Shown here: piece by piece, positions 1-64,000 of the stretch
Layout: each line of letters begins with the position of its first letter
How positions within the stretch are numbered: position 1 is the first letter of the stretch
Assembly (NCBI GenBank): GCA_023957375.1
Contig: JAMLHB010000001.1
Coordinates: forward strand, 1,590,245 to 1,654,244
Direction of reading: 5' to 3'
Source: Flavobacteriales bacterium
GTDB lineage: Bacteria > Bacteroidota > Bacteroidia > Flavobacteriales_F > PHOS-HE28
Length of the DNA stretch: 64,000 bases
Program-made: the position numbers and the translations under genes
Notes under the pieces: generated by a model
Databases searched by the model: none
What the model saw: only the letters and a program-made list of their open reading frames with translations
Told to the model about the DNA's origin: nothing

Positions 1-422
1 GTGTACCGCTTGCTTTCCGGATCCTGATAAACTGAGGATCCAACCCACCACGAAGAAAGCAGCGGGTCTGGGAACCGTGCTATGCTACGAGTAAAATCCT
101 CAACTGCTTCCGGGTAGTGCTTTACCATGTAATGGCAGTACCCCCTTCGGAAATAGTTCCATCCGGTTGGATGCTTCCGCACCAGCTTGTCAAAATAAAT
201 AATGGCTTCACCATACTTGCCTGAATCAAACATGGTGTTGGCAAGTGTTTCCGCATCGCTGCTGCCAATGTATCCTTGAATGGAGTCTCCAGTTTGATCT
301 TTGTACTGTTGAAACAACATATTAAAGTATTGGCTCAACAAATCATCATCCTGTGCGTAACCCACATCGACAAGTGCCACAAACACTAATAACGACATTA
401 CAATACGGAATACCATCGGCAT
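1..422 (-). CDS. Secreted TPR-repeat protein, N-terminal part only
   Basis: The reading frame opens at an ATG at 422 and runs off the left edge without a stop, so only about 140 residues are visible. The N-terminus is a signal peptide (hydrophobic stretch IVMSLLVFVALVDVGYAQ, cleavage likely after the Ala before QDDD). About residues 60-125 look like tetratricopeptide repeats: a helix pair around GKYGEAIIYFDKLVRKHP is followed by a second around KHYPEAVEDFTRSIARFP. TPR proteins are protein-interaction scaffolds, and the signal peptide places this one outside the cytoplasm. Nothing indicates a specific partner. The codons are clearly AT-richer than in most of the window. A second in-frame ATG lies two codons downstream. 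Confidence 0.75.
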   Translation of the reverse strand, partial: MPMVFRIVMSLLVFVALVDVGYAQDDDLLSQYFNMLFQQYKDQTGDSIQGYIGSSDAETLANTMFDSGKYGEAIIYFDKLVRKHPTGWNYFRRGYCHYMVKHYPEAVEDFTRSIARFPDPLLSSWWVGSSVYQDPESKRY

Positions 423-456
423 AATTCGATGATTGCTGGAGGCTTGTAATCTCCGG

Positions 457-837
457 TCACGCATTTTGGTAGCCACGATAGTTCACGAAGAACCCCTCTT
501 CGCCATCCGCATTGCGCTCACCGGTGGACATGATTGCAACCGGAGCGAACATACAGGTGGCCCCGAAATTTACTGCCTGAGCCTCACAAGCACGCTTTGT
601 TTCGGCCGGTAGATCCGGTAGCGGCCCGCGTGCGACCCTGACAACAAAGAAGGTGAGACGGCCTTGAATGGACGCTACGATCTGCGGCAACTTCTCCAAG
701 TCCGTGTTCACTGCTTCAATAGTGTAGCCTTCTTTGACGAGGGCATCATGAACAACGCGAACCCCCAATGCGTGGTCCTTCTCCTGCGAGGAGGGCTTAG
801 CCTGTTGAGCCTTGAAAAAGCGGTCAAATATGCCCAT
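457..837 (-). CDS. Hypothetical protein, 126 aa
   Basis: Not recognised. The frame extends upstream to 939, but I place the start at the ATG at 837 because the protein then begins MGIFDRFFK, a typical short amphipathic N-terminus, and the upstream part is unstructured. There is no signal peptide or transmembrane segment. The middle is a mixed alpha/beta pattern (GVRVVHDALVKEGYTIEAV, then LTFFVVRVARGPLPDL), followed by a segment with two cysteines and the ending FFVNYRGYQ. It could be a small cytosolic binding fold, but no catalytic motif is visible. It lies between two other minus-strand accessory genes of similar composition. Confidence 0.5.
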   Translation of the reverse strand: MGIFDRFFKAQQAKPSSQEKDHALGVRVVHDALVKEGYTIEAVNTDLEKLPQIVASIQGRLTFFVVRVARGPLPDLPAETKRACEAQAVNFGATCMFAPVAIMSTGERNADGEEGFFVNYRGYQNA

Positions 838-983
838 TCTCGATGTGGTCAAGCTGATGTGGCCGAGGCTTCCAAACGATGCGAATTTAGTGCTATCACC
901 GTGGAAGGGCTGTCGGTCTTGGAACAGGCAAAGCTGCATATGGACTTGATCGAATGCTCCTTGAGATCATATCCACAAGCGCC

Positions 984-1412
984 TTATACATCCACGTCGT
1001 ACAAGTCACGTCCATTGCGAGGAATGTTTGGCACATGGAAGCCGCCGGGTTCGGGAATCTCTTCCACCAAGTTGAAGACAGCGCATTCATCAGGCAAAGG
1101 CTCGAAAATCAGTATGAACGTAGTAGTACCAGGCGGGACAGGCATCCATACCGGAACATAAGTGATGCCCTCCGCATGTATCATGGAACTGCGGTGGCCC
1201 GTTCGTTGACACACCAAGTAGGTACTGGGCCATATGCGTGCGCTGGCGCCCCAGACGGTACGAATGTGGCAACGTATGGTGACCTGCCCTTGCTCATCGA
1301 CCTGTGCCAACAGTTCTTCACGGATAGCAGGGTCTAACGGCTCCGTTTTCGTCGGAACGGAGATGACTTCTGTTTCGACGATCGTGTGAGCGTGCGGAGT
1401 GATCATTTGCAT
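984..1412 (-). CDS. Hypothetical protein, 142 aa
   Basis: Not recognised. The frame reaches back to a TTG at 1484, but the ATG at 1412 (MQMITPHAHTIVETEV) is the better start. The product is soluble and beta-rich, with a Pro-rich segment (PVWMPVPPGTTTFILIF) and an acidic C-terminus ending YDVDV. There is no signal peptide, no transmembrane helix, and no cysteine or histidine cluster suggesting metal binding. It shares orientation and spacing with the genes on either side, so co-transcription is possible. Coding status rests mainly on the intact frame and plausible composition. Confidence 0.4.
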   Translation of the reverse strand: MQMITPHAHTIVETEVISVPTKTEPLDPAIREELLAQVDEQGQVTIRCHIRTVWGASARIWPSTYLVCQRTGHRSSMIHAEGITYVPVWMPVPPGTTTFILIFEPLPDECAVFNLVEEIPEPGGFHVPNIPRNGRDLYDVDV

Positions 1413-1495
1413 GTGTATACTTGAGGTTCCGTACAAATGCCTCTCACAGGTGACATCACATTGGGAGGTATCACTACAAACCAAGGAGAGAGTGT

Positions 1496-2104
1496 CTATC
1501 GAGTTGCGACAACCAGCAGAGCTAAGGCAGTAAATCCGATGGCGATTCCACGACCGCCCCCTTTTGAACGAACACGGTAGCCTGATGCATCCAGTATCGT
1601 GTAACTATTGGGCCCTCGCATCCTCACCCAGCCAACACAATCATTTCTGCTGTTCACTATCATGAAGAGGTTCCCGCTATGGTATCTTAACGTTCCGATC
1701 TGCTCCCCCGATTGCCCGGTTATACGATACGAATGGTGCCTCTCAAGTTTGCGGAAATTGGTATTGTACAGGGTCGCTGTACCGGGAGAATAGTAACGGC
1801 CATTTCGATGGTAATAGTTGTTCAGATATGTGTTAGCGTTTCCGGTTGCCACCTTTCCGGTATAAGGGTTCGTGCTCCCCGGATAGCTCCAGTTATTGTA
1901 GGGGTTGCCATCCGGTGACGACCGGTAGTGAGGCCGCACATAAGTGCCATCTTTCCGATAGTAGCCTTTGACATGGACCTGAGCGGCGAGGTCTGCCGTC
2001 CACGCCAAAGCGATGAAGGACACCACAAGCAGTCGTTTCAAGCTTGAAATGGACAAGCATTGGCCGATCAGTGACACCAATGGTTCGAGCGTGTTCGTGA
2101 ACAT
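1496..2104 (-). CDS. Small secreted protein with a GYYRKDGTYV motif
   Basis: Exported protein of about 200 residues. A signal peptide core (LLVVSFIALAWTADLAAQ) precedes a mature N-terminus VHVKGYYRKDGTYVRPH. That motif, with the following Asn/Tyr/Pro-rich stretch, recurs in many uncharacterised secreted bacterial proteins. The middle (residues about 100-170) has a beta-rich pattern (YRITGQSGEQIGTLRYHSG), and the C-terminus holds a Gly-rich turn and a hydrophobic tail (GIAIGFTALALLVVATR) that could be membrane-inserted. The start is uncertain: the ATG at 2104 gives a long signal peptide, while a TTG at 2041 (LKRLLVV) would give a more usual one. The function is unknown. Confidence 0.6.
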   Translation of the reverse strand: MFTNTLEPLVSLIGQCLSISSLKRLLVVSFIALAWTADLAAQVHVKGYYRKDGTYVRPHYRSSPDGNPYNNWSYPGSTNPYTGKVATGNANTYLNNYYHRNGRYYSPGTATLYNTNFRKLERHHSYRITGQSGEQIGTLRYHSGNLFMIVNSRNDCVGWVRMRGPNSYTILDASGYRVRSKGGGRGIAIGFTALALLVVATR

Positions 2105-2196
2105 GGCTTTCGTTGATTGCCCCGCAAAGGACAGGGTCGCCACTGCAACCAGCTTGCAGTGGTTAAATTTTTAGTCATGCTTCGTTCCTTTGCGAC

Positions 2197-2955
2197 ATGG
2201 CCCAGCACCAGCACGCGCTTGTTCGTTATGTTGCGTTGGACCGCTGCCTCTCAAGGCTTCGGCTCACCAAGGACGAACTCATTGCTCGATGCTCCGAGGC
2301 CGTGAGCCGAGTGACCGGTGACGATCGCCACATTTCGGAGAAGACCTTTTACAATGACATCCGTGCGCTACGCGAAGGGATCGTGTTGGGCCGTGAGGCA
2401 CCGATCGTTTGTACTGAAGGTCACTACCAGTATGACGAACATGGGTTCTCGCTTTTCCATGCAGGAACGCAGGACAAGGAAATGAAGGCGCTACAGGATC
2501 GCCTTGAAGCATTGGAGATCCGGGCTTGGCGGGTGTTGGAGCGGATCGAAGCACATGGGGTGGATAAACAGCTCGTCGCCGAGGTACGGGCACTCCTATC
2601 CGGCGGAGGCACATGCTCATGGGCGTATGTCGCCGACAAGGAGGAGGAGGCCGAACGAAAGGTCCAGCGAGCAAAGGACGCTGCCTTGTATAAATTGATC
2701 AAGGAGAAGGAAGCAGCGAGAGCGAAGGCTGAAAGATCGCGCCCGGCTTCGAGTGGATCACATGGTGGCACAGTCATGTTCCAACTTGCACCTATAGTTC
2801 CAGACCCACCGGAAAATCTGACTGCCGATGAACTCGCAAGGTGGTTCCTTGACGACATGTCCGCGTGGGGGTACCATTTCCCACAAATCGGATGGCTGAG
2901 ACAAAAGCTATTCAGATGGAAGGTCCGAAGGGCAGCAAGGATTGCACTGAAATAG
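2197..2955 (+). CDS. WYL-type HTH regulator lacking a WYL domain, 252 aa
   Basis: Probable DNA-binding protein. Residues 1-95 have the layout of the helix-turn-helix region at the front of Bacteroidota WYL regulators: an ALVRYVALDRCLS start, a middle helix LTKDELIARCSEAV, the recognition segment ISEKTFYNDIRALRE, then a wing ending PIVCTEGHYQY. The sensory WYL domain that should follow is absent. Instead there is a coiled coil (about 100-135), a long charged helix rich in Lys and Glu (about 160-200) and a C-terminal domain with aromatic residues and a basic end. It is the only plus-strand gene of the left-hand accessory region. A box resembling a -7 element (TTCCTTTG, 2185-2192) precedes the ATG. 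Confidence 0.6.
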   Translation: MAQHQHALVRYVALDRCLSRLRLTKDELIARCSEAVSRVTGDDRHISEKTFYNDIRALREGIVLGREAPIVCTEGHYQYDEHGFSLFHAGTQDKEMKALQDRLEALEIRAWRVLERIEAHGVDKQLVAEVRALLSGGGTCSWAYVADKEEEAERKVQRAKDAALYKLIKEKEAARAKAERSRPASSGSHGGTVMFQLAPIVPDPPENLTADELARWFLDDMSAWGYHFPQIGWLRQKLFRWKVRRAARIALK

Positions 2956-2997
2956 TCGTGTATTTCTTGAAATTCGTGTACTTGGAAAAGGATGGGT

Positions 2998-3145
2998 GCC
3001 CGCGTGAGGGATGGGAGCGGTAGCCCGGCATAGTGATGTGCGAGTAGCGCACGGAGCGAGGAGGCTGCGAGGAACGAGCAGACCCCGCAGTCCGATGCGA
3101 TGCCGCACAGCGCAAGGCGGCTAAAGCGGACAGCCCGGCCCCGCC
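2998..3145. repeat. Dispersed structured intergenic element
   Basis: This GC-rich non-coding stretch has conserved-looking ends, GGGATGGGAGCGGTAGCCCGG near 3008-3028 and CTAAAGCGGACAGCCCGGCCCC near 3121-3142. Its core has several short complementary segments (GCGAGTAGCGC, GAGGCTGCGAGGAACGAGCAG). From memory it resembles an intergenic element found in many copies in Bacteroidota genomes and possibly the Flavo-1 RNA family. Only one copy is in this window, so the repeat status is inference. It sits at the boundary between the accessory genes and carB. The following 3146-3197 also carries a short CTACGCTCGGAGTGACCG sequence of repeat type. Confidence 0.4.
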
Positions 3146-3197
3146 TGCAATTGAGACGGGGACACGCCCGCTTCTTCGCTACGCTCGGAGTGACCGT

Positions 3198-6008
<2,811 letters not shown>

Positions 6009-6434
6009 GCAATGAGGTGGGTAAGTGAGGGAGAGGGTTTAAACGTGCGAGGGTGCGAAAGAGAGAGAGGAAGAGAGGAAGAGAGGAAGTGAGGAAGAGA
6101 GGAAGAGAGGAAGAGAGGAAGTGAGGAAGAGAGGAAGAGAGGAAAAGAGGAGACCCGCCCTCTCGCACTCTTGCACCAATGAAACTTCCCGGTGGCAAAG
6201 CCCTTGCTTCCGTCCAAACAGACTGGAGCAGCGTGGTGTTGTCGGCTTCGGGCATGTCCGGAGGGTATCCGGGCCGCGAAGGTACCCCACCGCCGTGCAG
6301 CAGGGCGTGAATTGTGCAAAAGCGGCACGGATCGTGGAGAAGTGGTGCGCCTGAACGGCGGAGCAAGTGCGGCAACTTCTTCACCGCCGTTCACGTCTCC
6401 ACTCTAAATTGCCGGCCCAAACCACATTGCACCC
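6009..6434. other. Intergenic region between carB and the Spy-like gene
   Basis: I see no credible gene in these 426 bases. The carB-proximal part is the purine repeat array at 6061-6150. The distal part contains a 10-bp inverted repeat, TGAACGGCGG at 6352-6361 with CCGCCGTTCA at 6384-6393, about 40 bases before the start of the next gene. It could be an operator for that gene or an RNA hairpin. Both divergent genes must be promoted from this region, but I find no clear TAnnTTTG box. Confidence 0.5.
6061..6150. repeat. GAGGAAGA tandem array
   Basis: About eleven imperfect copies of the 8-mer GAGGAAGA (variants GAGGAAGT, GAGGAAAA) form a run that is purine-only on the plus strand apart from two T interruptions. 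It ends about 50 bases upstream of the carB start. Such arrays change length by slippage and can adopt triplex structures. The encoded Ser/Leu/Pro repeats in the overlapping minus-strand frames are a by-product of the array. Confidence 0.85.
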
Positions 6435-6806
6435 ATGAGAACCCTGCTGATGACCCTCGCTTTCGCCACCGCGTTCAGCGCCATGGCGCAAAAAGGCGGC
6501 AACAACACCAGATCACCGGAGGAGAAGGCCCAGCAGCGCACCGAGCGCATGGTGAAGGAACTTGGGCTGACCGGCGACCAGCACGCCCAGGTTTCCAAGA
6601 TCAACCTCAGTTTTGCCAAGGCCATGCGCGATGTGGCAACGATCGAGGATGAAGGCGCACGAAAGGGACGGGCCGACGCCTTGAAGGAGAGCCGCGATTC
6701 CAGCCTTGGGCAGGTGCTCACCCCGGACCAGTACAACAAGATGCTCGCCCTTCGCGAAGCGCATAAAGCCAAGCAGGAGGCGGACAAGAACAGCTCCGAC
6801 GAGTGA
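6435..6806 (+). CDS. Spy/CpxP-like small periplasmic protein
   Basis: Protein of 123 residues with a signal peptide (MRTLLMTLAFATAFSAMAQ). The rest is highly charged and helical, with two copies of the LTxxQ-type motif of the Spy/CpxP superfamily: LGLTGDQHAQVSKI near residue 44 and VLTPDQYNKMLALREA near residue 96. Family members are periplasmic chaperone or stress-sensor proteins forming curved helical dimers. The C-terminus is a Lys/Glu-rich tail. The gene is monocistronic, since a strong terminator follows 22 bases after the stop. Family membership is likely, but a chaperone role is inferred only from the motif. Confidence 0.7.
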   Translation: MRTLLMTLAFATAFSAMAQKGGNNTRSPEEKAQQRTERMVKELGLTGDQHAQVSKINLSFAKAMRDVATIEDEGARKGRADALKESRDSSLGQVLTPDQYNKMLALREAHKAKQEADKNSSDE

Positions 6807-6828
6807 TCGTGCGTTGCCCTTCATTGCG

Positions 6829-6859
6829 AAAGGCCGCTCCCGGATCCGGGGCGGCCTTT
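6829..6859 (+). terminator. Rho-independent-type terminator of the Spy-like gene
   Basis: The stem AAAGGCCGC (6829-6837) pairs with GCGGCCTTT (6851-6859) around a 13-base loop that can itself fold (CCCGGATCCGGG). It lies just downstream of the stop at 6806 and is followed by CACTTTTC. Confidence 0.8.
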
Positions 6860-6872
6860 CACTTTTCAACCG

Positions 6873-7010
6873 GGGATGCAGGCTTCCAGAGAAAGGGGTG
6901 CAGGCTTCCAGCCTGCCAGCTACGCCCATGGTTCCCCCCTGGTTCCCGCAGGGTCACCGAGAGGGGTGCAGGCTTCCAGCCTGCCGGTTACTCTGGTTCC
7001 CTGCGGGAAC
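6873..7010. repeat. Cluster of short palindromic repeats
   Basis: Two identical 23-bp copies of GGGGTGCAGGCTTCCAGCCTGCC lie at 6895-6917 and 6963-6985, with a partial copy near 6873-6890. Each contains the hairpin GCAGGCT-TCC-AGCCTGC. Further hairpins follow, notably GGTTCCC-TGC-GGGAACC at 6994-7010. No gene is seen between 6860 and 7087. These look like REP-type dispersed palindromes. Confidence 0.75.
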
Positions 7011-7087
7011 CGGTCACCGCTTCGGAACCCTGCGCGAACCATGCACCATGAATTACTCCGACCTTTGCCCGACTATCCGATCCAACC

Positions 7088-8317
7088 ATGCCATCCATCT
7101 CCACCAAGGGCCAAGTGATGCCCTCCTCCCCCATCCGCAAGCTCGTTCCCTTTGCCGAGGCCGCCCGCAAGCGCGGCGTGGAGGTGCTCCACCTCAACAT
7201 CGGCCAGCCCGACATCCACACGCCGGAGGTGGCGCTGAAGGCCATCCACGAAAACCAGCTCACCGTGGTGGAATACAGCCACAGCGCGGGCTTTGAGAGT
7301 TACCGCAAGGGCTTGGCCGCGTACTACCAGGCACACCACATCCCCGTTACCCACGAGGACATCATCGTCACTACGGGAGGTTCCGAGGCACTGCTCTTCG
7401 GCATGATGAGCTGCTTCAACCCCGGCGATGAGATCATCATCCCCGAGCCCTTCTACGCCAACTACAACGCCTTCGCCATCCAGGCCGGCATCACCGTGAC
7501 GCCCTTGCGCAGCACCATCCACGACGGCTTCGCCCTACCCCCGGCCACCGAATTCGAAAAGCTCATCACCCCGCGCACCAAGGGCATCCTGATCTGCAAC
7601 CCCGGCAACCCCACCGGTGCGCTCTATGGCCGCCAAGAGTTGGAGACCCTGCGCGACATCGTGAAGAAGCACGACCTCTTCCTCTTCAGCGACGAGGTGT
7701 ACCGCGAGTTCTGCTACGACGGCGCACAGCACATCAGCGCCATGGAGCTGGAAGGCATTGAGCAGAACGTGATCCTGATCGACAGCGTGAGCAAGCGCTA
7801 CAGCATGTGCGGCGCCCGCATCGGCGCCTTCATCACCCGCAACAAGGAGCTGCTGGCCACGGCCATGAAGTTCGCCCAGGCCCGCCTCAGCCCGCCCACG
7901 TACGGCCAGATCGCTTCCGAGGCCGCACTCCATGCTTCCCCGACTTATTTCAAGGAAGTGAACGAGGAATACCGCGAGCGCCGCAACATCTTAGTGGACG
8001 GGCTGAACACCATCCCCGGCGTGATCTGCCCCAAGCCCAAAGGGGCTTTTTACTGCGTGGCCGAACTGCCCATCGATGACGCCGATGCCTTCTGCCAATG
8101 GCTGTTGGAAAAATTCGAGCACCAGGGCCACACCGTGATGATGGCCCCGGCCAGCGGCTTCTACGCCCAGCCCGGCCCCGGAAAAAAACAGGTGCGCCTG
8201 GCCTATGTGCTGGAAAGACCCAAGCTGCAATTGGCCGTGGAATGCCTGCGGGAAGCACTGGTGCAGTATGCGCGCACCCCCGACCTGAACAAGGCCACCG
8301 CAACAGCGGAAAGGTAG
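7088..8317 (+). CDS. Pyridoxal-phosphate aminotransferase, class I (aspartate/aromatic type)
   Basis: Transfers an amino group between an amino acid and a 2-oxo acid using PLP. The fold-type I landmarks are in order: the N-terminal segment LNIGQPDI, the PLP-binding stretch TTGGSEALLFG, the NPGNPTG loop, the aspartate in FLFSDEVYREF, the Schiff-base lysine at residue 236 in DSVSKRYSMCGARIG, and a C-terminal arginine region (KQVRLAYV) for the substrate carboxylate. At 409 residues the length is typical. The exact substrate (aspartate, tyrosine/phenylalanine or other) cannot be read from sequence. It stands alone between repeat regions, with no biosynthetic partners nearby. Confidence 0.9.
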   Translation: MPSISTKGQVMPSSPIRKLVPFAEAARKRGVEVLHLNIGQPDIHTPEVALKAIHENQLTVVEYSHSAGFESYRKGLAAYYQAHHIPVTHEDIIVTTGGSEALLFGMMSCFNPGDEIIIPEPFYANYNAFAIQAGITVTPLRSTIHDGFALPPATEFEKLITPRTKGILICNPGNPTGALYGRQELETLRDIVKKHDLFLFSDEVYREFCYDGAQHISAMELEGIEQNVILIDSVSKRYSMCGARIGAFITRNKELLATAMKFAQARLSPPTYGQIASEAALHASPTYFKEVNEEYRERRNILVDGLNTIPGVICPKPKGAFYCVAELPIDDADAFCQWLLEKFEHQGHTVMMAPASGFYAQPGPGKKQVRLAYVLERPKLQLAVECLREALVQYARTPDLNKATATAER

Positions 8318-8420
8318 GCGCGCATAATTTTTTTCGGGGTGCAGGCAACTTTGGGAAGACGGTCCGTCTTTCCTAAGCAGCCCCTTTTTTGTAGTATTGC
8401 TTTCTACCCCAACCGCCGCA

Positions 8421-11400
8421 ATGCCGCCCCACATTGTGAAATTGGCCCAAGTCCGGCATCTTGCCTGGAGTTGGTTGTTCGCCTTGCCCCTGTTGCTGTT
8501 TACACAGAAAGCGGCGGCCACCACCTGCGCCGGCGCCACCACCATCAACCCGGCCAGCCTGCCCATCAACGGCCAAAGCCTGGTGTGTGGGGCGGGCAAC
8601 GACTTGAACAGCACCAATGTGCCGGGAAATCTTTGCGGCTCGGGAAACTGGTACGATTACAAGGACGGCAATGAAGCGCTTTACCAGTTCACACCCACCA
8701 CCACAGGTCCTTATCAGATAAGTTACAGCGGGCAAACATGGAGTTCCATCCAGGTATACATCGGCTGCCCCACCAACAACAACTGCGTGTACGGTTCGGG
8801 ATCCAGCGGCTCAACGGAACAAGTTACGGTTGCCCTTAACGCAGGCACCCAGTACTTCATTTGGTTCGATACCTGGCCTTCACCCGCCAGCCCCTGCCCC
8901 GGCACGTTTTCCCTCTCGTTGGCGGTGGCGCCGCCCAACGACAACCCCTGCACGGCCACCGCTCTCCCCGTGAACGCCACCTGCACCTACACCACGTCCA
9001 CCACGGCCAATGCCACAGCCACCTCCGGGGTTCCCGCACCTACCTGCGCCAACTACGCCGGTGCGGATGTGTGGTTCAGCGTGGTGATCCCCGCCTCCGG
9101 CGGATTGATCATTGACAGCAACACCGGGGTGGTCACCGATGGCGGCATGGCCCTCTACACCGCCCCCAACTGCAGCGGAACATTCACCCAAGTAGCCTGC
9201 GACGATGACGGCAGCGTCAACGGCGTGATGCCCATGATCCAAGCCGCTGGCCTTACGCCCGGAACCACCGTGTACGTCCGCTTCTGGGAATATGGCGGCG
9301 ACAACAACGGCACCTTCTCCATTTGCGCACAGAGCTACACCCCGCCAACCCCTCCAGCCAACGATAACCCCTGCGCCGCCACCGTGGCACCGGTAAACCC
9401 GGACATGAACTGCACCAGCCAAGCGGCGGGCACCTTGGTGGGCGCAACACCTTCCGGACTGGCCGCTGCACCTTGCTTTGGCACCCCGGACAACGATGTA
9501 TGGTTCCGGTTCACCGCGACAAGCACCACCCATTACATCAGCCTGAACAACGTGGCCGGCAACACCACCGACCTCTACCACGCCGTGTACAGCGGCACCT
9601 GCGGTGCGCTCACCAACATCAGCTGCAGCGACCCGAACAACTCCACGCTCACTGGCCTCACCATCGGCCAAACCTATTGGATCCGGGTTTACTCCTACTG
9701 GGCATTCGTTACCGGTGACGTCACCACCTTCAACCTCTGCATCACTACACCGCCGCCACCTCCCGCTTGCGGGCAGGTGTTCTATGATCCAGGGGGCGCC
9801 GGTGCCAATTATCCCAACGGGGCTAATTCCACCGTTACCATCTGCCCCACTTTACCGGGTGACTTGGTAACGCTCAATTTCACTGCCTTCAACACGGAAG
9901 TGCTTATTGATGAATTGTTGATCTACGATGGCAACAGCACTGCGGCACCGCTCATCGGCACCTACAGCGGCACCGCCATCCCGCCGCCGATCATGGCCAC
10001 TAACCCCACCGGCTGCCTCACGGCGGTCTTCGATGCGGATTTCTCCATCAACTATGCCGGCTGGGCGGCCAATGTCTCCTGCCTGACCCCTCCCACCGGC
10101 GATTGCGTGTATGTGTTGCGCCTCAATGACAGCGGTGGCAACGGCTGGGGGTCCTCCGCCGTTCGTGTGCGCATCAATGGCGGTGCATGGACCAGCTACA
10201 CCGTTACAGGCGCTTCCAACATGGTGCTCATCGGCGTCAACCTCGGCGACCTGATCGAGCTGGAATACATCGCCACCGGCCCCAACCAAAACCAAAACTC
10301 CTACTCCATTTCCAAATTGGGGCAGTTTCCTTACTTCTCCGCTGTCAGCCCCCCGGCGGCTGGCATCACCTTCAGCCAAACCGTGGATTGCGGCCCGCCA
10401 CCTGCCCAGCCCCAGGACTGCGCGGGCGGTGTTACGCTATGCAGCTCGCAGTCCATCACCACCACCCAAACCAATTCCGGGCAGGTGGCCGATCTGAACC
10501 CCTCCAACCAAGGATGCCTTTCCGGAGGGGAAAGCATGGGCACGTGGTACTTTTTCTCTCCCCAAACCAACGGCACCATCGGCTTCACCATCACACCGGC
10601 AAATGGCACGGACGATTATGACTTCGCCTTATGGGGGCCTTACACCGAAGCCACTTGCCCCACGCAACCGCCCCTGCGATGCAGTTGGAATGCCCCACCC
10701 TCGTACGATGTGGGCCTGGGCAACGGGGCTACCGACCTCAGTGAAGACGCTTGGGGCGACGGCTGGGTGAAGACCATTGATGCGCTGGCAGGCGAGGTCT
10801 ATGTGCTGTATGTGGACAACTGGTCCACCAGCGGACAGGCGTTCACCCTGAGCTGGCAGCTTTCCGGGGGAAGCAGCCTGGATTGCACCACCCTGCCCGT
10901 GGAACTGCTCAGCTTGGAGGCCTTCGCCCGTGATCCGGCGATCGATGTGCAATGGGCCACCGCCACCGAACAGCAAAGCAGCCACTTCAACGTGCAGCGC
11001 AGCGCCGACAACGTTCACTTCAGCACCATCGGCACCATGCCCGCCGCAGGCAACAGCCAGTTCCGCACCGATTACCTCTTTGTGGATCAACACCCTTTCC
11101 GCGGCGTGAACTACTACCGGCTGGAGCAGGTGGACCACGACGGCACCACCATGCGCACGTACACCGTAGCGGCCACCTTGTTCCAAGGCAGCACCAACCC
11201 CTCCATCTTCCCCAATCCCGCAGCGGACGAACTCTCCGTGGTATTCCCCGAACCGGTGCAAGCCGGCACGCAACTCCAGGTGCTGGATGCCACGGGCCGC
11301 GTCATCTCCTCACTGCAAGCCGCCACCGCACCCGGGCTGCGCACCGCGCTGGTGCCCCTGGACGGCATCGCCAAAGGCTGGTACCAGCTGCGCATCCTCA

Positions 11401-11447
11401 ACCCCGGCGGCGCCCTGCTGCACCACGGGGTCTTCCTCAAACAGTAA
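8421..11447 (+). CDS. Large T9SS-secreted multidomain surface protein
   Basis: Extracellular protein of about 1008 residues. I start it at the ATG at 8421 (MPPHIVKLAQ), which places the signal peptide (WLFALPLLLFTQKAAA) correctly; the frame also opens at a TTG at 8397. After that come about three beta-sandwich repeats of pre-peptidase type (GLTPGTTVYVRFWEY and GLTIGQTYWIRVYSY are equivalent strands), with two linkers of type PPANDNPC. A CUB-like domain follows (CGQVFYDPGG to AANVSC), then a cysteine-bearing domain shared with the next gene. The C-terminus (FPNPAADELSVVF to LLHHGVFLKQ) is a type A sorting domain that directs export through the type IX system and cell-surface attachment. The ligand is unknown; adhesion is a reasonable guess. 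Confidence 0.85.
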   Translation: MPPHIVKLAQVRHLAWSWLFALPLLLFTQKAAATTCAGATTINPASLPINGQSLVCGAGNDLNSTNVPGNLCGSGNWYDYKDGNEALYQFTPTTTGPYQISYSGQTWSSIQVYIGCPTNNNCVYGSGSSGSTEQVTVALNAGTQYFIWFDTWPSPASPCPGTFSLSLAVAPPNDNPCTATALPVNATCTYTTSTTANATATSGVPAPTCANYAGADVWFSVVIPASGGLIIDSNTGVVTDGGMALYTAPNCSGTFTQVACDDDGSVNGVMPMIQAAGLTPGTTVYVRFWEYGGDNNGTFSICAQSYTPPTPPANDNPCAATVAPVNPDMNCTSQAAGTLVGATPSGLAAAPCFGTPDNDVWFRFTATSTTHYISLNNVAGNTTDLYHAVYSGTCGALTNISCSDPNNSTLTGLTIGQTYWIRVYSYWAFVTGDVTTFNLCITTPPPPPACGQVFYDPGGAGANYPNGANSTVTICPTLPGDLVTLNFTAFNTEVLIDELLIYDGNSTAAPLIGTYSGTAIPPPIMATNPTGCLTAVFDADFSINYAGWAANVSCLTPPTGDCVYVLRLNDSGGNGWGSSAVRVRINGGAWTSYTVTGASNMVLIGVNLGDLIELEYIATGPNQNQNSYSISKLGQFPYFSAVSPPAAGITFSQTVDCGPPPAQPQDCAGGVTLCSSQSITTTQTNSGQVADLNPSNQGCLSGGESMGTWYFFSPQTNGTIGFTITPANGTDDYDFALWGPYTEATCPTQPPLRCSWNAPPSYDVGLGNGATDLSEDAWGDGWVKTIDALAGEVYVLYVDNWSTSGQAFTLSWQLSGGSSLDCTTLPVELLSLEAFARDPAIDVQWATATEQQSSHFNVQRSADNVHFSTIGTMPAAGNSQFRTDYLFVDQHPFRGVNYYRLEQVDHDGTTMRTYTVAATLFQGSTNPSIFPNPAADELSVVFPEPVQAGTQLQVLDATGRVISSLQAATAPGLRTALVPLDGIAKGWYQLRILNPGGALLHHGVFLKQ

Positions 11448-11757
11448 TTCTCCCTTTTCAGGTCCGCCGGACTCCAGTCCGGCTACCAGTCCGGCTACCA
11501 GTCCGGCTGCTAGTCCGGCTACCCGTCCCGGCCACCAGTCCAGCCACCTGCCCCATCCCATAAACGGGGGATATCCGCCTACGTGCATCACTGTATTTCA
11601 ATGGCAAAAACACTCCATCCAGCGAACATTGTTGATAATTCATCGTACGAAAACTGGACTTCGGCGAATAAAACGCCCAACTTGCGGGTAAGCAACCAAG
11701 CTGTGCCGATCACGTCGATCCCATCAACAGTGCAGCCGAACCAATTCCCCCAAGACC
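11448..11757. other. Intergenic region with a 12-bp repeat array
   Basis: No gene seen. The first third holds the tandem array at 11477-11549. The remainder is AT-richer and probably carries the promoter of the next gene, but I could not place a convincing TAnnTTTG box. Confidence 0.5.
11477..11549. repeat. GTCCGGCTACCA tandem array
   Basis: About six copies of a 12-13 base unit GTCCGGCTACCA occur with increasing divergence (GTCCGGCTGCTA, GTCCCGGCCACCA, GTCCAGCCACCT). The array starts about 30 bases after the stop of the upstream T9SS gene. It contains no stop codons in some frames, but there is no sign that it is translated. Confidence 0.8.
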
Positions 11758-13623
11758 ATGATGGCGCCCCACCCTTTCCGGAATCACAGGTTCATCCATT
11801 CGTTCAGCGGCTTGGCATTGGCGGTGATCGTTGCGCCCTGCTTGTTTGCACAAAGTTCCAGCAACACCTGCGCCACCGCAAACGCCTTCCCCGTGAACAC
11901 CTCCTGTGTCCCCGTGGTCTTCAACAAACCCACCACATACACGGCAACATACAACCCCGGCGGCTGCAATTCCGGCAATAATGATGATGCTTGGGGCAAA
12001 TTCGTTGCCACCAGCACCCTCACCACCGTGCAGTACACGCCTACGGCCGGTGATGCCATCCTGCAAGTGCTTGCCGCCTGTGGAGGGGCACTGTTGGGTT
12101 GTTCAGATGTGGCCGCAGGCGGTGGTACGGAAACCGTCACCATCGCCACCGTGCCCGGCACCACCTACTACATCCGTGTGCAGCGCTACAACAGCAACCT
12201 CGCCATGAACGGCACCTTGTGCGTGTACAGTACCAGTTGCCTCTACCGCCTAAATCTCAACGATAGCGATGGCGACGGCTGGGGGGATTTGGGCGGCCAA
12301 GCCTACGCAGAGATCTTCGTCAATGGGGTAAGCCTCGGGCTTTGGACGCTCAACAGCGGCTATAGCGGTTATGTGGATTTTGGCGTGAACAACGGCGATG
12401 TGGTGGACGTGATCTTCAACACCACGGGCGCGGGCTGGTACATCGACGAAAATTCCATGGAACTCACCGTGGCCGGAACGTGCATCTACTCCACCTACAA
12501 TCCACCCAATGTGGCGGTACCCTATACATCGGTAGTGAATTGCACACCTTCCCCGGCGGCCTTACCGCAGGATTGCGTGGGCGGGGCCACCGTGTGCAGC
12601 AATGCAAACATCAACGACAACAATGCCACCACCGGCTGCGTCATGGACCTCAACCCCTCAAACATGGGATGCCTGCTGAACGGTGAACGCCAAGGCTCGT
12701 GGTACTATTTCTCGCCATCCGCCAGCGGCACCCTGGGGTTTACCCTCGTGCCCAACGGCCCTACCGACGACTACGACTTTGCCCTGTGGGGACCCTATGG
12801 CGCGGTTCAGTGTCCAAATACCGCTCCGGTGCGCTGCAGCTATTTTGATGGACGCACCTACAGCTCCACCACCACCGGCATGGGCAACGGGGCCTCCGAC
12901 GTGTCCGAGGGGGCCTTCCAGCCACCGGCCACCAACAACGGCTGGGTGAGCACCTTGAACGTTTCTGCCGGCATGGTCTATGTGCTCTACATCGACAACT
13001 GGTCGTCCACCGGCCAAGCCTTCAATCTTTCTTGGCAGCTCTCCGGCGGTGCCTCCCTGGATTGCACCACCCTGCCCGTGGAACTCCTCAGCCTGAATGC
13101 CATGGCCCGCGACCCCGTGATCGATGTGGCCTGGGCCACCGCCTCCGAGCGGAACTCCGCCTACTTCGAAGTGCAACACAGCACCGACGCGCAGCATTTC
13201 ACCACCATCGGCACCCTGAACGCCGCAGGCAACAGCCAGTTCCAAACCGATTACGCCTTCACGGATGAACGCCCCGCCCCCGGCGCCAACTATTACCGCC
13301 TTAACCAGGTGGACATCGACGGGGCCAACGAACTGTCCCAAACCGTAGTGGCCTTCCTCGGTGGCACGCGAAAGCCGGTGCTCTTCCCCAACCCCGCCAA
13401 CGACCAGCTCAACGTGGCCTTCCACTGCCCAACGGACGGCGAGGCCACCCTGCTGGTGCTGGATGCCACCGGAAGAACCGTGGCCCAAAGCAGCACCCAA
13501 GTGCAACGCGGCGAGCAGGCCATCACCTTGCCCATGGCAGACCTGGCCAAGGGCTGGTACAACCTGCACATCCTGCTGCCCGATGGCAGCACCCTGCCCG
13601 GCAACGGCTTCCTGAAGCGCTGA
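11758..13623 (+). CDS. T9SS-secreted surface protein, paralogue of the preceding gene
   Basis: Extracellular protein of 621 residues. The signal peptide (LALAVIVAPCLFAQ) is followed by a pre-peptidase-like beta domain (ATANAFPVNTSC to YYIRVQRYNS), then a beta domain starting CLYRLNLNDSDGDGWGD that matches CVYVLRLNDSGGNGWGS in the previous protein. Next is the shared region with PSNMGCLLNGERQGSWYYFSP and DDYDFALWGPYG. After it comes a segment common in T9SS cargo (LPVELLSLNAMARDPVIDV), and the C-terminal type A sorting domain (FPNPANDQLNVAF to LPGNGFLKR). It is essentially the upstream protein without its CUB region and two repeats, so the pair arose by duplication. Two ATG codons are adjacent at the start. 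Confidence 0.85.
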   Translation: MMAPHPFRNHRFIHSFSGLALAVIVAPCLFAQSSSNTCATANAFPVNTSCVPVVFNKPTTYTATYNPGGCNSGNNDDAWGKFVATSTLTTVQYTPTAGDAILQVLAACGGALLGCSDVAAGGGTETVTIATVPGTTYYIRVQRYNSNLAMNGTLCVYSTSCLYRLNLNDSDGDGWGDLGGQAYAEIFVNGVSLGLWTLNSGYSGYVDFGVNNGDVVDVIFNTTGAGWYIDENSMELTVAGTCIYSTYNPPNVAVPYTSVVNCTPSPAALPQDCVGGATVCSNANINDNNATTGCVMDLNPSNMGCLLNGERQGSWYYFSPSASGTLGFTLVPNGPTDDYDFALWGPYGAVQCPNTAPVRCSYFDGRTYSSTTTGMGNGASDVSEGAFQPPATNNGWVSTLNVSAGMVYVLYIDNWSSTGQAFNLSWQLSGGASLDCTTLPVELLSLNAMARDPVIDVAWATASERNSAYFEVQHSTDAQHFTTIGTLNAAGNSQFQTDYAFTDERPAPGANYYRLNQVDIDGANELSQTVVAFLGGTRKPVLFPNPANDQLNVAFHCPTDGEATLLVLDATGRTVAQSSTQVQRGEQAITLPMADLAKGWYNLHILLPDGSTLPGNGFLKR

Positions 13624-13861
13624 GGTGGCGCCCCCGTGCGGCTTGCCCGGCACGGCCTGCGCCCCGCCGGCCGCGCCCCCTTGAAATTACCCCCCTTCCC
13701 TCCACAACTTTTCAACAGCAGGGCAACCTTGCCCCACCTCCCTCGTCTTCCACCACGTGGAAGCTATTTCGTCCAACCCGGTGCCTTGGTGTGCTGCACG
13801 TATCGGTACTTGGAAAAATGCTACCTTCGTTCCCCCCTCTTTCCCACAATTGCATCCCCAC

Positions 13862-15925
13862 ATGCGTGGAACCCGACCCTGCCGTATTCTGCCCCTTGCC
13901 TTGGCATTGACCTGTGCCCTGGCCACCAGCGCCCAAAACGTGGGCATCAGCACCAACGGCGCAGTGCCTGCCGCTGACGCCCTGCTGGACATCAACGCCG
14001 CCAGCTTGGCCGCCAATGCCAAGCGCGGCCTGCTGATCCCGCGCATGACCGAGGCCCAGCGCTTAGCCATCCCCGTAACCGTGGCCGACAATGCCCTGCT
14101 GGTCTACCAAACCGATGTGGGCGCCGCCTTGGACACCACCAACGCCCGGGGCCTGTGGTACTATGATGCGCCCTCCACCGCTTGGCGCCACCTCTCGGTG
14201 GCCAACCGCGCATGGAGCCTGAAGGGCAACACCATCTCCGCCGCGCCTTGGCAATACGTGGGCACCGCCAGCAACACCCTGCCCAACCGCAACTTCGTGA
14301 TCCGCACCGGGGCCGCTCCGGCCAACCCCGCCCTGCAAATGGGTTGGAACTTGATGGCACACCAACAGGGCTTCGTGGGCTTGGGCACCGCCGCACCCGC
14401 CACCGAACGCCTGGAAGTGGAGGGGGCCATCCGCTTCGCCACCAACTCCCCCAACACCAACCCCGCCGCACCGCGCCAAGGAACCATCCGCTACGGCACC
14501 ATCGACGGATTGGCACCCACTTCCGCCAGCGCAAACCCCAACAACTTGAAATGGCACTGGGGCACCTTGGACACCTTGCAGAACATCTACTGGGGAAGGT
14601 TGGAGAACGCCGAAACCTACGTGACCCCGGCAAAGCCTTTTGCCAAGGACACCGTCCAATGCCAAAACCAGTTCGGCGATGCCTACGTGGGCCAGCTCAG
14701 CGCCATCCCCGTGACCCAGACCACCAACACGCCCGCCAACATCTACAGCCCATTCCCCACCAATTGGATGGCCGCCAGGGAACCGTATTTCCGGGTGCAA
14801 TACCTCTACCGCAACAGCGAATTAGTGGAGGCCGGCTTCTGCTTCCCCGCCACCATCAACGCGTTTTCCTTCTTCTGCCTGGACCAGGAGAACCTAGACA
14901 ACGGCGCTGGTAACCCCCCCACGTTGGTCATCGGCAAAATACGGGGGGGGGCAGCCGTGGAACCGGGTTGGGCAGGCCAAGGTGCCACACCCTACTTTGG
15001 TGGAACACACCCCTACATGGACGACAACATCCGCATGCAAGCCCCGGAAAGAGGCAGCTTTAACAACCTCACTCCGGCACCCGGCTGGATCACCTTTCCC
15101 CTCACCACCCCCATCACCTTGGCCGCGGGCCAGCACCTGATCATCGACATCACTTTGCGGCGCAACAATTTCCTCGGAACGGGCCCCAAAGTGGAGCTGA
15201 TGGACCCCGGCTTTGCGTGCACCAAGTGGGTCTTCAATGGCTCCCAGAGCACGACCTCCGACACCGATATCCAGCTCCTTGACGACAATCCCCTCACCCC
15301 TGGGACCTCCACGGCATCTCCCAACAACCCGCACAACAAGCGCCCGGTAACGCGTTTCACGGCCACGGTGGCCACGCCGATCTCGTTTGAGCGCTATGCC
15401 AATTACCTGCAGTACGATGGCGGCGTGATGATCGGCAGCCCGGCATGGGCCGCCGCCAACTTCAAGGGCCCCGGCACCGTGGCCGCCGAAAATGGCGTGT
15501 TCGACGGCGGCCTGAAGCTCAGCGACCACGTGTTCGACCGCTACTTCGAGGGTGAGGCCGCCGCAACACCGGGCAGCAAGCACTTCTACGTGGGGCTGCC
15601 CCAACTGCACGACCAGCTGCAAAGCAGCCGCCACCTGCCCAACATGCCCAGCCGCCAGCAGTGGGAAACTTCCGGCGGCGCCAGCTTGGGCACCTTGGCC
15701 ACCGGCCTGTGGGAAACCGTGGAGGAACAGGCCCTGTACATCACCCAACTGGAGCAAGACCTCAGCAGCTTGGAGGAGCTCAGCTTCGGGCAACTTCTTT
15801 CAGCCGAACAGGCCGCAGCCCTCATCGGCGAGGTGAACAATAGCAGAAGGCTCACGCCCCCCCAGAAAGCCCACCTCATTGAGGCCATCCGCCGCAAGGC
15901 AAGCCCCAACACCCCGACCCGATGA
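13862..15925 (+). CDS. Secreted tail-fibre-like surface protein, first of three paralogues
   Basis: Secreted protein of 687 residues; the start is the ATG at 13862, because the frame's earlier GTG start puts 35 odd residues before the signal peptide (LPLALALTCALATSAQ). The mature protein begins with the signature of a large Bacteroidota family (VGISTNGA, LLDINAAS, RGLLIPRMTEAQR), comparable to phage-like fibre proteins. The middle has a beta domain with RVQYLYRNSELVEAGFCFP. The C-terminus carries the pattern HVFDRYFEG, SRHLPNMPS, EEQALYITQLEQDL, similar to the chaperone end of fibre proteins, and then helices. No T9SS sorting domain is present. It heads an overlapping three-gene run. A weak -7 box (TACCTTCG) lies at 13822-13829. 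Confidence 0.75.
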   Translation: MRGTRPCRILPLALALTCALATSAQNVGISTNGAVPAADALLDINAASLAANAKRGLLIPRMTEAQRLAIPVTVADNALLVYQTDVGAALDTTNARGLWYYDAPSTAWRHLSVANRAWSLKGNTISAAPWQYVGTASNTLPNRNFVIRTGAAPANPALQMGWNLMAHQQGFVGLGTAAPATERLEVEGAIRFATNSPNTNPAAPRQGTIRYGTIDGLAPTSASANPNNLKWHWGTLDTLQNIYWGRLENAETYVTPAKPFAKDTVQCQNQFGDAYVGQLSAIPVTQTTNTPANIYSPFPTNWMAAREPYFRVQYLYRNSELVEAGFCFPATINAFSFFCLDQENLDNGAGNPPTLVIGKIRGGAAVEPGWAGQGATPYFGGTHPYMDDNIRMQAPERGSFNNLTPAPGWITFPLTTPITLAAGQHLIIDITLRRNNFLGTGPKVELMDPGFACTKWVFNGSQSTTSDTDIQLLDDNPLTPGTSTASPNNPHNKRPVTRFTATVATPISFERYANYLQYDGGVMIGSPAWAAANFKGPGTVAAENGVFDGGLKLSDHVFDRYFEGEAAATPGSKHFYVGLPQLHDQLQSSRHLPNMPSRQQWETSGGASLGTLATGLWETVEEQALYITQLEQDLSSLEELSFGQLLSAEQAAALIGEVNNSRRLTPPQKAHLIEAIRRKASPNTPTR

Positions 15926-18348
15926 GCAACCCCCGCCTGCCTTCGCATCGCACGGCCAGCACACTGCGGCACGCCCCCCCCGCCGCCATGGGCCGCCGCA
16001 CAACCTGGGCGGCCGCCCTGCTGTTGGTGGCCGCGCTGCCTGCCGCCGCGCAGAACATCGCCATCAACAGCACCGGGGCCGCCGCCGACCCCAAGGCCCT
16101 GCTGGACATCAGCTCCGTCTCCAAGGGCCTGCTGATCCCCCGCATGGCCGACTTCCAGCGCAACGCCATTCCCGCCCTTACCCCCGCCAACGACGGCCTG
16201 GTGGTCTTCCAAACCAACGGCGCCATTGGCACCCGCGGCTTCTACGTGCTGCACGGAGGCACTTGGCGGCCACTGAACGACGGCGGGAAAAACGGATGGG
16301 ACGTCTTCGGCAACAACCTCTTCAACGCCGCCTATCCCAACCCCGATTACTTGGGCACCAACGACAACAGGCCCCTGCTCCTGCGCACCAACAACCTGCA
16401 GCGCATGCGCGTGGACGCCTCCGGCTTCATGGCCGTGGGCAACACCTCCACTGCAGCGGCGAACCAGGCCTTGGAACAGTTGGACATCAACGGGGCGTTG
16501 GGCGTGTACTACGAACCACCATTAGGCTACGAGGCCAGCAACACCGATGCGGCCGGCGTGTTCCGCTACCAGGCCTACGGCACCAACACGGGCTCCGCGC
16601 CCTACCGCCGGGGCACCCTTGAAAAGCCCGCCACCAACCCCAATAACGCCGCCACCATCGGCGATGTGCTGGGCAGCGCCAATACCTACCCCCTCCAGTA
16701 CGCGGGCCACTGGGGCAACATCACCGGCGAGCCCATGCGGCAGGGCTATGTGGTGGCCACCGTGCCCCCTACCATTTACCAGCCTAAGCTGGGCGGCTGG
16801 CGCGCCTTTGAAAACCCGTACAACGAGGTGGTCTACAAACCATGGACCCACTTCAAGGAAGCGGTGTGCACCCCGGGCACGGCGGCCTCCATCATTCCCT
16901 CGGGACCAACTATCTCTATCGGAGATCGCTGGAGCGACGACGCTTCGCTGCCGCCCGGCGAAGGCGAGCTCATCAGCCCCTACCAACGGTATGTGGTTAG
17001 CCAAACCTTCGTGCACCACCAGTACCTCTACTTCGCCGAGGAACTGAACGCCGAGCTGGCGCAGGTGGCGGGCAATACTTCGGTTACCGGCGGCCTGTGC
17101 CCCGGCGGTCAAATAGACAGCATCGGCTTCCGCGTTAGTTCCCAAAATTGGACGCGGGGCATTACTACCGGGGAAGCCGACATCATTGTGCGCAACGCCC
17201 CGGATGGTTTGGTGGAATTGAACGGCTTCGACATCAGCCCGGGCGACCCCGCCACCATGGGCTGCGGCACCATTCCGGACCTGGCCGGCCTCGCGGACTG
17301 GCCCGATAACGTGAGCATCCACTGGCAGATGATCCGCTTGAACCCGCCCTTTATCTGGGACGGCCGCAGCAACGTGATCGTGGATGTGGCCGTGCGGCAT
17401 CCGAACAATTCGGTAACACCTAGTACGGCTGGTACTGCGGCCCGGGTGCGGGTAACCCAGTTGCCGGTGAACGCCAGCTTCTGCGCGCACACCCAGACCA
17501 ATATCACGGGAGGCACCAATCCTTTGCAACTCTTTCCGGATCCGAGCCCGGCACCCGGTTGGGCGTGCCCGGCCGTATTGTCCAACAATAAAGCGGTGCG
17601 CATGCCTGATTTGATGTCCATTCCCAATTACATCGCTGGTGTCTCCAAGTGGCGGCCCATGGCGCGCTTTGCCGGCAAGGTGACCACGGTGACCAACACC
17701 GGGACCGTAGGAACGGACGGCAACTACATCACCTACCCCGGTGCCTTGGTGCTGGAGGACAGCACCGGCTTAGGCGCCACCGGAGTGCCCTGGGGCCGCT
17801 GGCGTCCCGCTTGGCCATCCATATACAACACGGGGTTCAGCTACAAGGGCAAAGGCACCATCAGCGCACAGCGCGGCGTATACGACAATACCGTGCGGCT
17901 GAACGATCACGTGCTGGACCGCTATTTCGACGGCCGTGTGGCGCCCGCCGATGCCGCCCGGTTCGGTGGCACCCGCCTGCTCTCCATCGGCGAAATGGAC
18001 CGCTTTGCCCGGCAGCACCGCCACCTGCCCACCATGCAGGGCCGCACCGATTGGGAACGGGGCAACGGCTTCTCATTGGGCCAGATCACCAACCAGCTCT
18101 GGGTCACCGCCGAAACCCACGCCCTGTACTTGGGCCAACTGCACAACAAGCTCAACGCCATTGAGGTGCTTACCAACGACCGCCTGCTGAACACCGGCGA
18201 ATACCGGCAGGCCTGCCGGGAGATCGCCGGCATGGCCCCGTACACCGATGCCGAGAAAACACGGCTGATGGAAGCCCTGCGCAAACGCACCCCCCAAGCC
18301 CCGCCCAACCCCGGAAAGGGTAAAACCGCACCCCGCCATGGCCACTGA
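15922..18348 (+). CDS. Secreted tail-fibre-like surface protein, second paralogue
   Basis: Protein of 808 residues; its ATG overlaps the previous stop by 4 bases (ATGA), indicating translational coupling. It has the same plan as its neighbours: signal peptide (AALLLVAALPAAAQ), N-terminal signature (IAINSTGA, ALLDISSVSKGLLIPRMADFQR), a long beta-rich middle with a HHQYLYFAEELNAELAQVAG segment, then the C-terminal pattern HVLDRYFDG, HRHLPTMQG, TAETHALYLGQLHNKL. A short helical tail ends rich in Pro and Lys. The middle is longer and more divergent than in the other two, so it may be the specificity part. There is no sorting domain, so retention at the surface would have to be indirect. The role is unknown. 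Confidence 0.75.
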   Translation: MSNPRLPSHRTASTLRHAPPAAMGRRTTWAAALLLVAALPAAAQNIAINSTGAAADPKALLDISSVSKGLLIPRMADFQRNAIPALTPANDGLVVFQTNGAIGTRGFYVLHGGTWRPLNDGGKNGWDVFGNNLFNAAYPNPDYLGTNDNRPLLLRTNNLQRMRVDASGFMAVGNTSTAAANQALEQLDINGALGVYYEPPLGYEASNTDAAGVFRYQAYGTNTGSAPYRRGTLEKPATNPNNAATIGDVLGSANTYPLQYAGHWGNITGEPMRQGYVVATVPPTIYQPKLGGWRAFENPYNEVVYKPWTHFKEAVCTPGTAASIIPSGPTISIGDRWSDDASLPPGEGELISPYQRYVVSQTFVHHQYLYFAEELNAELAQVAGNTSVTGGLCPGGQIDSIGFRVSSQNWTRGITTGEADIIVRNAPDGLVELNGFDISPGDPATMGCGTIPDLAGLADWPDNVSIHWQMIRLNPPFIWDGRSNVIVDVAVRHPNNSVTPSTAGTAARVRVTQLPVNASFCAHTQTNITGGTNPLQLFPDPSPAPGWACPAVLSNNKAVRMPDLMSIPNYIAGVSKWRPMARFAGKVTTVTNTGTVGTDGNYITYPGALVLEDSTGLGATGVPWGRWRPAWPSIYNTGFSYKGKGTISAQRGVYDNTVRLNDHVLDRYFDGRVAPADAARFGGTRLLSIGEMDRFARQHRHLPTMQGRTDWERGNGFSLGQITNQLWVTAETHALYLGQLHNKLNAIEVLTNDRLLNTGEYRQACREIAGMAPYTDAEKTRLMEALRKRTPQAPPNPGKGKTAPRHGH

Positions 18349-20455
18349 CCTCCGCATCCCCCGCCCCGCAAACCCGTGGGCCTGCACCGCCGCCCCGTGG
18401 ACGGTGGCGCTGATGCTGGCCGCATTGCTGTGCGCCGCCTCCGGCGCCGTGCAGGCCCAAGTGGCCATCAACACCACCGGAACCGCGCCCACCACCCCCA
18501 ACGCCATGCTGGAGCTCACCAGCACCACCCAAGGACTGTTAGTGCCGCGCATGACCCAAAGCCAGCGCAACAGCCTGGCCGGCCCGCCCGACGGCACCAT
18601 CGTGTACCAAACCGATTCGGTCTCCAACAACCCGCCGGGGTTCTATTACTGGGATGCCTCCATCCCCCAGTGGCAGCACGTGCTGTGGGAGCGCAACATC
18701 TGGCACCTCGGCGGAAACACCGGTACCACTTCCGCCGATTTCTTAGGCACGCTCAACAACATGCCCCTGATCTTCCGCATCACCGGAAACGAACGGGCAC
18801 GCATCAGCGAGAACGGTGAGTTCCAGCTGTACAGCACCTACCCCAATTTGTGGGGAAGTGTCAGTACCTCGCCCGCCACGGAGATCATGCACGTGCAGGG
18901 CGGGGTGAAGCTCAACGGTGGCAGCGTGGGCAATAATGAGGGCACCATCCGGTACGTGCCCGGCACCGGCGGGGCACGCGGGCAGTTCCAAGGCTACGTG
19001 CTCAACGCCCCCGGCAGCAATACCTCCGTGAACGGCTGGAAGCAGATCGACAACAACTTCGATGAGCGCAAGCTGCAGGAAACCGCCAAGGCCACCGGCG
19101 CCTGCCAGCCCCCGAGCAACCCGGCCTTGACGGCCGCCGCCGTGGTGCAAATGCCGCGCCCTTGGCCCATCCCGGGCCCCACGGGCGGCTTCACCACCCT
19201 GGCCGGCGCGGAAAGCCCCTACTATTCCCTGTGGGAGGACGGCCGCCGCCAGTTCCTCTTCCGCAGCGAGGACCTGGCCGCAGCGGGCATCTGCCCGGGG
19301 CCTTCGAACCCCATCGGCGCCATCGCCTTCTATGCAACCAGCAGCTCCTCTGCCTCAGGACGGATCCACTTCCTGCGCTTCCGCATGAAGAACACCAGTA
19401 CCACCAGCACGGCCGCAGGCTTCGACAACAACGCACTGGTGGATTTCTCCAACCCCAACCCGCCCGAAATACCCGGACCGCCGACCAGCTATAACCCAAA
19501 CCACCAGACCGGCTTCAACTTGGTGACCGGCTGGAACGTGCACGGCGCCGATGGGGGCGTGAACTTCTACTGGACCGGCGCCAACCTGCTGTTGGACGCG
19601 GCCTTGGACAACCAGGAGTGGTCCGGGCCGTCGATCAACTACGGCTCCGTGCAGGGCTACGGCACCACCTACCCCAGCATGATCAGCATGTATTGCGATG
19701 CCTGCGGCGGCTCGGGCAACTTCACTTGCCGCTGGAACACCGCTCCTCTCCCAAGCCCGCCGTTCTATTACCCGCCCACCACCCCCACGAACGGCTTGCC
19801 CCTGGCCGGCGGCGGTACCCAGATCGGTTGGGGCTATGTAGGCGGCTGGACGCTGACCGCCGGGGTGAGCACCGTGGTGTGCGACGGTGACCCGACCACC
19901 TGGACCGGCGGCGGCCCACCCTCCACCAACCAGCGCCTGCCCCGGGTGGCCTTCTTGGCGAAGTACACCGGCGGTGGGGCCGCCTACGACGTGGGCAACT
20001 ACATGGTGAGCCAGGACGGCCTGATGGTGGGCGATGCCGCCTGGGCCAGCGCGGGCTCCTTTGCGCCCCCGCCCAGCACCCTGAACTTCCACGGGCCCGG
20101 TACCCTGAACGCACAACGCAGCGTGTGGAGCGGCACCAGCCTGTTGAGCGACTACGTGTTCGACCTGTACTACGACAACCAGGCCCGCCCCGGAGATGCC
20201 CAGGCCGCAGCGCAGTACCAGCGTGTGCCCCTGAAGGACCTGTCCAACTACGTGGAGCGCGAACGCCGCCTGCCCAACGTGGACGGCCGCGCCGCCTGGA
20301 ACCGCAATGGCAACTTCAGCATCGACCAGATCACCAACCAACTGTGGGTGGCCGTGGAAGACCAGGCGCTCTACATCAAGGAGCTCAACGACCGCATGGA
20401 TGCCCTGAAGCAGTACTTGGTGCAGAAGAAGCTGCGCGAGCTGGAGAAGGAGTAA
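18338..20455 (+). CDS. Secreted tail-fibre-like surface protein, third paralogue
   Basis: Protein of 705 residues whose ATG lies 11 bases inside the preceding gene. The signal peptide (LMLAALLCAASGAVQAQ) is followed by the family signature VAINTTGTAP, AMLELTSTTQGLLVPRMTQSQR and a YYWDASIPQWQHV segment. The middle contains RRQFLFRSEDLAAAGICPGP, which aligns with the QYLY-x(4)-EL segment of the other two. The C-terminus has YVFDLYYDN, ERRLPNVDG, VEDQALYIKELNDRMDALKQYLVQKK, a clear coiled coil that could trimerise. The three genes are probably one transcript and may form a joint or interchangeable surface structure, which is inference. Confidence 0.75.
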   Translation: MATDLRIPRPANPWACTAAPWTVALMLAALLCAASGAVQAQVAINTTGTAPTTPNAMLELTSTTQGLLVPRMTQSQRNSLAGPPDGTIVYQTDSVSNNPPGFYYWDASIPQWQHVLWERNIWHLGGNTGTTSADFLGTLNNMPLIFRITGNERARISENGEFQLYSTYPNLWGSVSTSPATEIMHVQGGVKLNGGSVGNNEGTIRYVPGTGGARGQFQGYVLNAPGSNTSVNGWKQIDNNFDERKLQETAKATGACQPPSNPALTAAAVVQMPRPWPIPGPTGGFTTLAGAESPYYSLWEDGRRQFLFRSEDLAAAGICPGPSNPIGAIAFYATSSSSASGRIHFLRFRMKNTSTTSTAAGFDNNALVDFSNPNPPEIPGPPTSYNPNHQTGFNLVTGWNVHGADGGVNFYWTGANLLLDAALDNQEWSGPSINYGSVQGYGTTYPSMISMYCDACGGSGNFTCRWNTAPLPSPPFYYPPTTPTNGLPLAGGGTQIGWGYVGGWTLTAGVSTVVCDGDPTTWTGGGPPSTNQRLPRVAFLAKYTGGGAAYDVGNYMVSQDGLMVGDAAWASAGSFAPPPSTLNFHGPGTLNAQRSVWSGTSLLSDYVFDLYYDNQARPGDAQAAAQYQRVPLKDLSNYVERERRLPNVDGRAAWNRNGNFSIDQITNQLWVAVEDQALYIKELNDRMDALKQYLVQKKLRELEKE

Positions 20456-20763
20456 GCCGTTGGCACATTAGCGCATGCTGCCCGCAGGAGCGCAGTGGAT
20501 TGCTTCAGGCCTGTTGAGTGCACAGGCCTTCGCAATGACGGGTTGGGCAAAACCCCACCACGCCGTCACTGCGAGGAGGCCCTGCGACCCCGGCCTTGCG
20601 CCGAGGAGCAGTCCATGACGAGAGTGCCCTGATAGATTGCTTCAGGCCTGTTGAGTGCACAGGCCTTCGCAATGACGGGTTGGATAAGAGCATCGTCACT
20701 GCGAGGAGGCCCTGCATGCCCGCCCTTGGCACATTGGCGCATTGCCCTTCCTACCTTGCCCCC
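20456..20763. repeat. Intergenic region with two copies of a dispersed repeat
   Basis: No gene seen in 308 bases. A 49-bp sequence starting GATTGCTTCAGGCCTG and ending CAATGACGGGTTGG occurs at 20498-20546 and again at 20635-20683. Each copy is followed by CGTCACTGCGAGGAGGCCCTGC (20564-20585 and 20694-20715). CTGCGAGG and CTTCGCAATGACG resemble the arms of a dispersed repeat seen across many bacterial genomes. A TACCTTGC box (20752-20759) precedes the next start by 4 bases. Confidence 0.85.
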
Positions 20764-21588
20764 ATGGCCTCCTTTGCCCACGGCAGGCTCACCATGGCGG
20801 TGCACCGTTATGGCCAAGGCCCATTGCACGTGTTGGCCTTTCACGGCTTCGACCGCAGCGGCGCCGATTTCGCCGTGCTGGCACCGCCTCTTGCAACGCT
20901 TTGCACCCTGCATGCCTTCGACCTGCCCTTCCACGGCGAAAGCCTCGGCTTTGACCCGGTCGACCCCGTGCGCCCAAGCGAACTGGCCGCTTTCTTCAAC
21001 GCGTATGCAGCGCACATTGGCACTGCCCGCGTGGGGCTGCTCGGCTACAGCTTGGGCGGCCGCATCGCCCTGTGCCTGCTGGAACAGCAGCCCGCCCTGG
21101 TGGACCGTGCCTTCCTGCTGGCACCGGACGGCCTGGTGGCCCGGCCTTGGTACCGCGCCCTCGCCCACTATCGCGCTGGCCGATGGATGTACCGCGCCTT
21201 CATCCGCCACCCCCGGGCCTTCCACGGGCTGATCGGCCTGCTGCACCGGCTGCACCTGCTGGATGCGCGCATGTACCGCTTCCTGATGGACCGCACCGCC
21301 ACCGAACGGGCCCGTGCCCTGCTGCACCAGGTGTGGTGTGGCTTCCGGCTGATCGAACCCGCGCTGCCCACCGTGGCGGAAAACCTCCGCCGCCAGGCCA
21401 TCCCCCTGGACCTGATGCTGGGCCGCCACGACCGGGTGATCAGGCCCGCCATGGCCCGCCGCCTGCACGACTTGGCCCCCGGGCAGGTCCACGTCCACTT
21501 TCTGCCCACCGGCCACCGCATGCTGAACGAAGCGGTAGGCGCCTTGATCGCGGCCGGATTGGCCCATGGGCCGGACGATGCCTCTTGA
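20764..21588 (+). CDS. Alpha/beta-fold hydrolase
   Basis: Predicted serine hydrolase of 274 residues. The start is the ATG at 20764; the longer frame to 20596 would run through the repeat region. Motifs in order: the oxyanion-side HGFDRSG near residue 27, nucleophile elbow GYSLGGR near residue 97 (serine), aspartate in LGRHDRVI near residue 222, and histidine in TGHRMLNEA near residue 249. The short cap region between elbow and aspartate is Arg-rich and helical. The triad order fits the family, which includes esterases, lactonases and MenH-type lyases; the substrate is not evident. No signal peptide, so cytoplasmic. Confidence 0.85.
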   Translation: MASFAHGRLTMAVHRYGQGPLHVLAFHGFDRSGADFAVLAPPLATLCTLHAFDLPFHGESLGFDPVDPVRPSELAAFFNAYAAHIGTARVGLLGYSLGGRIALCLLEQQPALVDRAFLLAPDGLVARPWYRALAHYRAGRWMYRAFIRHPRAFHGLIGLLHRLHLLDARMYRFLMDRTATERARALLHQVWCGFRLIEPALPTVAENLRRQAIPLDLMLGRHDRVIRPAMARRLHDLAPGQVHVHFLPTGHRMLNEAVGALIAAGLAHGPDDAS

Positions 21589-21644
21589 GCACCCCCTAGC
21601 GGGACCGTGGCACCCCGTTCACGGAACTACGCTTGCCGGTTGCA

Positions 21645-21676
21645 CAACAAAAAAGGCCGCCCAGCGGGCAGCCTTT
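21645..21676 (-). terminator. rpmH terminator
   Basis: On the minus strand an 11-bp stem AAAGGCTGCCC / GGGCGGCCTTT (one G-U pair, 3-base loop) is followed by TTTTTTGTTG. It lies 25 bases past the rpmH stop. Confidence 0.9.
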
Positions 21677-21700
21677 CCAAGGACAGGGAGATCGGCGGTC

Positions 21701-21859
21701 TTACTTGCTGCCGCCAGGCTCGTCGCTGACGCTAAGCTTGTGGCGGCCATGCGCACGGCGGTTGGCCAGCACGGCACGGCCTGCAGGGGTGCTCATCCGC
21801 TCGCGGAAACCGTGCTTGTTCACCCGCTTGCGCTTGCTGGGCTGATAGGTGCGCTTCAT
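21701..21859 (-). CDS. rpmH: 50S ribosomal protein L34
   Basis: A 52-residue basic protein of the large ribosomal subunit that helps rRNA folding near the tunnel. The family signature is complete: [20 protein letters not shown], then [24 protein letters not shown]. The start is fixed by this N-terminus at 21859, although the frame is open further upstream. The short tail after KLSVS (DEPGGSK) is slightly longer than in E. coli, as usual in Bacteroidota. The gene is monocistronic, with its own consensus promoter (21885-21915) and terminator. dnaA and rnpA, neighbours of rpmH in many bacteria, are not here. Confidence 0.97.
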
Positions 21860-21884
21860 GGTCGTGCTTTTTTGAAAGGGAGCG

Positions 21885-21915
21885 CAAAGATAACGCCACG
21901 GGCGATCCGTGCAAA
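21885..21915 (-). promoter_or_regulatory. rpmH promoter, TTTG-N19-TATCTTTG
   Basis: Reading the minus strand, TTTG (-33 box, 21915-21912) and TATCTTTG (-7 box, 21892-21885) are separated by exactly 19 bases, matching the Bacteroidota housekeeping consensus. The -7 box ends 25 bases before the ATG. Confidence 0.8.
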
Positions 21916-21957
21916 CGGGAAAAGCAGGGCGACCACCCGCGCAGGGCTCCGGGCCGC

Positions 21958-22722
21958 TCAACGCAGCAGCCGCAGCCGGTCCATGCCGTAGGCTTGTACC
22001 TCTCCCGCCTCGTCCTCCACCAGCAGCCGGCCAGCGGCATCCACGTCCAAGGGGCGGGCGGTGAACGGCGCCCCGTCGAGCGTGAACCCGGTGAACCGGC
22101 CCTGGGCCCACAACCGCTCCACGTACGCCTTGTCCACTTCGCCAGGGTGCCGCATGCCTTCCCACCAGTGCTGCATCCGCCGGCAAAGGCATTCCAACAC
22201 TTGCCCGGGGCTGCGGCGCATGCCGGTTTCCTGCAGCAGGCTGGTGGCCCGAAGGTCCTCAGGCCAGCCGCCGCTGTTCACGTTCAGGCCGATGCCCACC
22301 ACCGCCGAGGCCACCCAAGGGCCCTTCAGCTCGTTGGCAATGAGGATGCCGGCCACCTTGCCGCGCTCCACCAGCACGTCATTGGGCCACTTGATGCGCA
22401 CCCGTGACGCATCCGCACCGGCCTGCCTCAGGGCATCGGCCACAACGTCATGCACCGCCAAAGCCGCCACTTTGGCCAGGATGAACTGCTGCGGGGCGGC
22501 TAATGCTTCGGGCAACAACACAATGCTGGCCGCGAGGTCCAGCCCCTTGGCGGTCATCCACCCGCGCCCCGACCGGCCCCGACCGGCCGTCTGCTCCAAG
22601 GCCATGATGGCAGTGCCATGGCCCAGTTCCTGCCGCTCCAAGCCTTTGGCCGCATACTTGTTGGTGCTGTCCACCGAAGCGAGCTTGATCACCCGTTGCC
22701 CGATGGTGGGTTGGACGTCCAT
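21958..22722 (-). CDS. birA: Biotin--[acetyl-CoA-carboxylase] ligase
   Basis: Activates biotin with ATP and attaches it to the biotin carrier protein of acetyl-CoA carboxylase. The 254-residue protein has the catalytic domain only: substrate motif [10 protein letters not shown] near residue 17, the biotinyl-AMP loop [11 protein letters not shown] near residue 48, and [18 protein letters not shown] near residue 115, followed by GIGLNVN and a small SH3-like C-terminal domain. There is no N-terminal helix-turn-helix, so it is not a BirA-type repressor. The start at the ATG at 22722 is supported by the family N-terminus. It is divergent from rsfS, a Bacteroidota-typical arrangement. Confidence 0.93.
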
Positions 22723-22771
22723 GTGCAAGTCCCGCAAGAGAAAACCGCGCAGCAAGCCCGCGCTCAGTGCA

Positions 22772-22779
22772 TACCTTTG
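22772..22779 (+). promoter_or_regulatory. -7 box of the rsfS-ftsH operon
   Basis: TACCTTTG matches TAnnTTTG exactly and ends 21 bases before the rsfS ATG. I find no TTTG at the expected -33 distance. It lies in the 78-base divergent region shared with birA. Confidence 0.5.
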
Positions 22780-22800
22780 AACGCGCCCAAGATAGAACGC

Positions 22801-23178
22801 ATGAAGAAAGCCCGTGGACCCGTCCCTGCCGTTCCCTTGGTGGAGGCCGTGGTGCTGGGCATGCAGGAAGTGAAGGCCAAGGACATCGTCCACTTGGACC
22901 TGCGCGGCGTGCCCGGCGCCGTGTGCGACCACTTCATCATTTGCCATGGGGATTCGCCCGCACAAGTGGAAGCCATCGCTCGCAGCGTGGAAAAGTTCAC
23001 CCTGCAGCACACCCATGAAAAGCCCTGGCACACCGAAGGCAAGGAAAACGCCGGATGGGTGCTGCTGGATTACGTGGACGTGGTGGTGCACATCTTCCGC
23101 CGCGAAATGCGCGCCTATTACGGACTGGACCAACTGTGGGCCGATGCGCTCCGCATGGATTACGAGAACGTAGCTTGA
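22801..23178 (+). CDS. rsfS: Ribosome silencing factor
   Basis: Binds ribosomal protein L14 and blocks joining of the 30S and 50S subunits, lowering translation when nutrients are short. The protein has 125 residues, the normal size, with the family pattern AKDIVHLDLRG, CDHFIICHGDSPAQVEAIA, GWVLLDYVDVVVHIF and REMRAYYGLDQLWADA. The start is the ATG at 22801; the longer frame upstream runs through birA antisense. It is first in a run with ftsH 7 bases downstream, an order conserved in Bacteroidota. Confidence 0.93.
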   Translation: MKKARGPVPAVPLVEAVVLGMQEVKAKDIVHLDLRGVPGAVCDHFIICHGDSPAQVEAIARSVEKFTLQHTHEKPWHTEGKENAGWVLLDYVDVVVHIFRREMRAYYGLDQLWADALRMDYENVA

Positions 23179-23185
23179 CCCTGCC

Positions 23186-25198
<2,013 letters not shown>

Positions 25199-25210
25199 AC
25201 CATCGGGCAC

Positions 25211-26020
25211 ATGCCCATGAGCGAATTGGCCAAACGGGCCATGACCGGAGCCGTGTACGCCGGGCTCACCATCGCTGCGGCCTTGGCCGGACCGGTGACC
25301 AGCACGCTGCTGTTCCTGCCCGTGTGCTTAGTGGCCACCCAGGAAATGCTCCGCCTGTTGGGCAGCGGAAAGGAAGGTACGCCCACCGGCTTTCCCCTGG
25401 CGGCGGCGGCGGTCACCTACGTGGTGGTGGCCTTGGCAAGCGTGGTGCCGCGCGTCACGCCGATGGTGGCGGCAGCCGTGGTGTTCCTGGCGCTGTTCGC
25501 GGGCGTGATCGAGCTGTTGTGGCGCCCGGATGCCCGGCCGGCCCGCGAGCTTGGCGCCCTGGTGGTGGTGGTGGCGGCCATTGCCCTGCCGTTCGGCCTG
25601 ATCCCCGCGTTGATGCACCGGGGCCCGGAGCTCTTCATTGGCTTCATGCTGCTGTTGTGGACGAATGACACCGGTGCCTACCTGGTGGGCAGGAGTTTCG
25701 GCCGTATGCCCCTGCTTCCCCGGGTAAGCCCGAAGAAAACCGTGGAGGGCCTGCTGGGGGGCATCGTGCTGGCTTTGGCCGCAGGTTGGGCCATTGGGCA
25801 ATGGTGGACAGTGCTCAGCCCCGCCCAGTGGTTGTTCTGCGGGGGCGTGGTGGCGGTGGCGTCCACCGTCGGCGACCTGCTGGAATCCGCCCTGAAGCGC
25901 GAGGTCGGCGTGAAGGATTCCGGTACCATCCTGCCCGGGCATGGCGGCATGCTGGACCGTTTCGACGGCTTTATCCTCGCCCTGCCGGCCATGGTGCTCA
26001 CCGTGCATCTGTTCGCGTAG
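25211..26020 (+). CDS. cdsA: Phosphatidate cytidylyltransferase
   Basis: Converts phosphatidic acid and CTP to CDP-diacylglycerol, the precursor of all bacterial phospholipids. The 269-residue integral membrane protein has about seven to eight hydrophobic segments. The C-terminal half carries the family signature: NDTGAYLVGRSFG, SPKKTVEGLLGG, and KREVGVKDSGTILPGHGGMLDRFDG, whose aspartates bind the metal ions. It follows ftsH by 12 bases and precedes psd by 94, so CDP-diacylglycerol synthesis and phosphatidylethanolamine formation are encoded together. Start at 25211 or at the ATG two codons on. Confidence 0.93.
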   Translation: MPMSELAKRAMTGAVYAGLTIAAALAGPVTSTLLFLPVCLVATQEMLRLLGSGKEGTPTGFPLAAAAVTYVVVALASVVPRVTPMVAAAVVFLALFAGVIELLWRPDARPARELGALVVVVAAIALPFGLIPALMHRGPELFIGFMLLLWTNDTGAYLVGRSFGRMPLLPRVSPKKTVEGLLGGIVLALAAGWAIGQWWTVLSPAQWLFCGGVVAVASTVGDLLESALKREVGVKDSGTILPGHGGMLDRFDGFILALPAMVLTVHLFA

Positions 26021-26094
26021 CTGGCCGCGCGGCCCGGCAACGCCATTCCAAGCGCGGCCATGGATACCGGCCGCACGGCACATCCGTGGCCCCC

Positions 26095-26102
26095 TATCTT
26101 TG
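26095..26102 (+). promoter_or_regulatory. -7 box upstream of psd
   Basis: TATCTTTG matches TAnnTTTG exactly, 12 bases before the psd ATG, which would give a very short leader. No TTTG is seen at -33 spacing. Confidence 0.4.
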
Positions 26103-26114
26103 GCCGCCCCGCCC

Positions 26115-26771
26115 ATGCGCCTGCACCGTGAAGGAACCCCGACCATCCTGCTCGTAACCGGGCTGGCCTGCATCATCGGCTATGCGGCATGGCATTGGCT
26201 GCCGCCGGTGGCCGCTTGGCCCGTGGCGTTGGCCATGGCCGCGCTGCTGGCCTTGGTGCTGTGGTTCTTCCGGAGCCCGGACCGCCCGCTCAACAAGGAA
26301 CCCGGTGCCGTGGTCGCCCCGTGCGACGGCAAGGTGGTGGTCGTGGAGGAAGTCACGGAAACGGAGTACTTCCGCGACCGGCGCATCCAAGTATCCATTT
26401 TCATGAGCCCATTGAACGTGCACGTGAACTACCACCCCATCGGTGGCACCGCGGCCTACCACCAATACCACAAGGGCAAGTACCTGGTGGCCTGGCACCC
26501 CAAGAGCAGCACGGACAATGAGCGGTGCACCGTGGTGGTGGCACATCCGGTGTACGGCGAGGTGCTGGTGCGCCAGATCGCCGGTGCGTTGGCGCGCCGC
26601 ATCTGCACCTATCCCCGCCCCGGCGATGCCGTGGAGCAGGGCAGCGAGCTGGGCTTCATTAAGTTCGGCTCCCGCGTGGACCTCTTCCTGCCCCTGTCCA
26701 CCCAAGTGCAGGTCCGCATCGGCGACAAGGTGAAGGGGGCCGAAACCATCATCGCACGCAACACCCCTTGA
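26115..26771 (+). CDS. psd: Phosphatidylserine decarboxylase, short type
   Basis: Forms phosphatidylethanolamine by decarboxylating phosphatidylserine at the membrane, using a pyruvoyl group made by self-cleavage. At 218 residues this is the short (PSD-A) form. Two N-terminal hydrophobic helices are followed by the core PCDGKVVVVEEV, FMSPLNVHVNYHPIGG and the cleavage motif FIKFGSRVDLFLP, where cutting before serine 186 yields the beta chain and the pyruvoyl-bearing alpha chain. The start at 26115 excludes a long non-homologous stretch overlapping cdsA. pssA, which makes the substrate, is not in the window. Confidence 0.93.
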   Translation: MRLHREGTPTILLVTGLACIIGYAAWHWLPPVAAWPVALAMAALLALVLWFFRSPDRPLNKEPGAVVAPCDGKVVVVEEVTETEYFRDRRIQVSIFMSPLNVHVNYHPIGGTAAYHQYHKGKYLVAWHPKSSTDNERCTVVVAHPVYGEVLVRQIAGALARRICTYPRPGDAVEQGSELGFIKFGSRVDLFLPLSTQVQVRIGDKVKGAETIIARNTP

Positions 26772-26773
26772 AC

Positions 26774-27298
26774 ATGCGCCCGTCCTTGCTCTTGGTCCTT
26801 CCCATCCTGGCGTCCGCAGCCTGCGGAACCGGAAGTACGTCACCACAAGAACGTGCGGCCGTGGAACCTGCGGCCCCGGTAGTGCAACCTGCGGAGGCGG
26901 CCCAAACACCCCCGCCTGCCGAGGGCATGGTGAACCTGCACACCTTGGCAGGAACCGGGCTGAAATTCAATGGCGTGTACGACAACGTGAGGGGCGACAT
27001 CCACTACTACATGCGGTTCTTTGAGCGCGGCAACGTGGTGCTGATCGCGGGCTGGCAAAAGCCCGGCGATCCGGTGGACCTGCGCAGCTTCCTGCGGCAG
27101 GATGCGCAAAGCGGGGAAAATAATCTGCACAACACGCCGGTGGAACAGCGCAACGACAGCCTGTTCTTCACCACCATGGCCCCGCGCGGCGCCATTACCT
27201 ATGCCGGGGTGGTGGACGGCGACACGCTGCGGTTCCTGAAGCACAGCATGGTTACACGCAAGCGCTCCGTGGTGAATTACCATTTCATCCCGGACTGA
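26774..27298 (+). CDS. Putative lipoprotein, 174 aa
   Basis: Signal peptide of lipoprotein type (LLLVLPILASAAC, lipid-modified cysteine at residue 17), then a Pro/Ala-rich linker to about residue 55 and a compact C-terminal domain. This has beta strands such as IHYYMRFFERGNVVLIAGW and a duplicated-looking FFTTMAPRGAITYAGVVDGDTLRFLKHS. The domain is not recognised. The ATG at 26774 lies 2 bases after the psd stop, so the gene is probably the last of the rsfS-ftsH-cdsA-psd transcript, which suggests an envelope role but proves nothing. It converges on the minus-strand phosphatase gene 13 bases away. Confidence 0.65.
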   Translation: MRPSLLLVLPILASAACGTGSTSPQERAAVEPAAPVVQPAEAAQTPPPAEGMVNLHTLAGTGLKFNGVYDNVRGDIHYYMRFFERGNVVLIAGWQKPGDPVDLRSFLRQDAQSGENNLHNTPVEQRNDSLFFTTMAPRGAITYAGVVDGDTLRFLKHSMVTRKRSVVNYHFIPD

Positions 27299-27311
27299 CC
27301 CCAGGGCGCGG

Positions 27312-28001
27312 TCAGAGCAAGATGCCGCGCAACCCGTCCAGGTGCGTGATGCGGTAGGTGGCCATGGGGTCGCCTTCCCCTTCCTGCGGGAAATGCACCT
27401 GGTCCATGCCTGCCGCACGCGCACCGGCCACATCCGCCCGCACATTGTCGCCGATCATCAAGCTTTCCGCCGCCCGTGCACCGGCACTGCGCAAGGCGTG
27501 GCGGAAGATCGCTGCGTTCGGCTTGGGCGCACCGGCCATTTCACTGGTGAGCACCACGCCGAAGTGGTGGCGGATGCCCGAACTGCGCAGCTTCACGTCC
27601 TGCACCCCGGTGAAGCCGTTGGTGATGATGTGCAAGTGGTAATGGGGCCGCAGGTCCTCCAGCAGCGCCGCCGCGCCGGGCATCAGGATGGCGCGCACGG
27701 GGCAGCGCTCCATGTAGGTTTCCTCCAAGCGGCGGGACAGGGCACCGTCCGTGATGCCGAAATGCGCCAAGGTCCGTTTGAAGCGGAGCTTCCGCAGGAC
27801 TTCCTTGGGGATGGCCCCGCCGTCCAGCTGTTCCCAAAGCGCCGCGTTGACCCCTTCGTACACGCCGATGAACTCATCGGTACCAACGCCAAGGCCGCCC
27901 AACAGTTCATCGCAAAGTTCATGCAGCACAGTACGCGAGTTCGCCCGGAAATCCCAAAGCGTATGGTCCAGGTCGAAGAACAGGTGCCGGTAGCGGGCCA
28001 T
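27312..28001 (-). CDS. HAD phosphatase, YjjG (pyrimidine 5'-nucleotidase) type
   Basis: Haloacid dehalogenase superfamily hydrolase of 229 residues. Motif I is FFDLDHTLWDF (nucleophile and acid aspartates), motif II HIITNGFTG, motif III lysine in GAPKPNAAIF, motif IV MIGDNVRADVAGARAAG. The tryptophan after DHTL and the cap helices are typical of the YjjG family, which dephosphorylates non-canonical pyrimidine nucleotides. That would fit with upp upstream in the same transcript, giving a small pyrimidine salvage and clean-up group. The ATG overlaps the upstream stop by one base (TGATG). Confidence 0.85.
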   Translation of the reverse strand: MARYRHLFFDLDHTLWDFRANSRTVLHELCDELLGGLGVGTDEFIGVYEGVNAALWEQLDGGAIPKEVLRKLRFKRTLAHFGITDGALSRRLEETYMERCPVRAILMPGAAALLEDLRPHYHLHIITNGFTGVQDVKLRSSGIRHHFGVVLTSEMAGAPKPNAAIFRHALRSAGARAAESLMIGDNVRADVAGARAAGMDQVHFPQEGEGDPMATYRITHLDGLRGILL

Positions 28002-28456
28002 CAGTGGATGAACTTCCAGGCGGCGCTGAGCACCAGCGACCAGGCCAGCACCGCCAGCAGCAGGGTCGGCAGGGCCCGCTTGTCATTGCGGAAATACTTG
28101 GCCGCCACCAAGGCGGTAAGCGGCACCGAAAGCAGCGGAGTGAGCAGGAAGACCACGCCCTGTGGGCCGTATGCCCGCTTCAGGCGCACGATCAGCCGGT
28201 TGGTGCGCGTGAAGATGCGCTTGGGGGGCTGTCCGCGTTCAGCGGCCAAGGCCCGTTTGCGCAGTCGCCGTTTGCTGAACCACGCCAGCACCCGACTGCC
28301 CAACGGAAAGACAATGAGCACCCCGATCCACCCGCCCACGGTGGTCAGCAATACCGTTTGCCAGTAGGAATGCTTGAACCCGTAAGAGACGGCCGGGGAG
28401 AACATGAATTTCACGATCCCCGCCATCAACACGGTGACCACGTGCCAGGGCTTCAT
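28001..28456 (-). CDS. Small integral membrane protein, 151 aa
   Basis: Not assigned to a family. The start is the ATG at 28456 (MKPWHVV), 2 bases after the upp stop. About four hydrophobic segments are visible: near residues 5-25, 33-57, 98-123 and 130-150. A cytoplasmic loop rich in Arg and Lys (SKRRLRKRALAAERGQPPKRIF) lies between the second and third. The segment GPQGVVFLLTPLLSVPLTALVAAKYF recalls SNARE-associated/DedA-like small exporters, but this is a weak impression. It is tightly coupled to upp upstream and the YjjG-type phosphatase downstream. Confidence 0.65.
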   Translation of the reverse strand: MKPWHVVTVLMAGIVKFMFSPAVSYGFKHSYWQTVLLTTVGGWIGVLIVFPLGSRVLAWFSKRRLRKRALAAERGQPPKRIFTRTNRLIVRLKRAYGPQGVVFLLTPLLSVPLTALVAAKYFRNDKRALPTLLLAVLAWSLVLSAAWKFIH

Positions 28457-28458
28457 GG

Positions 28459-29109
28459 CTAGATCTTGTTCCCGTAGGCCAGGTCGCCTGCGTCGCCCAG
28501 CCCGGGCACGATGTACGCCTCGGCCGTCATCTCGCTGTCCACGGCGCCCAACCAGAAGTACGTGTTGGCCGGGAAGTGCCGTTGTGCGAACTCCACCCCC
28601 TCGTTGCTGGCGATCACGGACACCACGTGTACGGCCTTGGGCTTGCCCATGCGCAACATGGCCTTGTACACCAATGCCATGCTGCGCCCGGTGGCCAGCA
28701 TGGGGTCGCTGATGATGAGCACCCGGTCCTCGATGGAAGGGCTGCTGAGGTACTCCACTTCCACATCGAAGCCATCCTCGCCCTTGCGGTGCTTGCGGTA
28801 GGCGCTCACAAAGGCATTGTCCGCGCGGTCGAAGTAGTTCAACAGGCCCTGGTGCAACGGCAGGCCGGCCCGCAGGATGGTGCACAGCACGGGTTGTTCG
28901 GCGGGCAGCATCATCCGGGCCACGCCCAAGGGCGAGGCCACCTCCTGCTCCGCGTAGGCCAAGGTCTTGCTCAGCTCATAGGCAAACACCTCGCCCATCC
29001 GCTCCAGGTTGCGCCGGAAGCGCATGGGGTCCTTTTGCACGCCCACGTCGCGCATTTCGGCCAGAAAATGGTTGGCCACGGAATTCGATCGGTTCAGTTC
29101 CACCACCAT
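28459..29109 (-). CDS. upp: Uracil phosphoribosyltransferase
   Basis: Salvages uracil by joining it to PRPP, giving UMP. The 216-residue protein has the PRTase landmarks: LCTILRAGLPLHQGLLNYF (substrate loop), DRVLIISDPMLATGRSM (PRPP-binding motif) and the uracil-binding region EAYIVPGLGDAGDLAYGNKI. The N-terminal stretch (VVELNRSNSVANHFLAEMRD) matches the shorter bacterial form. It lies 3 bases after the FemAB-like gene and 2 before the membrane protein, inside a compact minus-strand run. Confidence 0.95.
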   Translation of the reverse strand: MVVELNRSNSVANHFLAEMRDVGVQKDPMRFRRNLERMGEVFAYELSKTLAYAEQEVASPLGVARMMLPAEQPVLCTILRAGLPLHQGLLNYFDRADNAFVSAYRKHRKGEDGFDVEVEYLSSPSIEDRVLIISDPMLATGRSMALVYKAMLRMGKPKAVHVVSVIASNEGVEFAQRHFPANTYFWLGAVDSEMTAEAYIVPGLGDAGDLAYGNKI

Positions 29110-29112
29110 GGA

Positions 29113-30021
29113 TCAAGGTTTCAAGAGCCGGACCACCGGCGGAAGACGGTTCATCAAAGCTCGCAAATAAAGCACACGCTGCGCCCCGAAGCCGGTGTAA
29201 AAGCGCGCCAGCCCGGGATCGTTCCCCCCGGCGAAGTCCAGGAGCAGGCCGCTTCCGGCATGCTGCTCCACCACGTGGTCGATCAGGGCGTACATGGCGC
29301 GAAGATCGCGCCCCGCAGCCGTTGCCGCACCTTTCAGGAATAGGAGACTGCCACCGTGGCGTACAAACCAAGCGGCGGCAGCGGGGCCCTGCGCGCTGTG
29401 CACGATGTACCCGAGCCCCGTGCCGTTCAGTTCGCTGGCTTGCAGCACGCGGTGCATGGCTGCAATGTCTGCCCTGCGCAACCCCCATCGCCTGAACTGG
29501 TCGGAAAGCGCCAGGGCGGCGATTACTTCTCCACTTCCGGCCCCCGATGCCGCCTCCACGCCGAGCTGGGCCGCCTTGCGCAGGTTGCGTTTGTGGTTGG
29601 TGCCGTAGGCTGCCCGCAGGGTCTCGGCCGGTTGGTCCAAGCGCAGGACATGGTTCTGCCTTTGTTCCGTTCGCCAGTGGGGCAATTGCGGCAGTTCCGC
29701 CACCTGCAACTGGATGTCGGCATAGTGGAAGTGCCGGGGCAGCGCCCGCAGGAATTGGGCGGCGGGCGCAGGGCCTCCAACCGGTCCAAAGGGTCCGATG
29801 TGCTGGAGCAGGAACGGCTGAAAGAGGTAGTGGATGCCGTAGCGCCTACGCCCTGGCAGCGGCATCTGCGCGCCCGTGTCCCCGTCCACCAAGGCGCTCC
29901 ACCCCGGGGCAGCGGCGTTGAGCACAGTGCTGCGCCCGTACCATGACGGCTGCACGGAAGCTTCCAGCCGGCGGTCCCATGCGGCCTGATCGATCTGCCG
30001 GTGTTCCAGGAAGGTGATCAT
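29113..30021 (-). CDS. FemAB/GNAT-like acyltransferase
   Basis: Protein of 302 residues with the double GNAT plan of FemAB-like enzymes: the N-terminal half has WDRRLEASVQPSWYGRS and LFQPFLLQHIGPFGP, the C-terminal half TNHKRNLRKAAQLGVEA, then GTGLGYIVHSAQGPAAAAWFV and LLLDFAGGNDPGLARFYTGFG. FemAB-like enzymes transfer amino-acyl or acyl groups to cell-wall or polysaccharide precursors. Its ATG overlaps the polysaccharide deacetylase stop by 4 bases, so the two probably act on the same glycan, exchanging acetyl for another acyl group. That pairing is inference from context. Confidence 0.7.
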   Translation of the reverse strand: MITFLEHRQIDQAAWDRRLEASVQPSWYGRSTVLNAAAPGWSALVDGDTGAQMPLPGRRRYGIHYLFQPFLLQHIGPFGPVGGPAPAAQFLRALPRHFHYADIQLQVAELPQLPHWRTEQRQNHVLRLDQPAETLRAAYGTNHKRNLRKAAQLGVEAASGAGSGEVIAALALSDQFRRWGLRRADIAAMHRVLQASELNGTGLGYIVHSAQGPAAAAWFVRHGGSLLFLKGAATAAGRDLRAMYALIDHVVEQHAGSGLLLDFAGGNDPGLARFYTGFGAQRVLYLRALMNRLPPVVRLLKP

Positions 30022-31325
30022 GGCCGGGCATATTCAAGGACTTCAGGGGCTACACCCTGCCAACCAGCCTCATCGCCGTAGCCGCTCAGGAATCGTTCGT
30101 GCCACACGGAGATGAACGTGCCTTGCACGGCCCGGACCGCATCCACCAATTGCTTGGCGCGGATCACGGCCTCCTGCGGGGTGAGCCGCAGCTTGTACGC
30201 GGGCACGCTGTCCATCACGGCAAAGGGGTGGATGGTGAGCGCGGTGCTTGCCTCAGCCTCCAGGTCGTAAAACGGGTATGGCGTGCAGGTACCGGCGCGG
30301 AACCCCACGGCATCGGCCATGCCCATGCTGTGCTCCTCCCGGATGCCCAACTGTTCCAATGCACGGTAGGTGCCGGGCAGTTTCATGCGCAGGTAGTGCT
30401 GCCGGCTCTGCGTAACGGCAACCCCGGCATGCTCCTCCAAGCGCTGCTTCTCAACGGCCATGCGGGCAAGTGCGTCCGAACTGCCGTACCCGGGATGAAG
30501 GCCGACGGAGGCACGCCGCACGACCTGGCGGAGCACGTCTTGCAGGAAGGGGGACCGCAAGCTGATGGCATGGTCGTACCTGCCCCGGTCCGCAACCAGA
30601 AAATTCACGATGGCCCTGGCTCCTGTTCGCTCGGCCACGTCGAGGAATGCGACATGCACCGCATACGGGTCGGCTTTGGCCCCGGCCAGCACCGCCAAGC
30701 GGTCTCGCACGCGCCCCGGCCTGCCGTGCAGCAGGTCGCGCACGGCGGCACCGGCGCTCCGCCACCATTCGCGGCCCAGGTACATGGCCCCGTTGTCCAC
30801 GTCGAGCGTGGCCGTTTGCATGTACTTCCGGCGCAATGCGGGCACCCGTGGGTCGGCCCGCCTCCAGGCAGCAGCGAGGTGGAGCAGCCACTCATCCACC
30901 ACGGGCCTTTCCAAATAGCCATGCCGCGCGCCATGCAGTTCGCGGGCCAGCGGGCGCCCATGCCCATCACGCGCAGCGAAGTCGTATTCCTCCATCCTTG
31001 AAAGCAGGAAGAACGCAGCGGAAAAGGGATCGAAGGAAAGGTGGCCGCCCTTGGTTGGAAAAAGTTGCGGCATCCCTTGGATACTTTCCACACCCGGTTC
31101 CCCCCCCATCAAGCCTGCCTGTTCCAGCAAACCGCAGGGAACCACATGGAACGCGCCTTCCAATGCTTGGTGCCCATAGACCAGCTTGGGCGTTTCCACG
31201 TTGCGGAACGCCTCCGCATCCGGCACTTCTTCCGCCTGCCAACCGGCCATGGTGCCCAGCAGGTGCGCAAGCATGTAACGCGAACGCGGGCCGGGCTGCG
31301 CGATGTGGTAATGAACGTCGGCCAT
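30018..31325 (-). CDS. Polysaccharide deacetylase-family protein (DUF7033 plus NodB-like)
   Basis: Protein of 435 residues. About residues 1-130 match the N-terminal domain often fused to Bacteroidota deacetylases (RYMLAHLLGTMAGWQ, FDPFSAAFFLLSRMEEY). The catalytic half begins with TLDVDNGAMYLG, whose aspartates 175 and 177 fit NodB motif 1, followed by the metal-binding SVGLHPGYGS (motif 2 variant) and VGFRAGTCTPYPFYD (motif 3). It would remove N- or O-acetyl groups from a polysaccharide. The lack of a signal peptide points to a cytoplasmic lipid-linked or nucleotide-linked substrate. The start is the ATG at 31325, just after a TACCTTGC box (31344-31337). Confidence 0.8.
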   Translation of the reverse strand: MADVHYHIAQPGPRSRYMLAHLLGTMAGWQAEEVPDAEAFRNVETPKLVYGHQALEGAFHVVPCGLLEQAGLMGGEPGVESIQGMPQLFPTKGGHLSFDPFSAAFFLLSRMEEYDFAARDGHGRPLARELHGARHGYLERPVVDEWLLHLAAAWRRADPRVPALRRKYMQTATLDVDNGAMYLGREWWRSAGAAVRDLLHGRPGRVRDRLAVLAGAKADPYAVHVAFLDVAERTGARAIVNFLVADRGRYDHAISLRSPFLQDVLRQVVRRASVGLHPGYGSSDALARMAVEKQRLEEHAGVAVTQSRQHYLRMKLPGTYRALEQLGIREEHSMGMADAVGFRAGTCTPYPFYDLEAEASTALTIHPFAVMDSVPAYKLRLTPQEAVIRAKQLVDAVRAVQGTFISVWHERFLSGYGDEAGWQGVAPEVLEYARP

Positions 31326-31377
31326 GCGGGGCTTGCGCAAGGTACGCACGAAGCAAGGCCGGGCTGCCGGGCTGCGG

Positions 31378-32529
31378 TTAGCGGCCCAAAAGGTGCATGC
31401 AAATGGCCTCGGCCGCGTGCCCATCGCCGAAGATGGGCGGGCACCGGGGCACGCCGTGGCTGAGGAAATCGGCGGCGGCCCGGGCAATGGTGGCGGGATC
31501 GGCATCAGCCAGCACGGCCTGGCCCTGTTCCACCAGTTCCACCCATTCGGTCTCCGGGCGCAACACCACCGCGGGTTTTCCAAAGAAGTAGGCCTCCTTC
31601 TGGACCCCGCCGCTGTCGGTGATCACCAGCTTGGCGCCGCGCTCCAGGGCGATCATGTCCAGGAACCCCACGGGTGGAAGCAGATGGAAGCCCGGTTCGG
31701 CGGCAATGGCGCGTTGCAAGCCGCCTTCAAGCAAGATGCCCATCATTTTGCGGGTGCGGGGGTGCACCGGTAGCACGATGGGCAGGCGATGGGTGCGGTG
31801 CATGTCCAGCAAGGCACCGAAGATGGCATTGATCCGTGCGGCATCATCGGTATTGTGATCCCGGTGCACCGTGGCCAGGATGAAGCCGCCGGGCTGCAAC
31901 GCTACCTCTTTCAACAGGGTGGACCTTTGGGCGGCCAGCTCGGCGAAGCGCATGCTGTTGTCGTACATCACGTCGCCGCTGGCCACCACATGGGGCCTGT
32001 TTGCCGTGGCCGGCGCGTTGATCTCCGCCGGAAAACCCTCGTGCACCAGGTTGCGCACGGCGGTGTCCGTGGGGCAGAACAGCCACGTGCTGCAGTGGTC
32101 GCACACAATGCGGTTGACCTCCTCGGGCATGGCCTTGTTGAACGAGCGCAGGCCCGCCTCCACGTGGGCCACCGGGATGTGGAGCTTGGCGGCCGCCACG
32201 GCCCCGGCCAGGGTGCTGTTGGTGTCGCCGTACAGCAGCACGGCATCGTACTTGCCGCTTTGCAGTTCCTTCTCGACGCCCTCGATCATGCGCGCGGTTT
32301 GCACGCCGTGCGCCCCGCTGCCCACACCGAGGTCGATGTCCGCGCGCGGGATGCCGAGCTCGTCGAAGAACACCTGCGACATGTTGCTGTCGTAGTGCTG
32401 GCCCGTGTGCAGCAAGGTTTCGGCGATCCGCCCCTGGAAGACCGTTCGCACGGCATGGCTGATGGCGGCAGCCTTGATGATCTGCGGGCGGGCGCCAATG
32501 ATGGTAAGGACCTGCAGCGGGTTGGCCAT
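31378..32529 (-). CDS. wecB: UDP-N-acetylglucosamine 2-epimerase (non-hydrolysing)
   Basis: Interconverts UDP-GlcNAc and UDP-ManNAc, supplying ManNAc for surface polysaccharides. The 383-residue protein carries the family motifs VLTIIGARPQIIKAA, LLHTGQHYDSNMSQVFF, VHGDTNST-like LLYGDTNSTLAG, VAHVEAGLRSFNKAMPEEVNRI, and DSGGVQKEAYFFGKPAVVLRPETEW. UDP-ManNAc is the donor of WecG/TagA glycosyltransferases, and one is encoded at 34967-35740, so the two probably serve the same EPS. The start at 32529 is fixed by the N-terminal motif. It lies 2 bases after radC. Confidence 0.93.
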   Translation of the reverse strand: MANPLQVLTIIGARPQIIKAAAISHAVRTVFQGRIAETLLHTGQHYDSNMSQVFFDELGIPRADIDLGVGSGAHGVQTARMIEGVEKELQSGKYDAVLLYGDTNSTLAGAVAAAKLHIPVAHVEAGLRSFNKAMPEEVNRIVCDHCSTWLFCPTDTAVRNLVHEGFPAEINAPATANRPHVVASGDVMYDNSMRFAELAAQRSTLLKEVALQPGGFILATVHRDHNTDDAARINAIFGALLDMHRTHRLPIVLPVHPRTRKMMGILLEGGLQRAIAAEPGFHLLPPVGFLDMIALERGAKLVITDSGGVQKEAYFFGKPAVVLRPETEWVELVEQGQAVLADADPATIARAAADFLSHGVPRCPPIFGDGHAAEAICMHLLGR

Positions 32530-32531
32530 GG

Positions 32532-33245
32532 TCAGTGTAGTTGTCCGTTGTCCGCGAAGCTGTAGTAGCCCTCGGAGGTAATGATCAAATGGTCCTGCAC
32601 CAGAATGTCCAGCATGCGTCCGCCTTCCACCAGCTTGCGGGTAAGCCGGATGTCCTCCTCGCTGGGGCGCAGCTGCCCACTGGGGTGGTTGTGCGCCACC
32701 ACGATGCAGGAGGCGCTTTTCTCCAGGGCGTGCTGGAAGATGATCTTCGGGTCGGCCACGGTGCCATGCACGCCTCCGCTGCTCACCTGTCGTTTTTCCA
32801 ACAGGCGCAAGCCGCGATCGAGCAGCAGCATCCAAAACTCCTCGCGCCCCAGCCCGCTCAGGTGGGCGCGCAGCTCTTCGTAGGCCAGCGTGCTGGTGTG
32901 GATCCGGGGTCGTTCGCTTGCGCTCCGGGAACGCCTGCGCAGGCCCAGCTCCAAGGCTGCCACGATGCTCAGTGCCTTGGCTTCTCCCACGCCGTGGTGC
33001 TTCATCAGCTCGGCGGGGCGGAGCCCGGCAAGCCAGTCGATGTCATTGCCCACTTGCCCCAACAGCTGCCGCGCCAAGTCCAGGGCGCTTAGCTCACGGG
33101 TACCCGAACGCAGCAGGATGGCCACCAATTCAGCATCGGACAGGGCTTTCGCGCCTTGGCTGAGCAGGCGCTCGCGAGGCCTGTCAGCCTTGTCCCAGTC
33201 GCTGATCTTCAGTCGTCCGGCTGTCTTGCCTTCCCGTTCTTCCAT
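32532..33245 (-). CDS. radC: RadC-family JAMM/MPN domain protein
   Basis: A 237-residue protein of the RadC group. The N-terminal helix-hairpin-helix region (PRERLLSQGAKALSDAELVAILLRSG; LMKHHGVGEAKALSIVAALE) is followed by the JAMM metal site, with glutamate in GREEFWMLLLD and the motif VVAHNHPSGQLRPSEEDI. The family's biochemical role is unsettled; the historic DNA repair name is probably misleading. The start is the ATG at 33245 (MEEREGK), because the frame upstream overlaps the rpsT terminator zone. It appears to be first in the transcript with wecB. Confidence 0.92.
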   Translation of the reverse strand: MEEREGKTAGRLKISDWDKADRPRERLLSQGAKALSDAELVAILLRSGTRELSALDLARQLLGQVGNDIDWLAGLRPAELMKHHGVGEAKALSIVAALELGLRRRSRSASERPRIHTSTLAYEELRAHLSGLGREEFWMLLLDRGLRLLEKRQVSSGGVHGTVADPKIIFQHALEKSASCIVVAHNHPSGQLRPSEEDIRLTRKLVEGGRMLDILVQDHLIITSEGYYSFADNGQLH

Positions 33246-33287
33246 CCGGCGGCAAAGATGCCATCTATCGGGGATCGTCAGGCATGG

Positions 33288-33322
33288 CCCCAAAATAGGA
33301 ACAGGCCCGGTGGGGCCTGTTC
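33288..33322 (-). terminator. rpsT terminator
   Basis: On the minus strand AACAGGCCC pairs with GGGCCTGTT around a 4-base loop (33300-33321), followed by CCTATTTTGG. It lies 22 bases past the rpsT stop. Confidence 0.85.
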
Positions 33323-33343
33323 ATCCATTGCCTGCGGTACCGG

Positions 33344-33598
33344 TCACTTCAGCCCGGCAACGTGCTTGGTGAGGCTCCCCTTGAGATTGGAGGCCTTGTT
33401 CTTGTGGATGATGTTGTTCTTGGCCAGCTTGTCCAACATGCCCTGCACTTTGGGGAGCAGCTCTTCAGCTTCCTTCTTGGTGCTCAGCGCACGCAGGTTG
33501 CGCACGGCATTGCGCGCGGTCTTGTGCTGGTAGCGGTTGCGCTCGTTGCGCGTTTCCGTTTGGCGGATCCGCTTGATGGAGGACTTGTGATTGGCCAT
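33344..33598 (-). CDS. rpsT: 30S ribosomal protein S20
   Basis: Small-subunit ribosomal protein of 84 residues binding the 5' domain of 16S rRNA. The sequence starts [20 protein letters not shown] and continues with the basic helices typical of S20 ([44 protein letters not shown]). The start at 33598 is set by that N-terminus. It is a single-gene unit with a consensus promoter and terminator. Confidence 0.97.
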
Positions 33599-33623
33599 GT
33601 TCCTTTTCTCCGAATAGGGCGGC

Positions 33624-33653
33624 AAATATAGCGTTTTACCATGGATGGGCAAG
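33624..33653 (-). promoter_or_regulatory. rpsT promoter, TTG-N19-TATATTTG
   Basis: On the minus strand TTG (33653-33651) and TATATTTG (33631-33624) are spaced by 19 bases; the -7 box ends 25 bases before the ATG, exactly as at rpmH. Confidence 0.8.
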
Positions 33654-33706
33654 GGGGAAATGAAAAAGGACGGATTGCCCGTCCTTTCCCCGGTTGCGCA
33701 CCAGGT

Positions 33707-34861
33707 TCAATAGGCCATTTCGTCCTTCCCGAACATGTTGGTAACCGTCTTGACGATGATCTTCAGGTCCAGTTTGAAGGACCAGTTCTCCAGGTACCAC
33801 ACGTCCAGGTCCACCCGTTTCTCCATCAGTTCGGGGGTGTGGGTTTCGCCCCTGAACCCGCTCACTTGGGCCCAGCCGGTGATGCCCGGCCTAACGAAGT
33901 GGCGCACCATGTATTTGTCGATGATGTCGCGGAACTGGTCGTTGAGCTTGAGCGGGTGCGGGCGCGGGCCCACCACGCTCATTTGGCCCAGGAGCACATT
34001 GAAGAATTGGGGCAGCTCATCCAAGTTGCTCTTGCGCAGAAAGGCACCAACCCGGGTCACACGGGGGTCGTTGCGGGTAGCCTGCTTGCTGTCGGCCTCC
34101 CCGTTCATGCGCATGCTCCGGAACTTGTAGCAGGTGAACTTTTTCTTGCGCTCGCCCAGGCGCACTTGCTTGAAGAAGACCGGCCCCCTGGAAGAGAGTT
34201 TGATCAAGATGGCCAACAAGGGGAACAACCAACTGAACAGCAAGGTGATGACCAGGATGGAAAAGACCAGGTCGAAACTGCGTTTGAGCAGGCGGTTGCC
34301 CCAGCGGTCCAAAGGCTCGTGGCGCAAACGGCTCACGGGCACCGCCCCGTGGAAGGTCAGGTCGGTGGTTTGCACCACGGGCACGAAGCTGTCCGGGCCC
34401 GGGATCACTCGGAACCGGATGGTGTTGCGTTCGCAAAACTCCATGAGGCCGGTGATCTCCTCGCGGTAGCTGCCCGGCAGTGCGCAGTAGAGAATATCGA
34501 TCCGGTTTTGGATGGCATAGGCCTTGGCAGCCTCAATATTGCCCAACTGGCGGTCGCCCAACGGGCCGGCCAACTTTTGGTCATGGAAGACCCCCCGGAA
34601 CCGGTATCCCCGCACCGTCTGGTCATCGCAGTACTGCATGATCTCCTCGGCTGCGGGCCCGTCGCCCACGATCACCAGATCCTTCACCGGGGTAAGCGGT
34701 TCCATGGCCATCACGCGGTTCAATCCATGTTGCACATGGTGCATTTGCTGCCTGCCGGAGCGGAGCAGGGTGGATAACTCCTGGTTAAGCTCGGTCCGCA
34801 GCGTACGGTGCGCAGGCTTCAATTCGTGCACGGCAAGGAATTGTGTGTCGATCTTCTCCAT
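33707..34861 (-). CDS. Polyprenyl-phosphate sugar-1-phosphate transferase, WcaJ-like without N-terminal membrane domain
   Basis: Initiates polysaccharide synthesis by moving a sugar-1-phosphate from a nucleotide sugar to undecaprenyl phosphate. The catalytic part (about residues 188-384) is complete: membrane re-entrant helix [31 protein letters not shown], and the catalytic Asp-Glu in [15 protein letters not shown] followed by VVGPRPHP. A Rossmann-like region (about 58-170, [16 protein letters not shown]) is also present. The four transmembrane helices that precede it in WcaJ/WbaP are absent; the protein starts MEKIDTQF. A promoter just upstream (34905-34936) argues that this is the natural gene. 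It is the last gene of the second EPS arm. Confidence 0.88.
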
Positions 34862-34904
34862 TTCAGCGGCTCAGCAAGCTGCCCCCATTTTGGTAACAGG
34901 GAGC

Positions 34905-34936
34905 CAAATGTAGTGCTTCGTCGAAACCTTTGTCAA
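34905..34936 (-). promoter_or_regulatory. Promoter of the WcaJ-like gene, TTG-N21-TACATTTG
   Basis: On the minus strand TTG (34936-34934) and TACATTTG (34912-34905) are separated by 21 bases; the -7 box ends 43 bases before the ATG at 34861. It lies in the 105-base gap after the WecG/TagA gene. Confidence 0.65.
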
Positions 34937-34966
34937 GTTCGTCGAAAAAATAGCCCATCCGTCCGA

Positions 34967-35740
34967 TCAATCCCCCTTGGACTTCTTTGCGCGGGGCTTC
35001 CAGATCTCCCCGAACACCATCCAGATGAACGCGGTGTTGGTGAGGATATAACGCTTCCAAAGCCGTCGCGGTTCCAAGGCGAGGCGGTAAAGCCACTCCA
35101 AGGAAGCTTTGCGCATCCAACGGGGTGCGCGCTTGTCCACCCCGGCATACAGCAGGAAGGCGCCGCCCACCCCCAGCATCACCGCCGGCACCCGGCCCTT
35201 CATACTGGCCATCCATCGTTCCTGTTTGGGGCAGCCCAGGCTCACCAGTACAATGTGGGCTCCGCTCGCGACAATGCGATCCACTTCCTCCTCCCGCTCC
35301 TGGCTGCTGGTCGGCCTGAAGGGCGGCGACCAGGTTCCCGCGATCTTCAACTTGGGAAAGTCCACGGCGGCACGTTGCACGATCTTCTCCAGCACGTGGG
35401 GCTGGCCGCCATGCAGGAAAACGCTTAGACCCTGCTCCTCGGCGGCGGCCATCACAGCGGGCATCAGGTCGTTGCCTGCCACGCGCTCCTGCTTCAAGTT
35501 GTTGAAGCGGTTCAGGCTGTACAGGATGGGCATGCCATCGGCCGTGGCGATGTCCGCACCGTTCACAACGGCCATGAACTCCGGATCGGCCCGGGCCTCC
35601 ATGCACATGTGCACGTTCACGCAGCACACGTAGGAGGAGCGGTGCGCGCTCCCCAAGCGGATCATGGCTGCCACTTGTTCACCAAAGCTGCCCGTGGAGA
35701 TGCCCATGCCGAACACGCCGGCTTTCCGTGGTATGCTCAT
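34967..35740 (-). CDS. WecG/TagA/CpsF family glycosyltransferase (GT26)
   Basis: Transfers a sugar, commonly ManNAc or ManNAc-uronate, to a lipid-linked first sugar. The 257-residue protein shows the family features: CVNVHMCMEARADPEFMAVVNGADIATADGMP (aspartate of the active site), LFLHGG-type stretch VFLHGGQPHVLEK, IVLVSLGCPKQERWM and VMLGVGGAFLLYAGVDKRAP. The C-terminus is basic, suggesting peripheral membrane attachment. With wecB (31378-32529) making UDP-ManNAc, a ManNAc-containing second residue is a reasonable prediction. Its ATG overlaps the SDR gene stop by 4 bases. Confidence 0.9.
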   Translation of the reverse strand: MSIPRKAGVFGMGISTGSFGEQVAAMIRLGSAHRSSYVCCVNVHMCMEARADPEFMAVVNGADIATADGMPILYSLNRFNNLKQERVAGNDLMPAVMAAAEEQGLSVFLHGGQPHVLEKIVQRAAVDFPKLKIAGTWSPPFRPTSSQEREEEVDRIVASGAHIVLVSLGCPKQERWMASMKGRVPAVMLGVGGAFLLYAGVDKRAPRWMRKASLEWLYRLALEPRRLWKRYILTNTAFIWMVFGEIWKPRAKKSKGD

Positions 35741-36756
35741 GGGCTTGGTGCCACCTGCTTTTGGCGCGTATCGATCAGGGTGGGTTTCACCGCATTGCGA
35801 CTTTCATTGTCATACCAATCCACCATGGCCCGGGCTCCCTGTTCCAAGGTCCACGGTGCTTTGCCCAAGGCTGCTTCGGTCCGGTCCATCGGGGTGATGT
35901 AATCCGTGGTCATACTGCGGAACCGCCCGCTGGTGATCGGGAATGGAAGTTGCACACCCTTGAGCACATCACCGCACATGGCCATGGACTTCACGATCCA
36001 GGTGGGGATGTAACGCACCGGCTTGCCCACCAGTGCTTGAGAAATGGCCTCCACCCACTGGCGCAGGTCCAACGGCGGGTCGCCGACATAGAACACCTTG
36101 CCATGCACCTCGGCATCGGGCACCTCCAGTAGGCGGCCGATCTGCCACACCACGTTGCCCACATACCCGTAGGAACGGATCACACGGCCTTTGCCGGGGT
36201 GAAAATACAAGCCCTTGCGCATGACCTTGAAGAGCACATCGCGGTAACGCAGGCTCCAAGGCCCCCAAATGGTGGTGGGCCGGATGATGCTCCATGTGCA
36301 CGGCAGATCGGCCTGCCTCACGGCCATTTCACACCGCCGCTTGGTTTCACCGTAAAGGGTGAAGGGCTTAAAGTCGAGATCGTCCTTGGGTTGGTAACCC
36401 GCTTCACAAACGAACTGGGTGCTGGTGATGATGACCCGTTGCAACCCATCCGCCGCCTTGATGGATTCCAACAAAAGCGCCGTGCCTTCATGATTCTGCC
36501 GGTACGCGTCGAGGTCATCCTGCACATCGGTGTCCGTGCGGGCCGCCAAATGCACCAAATGAGTGGGCCTGAACTCGGCGATCCAGCGGTCGGTGGCTGA
36601 GCGGTCCATGATGTTCCACTCGCGCCACCATGGCCTGTGGGCAGCTTTCAGCGGTGGGTTCCAGTCCAGGTTGAGCACTTCCCAGCCTTGGTCCAAGGCG
36701 GATTGCACCAAGTTGGTGCCAATGAACCCGGATCCCCCGGTGACAAGCAATCTCAT
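35737..36756 (-). CDS. NAD(P)-dependent sugar epimerase/dehydratase (extended SDR)
   Basis: Protein of 339 residues. The start is the ATG at 36756, where MRLLVTGGSGFIGTNLV gives the nucleotide-binding motif; the frame is open for 47 more codons into the GT4 gene without homology. The substrate side shows HLAARTD, SSTQFV-like ITSTQFVCEAGYQ, and the catalytic YGETK (Tyr-x3-Lys). The fold belongs to the group of nucleotide-sugar 4-epimerases, dehydratases and reductases. Which sugar is modified cannot be told. It sits between a GT4 and the GT26 gene in one transcript, consistent with donor supply for the EPS. Confidence 0.85.
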   Translation of the reverse strand: MRLLVTGGSGFIGTNLVQSALDQGWEVLNLDWNPPLKAAHRPWWREWNIMDRSATDRWIAEFRPTHLVHLAARTDTDVQDDLDAYRQNHEGTALLLESIKAADGLQRVIITSTQFVCEAGYQPKDDLDFKPFTLYGETKRRCEMAVRQADLPCTWSIIRPTTIWGPWSLRYRDVLFKVMRKGLYFHPGKGRVIRSYGYVGNVVWQIGRLLEVPDAEVHGKVFYVGDPPLDLRQWVEAISQALVGKPVRYIPTWIVKSMAMCGDVLKGVQLPFPITSGRFRSMTTDYITPMDRTEAALGKAPWTLEQGARAMVDWYDNESRNAVKPTLIDTRQKQVAPSP

Positions 36757-36760
36757 CCGT

Positions 36761-37903
36761 TCAGTTCGATCGTGTTGCGGCCAATAGGGCCGCCTCCATG
36801 TTCTGCCAAAACCGCTCCAAGGTGAAATGCGCTGCAAAGATGTTCCGTCCCTCCTTGCCCATGCGGTCGCGCAGTGCAGCATCCTGCAGCAGGTCAAGCA
36901 AGCGGTCGGCCAAGGCTGCCGGGTCTTTCACCGGAACCAGAAAACCGTTCACCCCGTCCTGTACCACGGACGGGATCCCGCGCCAATGGGTGGTCACCAC
37001 CGGTTTGGCGAATTGCATGGCCTCCAACAGGACCAACCCGAAACTCTCCGCTTCAAAATGACTTGGGAAGCAAAAGATATCGCAGGCTGCAAAGGATTCC
37101 AACTTCTCCTGGTCGCGCCGCACACCCAACAGGGTGATGCGCCCCTGTAAACCGTGGCGGGTGATAAAGTCCATGCATTCCTTCTCGTAGGCACGATCAC
37201 CCCAACGGCCCATCAGCTCCAGCCGCGCATCGGCACCGGCAGCAACCACCCGGCGGAACGCTTCCAACAGGATGCCTACGCCCTTTGAAGGAATGAGCAC
37301 CCCCGTGAACAGGATCACCAGGGGCGAGCCTGGACTGGCGGCATGTTCCGCCACGGTGCCGCGGGCGTCTGGTATGCCATTGGGCACCACCACCTCCTGC
37401 CTTGCGCCAAGGAGCTTGCCGTCCTCGGGGTTTTGCGGTGCGGTGCGAATGGCCATGGCCGCATTGCGGTAGGCGAGATCGAAGAAGGGACGCAGCAGGG
37501 CGGGCAGCTGCTCCCTGAAGGAGGATACGCCGCCAGCATGAAAATGGAAAACGGTCCACTTGAACAACCACCGCGTGGCGCAGAGAAAGACCATGTCGCG
37601 CAGCACCGGCACCCGGTTCGGGCCGCTCGGCGGGTAGTACATCAAGGGGGTGCGATAGCGGAACCGGGCACGCCATACCTGTAGGATGGTGGTGATCAGC
37701 ACCCACACCTTTCCGATGGAAAAGCGGCCCACGCTGTCCATATCAGCGGAATACTGCAGGCGCACATGGAAAAAGCGGAGCCGAACGGGCTCATGCCGGA
37801 GCAGGGCCTCGATCATCATGGCCTGGCCGCCGAAGGGCGGAGGCGTTTGGCCCACCACCAATACATGCAAGAGCCCGTCCGAAGGCAGAGTCCGTTTCGT
37901 CAT
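36761..37903 (-). CDS. Glycosyltransferase family 4
   Basis: Retaining GT-B glycosyltransferase of 380 residues. The N-terminal half starts LHVLVVGQTPPPFGGQAMM; the C-terminal half has LVILFTGVLIPSKGVGILLEAF and the donor-binding motif FCFPSHFEAESFGLVLLEAM, with the two glutamates of the E-x7-E pattern, then the GIPSVVQDGVNGFLV segment. The start is the ATG at 37903 (MTKRTL). The stop lies 4 bases before the SDR gene. Donor and acceptor are unknown; it most likely extends the EPS repeat unit on the cytoplasmic face. Confidence 0.9.
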   Translation of the reverse strand: MTKRTLPSDGLLHVLVVGQTPPPFGGQAMMIEALLRHEPVRLRFFHVRLQYSADMDSVGRFSIGKVWVLITTILQVWRARFRYRTPLMYYPPSGPNRVPVLRDMVFLCATRWLFKWTVFHFHAGGVSSFREQLPALLRPFFDLAYRNAAMAIRTAPQNPEDGKLLGARQEVVVPNGIPDARGTVAEHAASPGSPLVILFTGVLIPSKGVGILLEAFRRVVAAGADARLELMGRWGDRAYEKECMDFITRHGLQGRITLLGVRRDQEKLESFAACDIFCFPSHFEAESFGLVLLEAMQFAKPVVTTHWRGIPSVVQDGVNGFLVPVKDPAALADRLLDLLQDAALRDRMGKEGRNIFAAHFTLERFWQNMEAALLAATRSN

Positions 37904-37923
37904 GATAAACTCCGCGCTGGTTG

Positions 37924-38916
37924 TTACCAATAGCACCCACCTTCCACCTGCGCGGCCTTGGCCGGTGTTTCATCGGGGCCCGGGCGCACCCAGTGCTCGT
38001 TGATCAGCGGGTGGCCTTCCCATCGCTTCCCGAGGATCCCGAACAGGATCTGCGTAGCGCCCCCCAGGTGGATGGCCTTTCTGCCCTGCCGCTTGATGTG
38101 CGCCGCCAGTGGCAGGCCATACGCCCCGCACCCGAGTATGGCCACGTCGTAATCGGCCTTGTCGATCTGTTCCTTCATGTGGTCTAAGGCGTGGAACCAC
38201 GTGGGGAAAGGTGAAGGCGTATTGGCGATGGTCTGCACCGCCTTCACGGTCCTCAGCTCGAAATCCGGGAGAATGCGCTTGTCCTTGAACAACAGGTGGC
38301 GCTTGCGGAACTGGCTTTGGATGGATTTTTCATAGGGATGGACCACGAGCACCTTTTTCCCTGCGAGAGCACTGCTCCATGGATCGGCATGGAGATACGG
38401 TTCGAGGTCGGGCAGCGGCACTTTCACTGCATTCTTCAGTTGGTCGGCCAAGAACCATTCCTGCCGGTAGCACGTGCCCAAAATGTCGATCAACGGGATG
38501 TCCGCCAACATCCGTTCGGCAAAGCCTGCCAGGGCTTCCTCGGTGGCAGGAAAAAATCCCGCGTTGTTGGGCATGCTCTCAAACGTGTCCGGTTCCCAAC
38601 CGTAGGAGTGGAACCGCCCGGTGATATACCCCAAATGGTTGATCAGGTTGGGCTTGCGTCCGGCGAGCATGCCCACATGGTTCATGACGGCATTGAGCTC
38701 CACCACGCCTATGCGCGAGACCATCAAGGGAGCCGGTGCCTCCAATTTTTCGCGGATCAGGTCCGAGGCCTGCTGCCCATGGACCTTCGCCCCGTCAAAC
38801 GTGTATGCAAACCGTGATGCGCCTGGCAGCAGTTTGGACCACACCTTCCTTCCGAAGTTCAATACTTGCAATGTTCCCGGCGAAGGCTGCCCGGCGGCCC
38901 GTTTGCTCATGTGCAT
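37924..38916 (-). CDS. GT-D-fold-like protein of the EPS locus, 330 aa
   Basis: Soluble protein found in polysaccharide loci. About residues 60-75 have PLMVSRIGVVELNAV, resembling the (S/A)RxGxxEL start of GT-D fold (DUF1792-like) glycosyltransferases. The C-terminal part has KKVLVVHPYEKSIQSQF and then DVAILGCGAYGLPLAAHIKR and KAIHLGGATQILFGILGKRW, a highly characteristic stretch that I have seen in proteins annotated as hypothetical in EPS clusters. If GT-D assignment is right, it would transfer a hexose; otherwise it may be a helper protein. It is the first gene of the second minus-strand arm, followed after 20 bases by the GT4. Confidence 0.65.
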   Translation of the reverse strand: MHMSKRAAGQPSPGTLQVLNFGRKVWSKLLPGASRFAYTFDGAKVHGQQASDLIREKLEAPAPLMVSRIGVVELNAVMNHVGMLAGRKPNLINHLGYITGRFHSYGWEPDTFESMPNNAGFFPATEEALAGFAERMLADIPLIDILGTCYRQEWFLADQLKNAVKVPLPDLEPYLHADPWSSALAGKKVLVVHPYEKSIQSQFRKRHLLFKDKRILPDFELRTVKAVQTIANTPSPFPTWFHALDHMKEQIDKADYDVAILGCGAYGLPLAAHIKRQGRKAIHLGGATQILFGILGKRWEGHPLINEHWVRPGPDETPAKAAQVEGGCYW

Positions 38917-38926
38917 GCTTTGCGCG

Positions 38927-38954
38927 TAAAGTTAGGAACGGGTGACCCACCCAA
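38927..38954 (-). promoter_or_regulatory. Possible promoter of the GT-D/GT4/SDR/GT26 arm
   Basis: On the minus strand TTG (38954-38952) and TAACTTTA (38934-38927) are 17 bases apart; the -7 box differs from TAnnTTTG in its last base. It ends 10 bases before the ATG at 38916. Confidence 0.4.
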
Positions 38955-39094
38955 TTCGGAAGGCCTCCCGTCACGAAGGGCTCCAACGCAATTCACGGTC
39001 AAAAAGATATTGGGCCGGTGATTGGGTGCATTCGTCGAAATCCCGAAACAATCTCCTAGCAATGCAGTTAGACGGCGCAGTGAACCCTTGCAAC

Positions 39095-41869
39095 ATGCAC
39101 AACTGCACCTTCCGGAACGGTATCGCCAAGGTCTTGGCCACTGCGCTACTGGCAACCTCCGCCTTGCTGGCCCAGGCCACGGACTACTACGTTTCGCCCA
39201 CCGGCAACGATTCGAACAACGGCACCTCGCCCAGCACGGCTTGGAAGACGATCGACCGGGTGAACCAGCTGTCCTTCACCCTGCAGCCAGGCGACAAGGT
39301 GCTCTTCCAGCGCGGAGGCACCTGGCGCGGCGAGGTGTTCCTGGGCACCAGCGGCGCGGCGGGCCAGCCGATCACGGTGGGGGCATACGGCAGCGGGCCC
39401 AAGCCGATCATCAAGGGGAGCAACCTGGTGGGCGGCTGGACGGTGCACCAGGGCAACATCTGGAAGGCCACCGTGGCGGCCGACAAGTTGGCCCAAGTGT
39501 ACGTGGGCGGCCAGCGCATGACCCCGGCCCGCTACCCCAACAGCGGCTGGCTGCGCAACACCCAGGGCGGCGGCACCCAGCTGCAGAGCAACGACATCAC
39601 CCAGCCCAGCGGCTACTGGAACGGGGCGATCTGCGTGCTGCGCAGCTCCAGCAGCTCCTTCGATACCCTGCGGGTCACCAGCCAGGTGAACGGCACCCTG
39701 CACTTTGCCGGCAGCACCTTCAACCTGGGCAACGAGGCCTGGGGCTTCTTCATGCGCGGCAAGCTCAGCGAGCTGGACAGCCCGGGGGAATGGTTCTACG
39801 ACAAGGCGGCGCAGCAGCTCTACCTGTGGGCGCCGGGCAACGCCAACCCCAACAACTTGGAGGTGGAGGCCGCCGTGCGGCTGTACGGGGTGTGGTGCAC
39901 CTGGCACCGCCACCACATGAGCGTGAAGGACCTGGACCTGCGCCACCAGCTGCGCGCCGGGGTGTACGATGAGGACGCTGACCACGTGGTGGTGGATGGC
40001 TGCTCCTTCAGCCAGCTCTACCACGCCATCCTCGCCGGGGGCACCAACGGCACCTACATCAACAACACCATCCGGGACACCTATGCCACGGCCATCCCGG
40101 CCTTCGGCAACAATGCACTGATCGCGTACAACACCCTGAACAACATTGCCGTGGTGGACGGCGATGGCGAGCACCAGTGGGGCTACTTCGGCATCCGCGC
40201 CGGGGGCTACGGCACGGTGGTGCGCGGCAACCGCCTGGACACCATCGGCTACATGGGCATCACCAGCGGGCTGGACCAGTTGATCGAGAAGAACGTGGTG
40301 CGCCACACCATGGCCACCATGAACGACGGCGGGGGCATCACCCTGGACGGCAGCGACGGGCTGGTGATCCAGGACAACATCGTGGGCGACCCCATCGGAT
40401 CCTGGCAGAACGGCTCCCCGCCGGTGGCCCCGCACAACGTCCCGATGGGCATCGGCATCTACTTCGGCAACACCTCGATCAAGAACACCACGGTGCAGCG
40501 CAACACGGTGTACAACTGCCCGCAGTACGGCATGTACGTGGACCACACCATGGTGACCACCGGCGTGCAGGTGAAGGACAACACCTTCTTCAACAACGGC
40601 ACCGGCTTTGCCGCCGGGGCCCAGCTGGCCATGGCCGACTACTCCAACGCCATCGGCGCCGGGGCCACGGCCCCCTACCATGTGCCCGCCTACAACGACG
40701 TGTACAGCGGCAACGTGATGTACTCCCTGACCAAGGACCAGCCCTGCATGCTGCAGTACCACTGCTACAGCGCCACCCCCGTGGTCTACGGCTCCTTTGC
40801 CAACAACCGCTACTTCAACCCCTACAACGAGCTCAGCATCAAGACGACGAACTTCATCGACGGCTACCAGAACCGCGCCTTCACCCTGGAGCGCTGGCAG
40901 GCCGAGAAGGCCACCGACGCGGGCAGCACGCGCAGCCCCCTGCGCCTGAGCGCATACAGCACCGTGCAGGAACTGGGAAGCAATCTGGTGGCCAACGGCC
41001 AGTTCACCAACAACGTGAACGGCTGGACCGGCTGGCCCACCAATGCGCAGGTGAGCCACGTGACCAACCGCCTGGACAACGGCGCCCTGAAGGCCAACCT
41101 GCCGAACAACAGCATGTACCCCAATTTCACCCTGGAGAACCCGGACCACTTCCCCATCCAGGACAACGCGTGGTACCGCGTGCGCTGCAGCCTGCAGAGC
41201 GATGTGCACGGAAAGCTCACCGTGGGGGTGAAGGGCGAGGCCTCCATCGGCAACCCCTACACCACCTGGCAATGGGACGTTCCCTTCAGCAGCGAACGGC
41301 GCGACCTGGAGATGTACTTCCAGAGCAACGTGAACGACCAGGCCTGGATCCTGTTCTCCAACCCGTGGACCGACCCCTATTACTTCCTGGACAACGTGGA
41401 GGTGACCCGCGTGCAGGTGCAACCCTTGGACCCCCTGGAGCGCCACAAGCTCTTCGTGAACGATCAGGCCACCGCACAAAGCTTCCCCTTGCCCGAAGGC
41501 TGCTGGAAGGACCTCGACGGCAACCTGCTCAACGGAAGCATCCCCGTGCCGCCCTACTCCTCCAAGGTGGTGTACCTGGATGATGGGCCGGAGTGCGACC
41601 TTACCACCAGTTTGGCTGAAGCCCCGGAAAGCACGGATGGCCCCTTCTTGTTCCCCAATCCGGTCCATGCCGGGCAGGTCCTGCACATCACGGGCACCCA
41701 AGGTGGAAAGTTTACCTTGACGGATGTGCGCGGCACACTTGTCCTTGACCGGGAAATTTCGCCGGGGTCAACTCACGTCAGCTTGCCGGAAGGAACTGCT
41801 CCAGGGCTTTACATGGTCCGCATCCAAGGCCCCAATGACTCTTCGATCAGCAAGTTGGTGGTCCGGTAG
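39095..41869 (+). CDS. T9SS-exported right-handed beta-helix protein, possible polysaccharide lyase or epimerase
   Basis: Extracellular protein of 924 residues. I start at the ATG at 39095, which gives a clean signal peptide (IAKVLATALLATSALLAQA); another ATG is at 39062. The mature protein opens DYYVSPTGNDSNNGTSPSTAW, the usual start of parallel beta-helix proteins such as polysaccharide lyases and alginate epimerases. Short repeated coils follow (YINNTIRDTYATAI, LIAYNTLNNIAVV, VVRGNRLDTIGYMG, LVIQDNIVGD, TVQRNTVYNCPQYG). Near residue 630-770 lies a carbohydrate-binding-like beta sandwich (VANGQFTNNVNGWTGW). The C-terminus (FLFPNPVHAGQVL to SISKLVVR) is a T9SS type A sorting domain. It lies between two arms of the EPS locus on the opposite strand, so it may trim or modify that polymer. 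Confidence 0.8.
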   Translation: MHNCTFRNGIAKVLATALLATSALLAQATDYYVSPTGNDSNNGTSPSTAWKTIDRVNQLSFTLQPGDKVLFQRGGTWRGEVFLGTSGAAGQPITVGAYGSGPKPIIKGSNLVGGWTVHQGNIWKATVAADKLAQVYVGGQRMTPARYPNSGWLRNTQGGGTQLQSNDITQPSGYWNGAICVLRSSSSSFDTLRVTSQVNGTLHFAGSTFNLGNEAWGFFMRGKLSELDSPGEWFYDKAAQQLYLWAPGNANPNNLEVEAAVRLYGVWCTWHRHHMSVKDLDLRHQLRAGVYDEDADHVVVDGCSFSQLYHAILAGGTNGTYINNTIRDTYATAIPAFGNNALIAYNTLNNIAVVDGDGEHQWGYFGIRAGGYGTVVRGNRLDTIGYMGITSGLDQLIEKNVVRHTMATMNDGGGITLDGSDGLVIQDNIVGDPIGSWQNGSPPVAPHNVPMGIGIYFGNTSIKNTTVQRNTVYNCPQYGMYVDHTMVTTGVQVKDNTFFNNGTGFAAGAQLAMADYSNAIGAGATAPYHVPAYNDVYSGNVMYSLTKDQPCMLQYHCYSATPVVYGSFANNRYFNPYNELSIKTTNFIDGYQNRAFTLERWQAEKATDAGSTRSPLRLSAYSTVQELGSNLVANGQFTNNVNGWTGWPTNAQVSHVTNRLDNGALKANLPNNSMYPNFTLENPDHFPIQDNAWYRVRCSLQSDVHGKLTVGVKGEASIGNPYTTWQWDVPFSSERRDLEMYFQSNVNDQAWILFSNPWTDPYYFLDNVEVTRVQVQPLDPLERHKLFVNDQATAQSFPLPEGCWKDLDGNLLNGSIPVPPYSSKVVYLDDGPECDLTTSLAEAPESTDGPFLFPNPVHAGQVLHITGTQGGKFTLTDVRGTLVLDREISPGSTHVSLPEGTAPGLYMVRIQGPNDSSISKLVVR

Positions 41870-41895
41870 CGGAAGTAGCAAAACGATATCTGCAT

Positions 41896-41931
41896 GCAGA
41901 GGCCCCGGAGACCCCATCCCGGGGCCTCTGC
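41896..41931. terminator. Hairpin between convergent genes
   Basis: A 13-bp stem, GCAGAGGCCCCGG (41896-41908) with CCGGGGCCTCTGC (41919-41931), lies in the 72 bases between the beta-helix gene and the acetyltransferase gene. There is no U tract, so it may act as a bidirectional, weaker terminator. Confidence 0.6.
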
Positions 41932-41941
41932 CGTTGCTCCT

Positions 41942-42454
41942 TCACCGTCCCTCCGGCTTGGCAACGACCCGCGCCGGATTCCCGATGGCAACATGTCCGG
42001 CCGGCACATCGCGCACCACCACCGCAGCAGCACCAATGGCCACATCATCCCCCACCGTGATCGGCCCGATGATCACCGCGTTGGCCCCAATGTCCACCCG
42101 ATCACCAATTATGGGCGCCCGGGAATAACTGCCGTCTTTCATCCGCTTGTTTCCGATCGTGGTGCTGTTGCGAACGGTACATCCCGCGCCGAATACCGTA
42201 CCGTCATTGACCACCAGGGCTTGGCCGTGGTCTATGCGGAAGCCCGGTCCGATCCGCGTCTTCCACGGCAGTTCGATGCACAGCATCCACTCAACCAGCA
42301 CCCGGTACAGGATGAACAAGGGGAGGAATACCAGGAAGCTGGCCAAGTTTTGCCGCAGCAGGTGCATGGTTCTGAAAAACACCATGACGAGCCGCCCCTT
42401 GGGGTTGCCTTTGTTCGCCCGCCAGTCCTGGAAGATGCCATATCGTACGGCCAT
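41942..42454 (-). CDS. Hexapeptide-repeat acetyltransferase
   Basis: Trimeric left-handed beta-helix acyltransferase of 170 residues, resembling serine O-acetyltransferases and the colanic-acid-type EPS acetyltransferases. An N-terminal helical part (VRYGIFQDWRANKG, LLRQNLASFLVFLPLFILY) is followed by hexapeptide repeats from about residue 85: IGPGFRIDHGQALVVNDGTVFGAG, then PIIGDRVDIGANAVIIGPITVGDDVAIGA and the usual end HVAIGNPARVV. The histidine in RIDHGQ fits the catalytic position. The start is the ATG at 42454. It is last in the wza-led transcript and would use acetyl-CoA to O-acetylate a sugar of the EPS. Confidence 0.85.
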   Translation of the reverse strand: MAVRYGIFQDWRANKGNPKGRLVMVFFRTMHLLRQNLASFLVFLPLFILYRVLVEWMLCIELPWKTRIGPGFRIDHGQALVVNDGTVFGAGCTVRNSTTIGNKRMKDGSYSRAPIIGDRVDIGANAVIIGPITVGDDVAIGAAAVVVRDVPAGHVAIGNPARVVAKPEGR

Positions 42455-42462
42455 GGATCGCT

Positions 42463-43275
42463 TCACTTGGTGCGTAAAGTTGCCACGAACCGGTTGAACC
42501 GCAACTTGAGCATGGAGGGCACATATAGGCAGGTGCGCACACAACGCGCCAACCATTTCTCACCGGTGGAGAATCCGAGCGCATCGTTCATGCGGTCGCT
42601 TTCCTTGAGCACGCGCCCCAGCGTGTTGGTGGTACTGGCCCCACCGGCGCTGAAATGGGCCAACACTTCAGGCAGGTACAGGAACTGCCCGGGGTTTTCC
42701 CGCCACGCGCGGAGCGTCCACAAGTGATCACCGCTCACGCGGAAAGCTGGATCAAAAGGGTGTTGCCGGTAATAGGACCGGCGCACGAAGAAGCTCGGAT
42801 GGTTGAGCACCATTTCCCAATACTTCAACAGGAAGGTTGAACGCTTGGCCCGCTTGCGTTTCACGGACCCGTTCGGGTACTGGATCAGGATGTCGCCGTG
42901 CACGATGTTGATCTCCGCACGCCCCCCGGCCGCCCGCATGGCCTTGCAAATGGCACCACTCCCATAGGCATCGTCCGCGTTGATCATACCCACCCATTCA
43001 CCGGTGGCCATGGCGATGCCTTTGTTCATCGCGTCGTAGATGCCCTCATCCTTGCCGCTGGTCCATCGCGCCAAGTTCGGTTCGTACCGCTTAATGATGT
43101 CCACGGTCCCGTCCGTGCTGCCTCCGTCCACAATGATGTATTCCAGGTTCGGGTACCCTTGGTCCAATACGCTCAGGATGGTGCGCTCCAACGTGGCGGC
43201 GGCATTGTACACCACCGTGACCACACTGACCTTCGGCAGTCCATGCGGCCCGCCCATGCATTGCTTATCTTCCAT
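42463..43275 (-). CDS. Glycosyltransferase family 2
   Basis: GT-A inverting glycosyltransferase of about 270 residues. It has the standard features: PKVSVVTVVYNAAATLERTILSVLDQ, the metal-binding region EYIIVDGGSTDGTVDII, and MINADDAYGSGA (DxD-like). The segment VSGDHLWTLRAWRENPG near residue 190 fits the catalytic base and acceptor region. There is no transmembrane segment. Three start codons are possible (43305, 43275, 43257); 43275 overlaps the polymerase gene by 11 bases and keeps the family N-terminus short. It is one of the repeat-unit assembly enzymes in the EPS operon. Confidence 0.9.
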   Translation of the reverse strand: MEDKQCMGGPHGLPKVSVVTVVYNAAATLERTILSVLDQGYPNLEYIIVDGGSTDGTVDIIKRYEPNLARWTSGKDEGIYDAMNKGIAMATGEWVGMINADDAYGSGAICKAMRAAGGRAEINIVHGDILIQYPNGSVKRKRAKRSTFLLKYWEMVLNHPSFFVRRSYYRQHPFDPAFRVSGDHLWTLRAWRENPGQFLYLPEVLAHFSAGGASTTNTLGRVLKESDRMNDALGFSTGEKWLARCVRTCLYVPSMLKLRFNRFVATLRTK

Positions 43276-44569
43276 CAGGGCGGGGTTGCTCTGCCAGCAT
43301 TCCATTGGTCTCGGGCGGGATCCGTGCCATCACCACGGGGCCCATCAGCACGAAAAGCACCATGAATCCCATGTTGTAGGAGAAGTTCTCAATGTCGATC
43401 TGCCAGGTGAACATGAAGTACACAAAGCCGGCATACAACGGGGCCAAGCGCAGCCTCGCGGAATACTGGTGCCGGTAGAACTTGTATCCCGCCCAAAAAA
43501 CGCCGTACATCAGCAATATCCCGACTATCCCCTGGTTGATCAGGATCTCGAAGAAGGAGCTGTGGAAATGGATCACAGCGGAATTGGACGATCCGAACAT
43601 CCTGGCTTCCTCGGTCAAGAGGCGCAGGTGGTAGTGCCCGTTGAACCCGTTCCCGAAGAGGAAGCCGCGGCGGTCGTTCCAGATCCATTCCGCGCCGGCC
43701 TGCCACAGGTAGGTGCGTCCGTTGAACGTGGTGATGTCCTTCTCGTTCACCCGCTCCAAAAAAGAGGCAAAGACCGGCAAGGAAAGGACCTGGTAGATCA
43801 ATTGTCCGAAGGTCATCATGATCGGAACGGTGAAAAGAGCAACCGTGTACAGGCCACGGAGCGACTTCATCACCTTTGTGGCGAACAGCGCGGTAAGCAC
43901 CACGAAGATCATCACCGACAAGCGGCTGTTGATGCTCAACATGATCAGCATGTTCATCCCATAGGCTGCCGCCATGGCCACCCAGTGCAGGAGCTTGGGC
44001 TTGCGCTCCATCAGGTACACCATGAGGATCAAGTTGAGCAGGGCCAAGATGTGGGCGGCATCATAGATGCCCACGGCGAACGGCGGGCTGGCCCTCCCGG
44101 CAAAGGAGTGCAGGCGATTGTGCATGCCGGCGGCCATGCCCAGCACATTGACCGCCACGTAGGCCAACAGCCCCTTGGTGATGAGCCACGCGGGGTCGAA
44201 GCCCGGGTCGTTCCTGTTGTAGACATGCAGCACCACCGCGCTCAGGAATGGCGAGAAGTAGAGAATGATCAGCAGCGTGCCGTTCGCGGGGTTGATCAAG
44301 GGGCTTTTGTAATGGAGCCCGACAAGGATGGAAACGGCGGCGGAGAGCAGCGCTCCCAGCACCAAATAGAACTTCCTGTTGACCTTCGGCAGCGGGACCT
44401 GCTTGTATCCCAGGTCGATCAAATAGAAGGACAGGATCAGCACATAAGGGATCGTGCACACCAAGATCCCTTCAGCGAAACCCTTTGCCGCGAGCCGGTA
44501 CGCTCCGAAGCCGTACCACGGAAAGGAGAGCACGAACAGGGCGTTTATGATCTTCCGCTTGCTGAGCAC
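43265..44569 (-). CDS. O-antigen ligase/polymerase-like membrane protein (Wzy)
   Basis: Integral membrane protein of 434 residues with about eleven hydrophobic segments. A large periplasmic loop between the later helices carries FNGRTYLWQAGAEWIWNDRRGFLFGNGFNGHY, the conserved arginine region of the Wzy_C/O-antigen ligase family. Such proteins polymerise lipid-linked repeat units at the periplasmic face. Position between the glycosyltransferase and flippase genes supports a Wzy role. The start codon is GTG (44569); an ATG just upstream is in another frame. The C-terminus is soluble and short. Confidence 0.85.
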   Translation of the reverse strand: MLSKRKIINALFVLSFPWYGFGAYRLAAKGFAEGILVCTIPYVLILSFYLIDLGYKQVPLPKVNRKFYLVLGALLSAAVSILVGLHYKSPLINPANGTLLIILYFSPFLSAVVLHVYNRNDPGFDPAWLITKGLLAYVAVNVLGMAAGMHNRLHSFAGRASPPFAVGIYDAAHILALLNLILMVYLMERKPKLLHWVAMAAAYGMNMLIMLSINSRLSVMIFVVLTALFATKVMKSLRGLYTVALFTVPIMMTFGQLIYQVLSLPVFASFLERVNEKDITTFNGRTYLWQAGAEWIWNDRRGFLFGNGFNGHYHLRLLTEEARMFGSSNSAVIHFHSSFFEILINQGIVGILLMYGVFWAGYKFYRHQYSARLRLAPLYAGFVYFMFTWQIDIENFSYNMGFMVLFVLMGPVVMARIPPETNGMLAEQPRPDGR

Positions 44570-44588
44570 TTGGGCATTGAAATTGGGC

Positions 44589-45587
44589 TCACTCCAAACC
44601 TAGCTTGCGCTGAATGCTTCCCATCGCCGGGGCCAACCTCTCCTCGATCTTGTCCGGCAACAACTGCTTCACGAAGTTTTTCAAGCGTTGCACCTTCGAT
44701 GGTAGGATGTGCGCCTCAAAGTAGGCCAGGTCCCGAACTGGGTCCACCTCCAAGCGGGCGGGATGGCGCAGGGGGAATCGGGCAGCGTGCAGCACGCTCC
44801 GGTTGCGGCTGTCATCCGGGCTTACCGTGTGGGTGGCGTCACTGGTGAAACCGATGTTGCGGCAGAGGTTGGCTTCCGGGATGATGTTGGCCGCGCCCGC
44901 CAGGACCTTCGCAAAGTCGAGCTGGTAATCCCAAGCTGTGGGGATCCGCCCGTCATAGGTCGCCTCGAACAACATCTTTCCCTGGCGCTTTTCTGCCCGG
45001 GACAGGAAGTAGTCGTTGAACTCCTTGGTTCCGCTCACCCGCGGCCAATCGCTCATCCGTACGTCAAACTTCCGCCAAACCCGTCTCCAACTGGCCCACC
45101 CCCAATAGGCGCCATATCCGTGGGCGGAAAGCCAATAGGTATCTGCATCAACCGGTTTTTCCGGCGCGCTCAGGTTGTTCCCGATGATCGCCCAAATGCG
45201 TTCATCGTGGCGGTACTTCTCCAGTAATTCCTGGCAGAACCAAAAGAACGAGGGGTCCGGCAATATGTCATCCTCCAAGATGACACCCTCTTCCTCATGC
45301 TCGAAAAACCACGACATGTTGGCCACCATTCCCTGTTGGCAGCCCAAGTTGTTCTCATGGAAGAGGGTGTGCACCTCACATGGCCAATCCACCAGGGAAA
45401 GCAAGGCCCTCACCCGTTCGGTTTTGGGCCTGTCCACCTCATGGCGTGGTCCATCGCAAGCGAAATAGAGCCTCGGGGGCCGGGCCTTTTGCAAGGCCAG
45501 GAACACCTCCCGCAAGGTTTCCTCCCTGATGAAGGCGGTGACCAGGACCGGCAGCCGGAGCGGAATGTCGGGAATCGGGCCTTCCAT
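44589..45587 (-). CDS. GT-A-type glycosyltransferase (HlpA-like)
   Basis: Protein of 332 residues with a nucleotide-diphospho-sugar transferase fold. It starts LPVLVTAFIREETLREVFLALQ; the metal/donor motif is GVILEDDILPDPSFFWF, close to the EDD motif of GnT-I-like enzymes, and is followed by GYGAYWGWASWRRVWRKFD, common in bacterial members annotated as haemolytic-protein-like. The ATG at 45587 is the natural start, since the frame upstream opens at TTG. It follows the GT61-like gene by 5 bases. The sugar it transfers is unknown. Confidence 0.8.
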   Translation of the reverse strand: MEGPIPDIPLRLPVLVTAFIREETLREVFLALQKARPPRLYFACDGPRHEVDRPKTERVRALLSLVDWPCEVHTLFHENNLGCQQGMVANMSWFFEHEEEGVILEDDILPDPSFFWFCQELLEKYRHDERIWAIIGNNLSAPEKPVDADTYWLSAHGYGAYWGWASWRRVWRKFDVRMSDWPRVSGTKEFNDYFLSRAEKRQGKMLFEATYDGRIPTAWDYQLDFAKVLAGAANIIPEANLCRNIGFTSDATHTVSPDDSRNRSVLHAARFPLRHPARLEVDPVRDLAYFEAHILPSKVQRLKNFVKQLLPDKIEERLAPAMGSIQRKLGLE

Positions 45588-45592
45588 GGGCC

Positions 45593-46834
45593 TCAAAAGG
45601 TATTGGTCTTCATGTTCAACTCATAGACACGGAAATCCTTGAACATCCCGGCGACATGACGGGCTACGGCCTTTGGTGTGGCGAACTCGTCCACAAACCT
45701 ATACAGGAACAACTGCATGCGGTCGTTGTGGCGCACCGCGATGTCCTGCACCATGTTCCCATATCGGTCATACGGCAGGATTTCCACACATCCGGCCGCG
45801 TGGGCCGTGGGCAGGAGCATGTTGCTGCCATGCACGCCCACCACCACCTGGCTTCTGGCGTAGGCCCGGCACCAAGCCTTTTCCACGTCCAAGTCGATGT
45901 TCATCGTGCGCAGGTCTTCCACACCGTTCGGCATTCCGCCAGGTTCTGATAGCCCGACCACCGTAAATGTGGCGTCGGGGATTTCCTTCCGGACCAGTTC
46001 CATGGTCCTCGCCACCAGCTGATCCTGCCGTCGCACCGCCAATCCGGGGAACAACCCCAACCTTTTCATCACGCGATGCGCCAATTTGGACCAGGGTGAT
46101 GGATACCAAAGGCGGTCCCTTCTGGCAATGAACGTGATGTGCGCCGGCTTGCGGAGGTAGTCGGGGAGCGCGAAGGGCTCCACCCGGCTGAACCGGTGGA
46201 CGTCGATCTTAGTGAACGCCGGATGCCCGTACGCCGGTGCCAAATACACCTCCTCATACCGGTCCCATTGTTCCTGAACGAAGGAATCGATGCCGGCATT
46301 CCATCCCCATGCTTGCTTCAGTTTGATGTCGAACACCCACTTCTCGGCCACGCCATCCGGCACCAGCCATTCGAACATCTTGGGCACCATCACCACCAGC
46401 CCGATGTCCGGGTGCCGGTCCAAGTAGTGCTGGGCATTGAAAAGCTTGAGCAGCACGTGGCCGTACAGGTGGTCGATGGTATTTAGCAGCACGATGCGCT
46501 TGCATTCCCTGAACACCTCCCGCCTGGCGTAGTACCGGTCGTGGCTGGGCACTTGGTAATCGGGATAGGCGGGCCAATCCTCGGCCATTCCGTGGGCCGG
46601 GTGGTAAGGATGCTTGTCCTTGAGCCTCCATGCCAGGGGCAGGTCGATGCTGAAGCCCGCTGGCAGGTCGCGGACGAAGGCAAGCCCGCAGTTCGTGCAT
46701 TTGTACTCAGCGGCCGTCTGTTTGCCCAATACCATCACCTTCACTCCGGCAGGTCTTGGGTAGCCGCACTCCGGGCACGCGAAATCGTTGAAGATCTCGG
46801 GCGAAAGCGGTATGAGGTGGCGATCCCCGATCAT
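45593..46834 (-). CDS. GT61-like protein with N-terminal zinc ribbon
   Basis: Protein of 413 residues. The N-terminus holds two Cys-x2-Cys knuckles (C20, C23, C46, C49) like a treble-clef or rubredoxin zinc ribbon. The rest resembles GT61-family transferases, most clearly in the C-terminal SQVVVGVHGSNMLLPTAHAAGCVEILPYDRYGN and in TFTVVGLSEPGGMPNGVEDL. The middle (YEEVYLAPAYGHPAFTKIDVHRFSRVEPFALPDYL) fits the linker of a GT-B enzyme. The zinc ribbon is not a usual part of GT61 and may bind a partner. It lies 3 bases after the flippase gene, so it is an integral part of the EPS transcript. Confidence 0.6.
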   Translation of the reverse strand: MIGDRHLIPLSPEIFNDFACPECGYPRPAGVKVMVLGKQTAAEYKCTNCGLAFVRDLPAGFSIDLPLAWRLKDKHPYHPAHGMAEDWPAYPDYQVPSHDRYYARREVFRECKRIVLLNTIDHLYGHVLLKLFNAQHYLDRHPDIGLVVMVPKMFEWLVPDGVAEKWVFDIKLKQAWGWNAGIDSFVQEQWDRYEEVYLAPAYGHPAFTKIDVHRFSRVEPFALPDYLRKPAHITFIARRDRLWYPSPWSKLAHRVMKRLGLFPGLAVRRQDQLVARTMELVRKEIPDATFTVVGLSEPGGMPNGVEDLRTMNIDLDVEKAWCRAYARSQVVVGVHGSNMLLPTAHAAGCVEILPYDRYGNMVQDIAVRHNDRMQLFLYRFVDEFATPKAVARHVAGMFKDFRVYELNMKTNTF

Positions 46835-46837
46835 GCC

Positions 46838-48190
46838 TCAGCTCACTTTGTGGATCTTCCAAAAGGTTGCAATGCCCGTCATCATCCAGCCGAAATTGGG
46901 GCGTGCTTCCTTGAAGAACAGGTCCACGAGGAAGATGCTCACAAAGAAGGACCCGATCATGGCCCAGATCGCTCCGATGGACTGGTACGCAGGGATGAGC
47001 AGATAGTTCATGGCGATATTGAGCGCTGCACCGATGACAGCGGTGACCAACGCATAACGAAACAGGCTTTCGTTGGTGATGAAGCTGCTTTTGGCGACGC
47101 CCATGTTGGTGAAGAAGAGGCGTATGGCAAAGAGGGAGAGCAGGTACCCCGCCATGCGGAATTCCTCGCCGAACAGGATCACCATAATGGGTTCGGCCAG
47201 GAAGTACAAAGGCACCGATACCACTAGGAACAACAGGAACATGAGCCGGTACTGGTTCACCAACCGCTCCTTGTACAGGCTGAGGCTTTGTGCCTTGGCG
47301 CGTGTAATGGCCGGTGCCAAGGATGCCACCACAATGCCGGGAACAAAGCCCAACGACTCGATCATTTTCAGGGCTGCCGAGTACTGGCCAACCTCGGCAT
47401 CGGCCGCCGCCGCGCCCAAGGACTTCCGGAGGATGTCGCCGATCATCACCTGGTCGATCTTGGCTTGCACGTACAGGGCAAGGCCGTAGATCACCAACGG
47501 CCACGACTGCCTGAGCAGGTACAGTGCCATGCGCCGGTCGTAGCGCCAGTCACGCCACGAGAAGCCCTGCCTGCCATACACGAACAAATAGCCTGCAACG
47601 GCAACTGCCATTTCCACGATGTAGGCCCATGCGAACCAGATCAGCGATGCGTGCACCACCACAAGGGCCAGCCTGAACAGGGAGGATATGAGGGCTTGCG
47701 CCATGTTCACCTGTGCCGTGGTGCGCCCCCTGACCTGGGACAGGAAGAACTGCTCCACCACCACAAAGGGCTTGAGGAATTCGGCTGCCGCGATCAACAG
47801 GATCATCAACACCTTGATGGTGTCCAAGCCCTTGAGCAGGGCCAGGGCCATCACGGTGATGAACAGGACCACCGCCCCCCCGAGCTTGATGATGGCGGCT
47901 GTGCCCATGAGCCTGTTCCGCCGATCCGGCCGGCGCACGAGGTCGCGCACCAGGATGTCGTCCAGTCCCATGGAGGTAAGCGCGAAGAAGATGCCCACAA
48001 AGGCGCTCGCATAGTTGAGCTGGCCGAAGAGCTCGGGGCCCAAATAACGGGTAACGAAAATGCTGGTAACCAGCACGGAAACCAGGCGGACCACCCGGTC
48101 GGCAAAAAGCCAGGACGTGTTCCCCAAATACTTGCGGAACCCTTCCGAGCGCATCCCCCGAAGGCCTGCGCCCCGGCTTTCCTCAGCCAT
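46838..48190 (-). CDS. Polysaccharide flippase (Wzx)
   Basis: Flips undecaprenyl-linked repeat units to the periplasm. The 450-residue membrane protein of the MOP superfamily starts FRKYLGNTSWLFADRVVRLVSVLVTSIFVTRYLGPELFGQLNYASAF, the family N-terminal signature, and has about twelve hydrophobic helices. Charged residues in the pore region (DDILVRDLVRRPDRRNRLMG) are as expected. The stop and the next ATG are separated by 3 bases, while its own start overlaps the wzc gene by 8. It is a Wzx/Wzy-dependent pathway member together with the polymerase. Confidence 0.9.
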   Translation of the reverse strand: MAEESRGAGLRGMRSEGFRKYLGNTSWLFADRVVRLVSVLVTSIFVTRYLGPELFGQLNYASAFVGIFFALTSMGLDDILVRDLVRRPDRRNRLMGTAAIIKLGGAVVLFITVMALALLKGLDTIKVLMILLIAAAEFLKPFVVVEQFFLSQVRGRTTAQVNMAQALISSLFRLALVVVHASLIWFAWAYIVEMAVAVAGYLFVYGRQGFSWRDWRYDRRMALYLLRQSWPLVIYGLALYVQAKIDQVMIGDILRKSLGAAAADAEVGQYSAALKMIESLGFVPGIVVASLAPAITRAKAQSLSLYKERLVNQYRLMFLLFLVVSVPLYFLAEPIMVILFGEEFRMAGYLLSLFAIRLFFTNMGVAKSSFITNESLFRYALVTAVIGAALNIAMNYLLIPAYQSIGAIWAMIGSFFVSIFLVDLFFKEARPNFGWMMTGIATFWKIHKVS

Positions 48191-50510
48191 AGACGTACCC
48201 GTAGCCGTTGTCCGCCTTCACGCCGTTGAACAGCAGATCAACGTGCTTGAGCCTGTCCGTGCGGTACAGTTCATTCACCGGGCGCAACATGGCCCGGCGC
48301 GTGTATCCCTGGCGTACCACATACAGGGTAATGTCAACGAAGTGCATCACGATCTTGAATTCACTGACCACCCCCATCGGCGATGCGTCCACGATGACCT
48401 GGTCATACCGGCCCCGCAATTGCTGCATTAGTTCGGCCAACCGGGGACTCTCAAAGAGTTCAAGCGGATTGGGCGGCACCGGTCCGGCCGTGATCACATC
48501 CAACCCCTGCACATCCGTCCGCCTGATGATCTGGTCAATGCCCGCTTCCCCGATCAGGTAGGTGCTCAGGCCGGGCCCTGCATCCAGCCCAAGGCGTTCA
48601 TGTACCTTGGGTTTGCGCATGTCCGCGTCCATCAGCAGGGTACGCTTGTTCCCCAAGGCCATCACCACCGCCATATTCACCGCACAGAATGTTTTTCCTT
48701 CACCGCTCGTGCTGCTGGTGAAGCCCAGCACCTGGCGATCCATTTTCGCGTTCAGGTATTGCAAGTTGATGCGCGCCGTGCGGAACGCTTCAGCAGTGGC
48801 CGACCGGTCGTCCACGCTCTTGATCCTTTCCTGCTTGGATGCTGGAATGCTGCCCAGCACCGGGATCATGCTGAGGCGTTTCAGTTCCTCCAGGTCCATG
48901 ATGCGGTCATTCAGCATGTCGCGGATCAGGATGAACCCCAACGGCAACACCAAGGCTACGGCCAACGCCATGGCCAACGTCCTTGTCTTCTTGGGGCCCA
49001 CCGGGCCTCCATCGCTCACCCGTGCCGGGTCCACGACGTACTTGTCCACCTGATCGGAGTTGACCGCGATCTCCGCCTCATAGCGTTTTTCCATGAGGTA
49101 GGTGTTGATGCTGGCATTCAGCTCATACTTGCGCGTGGCGATGGAGACCTGCCTGCTGCTTTGGGGAAGCTGGTTCAACTGGTATTCAAGCTGCCCCACC
49201 CGGGACGTGATCTGGTCCAGCTCGAACTGTGCGGCCCGGCGTGCATCCTGCGCGCTTTGGATGATCTGGTTGCGCTGGGTTTGCACCTTCCTTGCCAAGG
49301 CAATGGTGGGGGCCGATTGCTGCCGTTCGGTCAGGCGCCTGGTCGCCAGCTCGTTGATGTCCTGGTTGTATTTGTCGATCAGGTTGCTCAGCGACGGCGC
49401 TCCCACGTTGGCAGCTGAGATCGTGGTGGGGACGCCTTCACTGTCCGTTCCCATGTGCGTGATCAGCTCGCTGAGGTAGTCCAGCTTCGAACGGGCCCTT
49501 CCCTGATCATCCCGGAGCCTTGAGAGGTCGTTGAACACGGCCGCCCCCCGATCGCTCGCGCTGCCCACCAAGTTCCCGGCCGAGGCCTGCACGTTCTGAA
49601 GGTTTCCTTCGGCCACCTCCAAGTTGCCCATGGACCGGTCCAGTTGCTGATCGATGAACGCGATGGTCTTTTTGCCTTTATCGTTCTGCTTGTCCTGTTC
49701 GCCCTTGATGTAGGTCTGCATCAAGGTATTGATGTAGTCCTTCTCCTTTTTGGTATCCTGCCCCACGGTACTGATGGTAATGATGTTGCTCTCATCACTA
49801 CGCGGGGTCACTACGGTCTTGGCCCTGTAATAGGCTGCTACATCCATGTTGCTTGCCGTAAGGAAGAAATAGCGTTCGTCCTTCCCATAGATGTATTTCG
49901 GGTCGAAGGTGATCGTAAAACTGAGATCGGCGCTTTTGAAGGGCTCCCCGATCTTGGCGGTCTGGTCCAGGTCCAATTTTTCAATGAACGCATCCACCGG
50001 CTTTTGCAAGCCTGCATCAAACATGTGGACATACTTTCCCTCCGCCAGTACCCGGTACGTCCCTGCCTCAACATCCGGCCTCACCTCCACCATCACCCCG
50101 GTCACTTGGCGGCCGGTATCCAGGCGGATGATGAACGGCTTGTTCTCGTACAGTTCGTGGCGCATGAACCGGCGCTCCACGAAATAGGTGGTGCCGAAGT
50201 CAAGCTGCTGGATGGTGTTGAGCACGTTGGTGAAGGAGGTCAGCACGCTGACCTCGTCCTCCAGGCCCACTTGGCTGCTGAGGTAAGAGGCCCCCTTGAT
50301 AAAGTCTTCATTCCTGCTCCCGAAGCTGTTCCGCTTGGTATCGCTCATCAACATCACGCCGCTCACCTCGAACGTCTTCGGCGTGGTCTTCACATGCCAA
50401 ACGGCCCAAGCACCTGCCACGGTGCATGTAATAACGAACAACCACCAGTACCGGAAAATTTTCCGGATGATGGCTTTCACGTCCAAGGTATCGTTCTGAA
50501 CCTCGCTCAT
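48183..50510 (-). CDS. Wzc-type polysaccharide co-polymerase and tyrosine autokinase
   Basis: Controls chain length and export. 775 residues. The chain-length (Wzz) domain spans two transmembrane helices (about 20-38 and 503-523) with a long periplasmic coiled-coil part. The cytoplasmic BY-kinase domain (about 560-775) has Walker A GFTSSTSGEGKTFCAVN (lysine 606), Walker A' LLMDADMRKPKVHE and Walker B VIVDASPMGV. The C-terminal tyrosine cluster is short (GYGYVYG, three tyrosines), which may limit autophosphorylation. No cognate phosphatase gene is in the window. The ATG overlaps the wza stop by 4 bases. Confidence 0.92.
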   Translation of the reverse strand: MSEVQNDTLDVKAIIRKIFRYWWLFVITCTVAGAWAVWHVKTTPKTFEVSGVMLMSDTKRNSFGSRNEDFIKGASYLSSQVGLEDEVSVLTSFTNVLNTIQQLDFGTTYFVERRFMRHELYENKPFIIRLDTGRQVTGVMVEVRPDVEAGTYRVLAEGKYVHMFDAGLQKPVDAFIEKLDLDQTAKIGEPFKSADLSFTITFDPKYIYGKDERYFFLTASNMDVAAYYRAKTVVTPRSDESNIITISTVGQDTKKEKDYINTLMQTYIKGEQDKQNDKGKKTIAFIDQQLDRSMGNLEVAEGNLQNVQASAGNLVGSASDRGAAVFNDLSRLRDDQGRARSKLDYLSELITHMGTDSEGVPTTISAANVGAPSLSNLIDKYNQDINELATRRLTERQQSAPTIALARKVQTQRNQIIQSAQDARRAAQFELDQITSRVGQLEYQLNQLPQSSRQVSIATRKYELNASINTYLMEKRYEAEIAVNSDQVDKYVVDPARVSDGGPVGPKKTRTLAMALAVALVLPLGFILIRDMLNDRIMDLEELKRLSMIPVLGSIPASKQERIKSVDDRSATAEAFRTARINLQYLNAKMDRQVLGFTSSTSGEGKTFCAVNMAVVMALGNKRTLLMDADMRKPKVHERLGLDAGPGLSTYLIGEAGIDQIIRRTDVQGLDVITAGPVPPNPLELFESPRLAELMQQLRGRYDQVIVDASPMGVVSEFKIVMHFVDITLYVVRQGYTRRAMLRPVNELYRTDRLKHVDLLFNGVKADNGYGYVYG

Positions 50511-51280
50511 TTCTGGTTCTGCACCACGGTGACGATCAGGGCTGCCGAGCTGATGGCGGCGAACAGGATGGAAAGCAGTTCCAAGTTCATGCGCTGGGGC
50601 CTGGCCCGCAACGATGGCACATAAACCACATCATTGGGCAGCAAGTAGTAATACTCGCTGCTCAGCACATCGGTGCTCCCCAGATCGATGTACAGGGCCT
50701 GCGTACCCTGGTCGCTTTGCCGCATCAACGTCACATGCCTCTTGTCCGCCATCTCGGCGGGCCCTCCTGCTTGGGACAGGGCCTCCAGCAAGGTGATCTG
50801 GTTGTTATAGACGAAATAGGTCCCAGGCTGCCGTACTTCGCCGAGTACGCTCACCCGGAAACTGACCAGCTTCAAGATCACCGTGGCATTGGCAAAGTAT
50901 TCGTTGATCTTGCGCTGTAGTGCATCCTGCGCTTCGTTCACCGTCAGGCCCGCCAATTTTACCTTGCCCACGCTGGGCAACTGCACATTCCCCGTTTTGT
51001 CCACCGAAAAGCCGTTGACGTAGAGCGCCGCCTCATTCAACGACAGGCTTGTATTGATGGCCTCCACGTTGAACAAGCGTGCATTAACCTCATCCAGGCC
51101 CAACACCCGGATGCTAAGGACGTCATTGACCTGTATCCTGTATTCGAATTTCCGGTTCGGAAAGAGCTTGCTGGTATTGCTCAGCGAGTTGTCGTGCAGG
51201 TAGTTGATGCTGCGCTTGCCCACGCACGATGCCAATAAGCTCAGCATGAGCAGGGCGATAACAGATTGGGTCAACTTCAT
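50507..51280 (-). CDS. Polysaccharide export outer-membrane lipoprotein (Wza-like)
   Basis: Forms the outer-membrane exit channel for the polymer. The 257-residue lipoprotein has the signal sequence LLMLSLLASC with the lipidated cysteine at residue 19. Residues about 45-130 are the polysaccharide export domain (YRIQVNDVLSIRVLGLDE; VQLPSVGKVKLAGLTVNEAQDAL), and a SLBB-like beta-grasp domain follows (FRVSVLGEVRQPGTYFVYNNQITLLEALSQAGG). The C-terminus has one membrane segment (LELLSILFAAISSAALIVTVV). As the first gene it defines the start of the EPS operon; a -7 box lies about 80 bases upstream. Confidence 0.93.
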   Translation of the reverse strand: MKLTQSVIALLMLSLLASCVGKRSINYLHDNSLSNTSKLFPNRKFEYRIQVNDVLSIRVLGLDEVNARLFNVEAINTSLSLNEAALYVNGFSVDKTGNVQLPSVGKVKLAGLTVNEAQDALQRKINEYFANATVILKLVSFRVSVLGEVRQPGTYFVYNNQITLLEALSQAGGPAEMADKRHVTLMRQSDQGTQALYIDLGSTDVLSSEYYYLLPNDVVYVPSLRARPQRMNLELLSILFAAISSAALIVTVVQNQK

Positions 51281-51360
51281 GCTGTGGTGGGTTTCGCTGG
51301 TGGTTTGGGGCTCAGCCCAGAGTTCGGGATCAATGCCGCATGCCTTTTTCGGGCAAGCGG

Positions 51361-51368
51361 CAAATATA
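51361..51368 (-). promoter_or_regulatory. -7 box of the EPS operon
   Basis: TATATTTG on the minus strand matches TAnnTTTG exactly and implies a leader of about 75 bases before the wza ATG. No TTTG is visible at -33 spacing, so an activator may be needed. The region up to 51476 shows no gene. Confidence 0.5.
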
Positions 51369-51476
51369 CGGTCAGGCCATCTGCGGGGTTTCCTGCGCGT
51401 TGAAGTTGTACATCCCTGCTGCTGAGGGGGTATTCGTAACGGCCCAGAGAAGTTGAAACTCCCCCCCTTATTGCGT

Positions 51477-51516
51477 AAAAACGCCGGAGGCCTTTGCTAT
51501 TGCTCAGGTTCCGGCG
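51477..51516 (-). terminator. Outer terminator downstream of the tRNA-Glu repeat units
   Basis: On the minus strand CGCCGGA (51516-51510) pairs with TCCGGCG (51488-51482) around a 21-base loop and is followed by TTTTT. It is the third terminator-like hairpin after the tRNA. Confidence 0.5.
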
Positions 51517-51595
51517 CTCCGGTGGTAGCCCGTAGGAGTTCCCGGAAAGGCCTTCCGGGGGAAGGACTTGGACGGGAACCAGGTTCCCCGAAGGG

Positions 51596-51630
51596 ATACA
51601 AAAAGACCCGGACGGCAAGTCCGGGTCTTT
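51596..51630 (-). terminator. Distal copy of the tRNA-Glu terminator
   Basis: The 12-bp stem AAAGACCCGGAC (51602-51613) / GTCCGGGTCTTT (51619-51630) is followed on the minus strand by TTTTTGT. It is a second copy of the terminator, created by the 109-bp duplication. Confidence 0.8.
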
Positions 51631-51704
51631 GAAGTAGCCCGTAGGAGTTTCCGGAAAGGCCTTCCGGGGGAAGGACTTGGACGGGAACCAGGTTCCCCGG
51701 AGGG

Positions 51705-51739
51705 ATACAAAAAGACCCGGACGGCAAGTCCGGGTCTTT
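51705..51739 (-). terminator. tRNA-Glu terminator
   Basis: The 12-bp stem AAAGACCCGGAC (51711-51722) / GTCCGGGTCTTT (51728-51739) with loop GGCAA is followed on the minus strand by TTTTTGT. It begins 4 bases past the tRNA 3' end. Confidence 0.9.
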
Positions 51740-51743
51740 GAAG

Positions 51744-51815
51744 TAGCCCGTAGGGGAATCGAACCCCTGTTTCATCCGTGAAAGGGACGCGTCCTAACCC
51801 CTAGACGAACGGGCC
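51744..51815 (-). tRNA. tRNA-Glu (UUC anticodon)
   Basis: The minus strand folds as a complete cloverleaf: acceptor stem GGCCCGT/ACGGGCT with one G-U pair at the end, D arm GTCTAGGGGTTAGGAC, anticodon stem CGTCC/GGATG with loop CTTTCAC (anticodon TTC), and T arm AGGGG-TTCGATT-CCCCT. CCA is not encoded. The promoter TTTG-N19-TACTTTTG lies upstream and terminators lie directly downstream. Confidence 0.95.
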
Positions 51816-51858
51816 ATGCTGTCAAACCGAATTGCGTGGGTCTTCGCTTTCGGGGGCG

Positions 51859-51889
51859 CAAAAGTAGTGGCTTTGCCGATCCCACCAAA
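51859..51889 (-). promoter_or_regulatory. tRNA-Glu promoter, TTTG-N19-TACTTTTG
   Basis: On the minus strand TTTG (51889-51886) and TACTTTTG (51866-51859) are spaced by exactly 19 bases, a full match to the Bacteroidota consensus. Confidence 0.8.
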
Positions 51890-51896
51890 TCGGGCA

Positions 51897-52601
51897 TCAA
51901 GTTATCTCACCCGTATCCGCCTGGAAGCGGAACCCCAGGCGCTTGCCGGTGCTCACCATGGAGTTGGCTTCCACCTGTTTCATTTCCTCCACGGTCACCT
52001 GGCTCACTTGGTCGTACGGCGGTGCCAACAGGTCGAAGTCGAGCACATACAATAGCACGGATTCCAAGGTTGCGCGCATCGGGCCGGCATCCATGACCAG
52101 CTTACCCAGGTCGTTGTACAGGAATCCAAGCTGTTTTTTGCCCTGCACGAAAAAATGCCCCTCGCGGTTGATGAACAGGCGGGCGACCAAGTACCCCAGG
52201 TCGCGTTCCCGGTTGTACCGGAAGGAATCGGAGAGGAAATTGTACACGTTGACCACCCCGAAGTAGCCCCGTTGCTCATCCTCCTGCAAATAACTTCCTT
52301 TCCACAAGCTGTTGCTTTGGTCCAGGCGGAACACGTTGGTGTGCATGGTGAACACCACTGTATCACCGGCCACCACCACCTTGGTGGAGAAGTCGCCCTG
52401 TTCGGAGAATTCAACCTTCAACCGGGGGTCGCGCAGGGTGATGGCAGCGGCCAGGTCGTCGGCCAGGGCCTTCAGCTCTTGTTTGAGGAGGGCGAAGTTC
52501 TCCTTGCACTTCGCATACACGTCCTGCTTCATGCCCGACCGGGTGGCCAGCAGGTCCAAGATCAGGTCCCGGGGTTTCCTGGGTTCGGGTGTATTCGCCA
52601 T
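51897..52601 (-). CDS. Conserved hypothetical protein, 234 aa
   Basis: Not recognised by function. The soluble protein begins with a Pro-rich segment ([13 protein letters not shown]), then a long helix (MKQDVYAKCKENFALLKQELKALADDLAAAI) and a beta-rich domain (RLKVEFSEQGDFSTKVVVAGDTVVFTMHTNVFRL). The middle has GYFGVVNVYNFLSDSFRYNRERDLGYLVARLFINREGHFFVQG. The C-terminus, PPYDQVSQVTVEEMKQVE, is helical. It looks conserved and well-folded. It is co-transcribed with proS, with a one-base stop/start overlap (TGATG), which suggests a translation-related or housekeeping role. The start at 52601 is chosen for the overlap. Confidence 0.65.
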   Translation of the reverse strand: MANTPEPRKPRDLILDLLATRSGMKQDVYAKCKENFALLKQELKALADDLAAAITLRDPRLKVEFSEQGDFSTKVVVAGDTVVFTMHTNVFRLDQSNSLWKGSYLQEDEQRGYFGVVNVYNFLSDSFRYNRERDLGYLVARLFINREGHFFVQGKKQLGFLYNDLGKLVMDAGPMRATLESVLLYVLDFDLLAPPYDQVSQVTVEEMKQVEANSMVSTGKRLGFRFQADTGEIT

Positions 52602-54070
52602 CAGTATGCTCTTGCGAAGATCACGCGTTGTGCGCTGGGCCTTCCGGTCACCATGCAATTCCCTGGTTTTTTATCCCCGGCCAACGGGATGCAGCGGATG
52701 GTGGCCTTGGTTTCGTTTTTCACCCTTTCCTCTGTTTCCGCAGTGCCGTCCCAATGGGCGAGGAAGAAACCGCCTTGGTCGATGCGGTCCTTGAACTCCG
52801 CATAGGAATCCACCACGTGCATGTTTTCTTCACGCATGGTGAGCGCTTTGCGGTACAGGTTGTCCTGGATGGCCTCCAGCAGATGATGCACCTTGTCGGC
52901 GAGGCCGGCGGCCTGCATCACCTGTTTTTCCAGGGTGTCCCTGCGGGCCACCTCCACGGTACCGTTCTCCATGTCGCGCGGGCCCACGGCAATGCGCACC
53001 GGATACCCTTTGAATTCGTACTCGGCAAATTTCCAACCGGGCTTCTTCTTGTCGTCGTTGTCGTACTTCACGGTGATGCCCTTGGCGCGCAAGGCGTCGA
53101 GCAACGGCTGCACATATCCATTGATGGCCTCCAGTTGCTCCCCGTTCTTGGCAATGGGCACCACGGCCACCTGCACCGGGGCAAGCTTCGGCGGTAGAAC
53201 AAGGCCGTGGTCGTCGCTATGGGTCATGATCAAAGCGCCCATCAGGCGGGTGCTCACCCCCCAGCTGGTAGCCCACACATGCTCCTGCTGGTTGTCCTTG
53301 TTGGTGAACAGCACGTCGAACGCCCTGGCAAAATTCTGGCCCAGGAAATGGGAGGTACCGGCCTGAAGCGCCTTGCCATCCTGCATCAACGCCTCGATGC
53401 AGTATGTGTCCACCGCACCGGCAAAACGCTCGCTGGCGGTTTTCACCCCTTTGATCACGGGCATGGCCATCCACTCCTCGGCGAACTTGGCATACACCTC
53501 CAGCATGCGGCGGGCCTCTTCCTCGGCTTCCTTCTGTGTTGCATGGGCGGTATGGCCTTCCTGCCAAAGGAATTCGGCGGTGCGCAGGAACAGGCGCGTG
53601 CGCATTTCCCAGCGCACCACATTGGCCCACTGGTTGATCAACAAAGGCAGGTCGCGGTAACTTTTGATCCATCCGCGATAGGTGTTCCAAATGATCGTTT
53701 CACTGGTGGGGCGCACGATCAGCTCCTCCTCCAACTTGGCTTCCGGGTCCACCACCACCCCGTGCACGTCATCTGATTTCAGGCGATAGTGCGTCACTAC
53801 AGCGCACTCCTTGGCGAAGCCTTCCACATGACTGGCCTCCTTGGCCAGGAAGCTCTTGGGGATGAACAACGGAAAGTAGGCGTTCACATGGCCGGTCGCC
53901 TTGAACATGCCGTCAAGGGCGCCCTGCATTTTCTCCCAAATGGCAAAGCCGTGGGGCTTGATGACCATGCACCCCCGTACACTGCTGTGCTCCGCCAAAT
54001 CGGCCTTCAGCACCAGGTCATTGTACCATTGGGCATAGTCGGTTTCGCGTTTGGTGAGTTGATCGCTCAT
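52601..54070 (-). CDS. proS: Prolyl-tRNA synthetase, eukaryote-like type
   Basis: Charges tRNA-Pro with proline. The 489-residue protein is the shorter class II form without the editing insertion (INS) domain, as in Thermus-type and eukaryotic enzymes. Visible motifs: the N-terminal [42 protein letters not shown] (motif 1), [39 protein letters not shown] (motif 2), and the anticodon domain with [14 protein letters not shown]. Motif 3 is around [17 protein letters not shown]. The start is the ATG at 54070. It shares its divergent upstream region with a Tyr-rich lipoprotein gene. Confidence 0.95.
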
Positions 54071-54091
54071 GCCCGTGCACTTTTGTGGTAC

Positions 54092-54099
54092 TATTTTTG
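54092..54099 (+). promoter_or_regulatory. -7 box upstream of the Tyr/Gly-rich lipoprotein gene
   Basis: TATTTTTG matches TAnnTTTG, 61 bases before the ATG at 54161, in the divergent region shared with proS. No TTTG at -33 spacing. Confidence 0.4.
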
Positions 54100-54160
54100 T
54101 TCCTGTGGCAGGGCCGCGAATGTAAGGCCCCCACCGTATGGAATGAACCAACCAACTGCC

Positions 54161-55063
54161 ATGAAGACGCTCATCTGCACCATCTCCTTGTTGACCCTGC
54201 TCGCGGCCTGCGGTACACTCCAGCAAACGGCCATGGTGAACGATGATGTGTACAACATTCCGGACCGGCAGGCGATGGCAACGGCCAAGACCATGGAGCG
54301 ACCCGCAACCGAAGACGCATCCGGTACGGACGATTACTACAACCCGGCAGAGGCTAAGCGCACATCCGGATACCGCGATTATTACGACCTGGCCTACAAC
54401 GACCCGTACTACTACAACTACGGAAGGTTCGGGTTCGGAACGGGCCTAGGCAGCTATGGACCGGGCTGGGGCATGGGAATGAGCTATGGCTGGCCCACCA
54501 GTTTCGGAAGCATGGGCATTGGCTACGGCATGGGTACGGGTCTTTACGGGTACGACCCCTATTGGGGCAATAGCTGGATGAGCGGGTACGGCTACTCTCC
54601 CTATTACGGCTACAACCCATACGGTTACTATGGATATGGCAACTACGGATATGGTTATGGCGGCTATGGCGCAGGGTATGGCCCTTACCAAGGCCCTTGG
54701 GGAGGGTGCTACGGCTGTTACGAGCCCATCGGGTACAACAACGTGGTGTATTCCCACCGCCCGTCGTTGGCAACAGGCCATGACGCAGCCATTGCTCCCG
54801 CCCCCCGCACCATGGTCCGCAACCCGGCGGGTCTCCTTCCGGGGTCGCCCATCGCATCCCCGAGCAGCACACCAGCCCAACGCCCAACTGCAACTCCGCG
54901 CCAAAACCGTCATTTCAATTCGCCGGAACCTCCTTCACGAACCTTTGATCGGGGATCTGGTGAACGGCCCACACGCAGCTTCGAGCCAAGCCCATCACGC
55001 TCCACGGGTGGCAATTTCGGGGGCGGTGGCGGGGAACGAATTTCCAGTCCCCGGCCACGCTAA
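54161..55063 (+). CDS. Tyr/Gly-rich low-complexity lipoprotein, 300 aa
   Basis: Secreted lipoprotein with the signal [18 protein letters not shown] (cysteine at residue 17). About residues 65-205 are dominated by Tyr, Gly, Pro and Asn ([36 protein letters not shown]), with a CYGCYEP motif at its end. The C-terminal third is Pro/Ser/Arg-rich and disordered. No folded domain is seen; such sequences can be self-assembling or act as flexible surface spacers. A second in-frame ATG lies 6 codons upstream (54143), but 54161 gives the clean signal. Next to it in the same direction is a FadL-like porin, 22 bases away. Confidence 0.7.
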
Positions 55064-55085
55064 GACCAGCTGATCCACTTCGTGC

Positions 55086-56567
55086 ATGACGCGTTTCCTT
55101 TTTCCAGCCATCCTGCTGCTGCTGTTCACCTCGCATGGCGCCATGGCCCAAAACGAGGAGGATGCACTGCGCTTTTCGCAGTATTTGCCTGGTGGCACGG
55201 CCCGTTCATGGGCCTTGGGCGGCGCCATGGGCGCTGCGGGTGCTGATCCCGCAAGCGCCTCCACCAATCCGGCCGGCTTTGGATTGTACAACGTCAGTGA
55301 AGTCTCATTTTCACCCCAGTTCGAGGTGAATGGTGCACGTTCCACCTACCATGGCACCAGTGCCAACGACAACGACAACCGGTTCAGCTTCAACAACCTT
55401 TCCCTAGTGCTGAGCAGCCCATATGAGCATGGGGGCGATTGGCGCAGCGGAACATTCGGGGTGTCGTTTGATCGCTTGGCCAGCTTTCACTGGGAAGAGC
55501 ATGCCACCGGAGCGGCAAAGGGCACGATCCTGCAGAAATTCGTGAACGAGGCCAATGGCACCGCACCCGGAAGCCTGAAGGACGCTTTTCCCTTCACTAG
55601 CAATCTGGCCTACATGGCCTACGGCATCGATCCACTGGACACCGTGGCAAACACGTACTCCAGCGCCATACCCTTCAGCAGTACCACGGACCAGGACCAC
55701 CGCATCAGTTCCTCGGGCCGACTGAACACCACCAGCTTTTTCTACGCTGCCAATTACTTGGACAAGTTATACGTTGGAGCCACGCTCGGCCTGGTGGGTC
55801 TACGGTATGAGCGGCATACCGCGCATGCGGAAAAGGTGGAGGACCCGGGCAATGACCTGAAGGACCTGAGCTATACCGAAAACTTGGTCACCACCGGCAA
55901 TGGGGTGGACCTGAAGTTGGGCTTCCTCGCACGGGCGGGCAAGCGCATGCGGCTCGGGCTCGCTTTCCACAGCCCGAAATGGCTGCTGCTCGGGGACAGC
56001 TATAACTATGTGATGTCCACCGGCTTCCGCACCCCGGATTCAAACGGGAAGACGAGCTATTCCCAATACTCCCCTGACGGCACGTTCAACTACCGGTTGC
56101 GCACGCCATGGAGCGTGCTCGCCTCTGCCTCGTACATCGCAGGCACTCACGGGCTTGTCAGCATTGATTACGGCTATACCGATTTCAGGCAAGCCCGATT
56201 GAAAACGAGCGCCGACCTGCTGGATGATTACGACTTCAGCAGCGAGAACCAAGCCATCCAAGCGAGTTTTCGGGGCACCCATAGCCTCCGGGTAGGCACG
56301 GAATGGCGTTCAGGGGCCTGGTATTTCAGAGGCGGCTGGGGCATCTGGCCGGATGCTTACGCCGATCAGGACCGGCGGCAAGGCACCGCCTACATGCGCT
56401 TCACCGGCGGCATCGGGTTCCGGAGCGAACACATAAGCGTGGACCTTGCCGGCGTGTACGGAAAGCGGGACACCAACTACTTCCAGTATGATCCGGGGCT
56501 TGCGGACATCACCCAGGAGCAGTTGACCGACACCCGCGGCTTGATCACCGTGACCTTCCGGCCGTGA
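55086..56567 (+). CDS. OmpP1/FadL-family outer-membrane protein
   Basis: Beta-barrel transporter for hydrophobic compounds, 493 residues. After a signal peptide (FLFPAILLLLFTSHGAMAQ), the N-terminal hatch segment has ALGGAMGAAGADPASASTNPAGFGLY, the signature of the FadL/TodX family. Amphipathic strands follow at regular spacing (LYVGATLGLVGLRYERH, LGLAFHSPKWLLLGDSYNYV, SIDYGYTDFRQARLK), and the last strand ends in aromatic residues (GLITVTFRP). In Bacteroidota such proteins are often annotated as haemin receptors, but the substrate is not evident. It probably shares a transcript with the upstream lipoprotein. Confidence 0.85.
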   Translation: MTRFLFPAILLLLFTSHGAMAQNEEDALRFSQYLPGGTARSWALGGAMGAAGADPASASTNPAGFGLYNVSEVSFSPQFEVNGARSTYHGTSANDNDNRFSFNNLSLVLSSPYEHGGDWRSGTFGVSFDRLASFHWEEHATGAAKGTILQKFVNEANGTAPGSLKDAFPFTSNLAYMAYGIDPLDTVANTYSSAIPFSSTTDQDHRISSSGRLNTTSFFYAANYLDKLYVGATLGLVGLRYERHTAHAEKVEDPGNDLKDLSYTENLVTTGNGVDLKLGFLARAGKRMRLGLAFHSPKWLLLGDSYNYVMSTGFRTPDSNGKTSYSQYSPDGTFNYRLRTPWSVLASASYIAGTHGLVSIDYGYTDFRQARLKTSADLLDDYDFSSENQAIQASFRGTHSLRVGTEWRSGAWYFRGGWGIWPDAYADQDRRQGTAYMRFTGGIGFRSEHISVDLAGVYGKRDTNYFQYDPGLADITQEQLTDTRGLITVTFRP

Positions 56568-56682
56568 TCCTTCCCGCTTTCATCCCATTCACCCTTTGCC
56601 ATGCGCTGGACGTCCGCACAGCTCCTGCTGGCCTCCCATGGTAGAGCCATGACCATCCCATGCCGGGGAACGGGCGGTTCAT

Positions 56683-56706
56683 GAAAAAAGCCCCTCCCGG
56701 GGCTCT
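56683..56706 (-). terminator. Terminator of the nif3/zinc-ribbon operon
   Basis: On the minus strand AGCCCC (56704-56699) pairs with GGGGCT (56694-56689) around a 4-base loop and is followed by TTTTTT. It lies 28 bases past the stop of the zinc-ribbon gene. Confidence 0.85.
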
Positions 56707-56733
56707 CCTCATCCAACGTCTTGGCGTATGGGT

Positions 56734-57546
56734 TCACTTGTTCTTTCCAGCCACCTCATCCACGATGGACTCGTCCACAAGGATGCGGCCGCAGTGCTCG
56801 CACACAATGATCTTCTTGTGGCTGGCGATGTCCAACTGGCGCTGGGGCGGGATGGCGTTGAAGCACCCGCCGCAGGAACCGCGTTCCATGTGCACCACCG
56901 CTAGGCCATTGCGGGCATTGCCCCGAATGCGGTGATAGGCCTTCAACAGCCGCTCCTCCACTTCCCCGGCGGCCGCTTCACTTTTCTTTACCAAGCTCCT
57001 TTCCTCCTTTTCGGTCTCGGCGATGATGTCGTCCAATTCCTTTCTCTTGATGTCAAGGTCCTTCTTGCGGTCTTTGAAAAGCTGCTTGCTTTCCTCCACC
57101 GCAGCGCTCTTTGACTCCATGGCCACTTTACCCTCCTTGATGCGCTTCTCGGCCAACTGGATCTCCAAGTTCTGGAACTCGATCTCCTTGCTCAGCGAAT
57201 CATATTCGCGGTTATTGCGCACCTTGGATTGCTGGGCTTCATAGTTCTTAATGCTGGCCTTGGCCTCCTTGATGAAGTTCTGTTTGTCGCTAACGGCCTT
57301 CTCGGCTGCCTTCAACGCCTCGGACAGCTTGTTCATCCGGGTTTCCAAGCCGGCCACCTCATCTTCGAGGTCCTGCACTTCCAAGGGCAGTTCGCCCCGT
57401 TCGGTGCGGATCTTGTCCACCAAGGAATCAAAATGTTGCAAGCGGTACAAGGCTTCCAGCTTGGCGGCCACCGCACTCTCGGCCTTGGTGGCTTGCTTGG
57501 TCGGCTTGGCTTCTTTTTCGACGGTCTTGGTCGCGGTCTTCGCCAT
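56734..57546 (-). CDS. Coiled-coil protein with C4 zinc ribbon
   Basis: Protein of 270 residues. An N-terminal Lys/Ala-rich tail is followed by a long antiparallel coiled coil (about 40-195: LEVQDLEDEVAGLETRMNKL, NREYDSLSKEIEFQNLEIQLAEKR). The C-terminal zinc ribbon has RGSCGGCFNAIPP and IIVCEHCGRILVDE, four cysteines in two Cys-x2-Cys pairs. This family is found next to Nif3 homologues in many bacteria; the tip of the coiled coil is suggested to bind nucleic acid or partner proteins. The start is the ATG at 57546, 2 bases after the Nif3 stop. Confidence 0.88.
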   Translation of the reverse strand: MAKTATKTVEKEAKPTKQATKAESAVAAKLEALYRLQHFDSLVDKIRTERGELPLEVQDLEDEVAGLETRMNKLSEALKAAEKAVSDKQNFIKEAKASIKNYEAQQSKVRNNREYDSLSKEIEFQNLEIQLAEKRIKEGKVAMESKSAAVEESKQLFKDRKKDLDIKRKELDDIIAETEKEERSLVKKSEAAAGEVEERLLKAYHRIRGNARNGLAVVHMERGSCGGCFNAIPPQRQLDIASHKKIIVCEHCGRILVDESIVDEVAGKNK

Positions 57547-57548
57547 GG

Positions 57549-58643
57549 TCAATAAAAGTGAATGGGATTGGTGCCCGTTTCCGATAAACGGGTTGCAAAG
57601 GTAGGCAGAATCCGGCCTAAGTGCTTCTGGATCAATTCCGGGGTAAATCGCTCGCTCTCGAAATGCCCGATGTCCGCCAGCAGCATGCGGCCCTCCGGGA
57701 GGAAGAATTCGTGGTACTTCACGTCCCCCGTGACAAATGCGTCGGCCCCGGCAGCCAAGGCTTTGCCGATGAGGAACGCCCCGGAACCGCCGCACAGGGC
57801 CACGCGCTTCACCGGGCGGCCCACAGGCCGGGTGTGCCGTACTGCCGGGGGACCAAAAACCTCCTTCAGCCTTCCAAGGAAGGCGGCCTCGCTGAGGGGT
57901 TCCTCCCACTCCCCTACCAACCCACTTCCGATGCCGGTATGGTGGTTCAGCACCGGGTATAGATCGAAAGCCGGCTCCTCATACGGGTGGGCCGCCGTGA
58001 GCGCAGCCACCACCGCGGGAACAGCGTGGGCCGGGCAGGCGACTTCCACCCGCACTTCCTGCTCCGTATGCCGCTCTCCCAGTTTGCCCACGAAGGGGGA
58101 AGTGCCCTCGCCAGCCCGGAAGGTCCCGGCCCCTTCCAGATTGAAGCTGCATTCATCATACGCGCCCATGTGGCCCGCACCTGCCGCGAACAGGGCATTG
58201 CGCACGGCTTCCCCCTGGGCCAACGGCACGAACACGGCCAGTTTCACCAACTGTCCGTTCTTGGGGTCCAGCACGTGCAACGGTTTCAGGCCGAGGCGCT
58301 CCGCCATTTCGCCGCACACCCCGCCGATCACATTGTCCAGGTTTGTGTGGATGGCGTAGATGGCCACATTCGCCCGTATGGCGGCCAGGAGGGTGCGCTG
58401 CACCCCGTTGCCGCCCGAAAGCGCCTTCAGCCCCTTGAAGATCACGGGGTGGTGCGCGATGATGAGGCCGCACCCTTCGGCAACGGCCTCCGCCACCACC
58501 GCTTCCGTGCAGTCCAGCGTGAGCAACGCCCGTTGCACGTCGGCCCCGGGATCGCCCACCTGCAGGCCGCAGTTATCGTACTCTTCCTGCAATACGGGCG
58601 GAGCCCATTGCTCCAATGCCCGGATGACCTCCTGGATGCGCAT
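57549..58643 (-). CDS. Nif3-like dinuclear metal-centre protein
   Basis: Hexameric ring protein of 364 residues in the NIF3/YbgI family, with a GTP cyclohydrolase-like fold of unsettled function. Metal ligands are LIIAHHPVIF (two histidines near residue 65), IHTNLDN, and the C-terminal DIGHFESERFTPELI. Between the two halves is the ferredoxin-like PII-type insertion (VRVEVACPAHAVPAVVAALTAAHPYEEPAFDLYPV), present in the longer members. The start at 58643 (MRIQEVIRAL) matches the family. It leads the operon with the zinc-ribbon gene. Confidence 0.9.
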   Translation of the reverse strand: MRIQEVIRALEQWAPPVLQEEYDNCGLQVGDPGADVQRALLTLDCTEAVVAEAVAEGCGLIIAHHPVIFKGLKALSGGNGVQRTLLAAIRANVAIYAIHTNLDNVIGGVCGEMAERLGLKPLHVLDPKNGQLVKLAVFVPLAQGEAVRNALFAAGAGHMGAYDECSFNLEGAGTFRAGEGTSPFVGKLGERHTEQEVRVEVACPAHAVPAVVAALTAAHPYEEPAFDLYPVLNHHTGIGSGLVGEWEEPLSEAAFLGRLKEVFGPPAVRHTRPVGRPVKRVALCGGSGAFLIGKALAAGADAFVTGDVKYHEFFLPEGRMLLADIGHFESERFTPELIQKHLGRILPTFATRLSETGTNPIHFY

Positions 58644-58765
58644 GTGCCGTGCTTTGGGCGGCAAGTTACCGGGTCGGCCGGGAAAGGAGGGCCATGCGCC
58701 GGGAAACGCCCGGCAGTCGCCGCCCGTATGGCACGCGGATAGTCGGTGGTGCGCTTGCGGTGTTT

Positions 58766-58818
58766 GTAAATTTCGCCACGGCATGGCGATATTTATACCA
58801 CGTCGTGGCGAATTTTAC
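58766..58818. repeat. Left 53-bp direct repeat flanking the AAA/DUF4143 gene
   Basis: The sequence consists of a half-site GTAAATTTCGCCACG (58766-58780), an imperfect inverted half-site centred on ATGGCGATATTTATAC, and the inverted half-site CGTGGCGAATTTTAC (58804-58818). It aligns without gaps with 60082-60134, with 9 mismatches in 53 bases. It ends 26 bases before the ATPase ATG. No other copy was found by eye in this window. Confidence 0.85.
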
Positions 58819-58844
58819 AATACCTGCATACCTTCGCGGCACTG

Positions 58845-60077
58845 ATGAAAGCACGCAACATCGCCACGGCCATTGCCACGGCCTTGAAGGACACGCCCGT
58901 GGTACTCGTGAACGGAGCCCGGCAGACCGGAAAGACCACCTTGGTGAAAGGGCTGGCGCGCAAGCGCAAGGCCACCTATTTCACCCTGGACGACCACGGC
59001 ACACTGGATGCCGCGCTGAACGACCCCGCAGGCTTCGTGGCCTCGCTGGGGGACTTCGCCGTGGTGGATGAAGTGCAGAACGCCCCGAACATCTTCCGGG
59101 CCATCAAGGCTTCGGTGGACCGCGACCGGCGGCCCGGGCGCTTCCTGCTCACCGGCAGCGCCAACGTGCTGGCCCTGCCGCGCATGGGCGACTCCCTGGC
59201 CGGGCGCATGGAGATCATCACCCTGCACCCCTTCGCACAGGATGAACTGGCCGGCCGCAGGAGCACCTTCATCGACGCCCTGTACAAGGCCCGCCTGCCG
59301 ATGGCGTACACCGGCACAGCGGACCGCGCGGCCCTGGCCCGCCGCGCATTTGCGGGGGGCTATCCGGAGGTCCGCACCCGCAAGGCCCCCGCACGCCGGG
59401 CTGCCTGGTACAAAGCCTACATCACCACCATCCTGCAAAAGGACGTGCGCGACATCAGCAACATCGCGGACCTCACCAGCCTGCCCAAGCTCCTGGCCCA
59501 GCTCGCCCTGCGCAGCGGTAATTTGCTCAACCTCGCCGACGTGGCCCGCGACCTGGACGTGCCCCACTCCACCCTGCGCCGCTACATGGCCCTGCTGGAA
59601 ACCACCTTCCTGCTCACGCCGTTGCGCCCTTGGGCGAACAAACGGGCCAAACGCCTGGTCAAGGCCCCGAAGGTCCACTTGGCTGACAGCGGCTTCGCCA
59701 CCTGGCTGTGCGGGATCAACTCGCCGAACGAACTGGTGAAGAACCCCATGTGGGGCCACCTGCTGGAGACCTTCGTGACCGGCGAACTGCGCAAACTGGC
59801 CACGTGGTCCAAAGCCACCGTGGAAACCTTCCACTTCCGCATGGACACCGGGCGGGAAGTGGACCTTGTGCTGGAAGATGCCCAAGGCCGCATCATCGGC
59901 ATCGAGGTGAAGGCATCCGCCAGCGTGGACCACCGCGACCTGGCCGGCCTGATGGAGCTGCGCGCAGCCGCAGGACCGAAGTGGGTGCGCGGCTTGGTAC
60001 TGCACGCCGGGCCCGGGATCACGCCCTTCAGCCGCGACCTGAACGCCGTTCCGATCAGCGCAGTGTGGGACTGGTAG
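58845..60077 (+). CDS. Solitary AAA-type ATPase with DUF4143 and nuclease-like C-terminus
   Basis: ATP-binding protein of 410 residues. Walker A is NGARQTGKTT (lysine 30), Walker B FAVVDEVQ (aspartate 75, glutamate 76) and a sensor RFLLTGSAN near residue 105. The C-terminal DUF4143 domain begins with a winged-helix-like region (LLNLADVARDLDVPHSTLRRYMALLE) and ends in a PD-(D/E)XK-like set, E308 in LLETFV, D340 in REVDLVLE and E354/K356 in IGIEVKASA. The start is the ATG at 58845, 8 bases after a TACCTTCG box. It is alone, between two 53-bp direct repeats. The family has no settled function; binding and possibly cutting DNA is inferred from the motifs. Confidence 0.88.
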   Translation: MKARNIATAIATALKDTPVVLVNGARQTGKTTLVKGLARKRKATYFTLDDHGTLDAALNDPAGFVASLGDFAVVDEVQNAPNIFRAIKASVDRDRRPGRFLLTGSANVLALPRMGDSLAGRMEIITLHPFAQDELAGRRSTFIDALYKARLPMAYTGTADRAALARRAFAGGYPEVRTRKAPARRAAWYKAYITTILQKDVRDISNIADLTSLPKLLAQLALRSGNLLNLADVARDLDVPHSTLRRYMALLETTFLLTPLRPWANKRAKRLVKAPKVHLADSGFATWLCGINSPNELVKNPMWGHLLETFVTGELRKLATWSKATVETFHFRMDTGREVDLVLEDAQGRIIGIEVKASASVDHRDLAGLMELRAAAGPKWVRGLVLHAGPGITPFSRDLNAVPISAVWDW

Positions 60078-60081
60078 GCTT

Positions 60082-60134
60082 GTAAAATTCGCCACGTCGT
60101 GGCGAATTTTACACCACCACGTGGCGATTTTTAC
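60082..60134. repeat. Right 53-bp direct repeat flanking the AAA/DUF4143 gene
   Basis: The element starts 4 bases after the ATPase stop. It contains a perfect 31-base palindrome, GTAAAATTCGCCACG-T-CGTGGCGAATTTTAC (60082-60112), followed by a third half-site CGTGGCGATTTTTAC (60120-60134). Orientation and spacing are the same as in the left copy. The rest of the gap up to 60246 has no gene. Confidence 0.9.
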
Positions 60135-60246
60135 GATCTGCACGAAGTGATTTTCGGGGGGGAGGCGCCAGGAGGCCCAACCCGCCCATCCTTTCGCGAC
60201 ATGCTTCCGCGGCCGTAATCCCGTTCCATGCACATCTTTAGCCCCG

Positions 60247-61308
60247 ATGTCGGCGCTGCGGTTGTTCCTGCTTCCCCTTTCCTGGCCGTACGCCTTGGTG
60301 CTGCGGTTGCGGCATGCGCTGCACGACAGCGGCCTACTGAAGGCAACCGAGGCAAGTGTTCCCACCATTTGCGTAGGTAACATCGCCTTGGGCGGCACGG
60401 GAAAAACACCGCACGCGGAGCTGGTACTGCGTACCCTGCTGCCAGGCACCGCATTGGCCACGCTGAGCCGAGGCTACGGGCGCAAGGTTTCCGGCTTCGC
60501 GGAAGTGCAGGCCCATGATGATCCCGGGACCGCCGGTGACGAGCCGCTGATGTTGAAGCAGAAATTCAGCGGCGTTCGCGTGTTCGTGGGTGCCGACCGG
60601 GCAGCGGGGGTAGCCGCTATTCAGGCCGCCATGCCCGAAGTGCAGGCCATCGTACTGGACGACGCCCTTCAACACCGCGCCATCAAGGCCGGCCTGAACC
60701 TTGTGCTGACCACCTGGCAACGGCCCTGGAACAAGGACCACCTGCTGCCGGCGGGCAACCTGCGCGACATTCCCTACCGCGCACGGCAGGCTGATGCGGT
60801 GATCGTGACCAAGAGCCCGCTGTTGCCAACCACGGAGGAACAATACCGGTGGCGCAGGCGGTTGGGTTTGCGGGATGCGCAGGCGCTGTTCTTCAGCGGG
60901 CTGGAATATGCCCCCCCGAAGTATATCACCGGCGGGCAAGATGCCGTACCTGTTGGCCCGCAGACTGCGGCGTTGCTGCTCACCGGGATTGCCGATGCCA
61001 CGCCCTTGGTGGAGCATGTACGATCCCTTTTCGGCACCGTGCGCCATATCGCCTTCGGCGACCATCACCACTTCCGCGATGCGGAGCTACAGCGCATGGC
61101 CGACGATTTCCATAGTTTCGCCCACGGCCCGAAAACGCTGATCACCACGGAAAAGGATGCCGCCCGCTTGGGCCATGCGCTCCATACCGGCCCCTTGCAG
61201 GGCCTGCCCATGGCCGTGATCGGCATACAGGCCAAGATCCTCAACGAACCACACGCCTTCGAGGCCCTGATCAGAACCCATGTTGCAACGCATCCAGCGC
61301 ATCGCTGA
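60247..61308 (+). CDS. lpxK: Tetraacyldisaccharide 4'-kinase
   Basis: Phosphorylates the 4' position of the lipid A disaccharide, giving lipid IVA at the inner membrane. The 353-residue protein starts with a hydrophobic helix (LRLFLLPLSWPYALVLRLRHAL); the P-loop is CVGNIALGGTGKTPHAELV (lysine 53). LSRGYGRK and a DEP-LM segment (GDEPLMLKQKF) follow, then LDDALQHRAIKAGLNLVL. It therefore points to an outer membrane with lipopolysaccharide. The end overlaps the phosphorylase gene by 29 bases, so translation is probably coupled. Confidence 0.93.
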   Translation: MSALRLFLLPLSWPYALVLRLRHALHDSGLLKATEASVPTICVGNIALGGTGKTPHAELVLRTLLPGTALATLSRGYGRKVSGFAEVQAHDDPGTAGDEPLMLKQKFSGVRVFVGADRAAGVAAIQAAMPEVQAIVLDDALQHRAIKAGLNLVLTTWQRPWNKDHLLPAGNLRDIPYRARQADAVIVTKSPLLPTTEEQYRWRRRLGLRDAQALFFSGLEYAPPKYITGGQDAVPVGPQTAALLLTGIADATPLVEHVRSLFGTVRHIAFGDHHHFRDAELQRMADDFHSFAHGPKTLITTEKDAARLGHALHTGPLQGLPMAVIGIQAKILNEPHAFEALIRTHVATHPAHR

Positions 61309-62092
61309 ACACTTGAAGAAAGCCACCCACGCCTTTGCGCCCGAAACGGGCATCATCCTGGGCACGGGCCTCAGCGGCTTGGGCAAGGAGATCGACGTGA
61401 AGTACAGCATCGCCTACAAGGACATCCCGGAATTTCCGGTGAGCACCGTGGAAGGCCACCCCGGCAAGCTGCTCTTCGGCCTGCTTGGCGGCAAGCCCGT
61501 GGTGGCCATGCAGGGCCGTTTCCACTACTACGAAGGCTGGAGCATGCCGGAGGTGATCCTGCCCGTAAGGGTGATGAAGTTGATCGGCATCAAACGGCTG
61601 TTTGTAAGCAACGCATGCGGCGGCGTGAACAAGGAGTTCGACACCGGCGACCTGATGATCCTCACGGACCACATCTGCCTGTTCCCCAATCCGCTCATCG
61701 GCCCGAACATCGACTTCTTCGGTCCGCGCTTCCCCGACATGAGCGAACCTTACGACCACGCCATGATCGAGCGGGCCAAAGGCATCGCCAAGGCCAACAA
61801 CATTGCGGTGCGCACCGGCACCTACGTGGGCCTTACCGGCCCCACCCTCGAAACCCCGGCGGAATACCGCTACGTGCGCATCATCGGCGGCGACGCCGTG
61901 GGCATGAGCACTGTGCCGGAGGTGATCGCCGCACGCCAAATGGGCCTGCCCTGCTTCGCCATGAGCGTGATCACCGACATGGGCGTGGAAGGCCGCATTG
62001 AGAAGACCACACACGAGATGGTGCAGCGCGTGGCGGAGAAGGCCGAGCCGAGCCTGACGCTGATCATGCGGGAAATGGTGGCGGGGAGCTGA
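61280..62092 (+). CDS. Purine nucleoside phosphorylase (trimeric type)
   Basis: Cleaves purine nucleosides with phosphate to base and ribose-1-phosphate in salvage. The 270-residue protein has TGIILGTGLSGLGKE, GRFHYYEGWSMPEVILPVRVMK (phosphate-binding and substrate region), SNACGGVNKEF, GTYVGLTGPTLETPAEYR and GMSTVPEVIAARQMG. At the base-recognition position, where human PNP has asparagine 243 (VTNKV), this protein has aspartate (SVITDMG), which may change base preference towards 6-amino purines. It starts inside lpxK (61280) and is followed by a GGG-repeat region. Confidence 0.9.
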   Translation: MLQRIQRIAEHLKKATHAFAPETGIILGTGLSGLGKEIDVKYSIAYKDIPEFPVSTVEGHPGKLLFGLLGGKPVVAMQGRFHYYEGWSMPEVILPVRVMKLIGIKRLFVSNACGGVNKEFDTGDLMILTDHICLFPNPLIGPNIDFFGPRFPDMSEPYDHAMIERAKGIAKANNIAVRTGTYVGLTGPTLETPAEYRYVRIIGGDAVGMSTVPEVIAARQMGLPCFAMSVITDMGVEGRIEKTTHEMVQRVAEKAEPSLTLIMREMVAGS

Positions 62093-62096
62093 GCAA

Positions 62097-62123
62097 GGGT
62101 GAGAGGGTGAGAGGGTGAGAGGG
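62097..62123. repeat. GGG-TGAGA repeat with quadruplex potential
   Basis: Four GGG runs are separated by identical 5-base spacers TGAGA on the plus strand, which fits the canonical G-quadruplex pattern. It starts 5 bases after the phosphorylase stop and lies 112 bases upstream of gatB. Confidence 0.8.
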
Positions 62124-62235
62124 TATGGTGCGGCCAGCTACGTGCAATTGACCAGTCTCGTGTGCGCATCGCGTGGGAAGCCTTGTTGCGTTGCACCTTT
62201 GCAGCTTGAAAAAGAGGCAGGACCGCTGAACAGTA

Positions 62236-63738
62236 ATGGCCGAGAACAAACAAGCCACGGGAAACGCCCCGCATTGGAGTGAAAAGTGGGAATTGGTGGT
62301 GGGCCTGGAGGTCCACGCGCAGCTGCTTACCAAGAGCAAGGCGTACAGCAGTGACCCCAACGCCTACGGCGACCGCCCGAACACCTTGGCAGGACCGGTA
62401 ACGCTGGCGTTGCCCGGCACCCTGCCGGTGCCGAACACGGCGGTAATCGACCATGCCATCAAGCTGGGCCTGGCCTGCGGTTGCACCATTGCGCCGCGCA
62501 TGCACTACGCCCGCAAGAACTACTTCTACCCCGACCTGCCCAAAGGCTACCAGATCACGCAGGACACCACGCCCATCTGCACGGGCGGCAGCATCACCAT
62601 CACCCAGGAAGGCGGCACGGAGAAGGCGATCGCCCTTACCCGCATCCACATGGAGGAAGATGCCGGGAAGAGCATCCACGACGTGGACCCCTTCAACACC
62701 TTGGTGGACCTGAACCGCGCCGGGGTGCCGCTGGTGGAGATCGTTAGCGAGCCGGTGATCCGGAGTTCGCAGGAAGCGTACGACTATTTGGTGGAAGTGC
62801 GCCGTTTGGTGCGCTACTTGGACATCTGTGACGGCAACATGGAGGAAGGCAGCCTGCGCTGCGATGCCAACATCAGCATCCGCCCCAAGGGGGCCACCAC
62901 CTTCGGCACACGCACCGAGGTGAAGAACATGAACAGCTTCCGCAACGTGCAGCGCGCCATTGAACATGAAGCGCAGCGCCAATCGGAAGTGTTGGACGCG
63001 GGCGGCACCATCCGGATGGAAACGCGCAACTTCGACGCGGCCAAAGGCATCACCACCGCCTTGCGCAGCAAGGAAATGGCGCATGATTACCGCTATTTCC
63101 CCGAGCCGGACCTGCTGCCGTTGACCGTGAGCGAAAAGAAGAAGGAAGCCGTGCGGCAGACCATGCCTCCCCTGCCCCGCGAGCTGCGCGCCAAGTACAC
63201 CGGTCAATATGGCCTGAGCGCGTACGACGCGGAAGTCCTCACCGACGACAAAGGCACGGCGCTCTATTACGAAGCCGTGGTGGCCGGCTTGAACGGCAGT
63301 AGCAGCAAGAAGCCCTTCAAGCAAGCCGCCAACTGGGTCATGGGCGATGTGCGTTCCTGGGTGAACGAAAAGGGGCTCTCCATGGCGGAACTGCCCATCA
63401 GTCCCGAACGTTTGGCCGGATTGGTGGACTTGATCGAAAGCGGCAAGGTGAGCCACACCTTGGCATCGCAGAAGCTGTTCCCCTTGATGCTTGAACACAG
63501 CGGTACTGCAGGAGCGCTTGCTGAACAACACGGGTTGCTGCTGAGCACGGACACCGGCGCCATCGAAGCCGCCGTGCAAACGGCCATGGCGCGCTACCCC
63601 GACAAGGTGGAGGCCTACCGCGCCGGGAACAAGGGCCTGCTGGGCCTGTTCATGGGCGAAGTGATGAAAGCCTCCAAGGGCAAAGCCGACCCCAAGGCCG
63701 CCAATGAGATCGTAAAACGACTGCTCGAACAACCATGA
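62236..63738 (+). CDS. gatB: Asp-tRNA(Asn)/Glu-tRNA(Gln) amidotransferase subunit B
   Basis: Part of the GatCAB complex that converts Glu-tRNA-Gln or Asp-tRNA-Asn to the amide form. The 500-residue protein has the family signatures WELVVGLEVHAQLLTKSKA, HYARKNYFYPDLPKGYQITQ, VDLNRAGVPLVEIVSEP and GTRTEVKNMNSFRNVQRAIEHE. The C-terminal third (RLAGLVDLIESGKVSHTLASQKLFPLM; GLLGLFMGEVMKASKGKADPK) is the YqeY-like tRNA-binding tail. GatA and GatC are not in the window, as is common where the subunits are scattered. Start at 62236, ATG. Confidence 0.96.
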   Translation: MAENKQATGNAPHWSEKWELVVGLEVHAQLLTKSKAYSSDPNAYGDRPNTLAGPVTLALPGTLPVPNTAVIDHAIKLGLACGCTIAPRMHYARKNYFYPDLPKGYQITQDTTPICTGGSITITQEGGTEKAIALTRIHMEEDAGKSIHDVDPFNTLVDLNRAGVPLVEIVSEPVIRSSQEAYDYLVEVRRLVRYLDICDGNMEEGSLRCDANISIRPKGATTFGTRTEVKNMNSFRNVQRAIEHEAQRQSEVLDAGGTIRMETRNFDAAKGITTALRSKEMAHDYRYFPEPDLLPLTVSEKKKEAVRQTMPPLPRELRAKYTGQYGLSAYDAEVLTDDKGTALYYEAVVAGLNGSSSKKPFKQAANWVMGDVRSWVNEKGLSMAELPISPERLAGLVDLIESGKVSHTLASQKLFPLMLEHSGTAGALAEQHGLLLSTDTGAIEAAVQTAMARYPDKVEAYRAGNKGLLGLFMGEVMKASKGKADPKAANEIVKRLLEQP

Positions 63739-64000
63739 TGACCAACTACCTGATCGCCCCGGCCCTGCTGGCCGCCACACTGGCCGGTTGCACCGGAGCA
63801 ACTCCCCAACAGCGCACACTCACCGCCGAGATAACCGGTGCCGGGGAAAAAATGCTGTACTTCGACAAGTTCGTGAACAACCGGCCCACCCATGTGGACA
63901 GCGTGAAGCTGGACGCCCAAGGCAAGGGTGAAATGCACCTGCCTTCCATGCCACTGGACTTCTACTCCTTGAGCCTGGGCGGGGAGCAGATCATGGTTCT
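63735..64000 (+). CDS. Lipoprotein with DUF4369-like N-terminus, incomplete
   Basis: The first 88 residues are visible before the window ends. The signal sequence LIAPALLAATLAGC is of lipoprotein type (cysteine at residue 19). After it, LTAEITGAGEKMLYFDKFVNNRPTHVDSVKLDAQGKGEM has the plan of the DUF4369 domain that precedes thioredoxin-like domains in Bacteroidota lipoproteins. A thiol-disulfide oxidoreductase may follow beyond the edge. The start overlaps the gatB stop by 4 bases (ATGA). Confidence 0.7.
   Translation, partial: MMTNYLIAPALLAATLAGCTGATPQQRTLTAEITGAGEKMLYFDKFVNNRPTHVDSVKLDAQGKGEMHLPSMPLDFYSLSLGGEQIMV

What the first reader, a model, noticed from the sequence alone, without database searches (positions are those of the whole stretch)
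58766..60134. Single AAA/DUF4143 ATPase gene enclosed by 53-bp direct repeats
The sequence shows two ungapped 53-base repeats in the same orientation, 44 of 53 positions identical, ending 26 bases before the ATG and starting 4 bases after the stop. Each has three GTAAAATTCGCCACG-type half-sites, and the right copy holds a perfect 31-base palindrome. The encoded protein has an intact Walker A/B pair and a PD-(D/E)XK-like triad (E308, D340, E354/K356). The arrangement looks like a minimal unit: either a mobile one-gene element whose protein recognises the repeats, or an autoregulated gene with operators at both ends. I know DUF4143 ATPases as widespread and functionally unassigned; a repeat-bounded form would be a useful handle.
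Basis: partly seen in the sequence, partly recalled or inferred. Interest (0 to 1): 0.78.

Follow-up and report, generated by a model that had tools for sequence, protein, structure and literature searches.

The report
Self-operator-bracketed mobile ATPase-nuclease gene
A single bacterial gene for an ATPase fused to a nuclease, from a very common but untested family of suspected anti-virus genes, carries its own private DNA switch in front of it and a second copy behind it, and relatives move between genome sites together with such switches, which makes the regulation and spread of this family directly testable.

Summary
In detail: 58-bp direct repeats (83% identical) bracket one intact AAA_14-DUF4143 gene, and nothing else in the genome carries the half-site with 0-1 mismatches. 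The protein is PDC-S01, a very abundant, untested candidate phage-defence gene (ATPase plus PD-(D/E)XK nuclease). The eleven closest homologues carry matching repeats; left and right copies co-vary within a locus. The left repeat is best read as the operator: its last half-site lies 24-27 bp from a Bacteroidota -7 promoter box while the distance to ATG varies. This is family-wide: 71% of 103 divergent DUF4143 genes have a strong palindrome or 22/32-bp-spaced repeats just upstream, against 6.5% of other ORFs; about 14% repeat the motif after the stop. Operator plus gene moves as a unit: relatives at unrelated sites share only this stretch, empty sites exist, and one genome keeps a single repeat where the gene is gone. 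Many relatives sit between 28-206-bp duplications of host sequence ('insertion with long target duplication', known for restriction genes), but some Fic genes do too, so self-transposition is not shown.

The parts
58764..58821 (.). left repeat: operator array (half-sites + 58766-58780, - 58782-58796 degenerate, - 58804-58818)
58829..58836 (+). Bacteroidota-type -7 promoter box TACCTTCG, 25 bp from the start of the last left half-site (a spacing of 24-27 bp is kept in most of the clade)
   Evidence: promoter consensus from general knowledge
58845..60077 (+). PDC-S01 / DUF4143 protein, 410 aa
58845..59459 (+). AAA+ (STAND-like) ATPase domain, residues about 1-205
59472..59630 (+). winged helix-turn-helix, residues about 210-262 (LADVARDLDVPHSTLRRYMALLETTFLL)
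   Evidence: DNA binding inferred
59742..60059 (+). PD-(D/E)XK nuclease domain, residues about 300-405; E308, E338, D340, E354, K356
60080..60137 (.). right repeat: second copy of the operator (+ 60082-60096, - 60098-60112, - 60120-60134)
60081..60113 (.). perfect 33-bp palindrome, strongest in the window
58764..60137 (+). unit missing in relatives with an empty nif3/lpxK site (about 1374 bp)

Best explanation
The window holds a self-contained, self-regulated, horizontally moving one-gene cassette of the PDC-S01 (DUF4143) family. The encoded ATPase-wHTH-nuclease most likely binds the half-site GTAAAATTCGCCACG (inferred: wHTH, motif private to this gene, motif co-varying with the gene). Bound at the left array, whose last half-site overlaps the -33 region of the gene's own promoter, it keeps its own level low; ATP state or a phage trigger would change that binding and/or switch on the nuclease (inferred). 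The right array probably acts as an auxiliary operator or roadblock/insulator so that the cassette keeps its own control wherever it lands; its direct-repeat relation to the left copy also lets the gene be lost by recombination, leaving one repeat. Shown here: architecture, family-wide linkage, phasing to the promoter box, movement as a unit, empty sites and a solo scar. Inferred: protein-DNA binding, repression, defence function. Movement most likely uses host recombination or transformation with long target duplication, as described for restriction-modification genes, not a transposition reaction of the protein itself.
For: Half-site private to this locus in the genome. All 11 closest homologues (62-97% identity) carry the motif in front, and all whose contig continues carry it behind. 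Arms of left and right copies agree 77% within a locus, 58% between loci, 0 of 20000 permutations. A -7 box TAnnTTYG lies 24-27 bp from the start of the last left half-site in 10 of 12 members while the box-to-ATG distance runs from 12 to 68 nt. Family-wide: 103 genes below 70% identity, 70.9% with palindrome or spaced repeats within 130 nt upstream, versus 6.5% of 309 other ORFs and 0% of coding windows; periods cluster at 22 and 32-33 bp. Direct (not inverted) arrays in Rhizobiaceae argue for DNA sites rather than RNA hairpins; no Rfam match. Unit movement: only operator+gene shared between unrelated sites, 90% (L030/L031), 95% (L245/L256), 92.6% (L246/L257), 96.5% (L243/L255). Empty sites for the window unit in G005, G028, G012. 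Solo repeat at the second site in G007. ATPase and nuclease residues conserved; C-terminal fold matches PD-(D/E)XK defence nucleases (Can2 Z 9.2, rmsd 4.2 over 130; McrC Z 8.9, rmsd 3.4 over 121).
Against: No binding or expression data. About 29% of divergent members show no clear upstream motif at the thresholds used. In STAND proteins the winged helix often does not bind DNA (general knowledge). Two members of the clade (G022, G017) appear to have frameshifted genes yet keep repeats, so repeats persist without an intact protein. The right copy has no measured role; most members of the family lack it.
Confidence: 0.75

Rival explanations
1. Self-mobilising one-gene element: the protein recognises the repeats as its ends and uses its ATPase and PD-(D/E)XK nuclease to insert itself, making long target duplications.
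For: Sharp unit borders in several independent pairs; host-sequence duplications of 28-206 bp flank 21 of 133 DUF4143 genes, against 1 of about 266 ordinary ORFs; two cases with empty sites where both copies are equally distant from the empty allele and much closer to each other, so the duplication arose at insertion.
Against: 2 of 29 Fic genes in the same genus also have such duplications (Fisher p = 0.11 against genus DUF4143). No genome with several near-identical copies. Repeats at both ends only in some subfamilies; no common terminal sequence. Duplication length is variable.
Confidence: 0.12
2. Operator in front only: the left repeat is an ordinary regulatory site and the right copy is a by-product (for example a duplication of the operator) with no function.
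For: Right copies are missing in most of the family; in direct-repeat form they allow deletion (G007 scar).
Against: Right copies are kept within about 15 nt of the stop over 62-97% protein identity, co-varying with the left copies, and are found independently in other subfamilies (L026, L111, L210, L198/L121).
Confidence: 0.25
3. RNA structures: the palindromes work as hairpins in the transcript (terminator, stability element).
For: Perfect palindrome next to the stop codon; a hairpin is possible.
Against: The same kind of half-sites occurs as direct arrays in relatives; no U-tract terminator form; the left copy lies upstream of the promoter box; no Rfam match.
Confidence: 0.07

Closest known systems
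PDC-S01 (phage defence candidate, single gene; PADLOC PDLC04790)
   Same: Profile match E 5.5e-159 over the whole protein; ATPase fused to PD-(D/E)XK as described for PDC-S01 (PMC12988326).
   Different: Published accounts found here do not mention self-operators, right-hand copies or unit borders; defence activity was unvalidated there and untested here.
Insertion with long target duplication (Nobusato et al. 2000, as cited in PMC1643837), described for restriction-modification genes in Helicobacter pylori
   Same: A gene sits between long direct duplications of host sequence, with single-copy empty alleles in relatives.
   Different: Here in Bacteroidota around single DUF4143 genes; the window copy itself shows no remaining duplication of host sequence.
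Autoregulated defence operons with direct-repeat operators, e.g. RptR (PMC12255303)
   Same: Small arrays of repeats at the promoter of a defence gene.
   Different: RptR is a separate small repressor; here the presumed binder is the effector itself.
Archaeal ATPases PAB2304 (2QEN) and SSO1545 (2FNA)
   Same: AAA+ and winged-helix arrangement: Z 14.9 (rmsd 4.9 over 251) and Z 13.6 (rmsd 4.4 over 249).
   Different: The solved chains align to residues 1-290 only; our protein has an added nuclease domain.

Membership tests
DUF4143 / PDC-S01 | Profile matches above cut-off, full length | tested here: met
   PF13635 144 bits (cut-off 28.1), PF13173 86.6 bits (27); PADLOC PDC-S01 527 bits
DUF4143 / PDC-S01 | Intact Walker motifs and PD-(D/E)XK active site | tested here: met
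DUF4143 / PDC-S01 | Protects against phage | not testable with these tools
   no experiment; most PDCs described as unvalidated in PMC12988326
Insertion sequence / DNA transposon | Known transposase or recombinase domain | tested here: not met
   only AAA_14 and DUF4143 found
Insertion sequence / DNA transposon | Several near-identical copies per genome | tested here: not met
   paralogues at most 61% identical in 18 genomes, one tandem pair of 97% in G097
Insertion sequence / DNA transposon | Short target duplication of fixed length | tested here: not met
   duplications where present vary from 28 to 206 bp; none seen at the window locus
REP/RAYT elements | Y1 (HUH) transposase beside dispersed palindromes | tested here: not met
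   no such domain in the gene; palindrome not dispersed in the genome
Insertion with long target duplication | Long direct duplication of host DNA around the insert, single copy in the empty allele | tested here: inconclusive
   met for relatives L220 and L211; not seen for the window copy itself, which may be too old
STAND NTPases | AAA+ core followed by winged helix in STAND order | tested here: inconclusive
   best structural matches 2QEN, 2FNA, then plant NLRs, CED-4, Avs5
Autoregulatory operator | Site at own promoter bound by own product | tested here: inconclusive
   position and linkage shown; binding not tested

The most novel reading that the evidence does not exclude
PDC-S01/DUF4143 genes are a new class of self-mobilising one-gene elements: an AAA+ ATPase-nuclease that binds its private repeats and inserts with long target duplications, so that its 'embedding' in defence loci partly reflects insertion rather than a defence role.
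Probability: 0.12. Interest if true: 0.92.

Novelty: new variant of a known kind. Interest (0 to 1): 0.62.

Why it matters
PDC-S01 is reported as the fourth most common defence candidate across prokaryotes and is unvalidated (PMC12988326). A private operator that travels with each gene gives a direct handle: the ligand DNA of each protein can be read from its own flank, binding and autoregulation can be tested for many family members at once, and unit borders and empty sites show how such single-gene systems spread.

Tried and rejected
RNA family search of the region: no match. PDB sequence search: no relative. Viral fold library: only generic AAA+ matches. Phage collection: 8 distant hits in unannotated gut records, no close homologue. 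Exact target borders at the window site from the empty alleles: intergenic DNA too diverged to place the junction to the base. Insertion polymorphism on plasmids: flanks are mosaic, so unit borders but no single clean empty allele. Joined-flank search for L193 gave no contiguous empty site. Reading the host duplications as proof of self-transposition: dropped after the Fic control. Other 1-mismatch palindromes in the genus (G028, G016, G007-C17): inside unrelated sequence, taken as chance. A search centred on a proteobacterial genome was not accepted, so the proteobacterial motif rests on a dozen plasmid loci.

Full report
OBSERVATION. The repeats are real. Each copy has three half-sites in the order + / 1 bp / - / second - 22 bp further on. 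The right copy contains a perfect 33-bp palindrome (60081-60113), the strongest in the window. In the whole genome, every match to the half-site with at most one mismatch is in these two repeats.

PROTEIN. The 410-aa product matches AAA_14 and DUF4143 and the PADLOC model PDC-S01 with E 5.5e-159. PDC-S01 was named by a guilt-by-embedding approach (Payne et al. 2024, a preprint not held here; cited in PMC12988326). That paper reports it as the fourth most common candidate defence across prokaryotes, ATPase plus PD-(D/E)XK, with experimental validation pending for most such candidates. AlphaFold2 (pLDDT 89.4, pTM 0.89) gives AAA+, winged helix and a C-terminal domain. Residues 1-290 align best with the archaeal ATPases 2QEN (Z 14.9, rmsd 4.9 over 251) and 2FNA (Z 13.6, rmsd 4.4 over 249), then with STAND proteins. 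The C-terminal domain predicted alone (pLDDT 89.8) matches PD-(D/E)XK nucleases, top Can2 (Z 9.2) and McrC (Z 8.9). In 103 sequences under 70% identity K30, D75, E76, E338 and D340 are invariant, E308 98%, E354 and K356 93%.

CLOSE CLADE. Eleven homologues of 62-97% identity, all in MAGs labelled Flavobacteriales, Bacteroidetes or Bacteroidota (most are the same contigs as the same-genus genomes), carry the motif on both sides, except L042, whose contig ends before the right side. The core CGCCAC-nnn-GTGGCG is kept while the arms change, and arms agree within a locus (77%) more than between loci (58%), never reached in 20000 permutations. Across 45 genomes of the genus, palindromes of this type come almost only in pairs about 1310-1370 bp apart, that is, around the gene.

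TWO SITES, EMPTY SITES, A SCAR. Site A (nif3 | lpxK) is occupied in the window genome, G031, G032, G019, G002, G022 and probably G017; the last two seem to have frameshifted genes, as their matches fall in two frames. G005, G028 and G012 have nif3 next to lpxK with 222, 82 and 226 bp between them and no repeat; in G005 the length is close to the window's two flanks without the unit (120 + 110 bp). Site B lies at dapA: L045, L046, L049, L050, L056 share dapA on the right, and L046, L048, L049, L056 share an exonuclease gene on the left. G007 has exonuclease, one palindrome, dapA and no gene: the single-repeat state that recombination between the two repeats would leave. The gene of the window is 91.6% identical in DNA to that of G032, while nif3 and lpxK are 76%; against G019 the order is reversed (gene 80%, lpxK 88%), so the coding part has been exchanged horizontally at the same site.

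OPERATOR. In the clade a -7 box TAnnTTYG lies 24-27 bp from the start of the last left half-site (10 of 12; L044 and L056 deviate) although the ATG is 12-68 nt beyond the start of the box. The same idea holds for the family: of 103 DUF4143 genes, nearly all from Bacteroidota, 55% have a palindrome of net score 10 or more pairs, 29% a spaced direct repeat, 71% either, within 130 nt upstream, against 6.5% of 309 other ORFs and 0% of coding windows. Sequences differ between subfamilies; periods cluster at 22 and 32-33 bp, two and three helical turns. Plasmid relatives at 45-48% identity have upstream direct arrays with a 22-bp period, for example TTTAAATCAGACG/TTTAAATTAGACG (L245), with 22 the best shift overall (mean match 0.37-0.39 against 0.25). 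Direct arrays cannot form the hairpin, so DNA sites are the better reading. Of 30 loci in which upstream sequence recurs after the stop (0 in permuted pairs), 19 rows are copies of the operator and 11 are duplications of host sequence or a tandem gene (my sorting of the rows).

MOVEMENT. Pairs at unrelated sites share only the unit: L030/L031, 90% from 10 nt before the left palindrome to the right palindrome; L245/L256, 95% from -196 to +20; L246/L257, 92.6% from -79 to +25; L243/L255, 96.5% from -83 to +39. Around many DUF4143 genes host sequence is directly duplicated just outside these borders: 34 of 146 loci show a left/right match where 0.28 is expected from cross pairs; without operator copies it is 21 of 133, against about 1 of 266 other ORFs once DUF4143 loci listed under other ids are removed from the control. 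Two cases have empty alleles. L220 (G031) sits at the end of an SRPBCC-like gene with a 63-bp duplication; G005, G032 and the window genome itself are empty and contiguous. L211 (G002) sits after a luxE-like gene with a 70-bp duplication; G019, G022 and G000 are empty. The two copies are 96-100% alike but 76-90% like the empty alleles, so the duplication was made in the host lineage. This matches 'insertion with long target duplication' described for restriction-modification genes (Nobusato et al. 2000, via PMC1643837). Control: 2 of 29 Fic genes in the genus also show it, so it is not shown to be a property of the DUF4143 protein.

MECHANISM. Best reading: a compact cassette whose product binds its own half-sites. 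Left array: repression of its own promoter. Right array: auxiliary operator or insulator, which would keep the control of the cassette independent of its surroundings; this step is inference. ATPase and nuclease are kept under strong constraint and are presumably used against invading DNA. Rivals and refuting results are listed in their sections.

JUDGEMENT. It is a visible case of a family-wide rule (a private operator with each gene) that I did not find described in the papers available here; the library holds only part of the literature and no preprints, so absence is not proof of novelty.

Noticed in passing
G000:C1:95003-95977 (L121, L154): Another DUF4143 gene of the window's genome is bracketed by palindromes of a different sequence (TTTGGGAATCCTAAAGTTGGACTTTAGGATTCCCAAA) on both sides.
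   Followed up: yes
L168 (G000:C2:897278-898231): Third DUF4143 gene of the genome lies between a 38-bp duplication of the 3' end of an ABC-ATPase gene.
   Followed up: partly
L321 (G005:C17, Fic gene): A Fic-domain gene also has a 156-bp, 86.5% direct duplication of host sequence on its two sides; long target duplication may be a general mark of single accessory genes here.
   Followed up: partly
L244 (R. beringeri pRlX3, 1962-3231): DUF4143 gene annotated as two CDS (AAA family ATPase and DUF4143 protein), so probably frameshifted.
   Followed up: no
G097:C14 (L136, L181): Two DUF4143 genes 97% identical in tandem, one shortened: the only near-identical pair within a genome.
   Followed up: no
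L226 and L216, upstream of the gene: Upstream DNA seems to hold a stub of another DUF4143 gene start (AVLGPRQVGKTTLAEQ), as if units replace or insert into each other.
   Followed up: no
L201 (G023), -576 to +60: Three copies of the same gene 3' end are separated by inserts, the DUF4143 unit being one; looks like serial insertion at one gene end.
   Followed up: no
window 41896-41931: Second strongest palindrome of the window, GCAGAGGCCCCGG...CCGGGGCCTCTGC; possibly a terminator.
   Followed up: no
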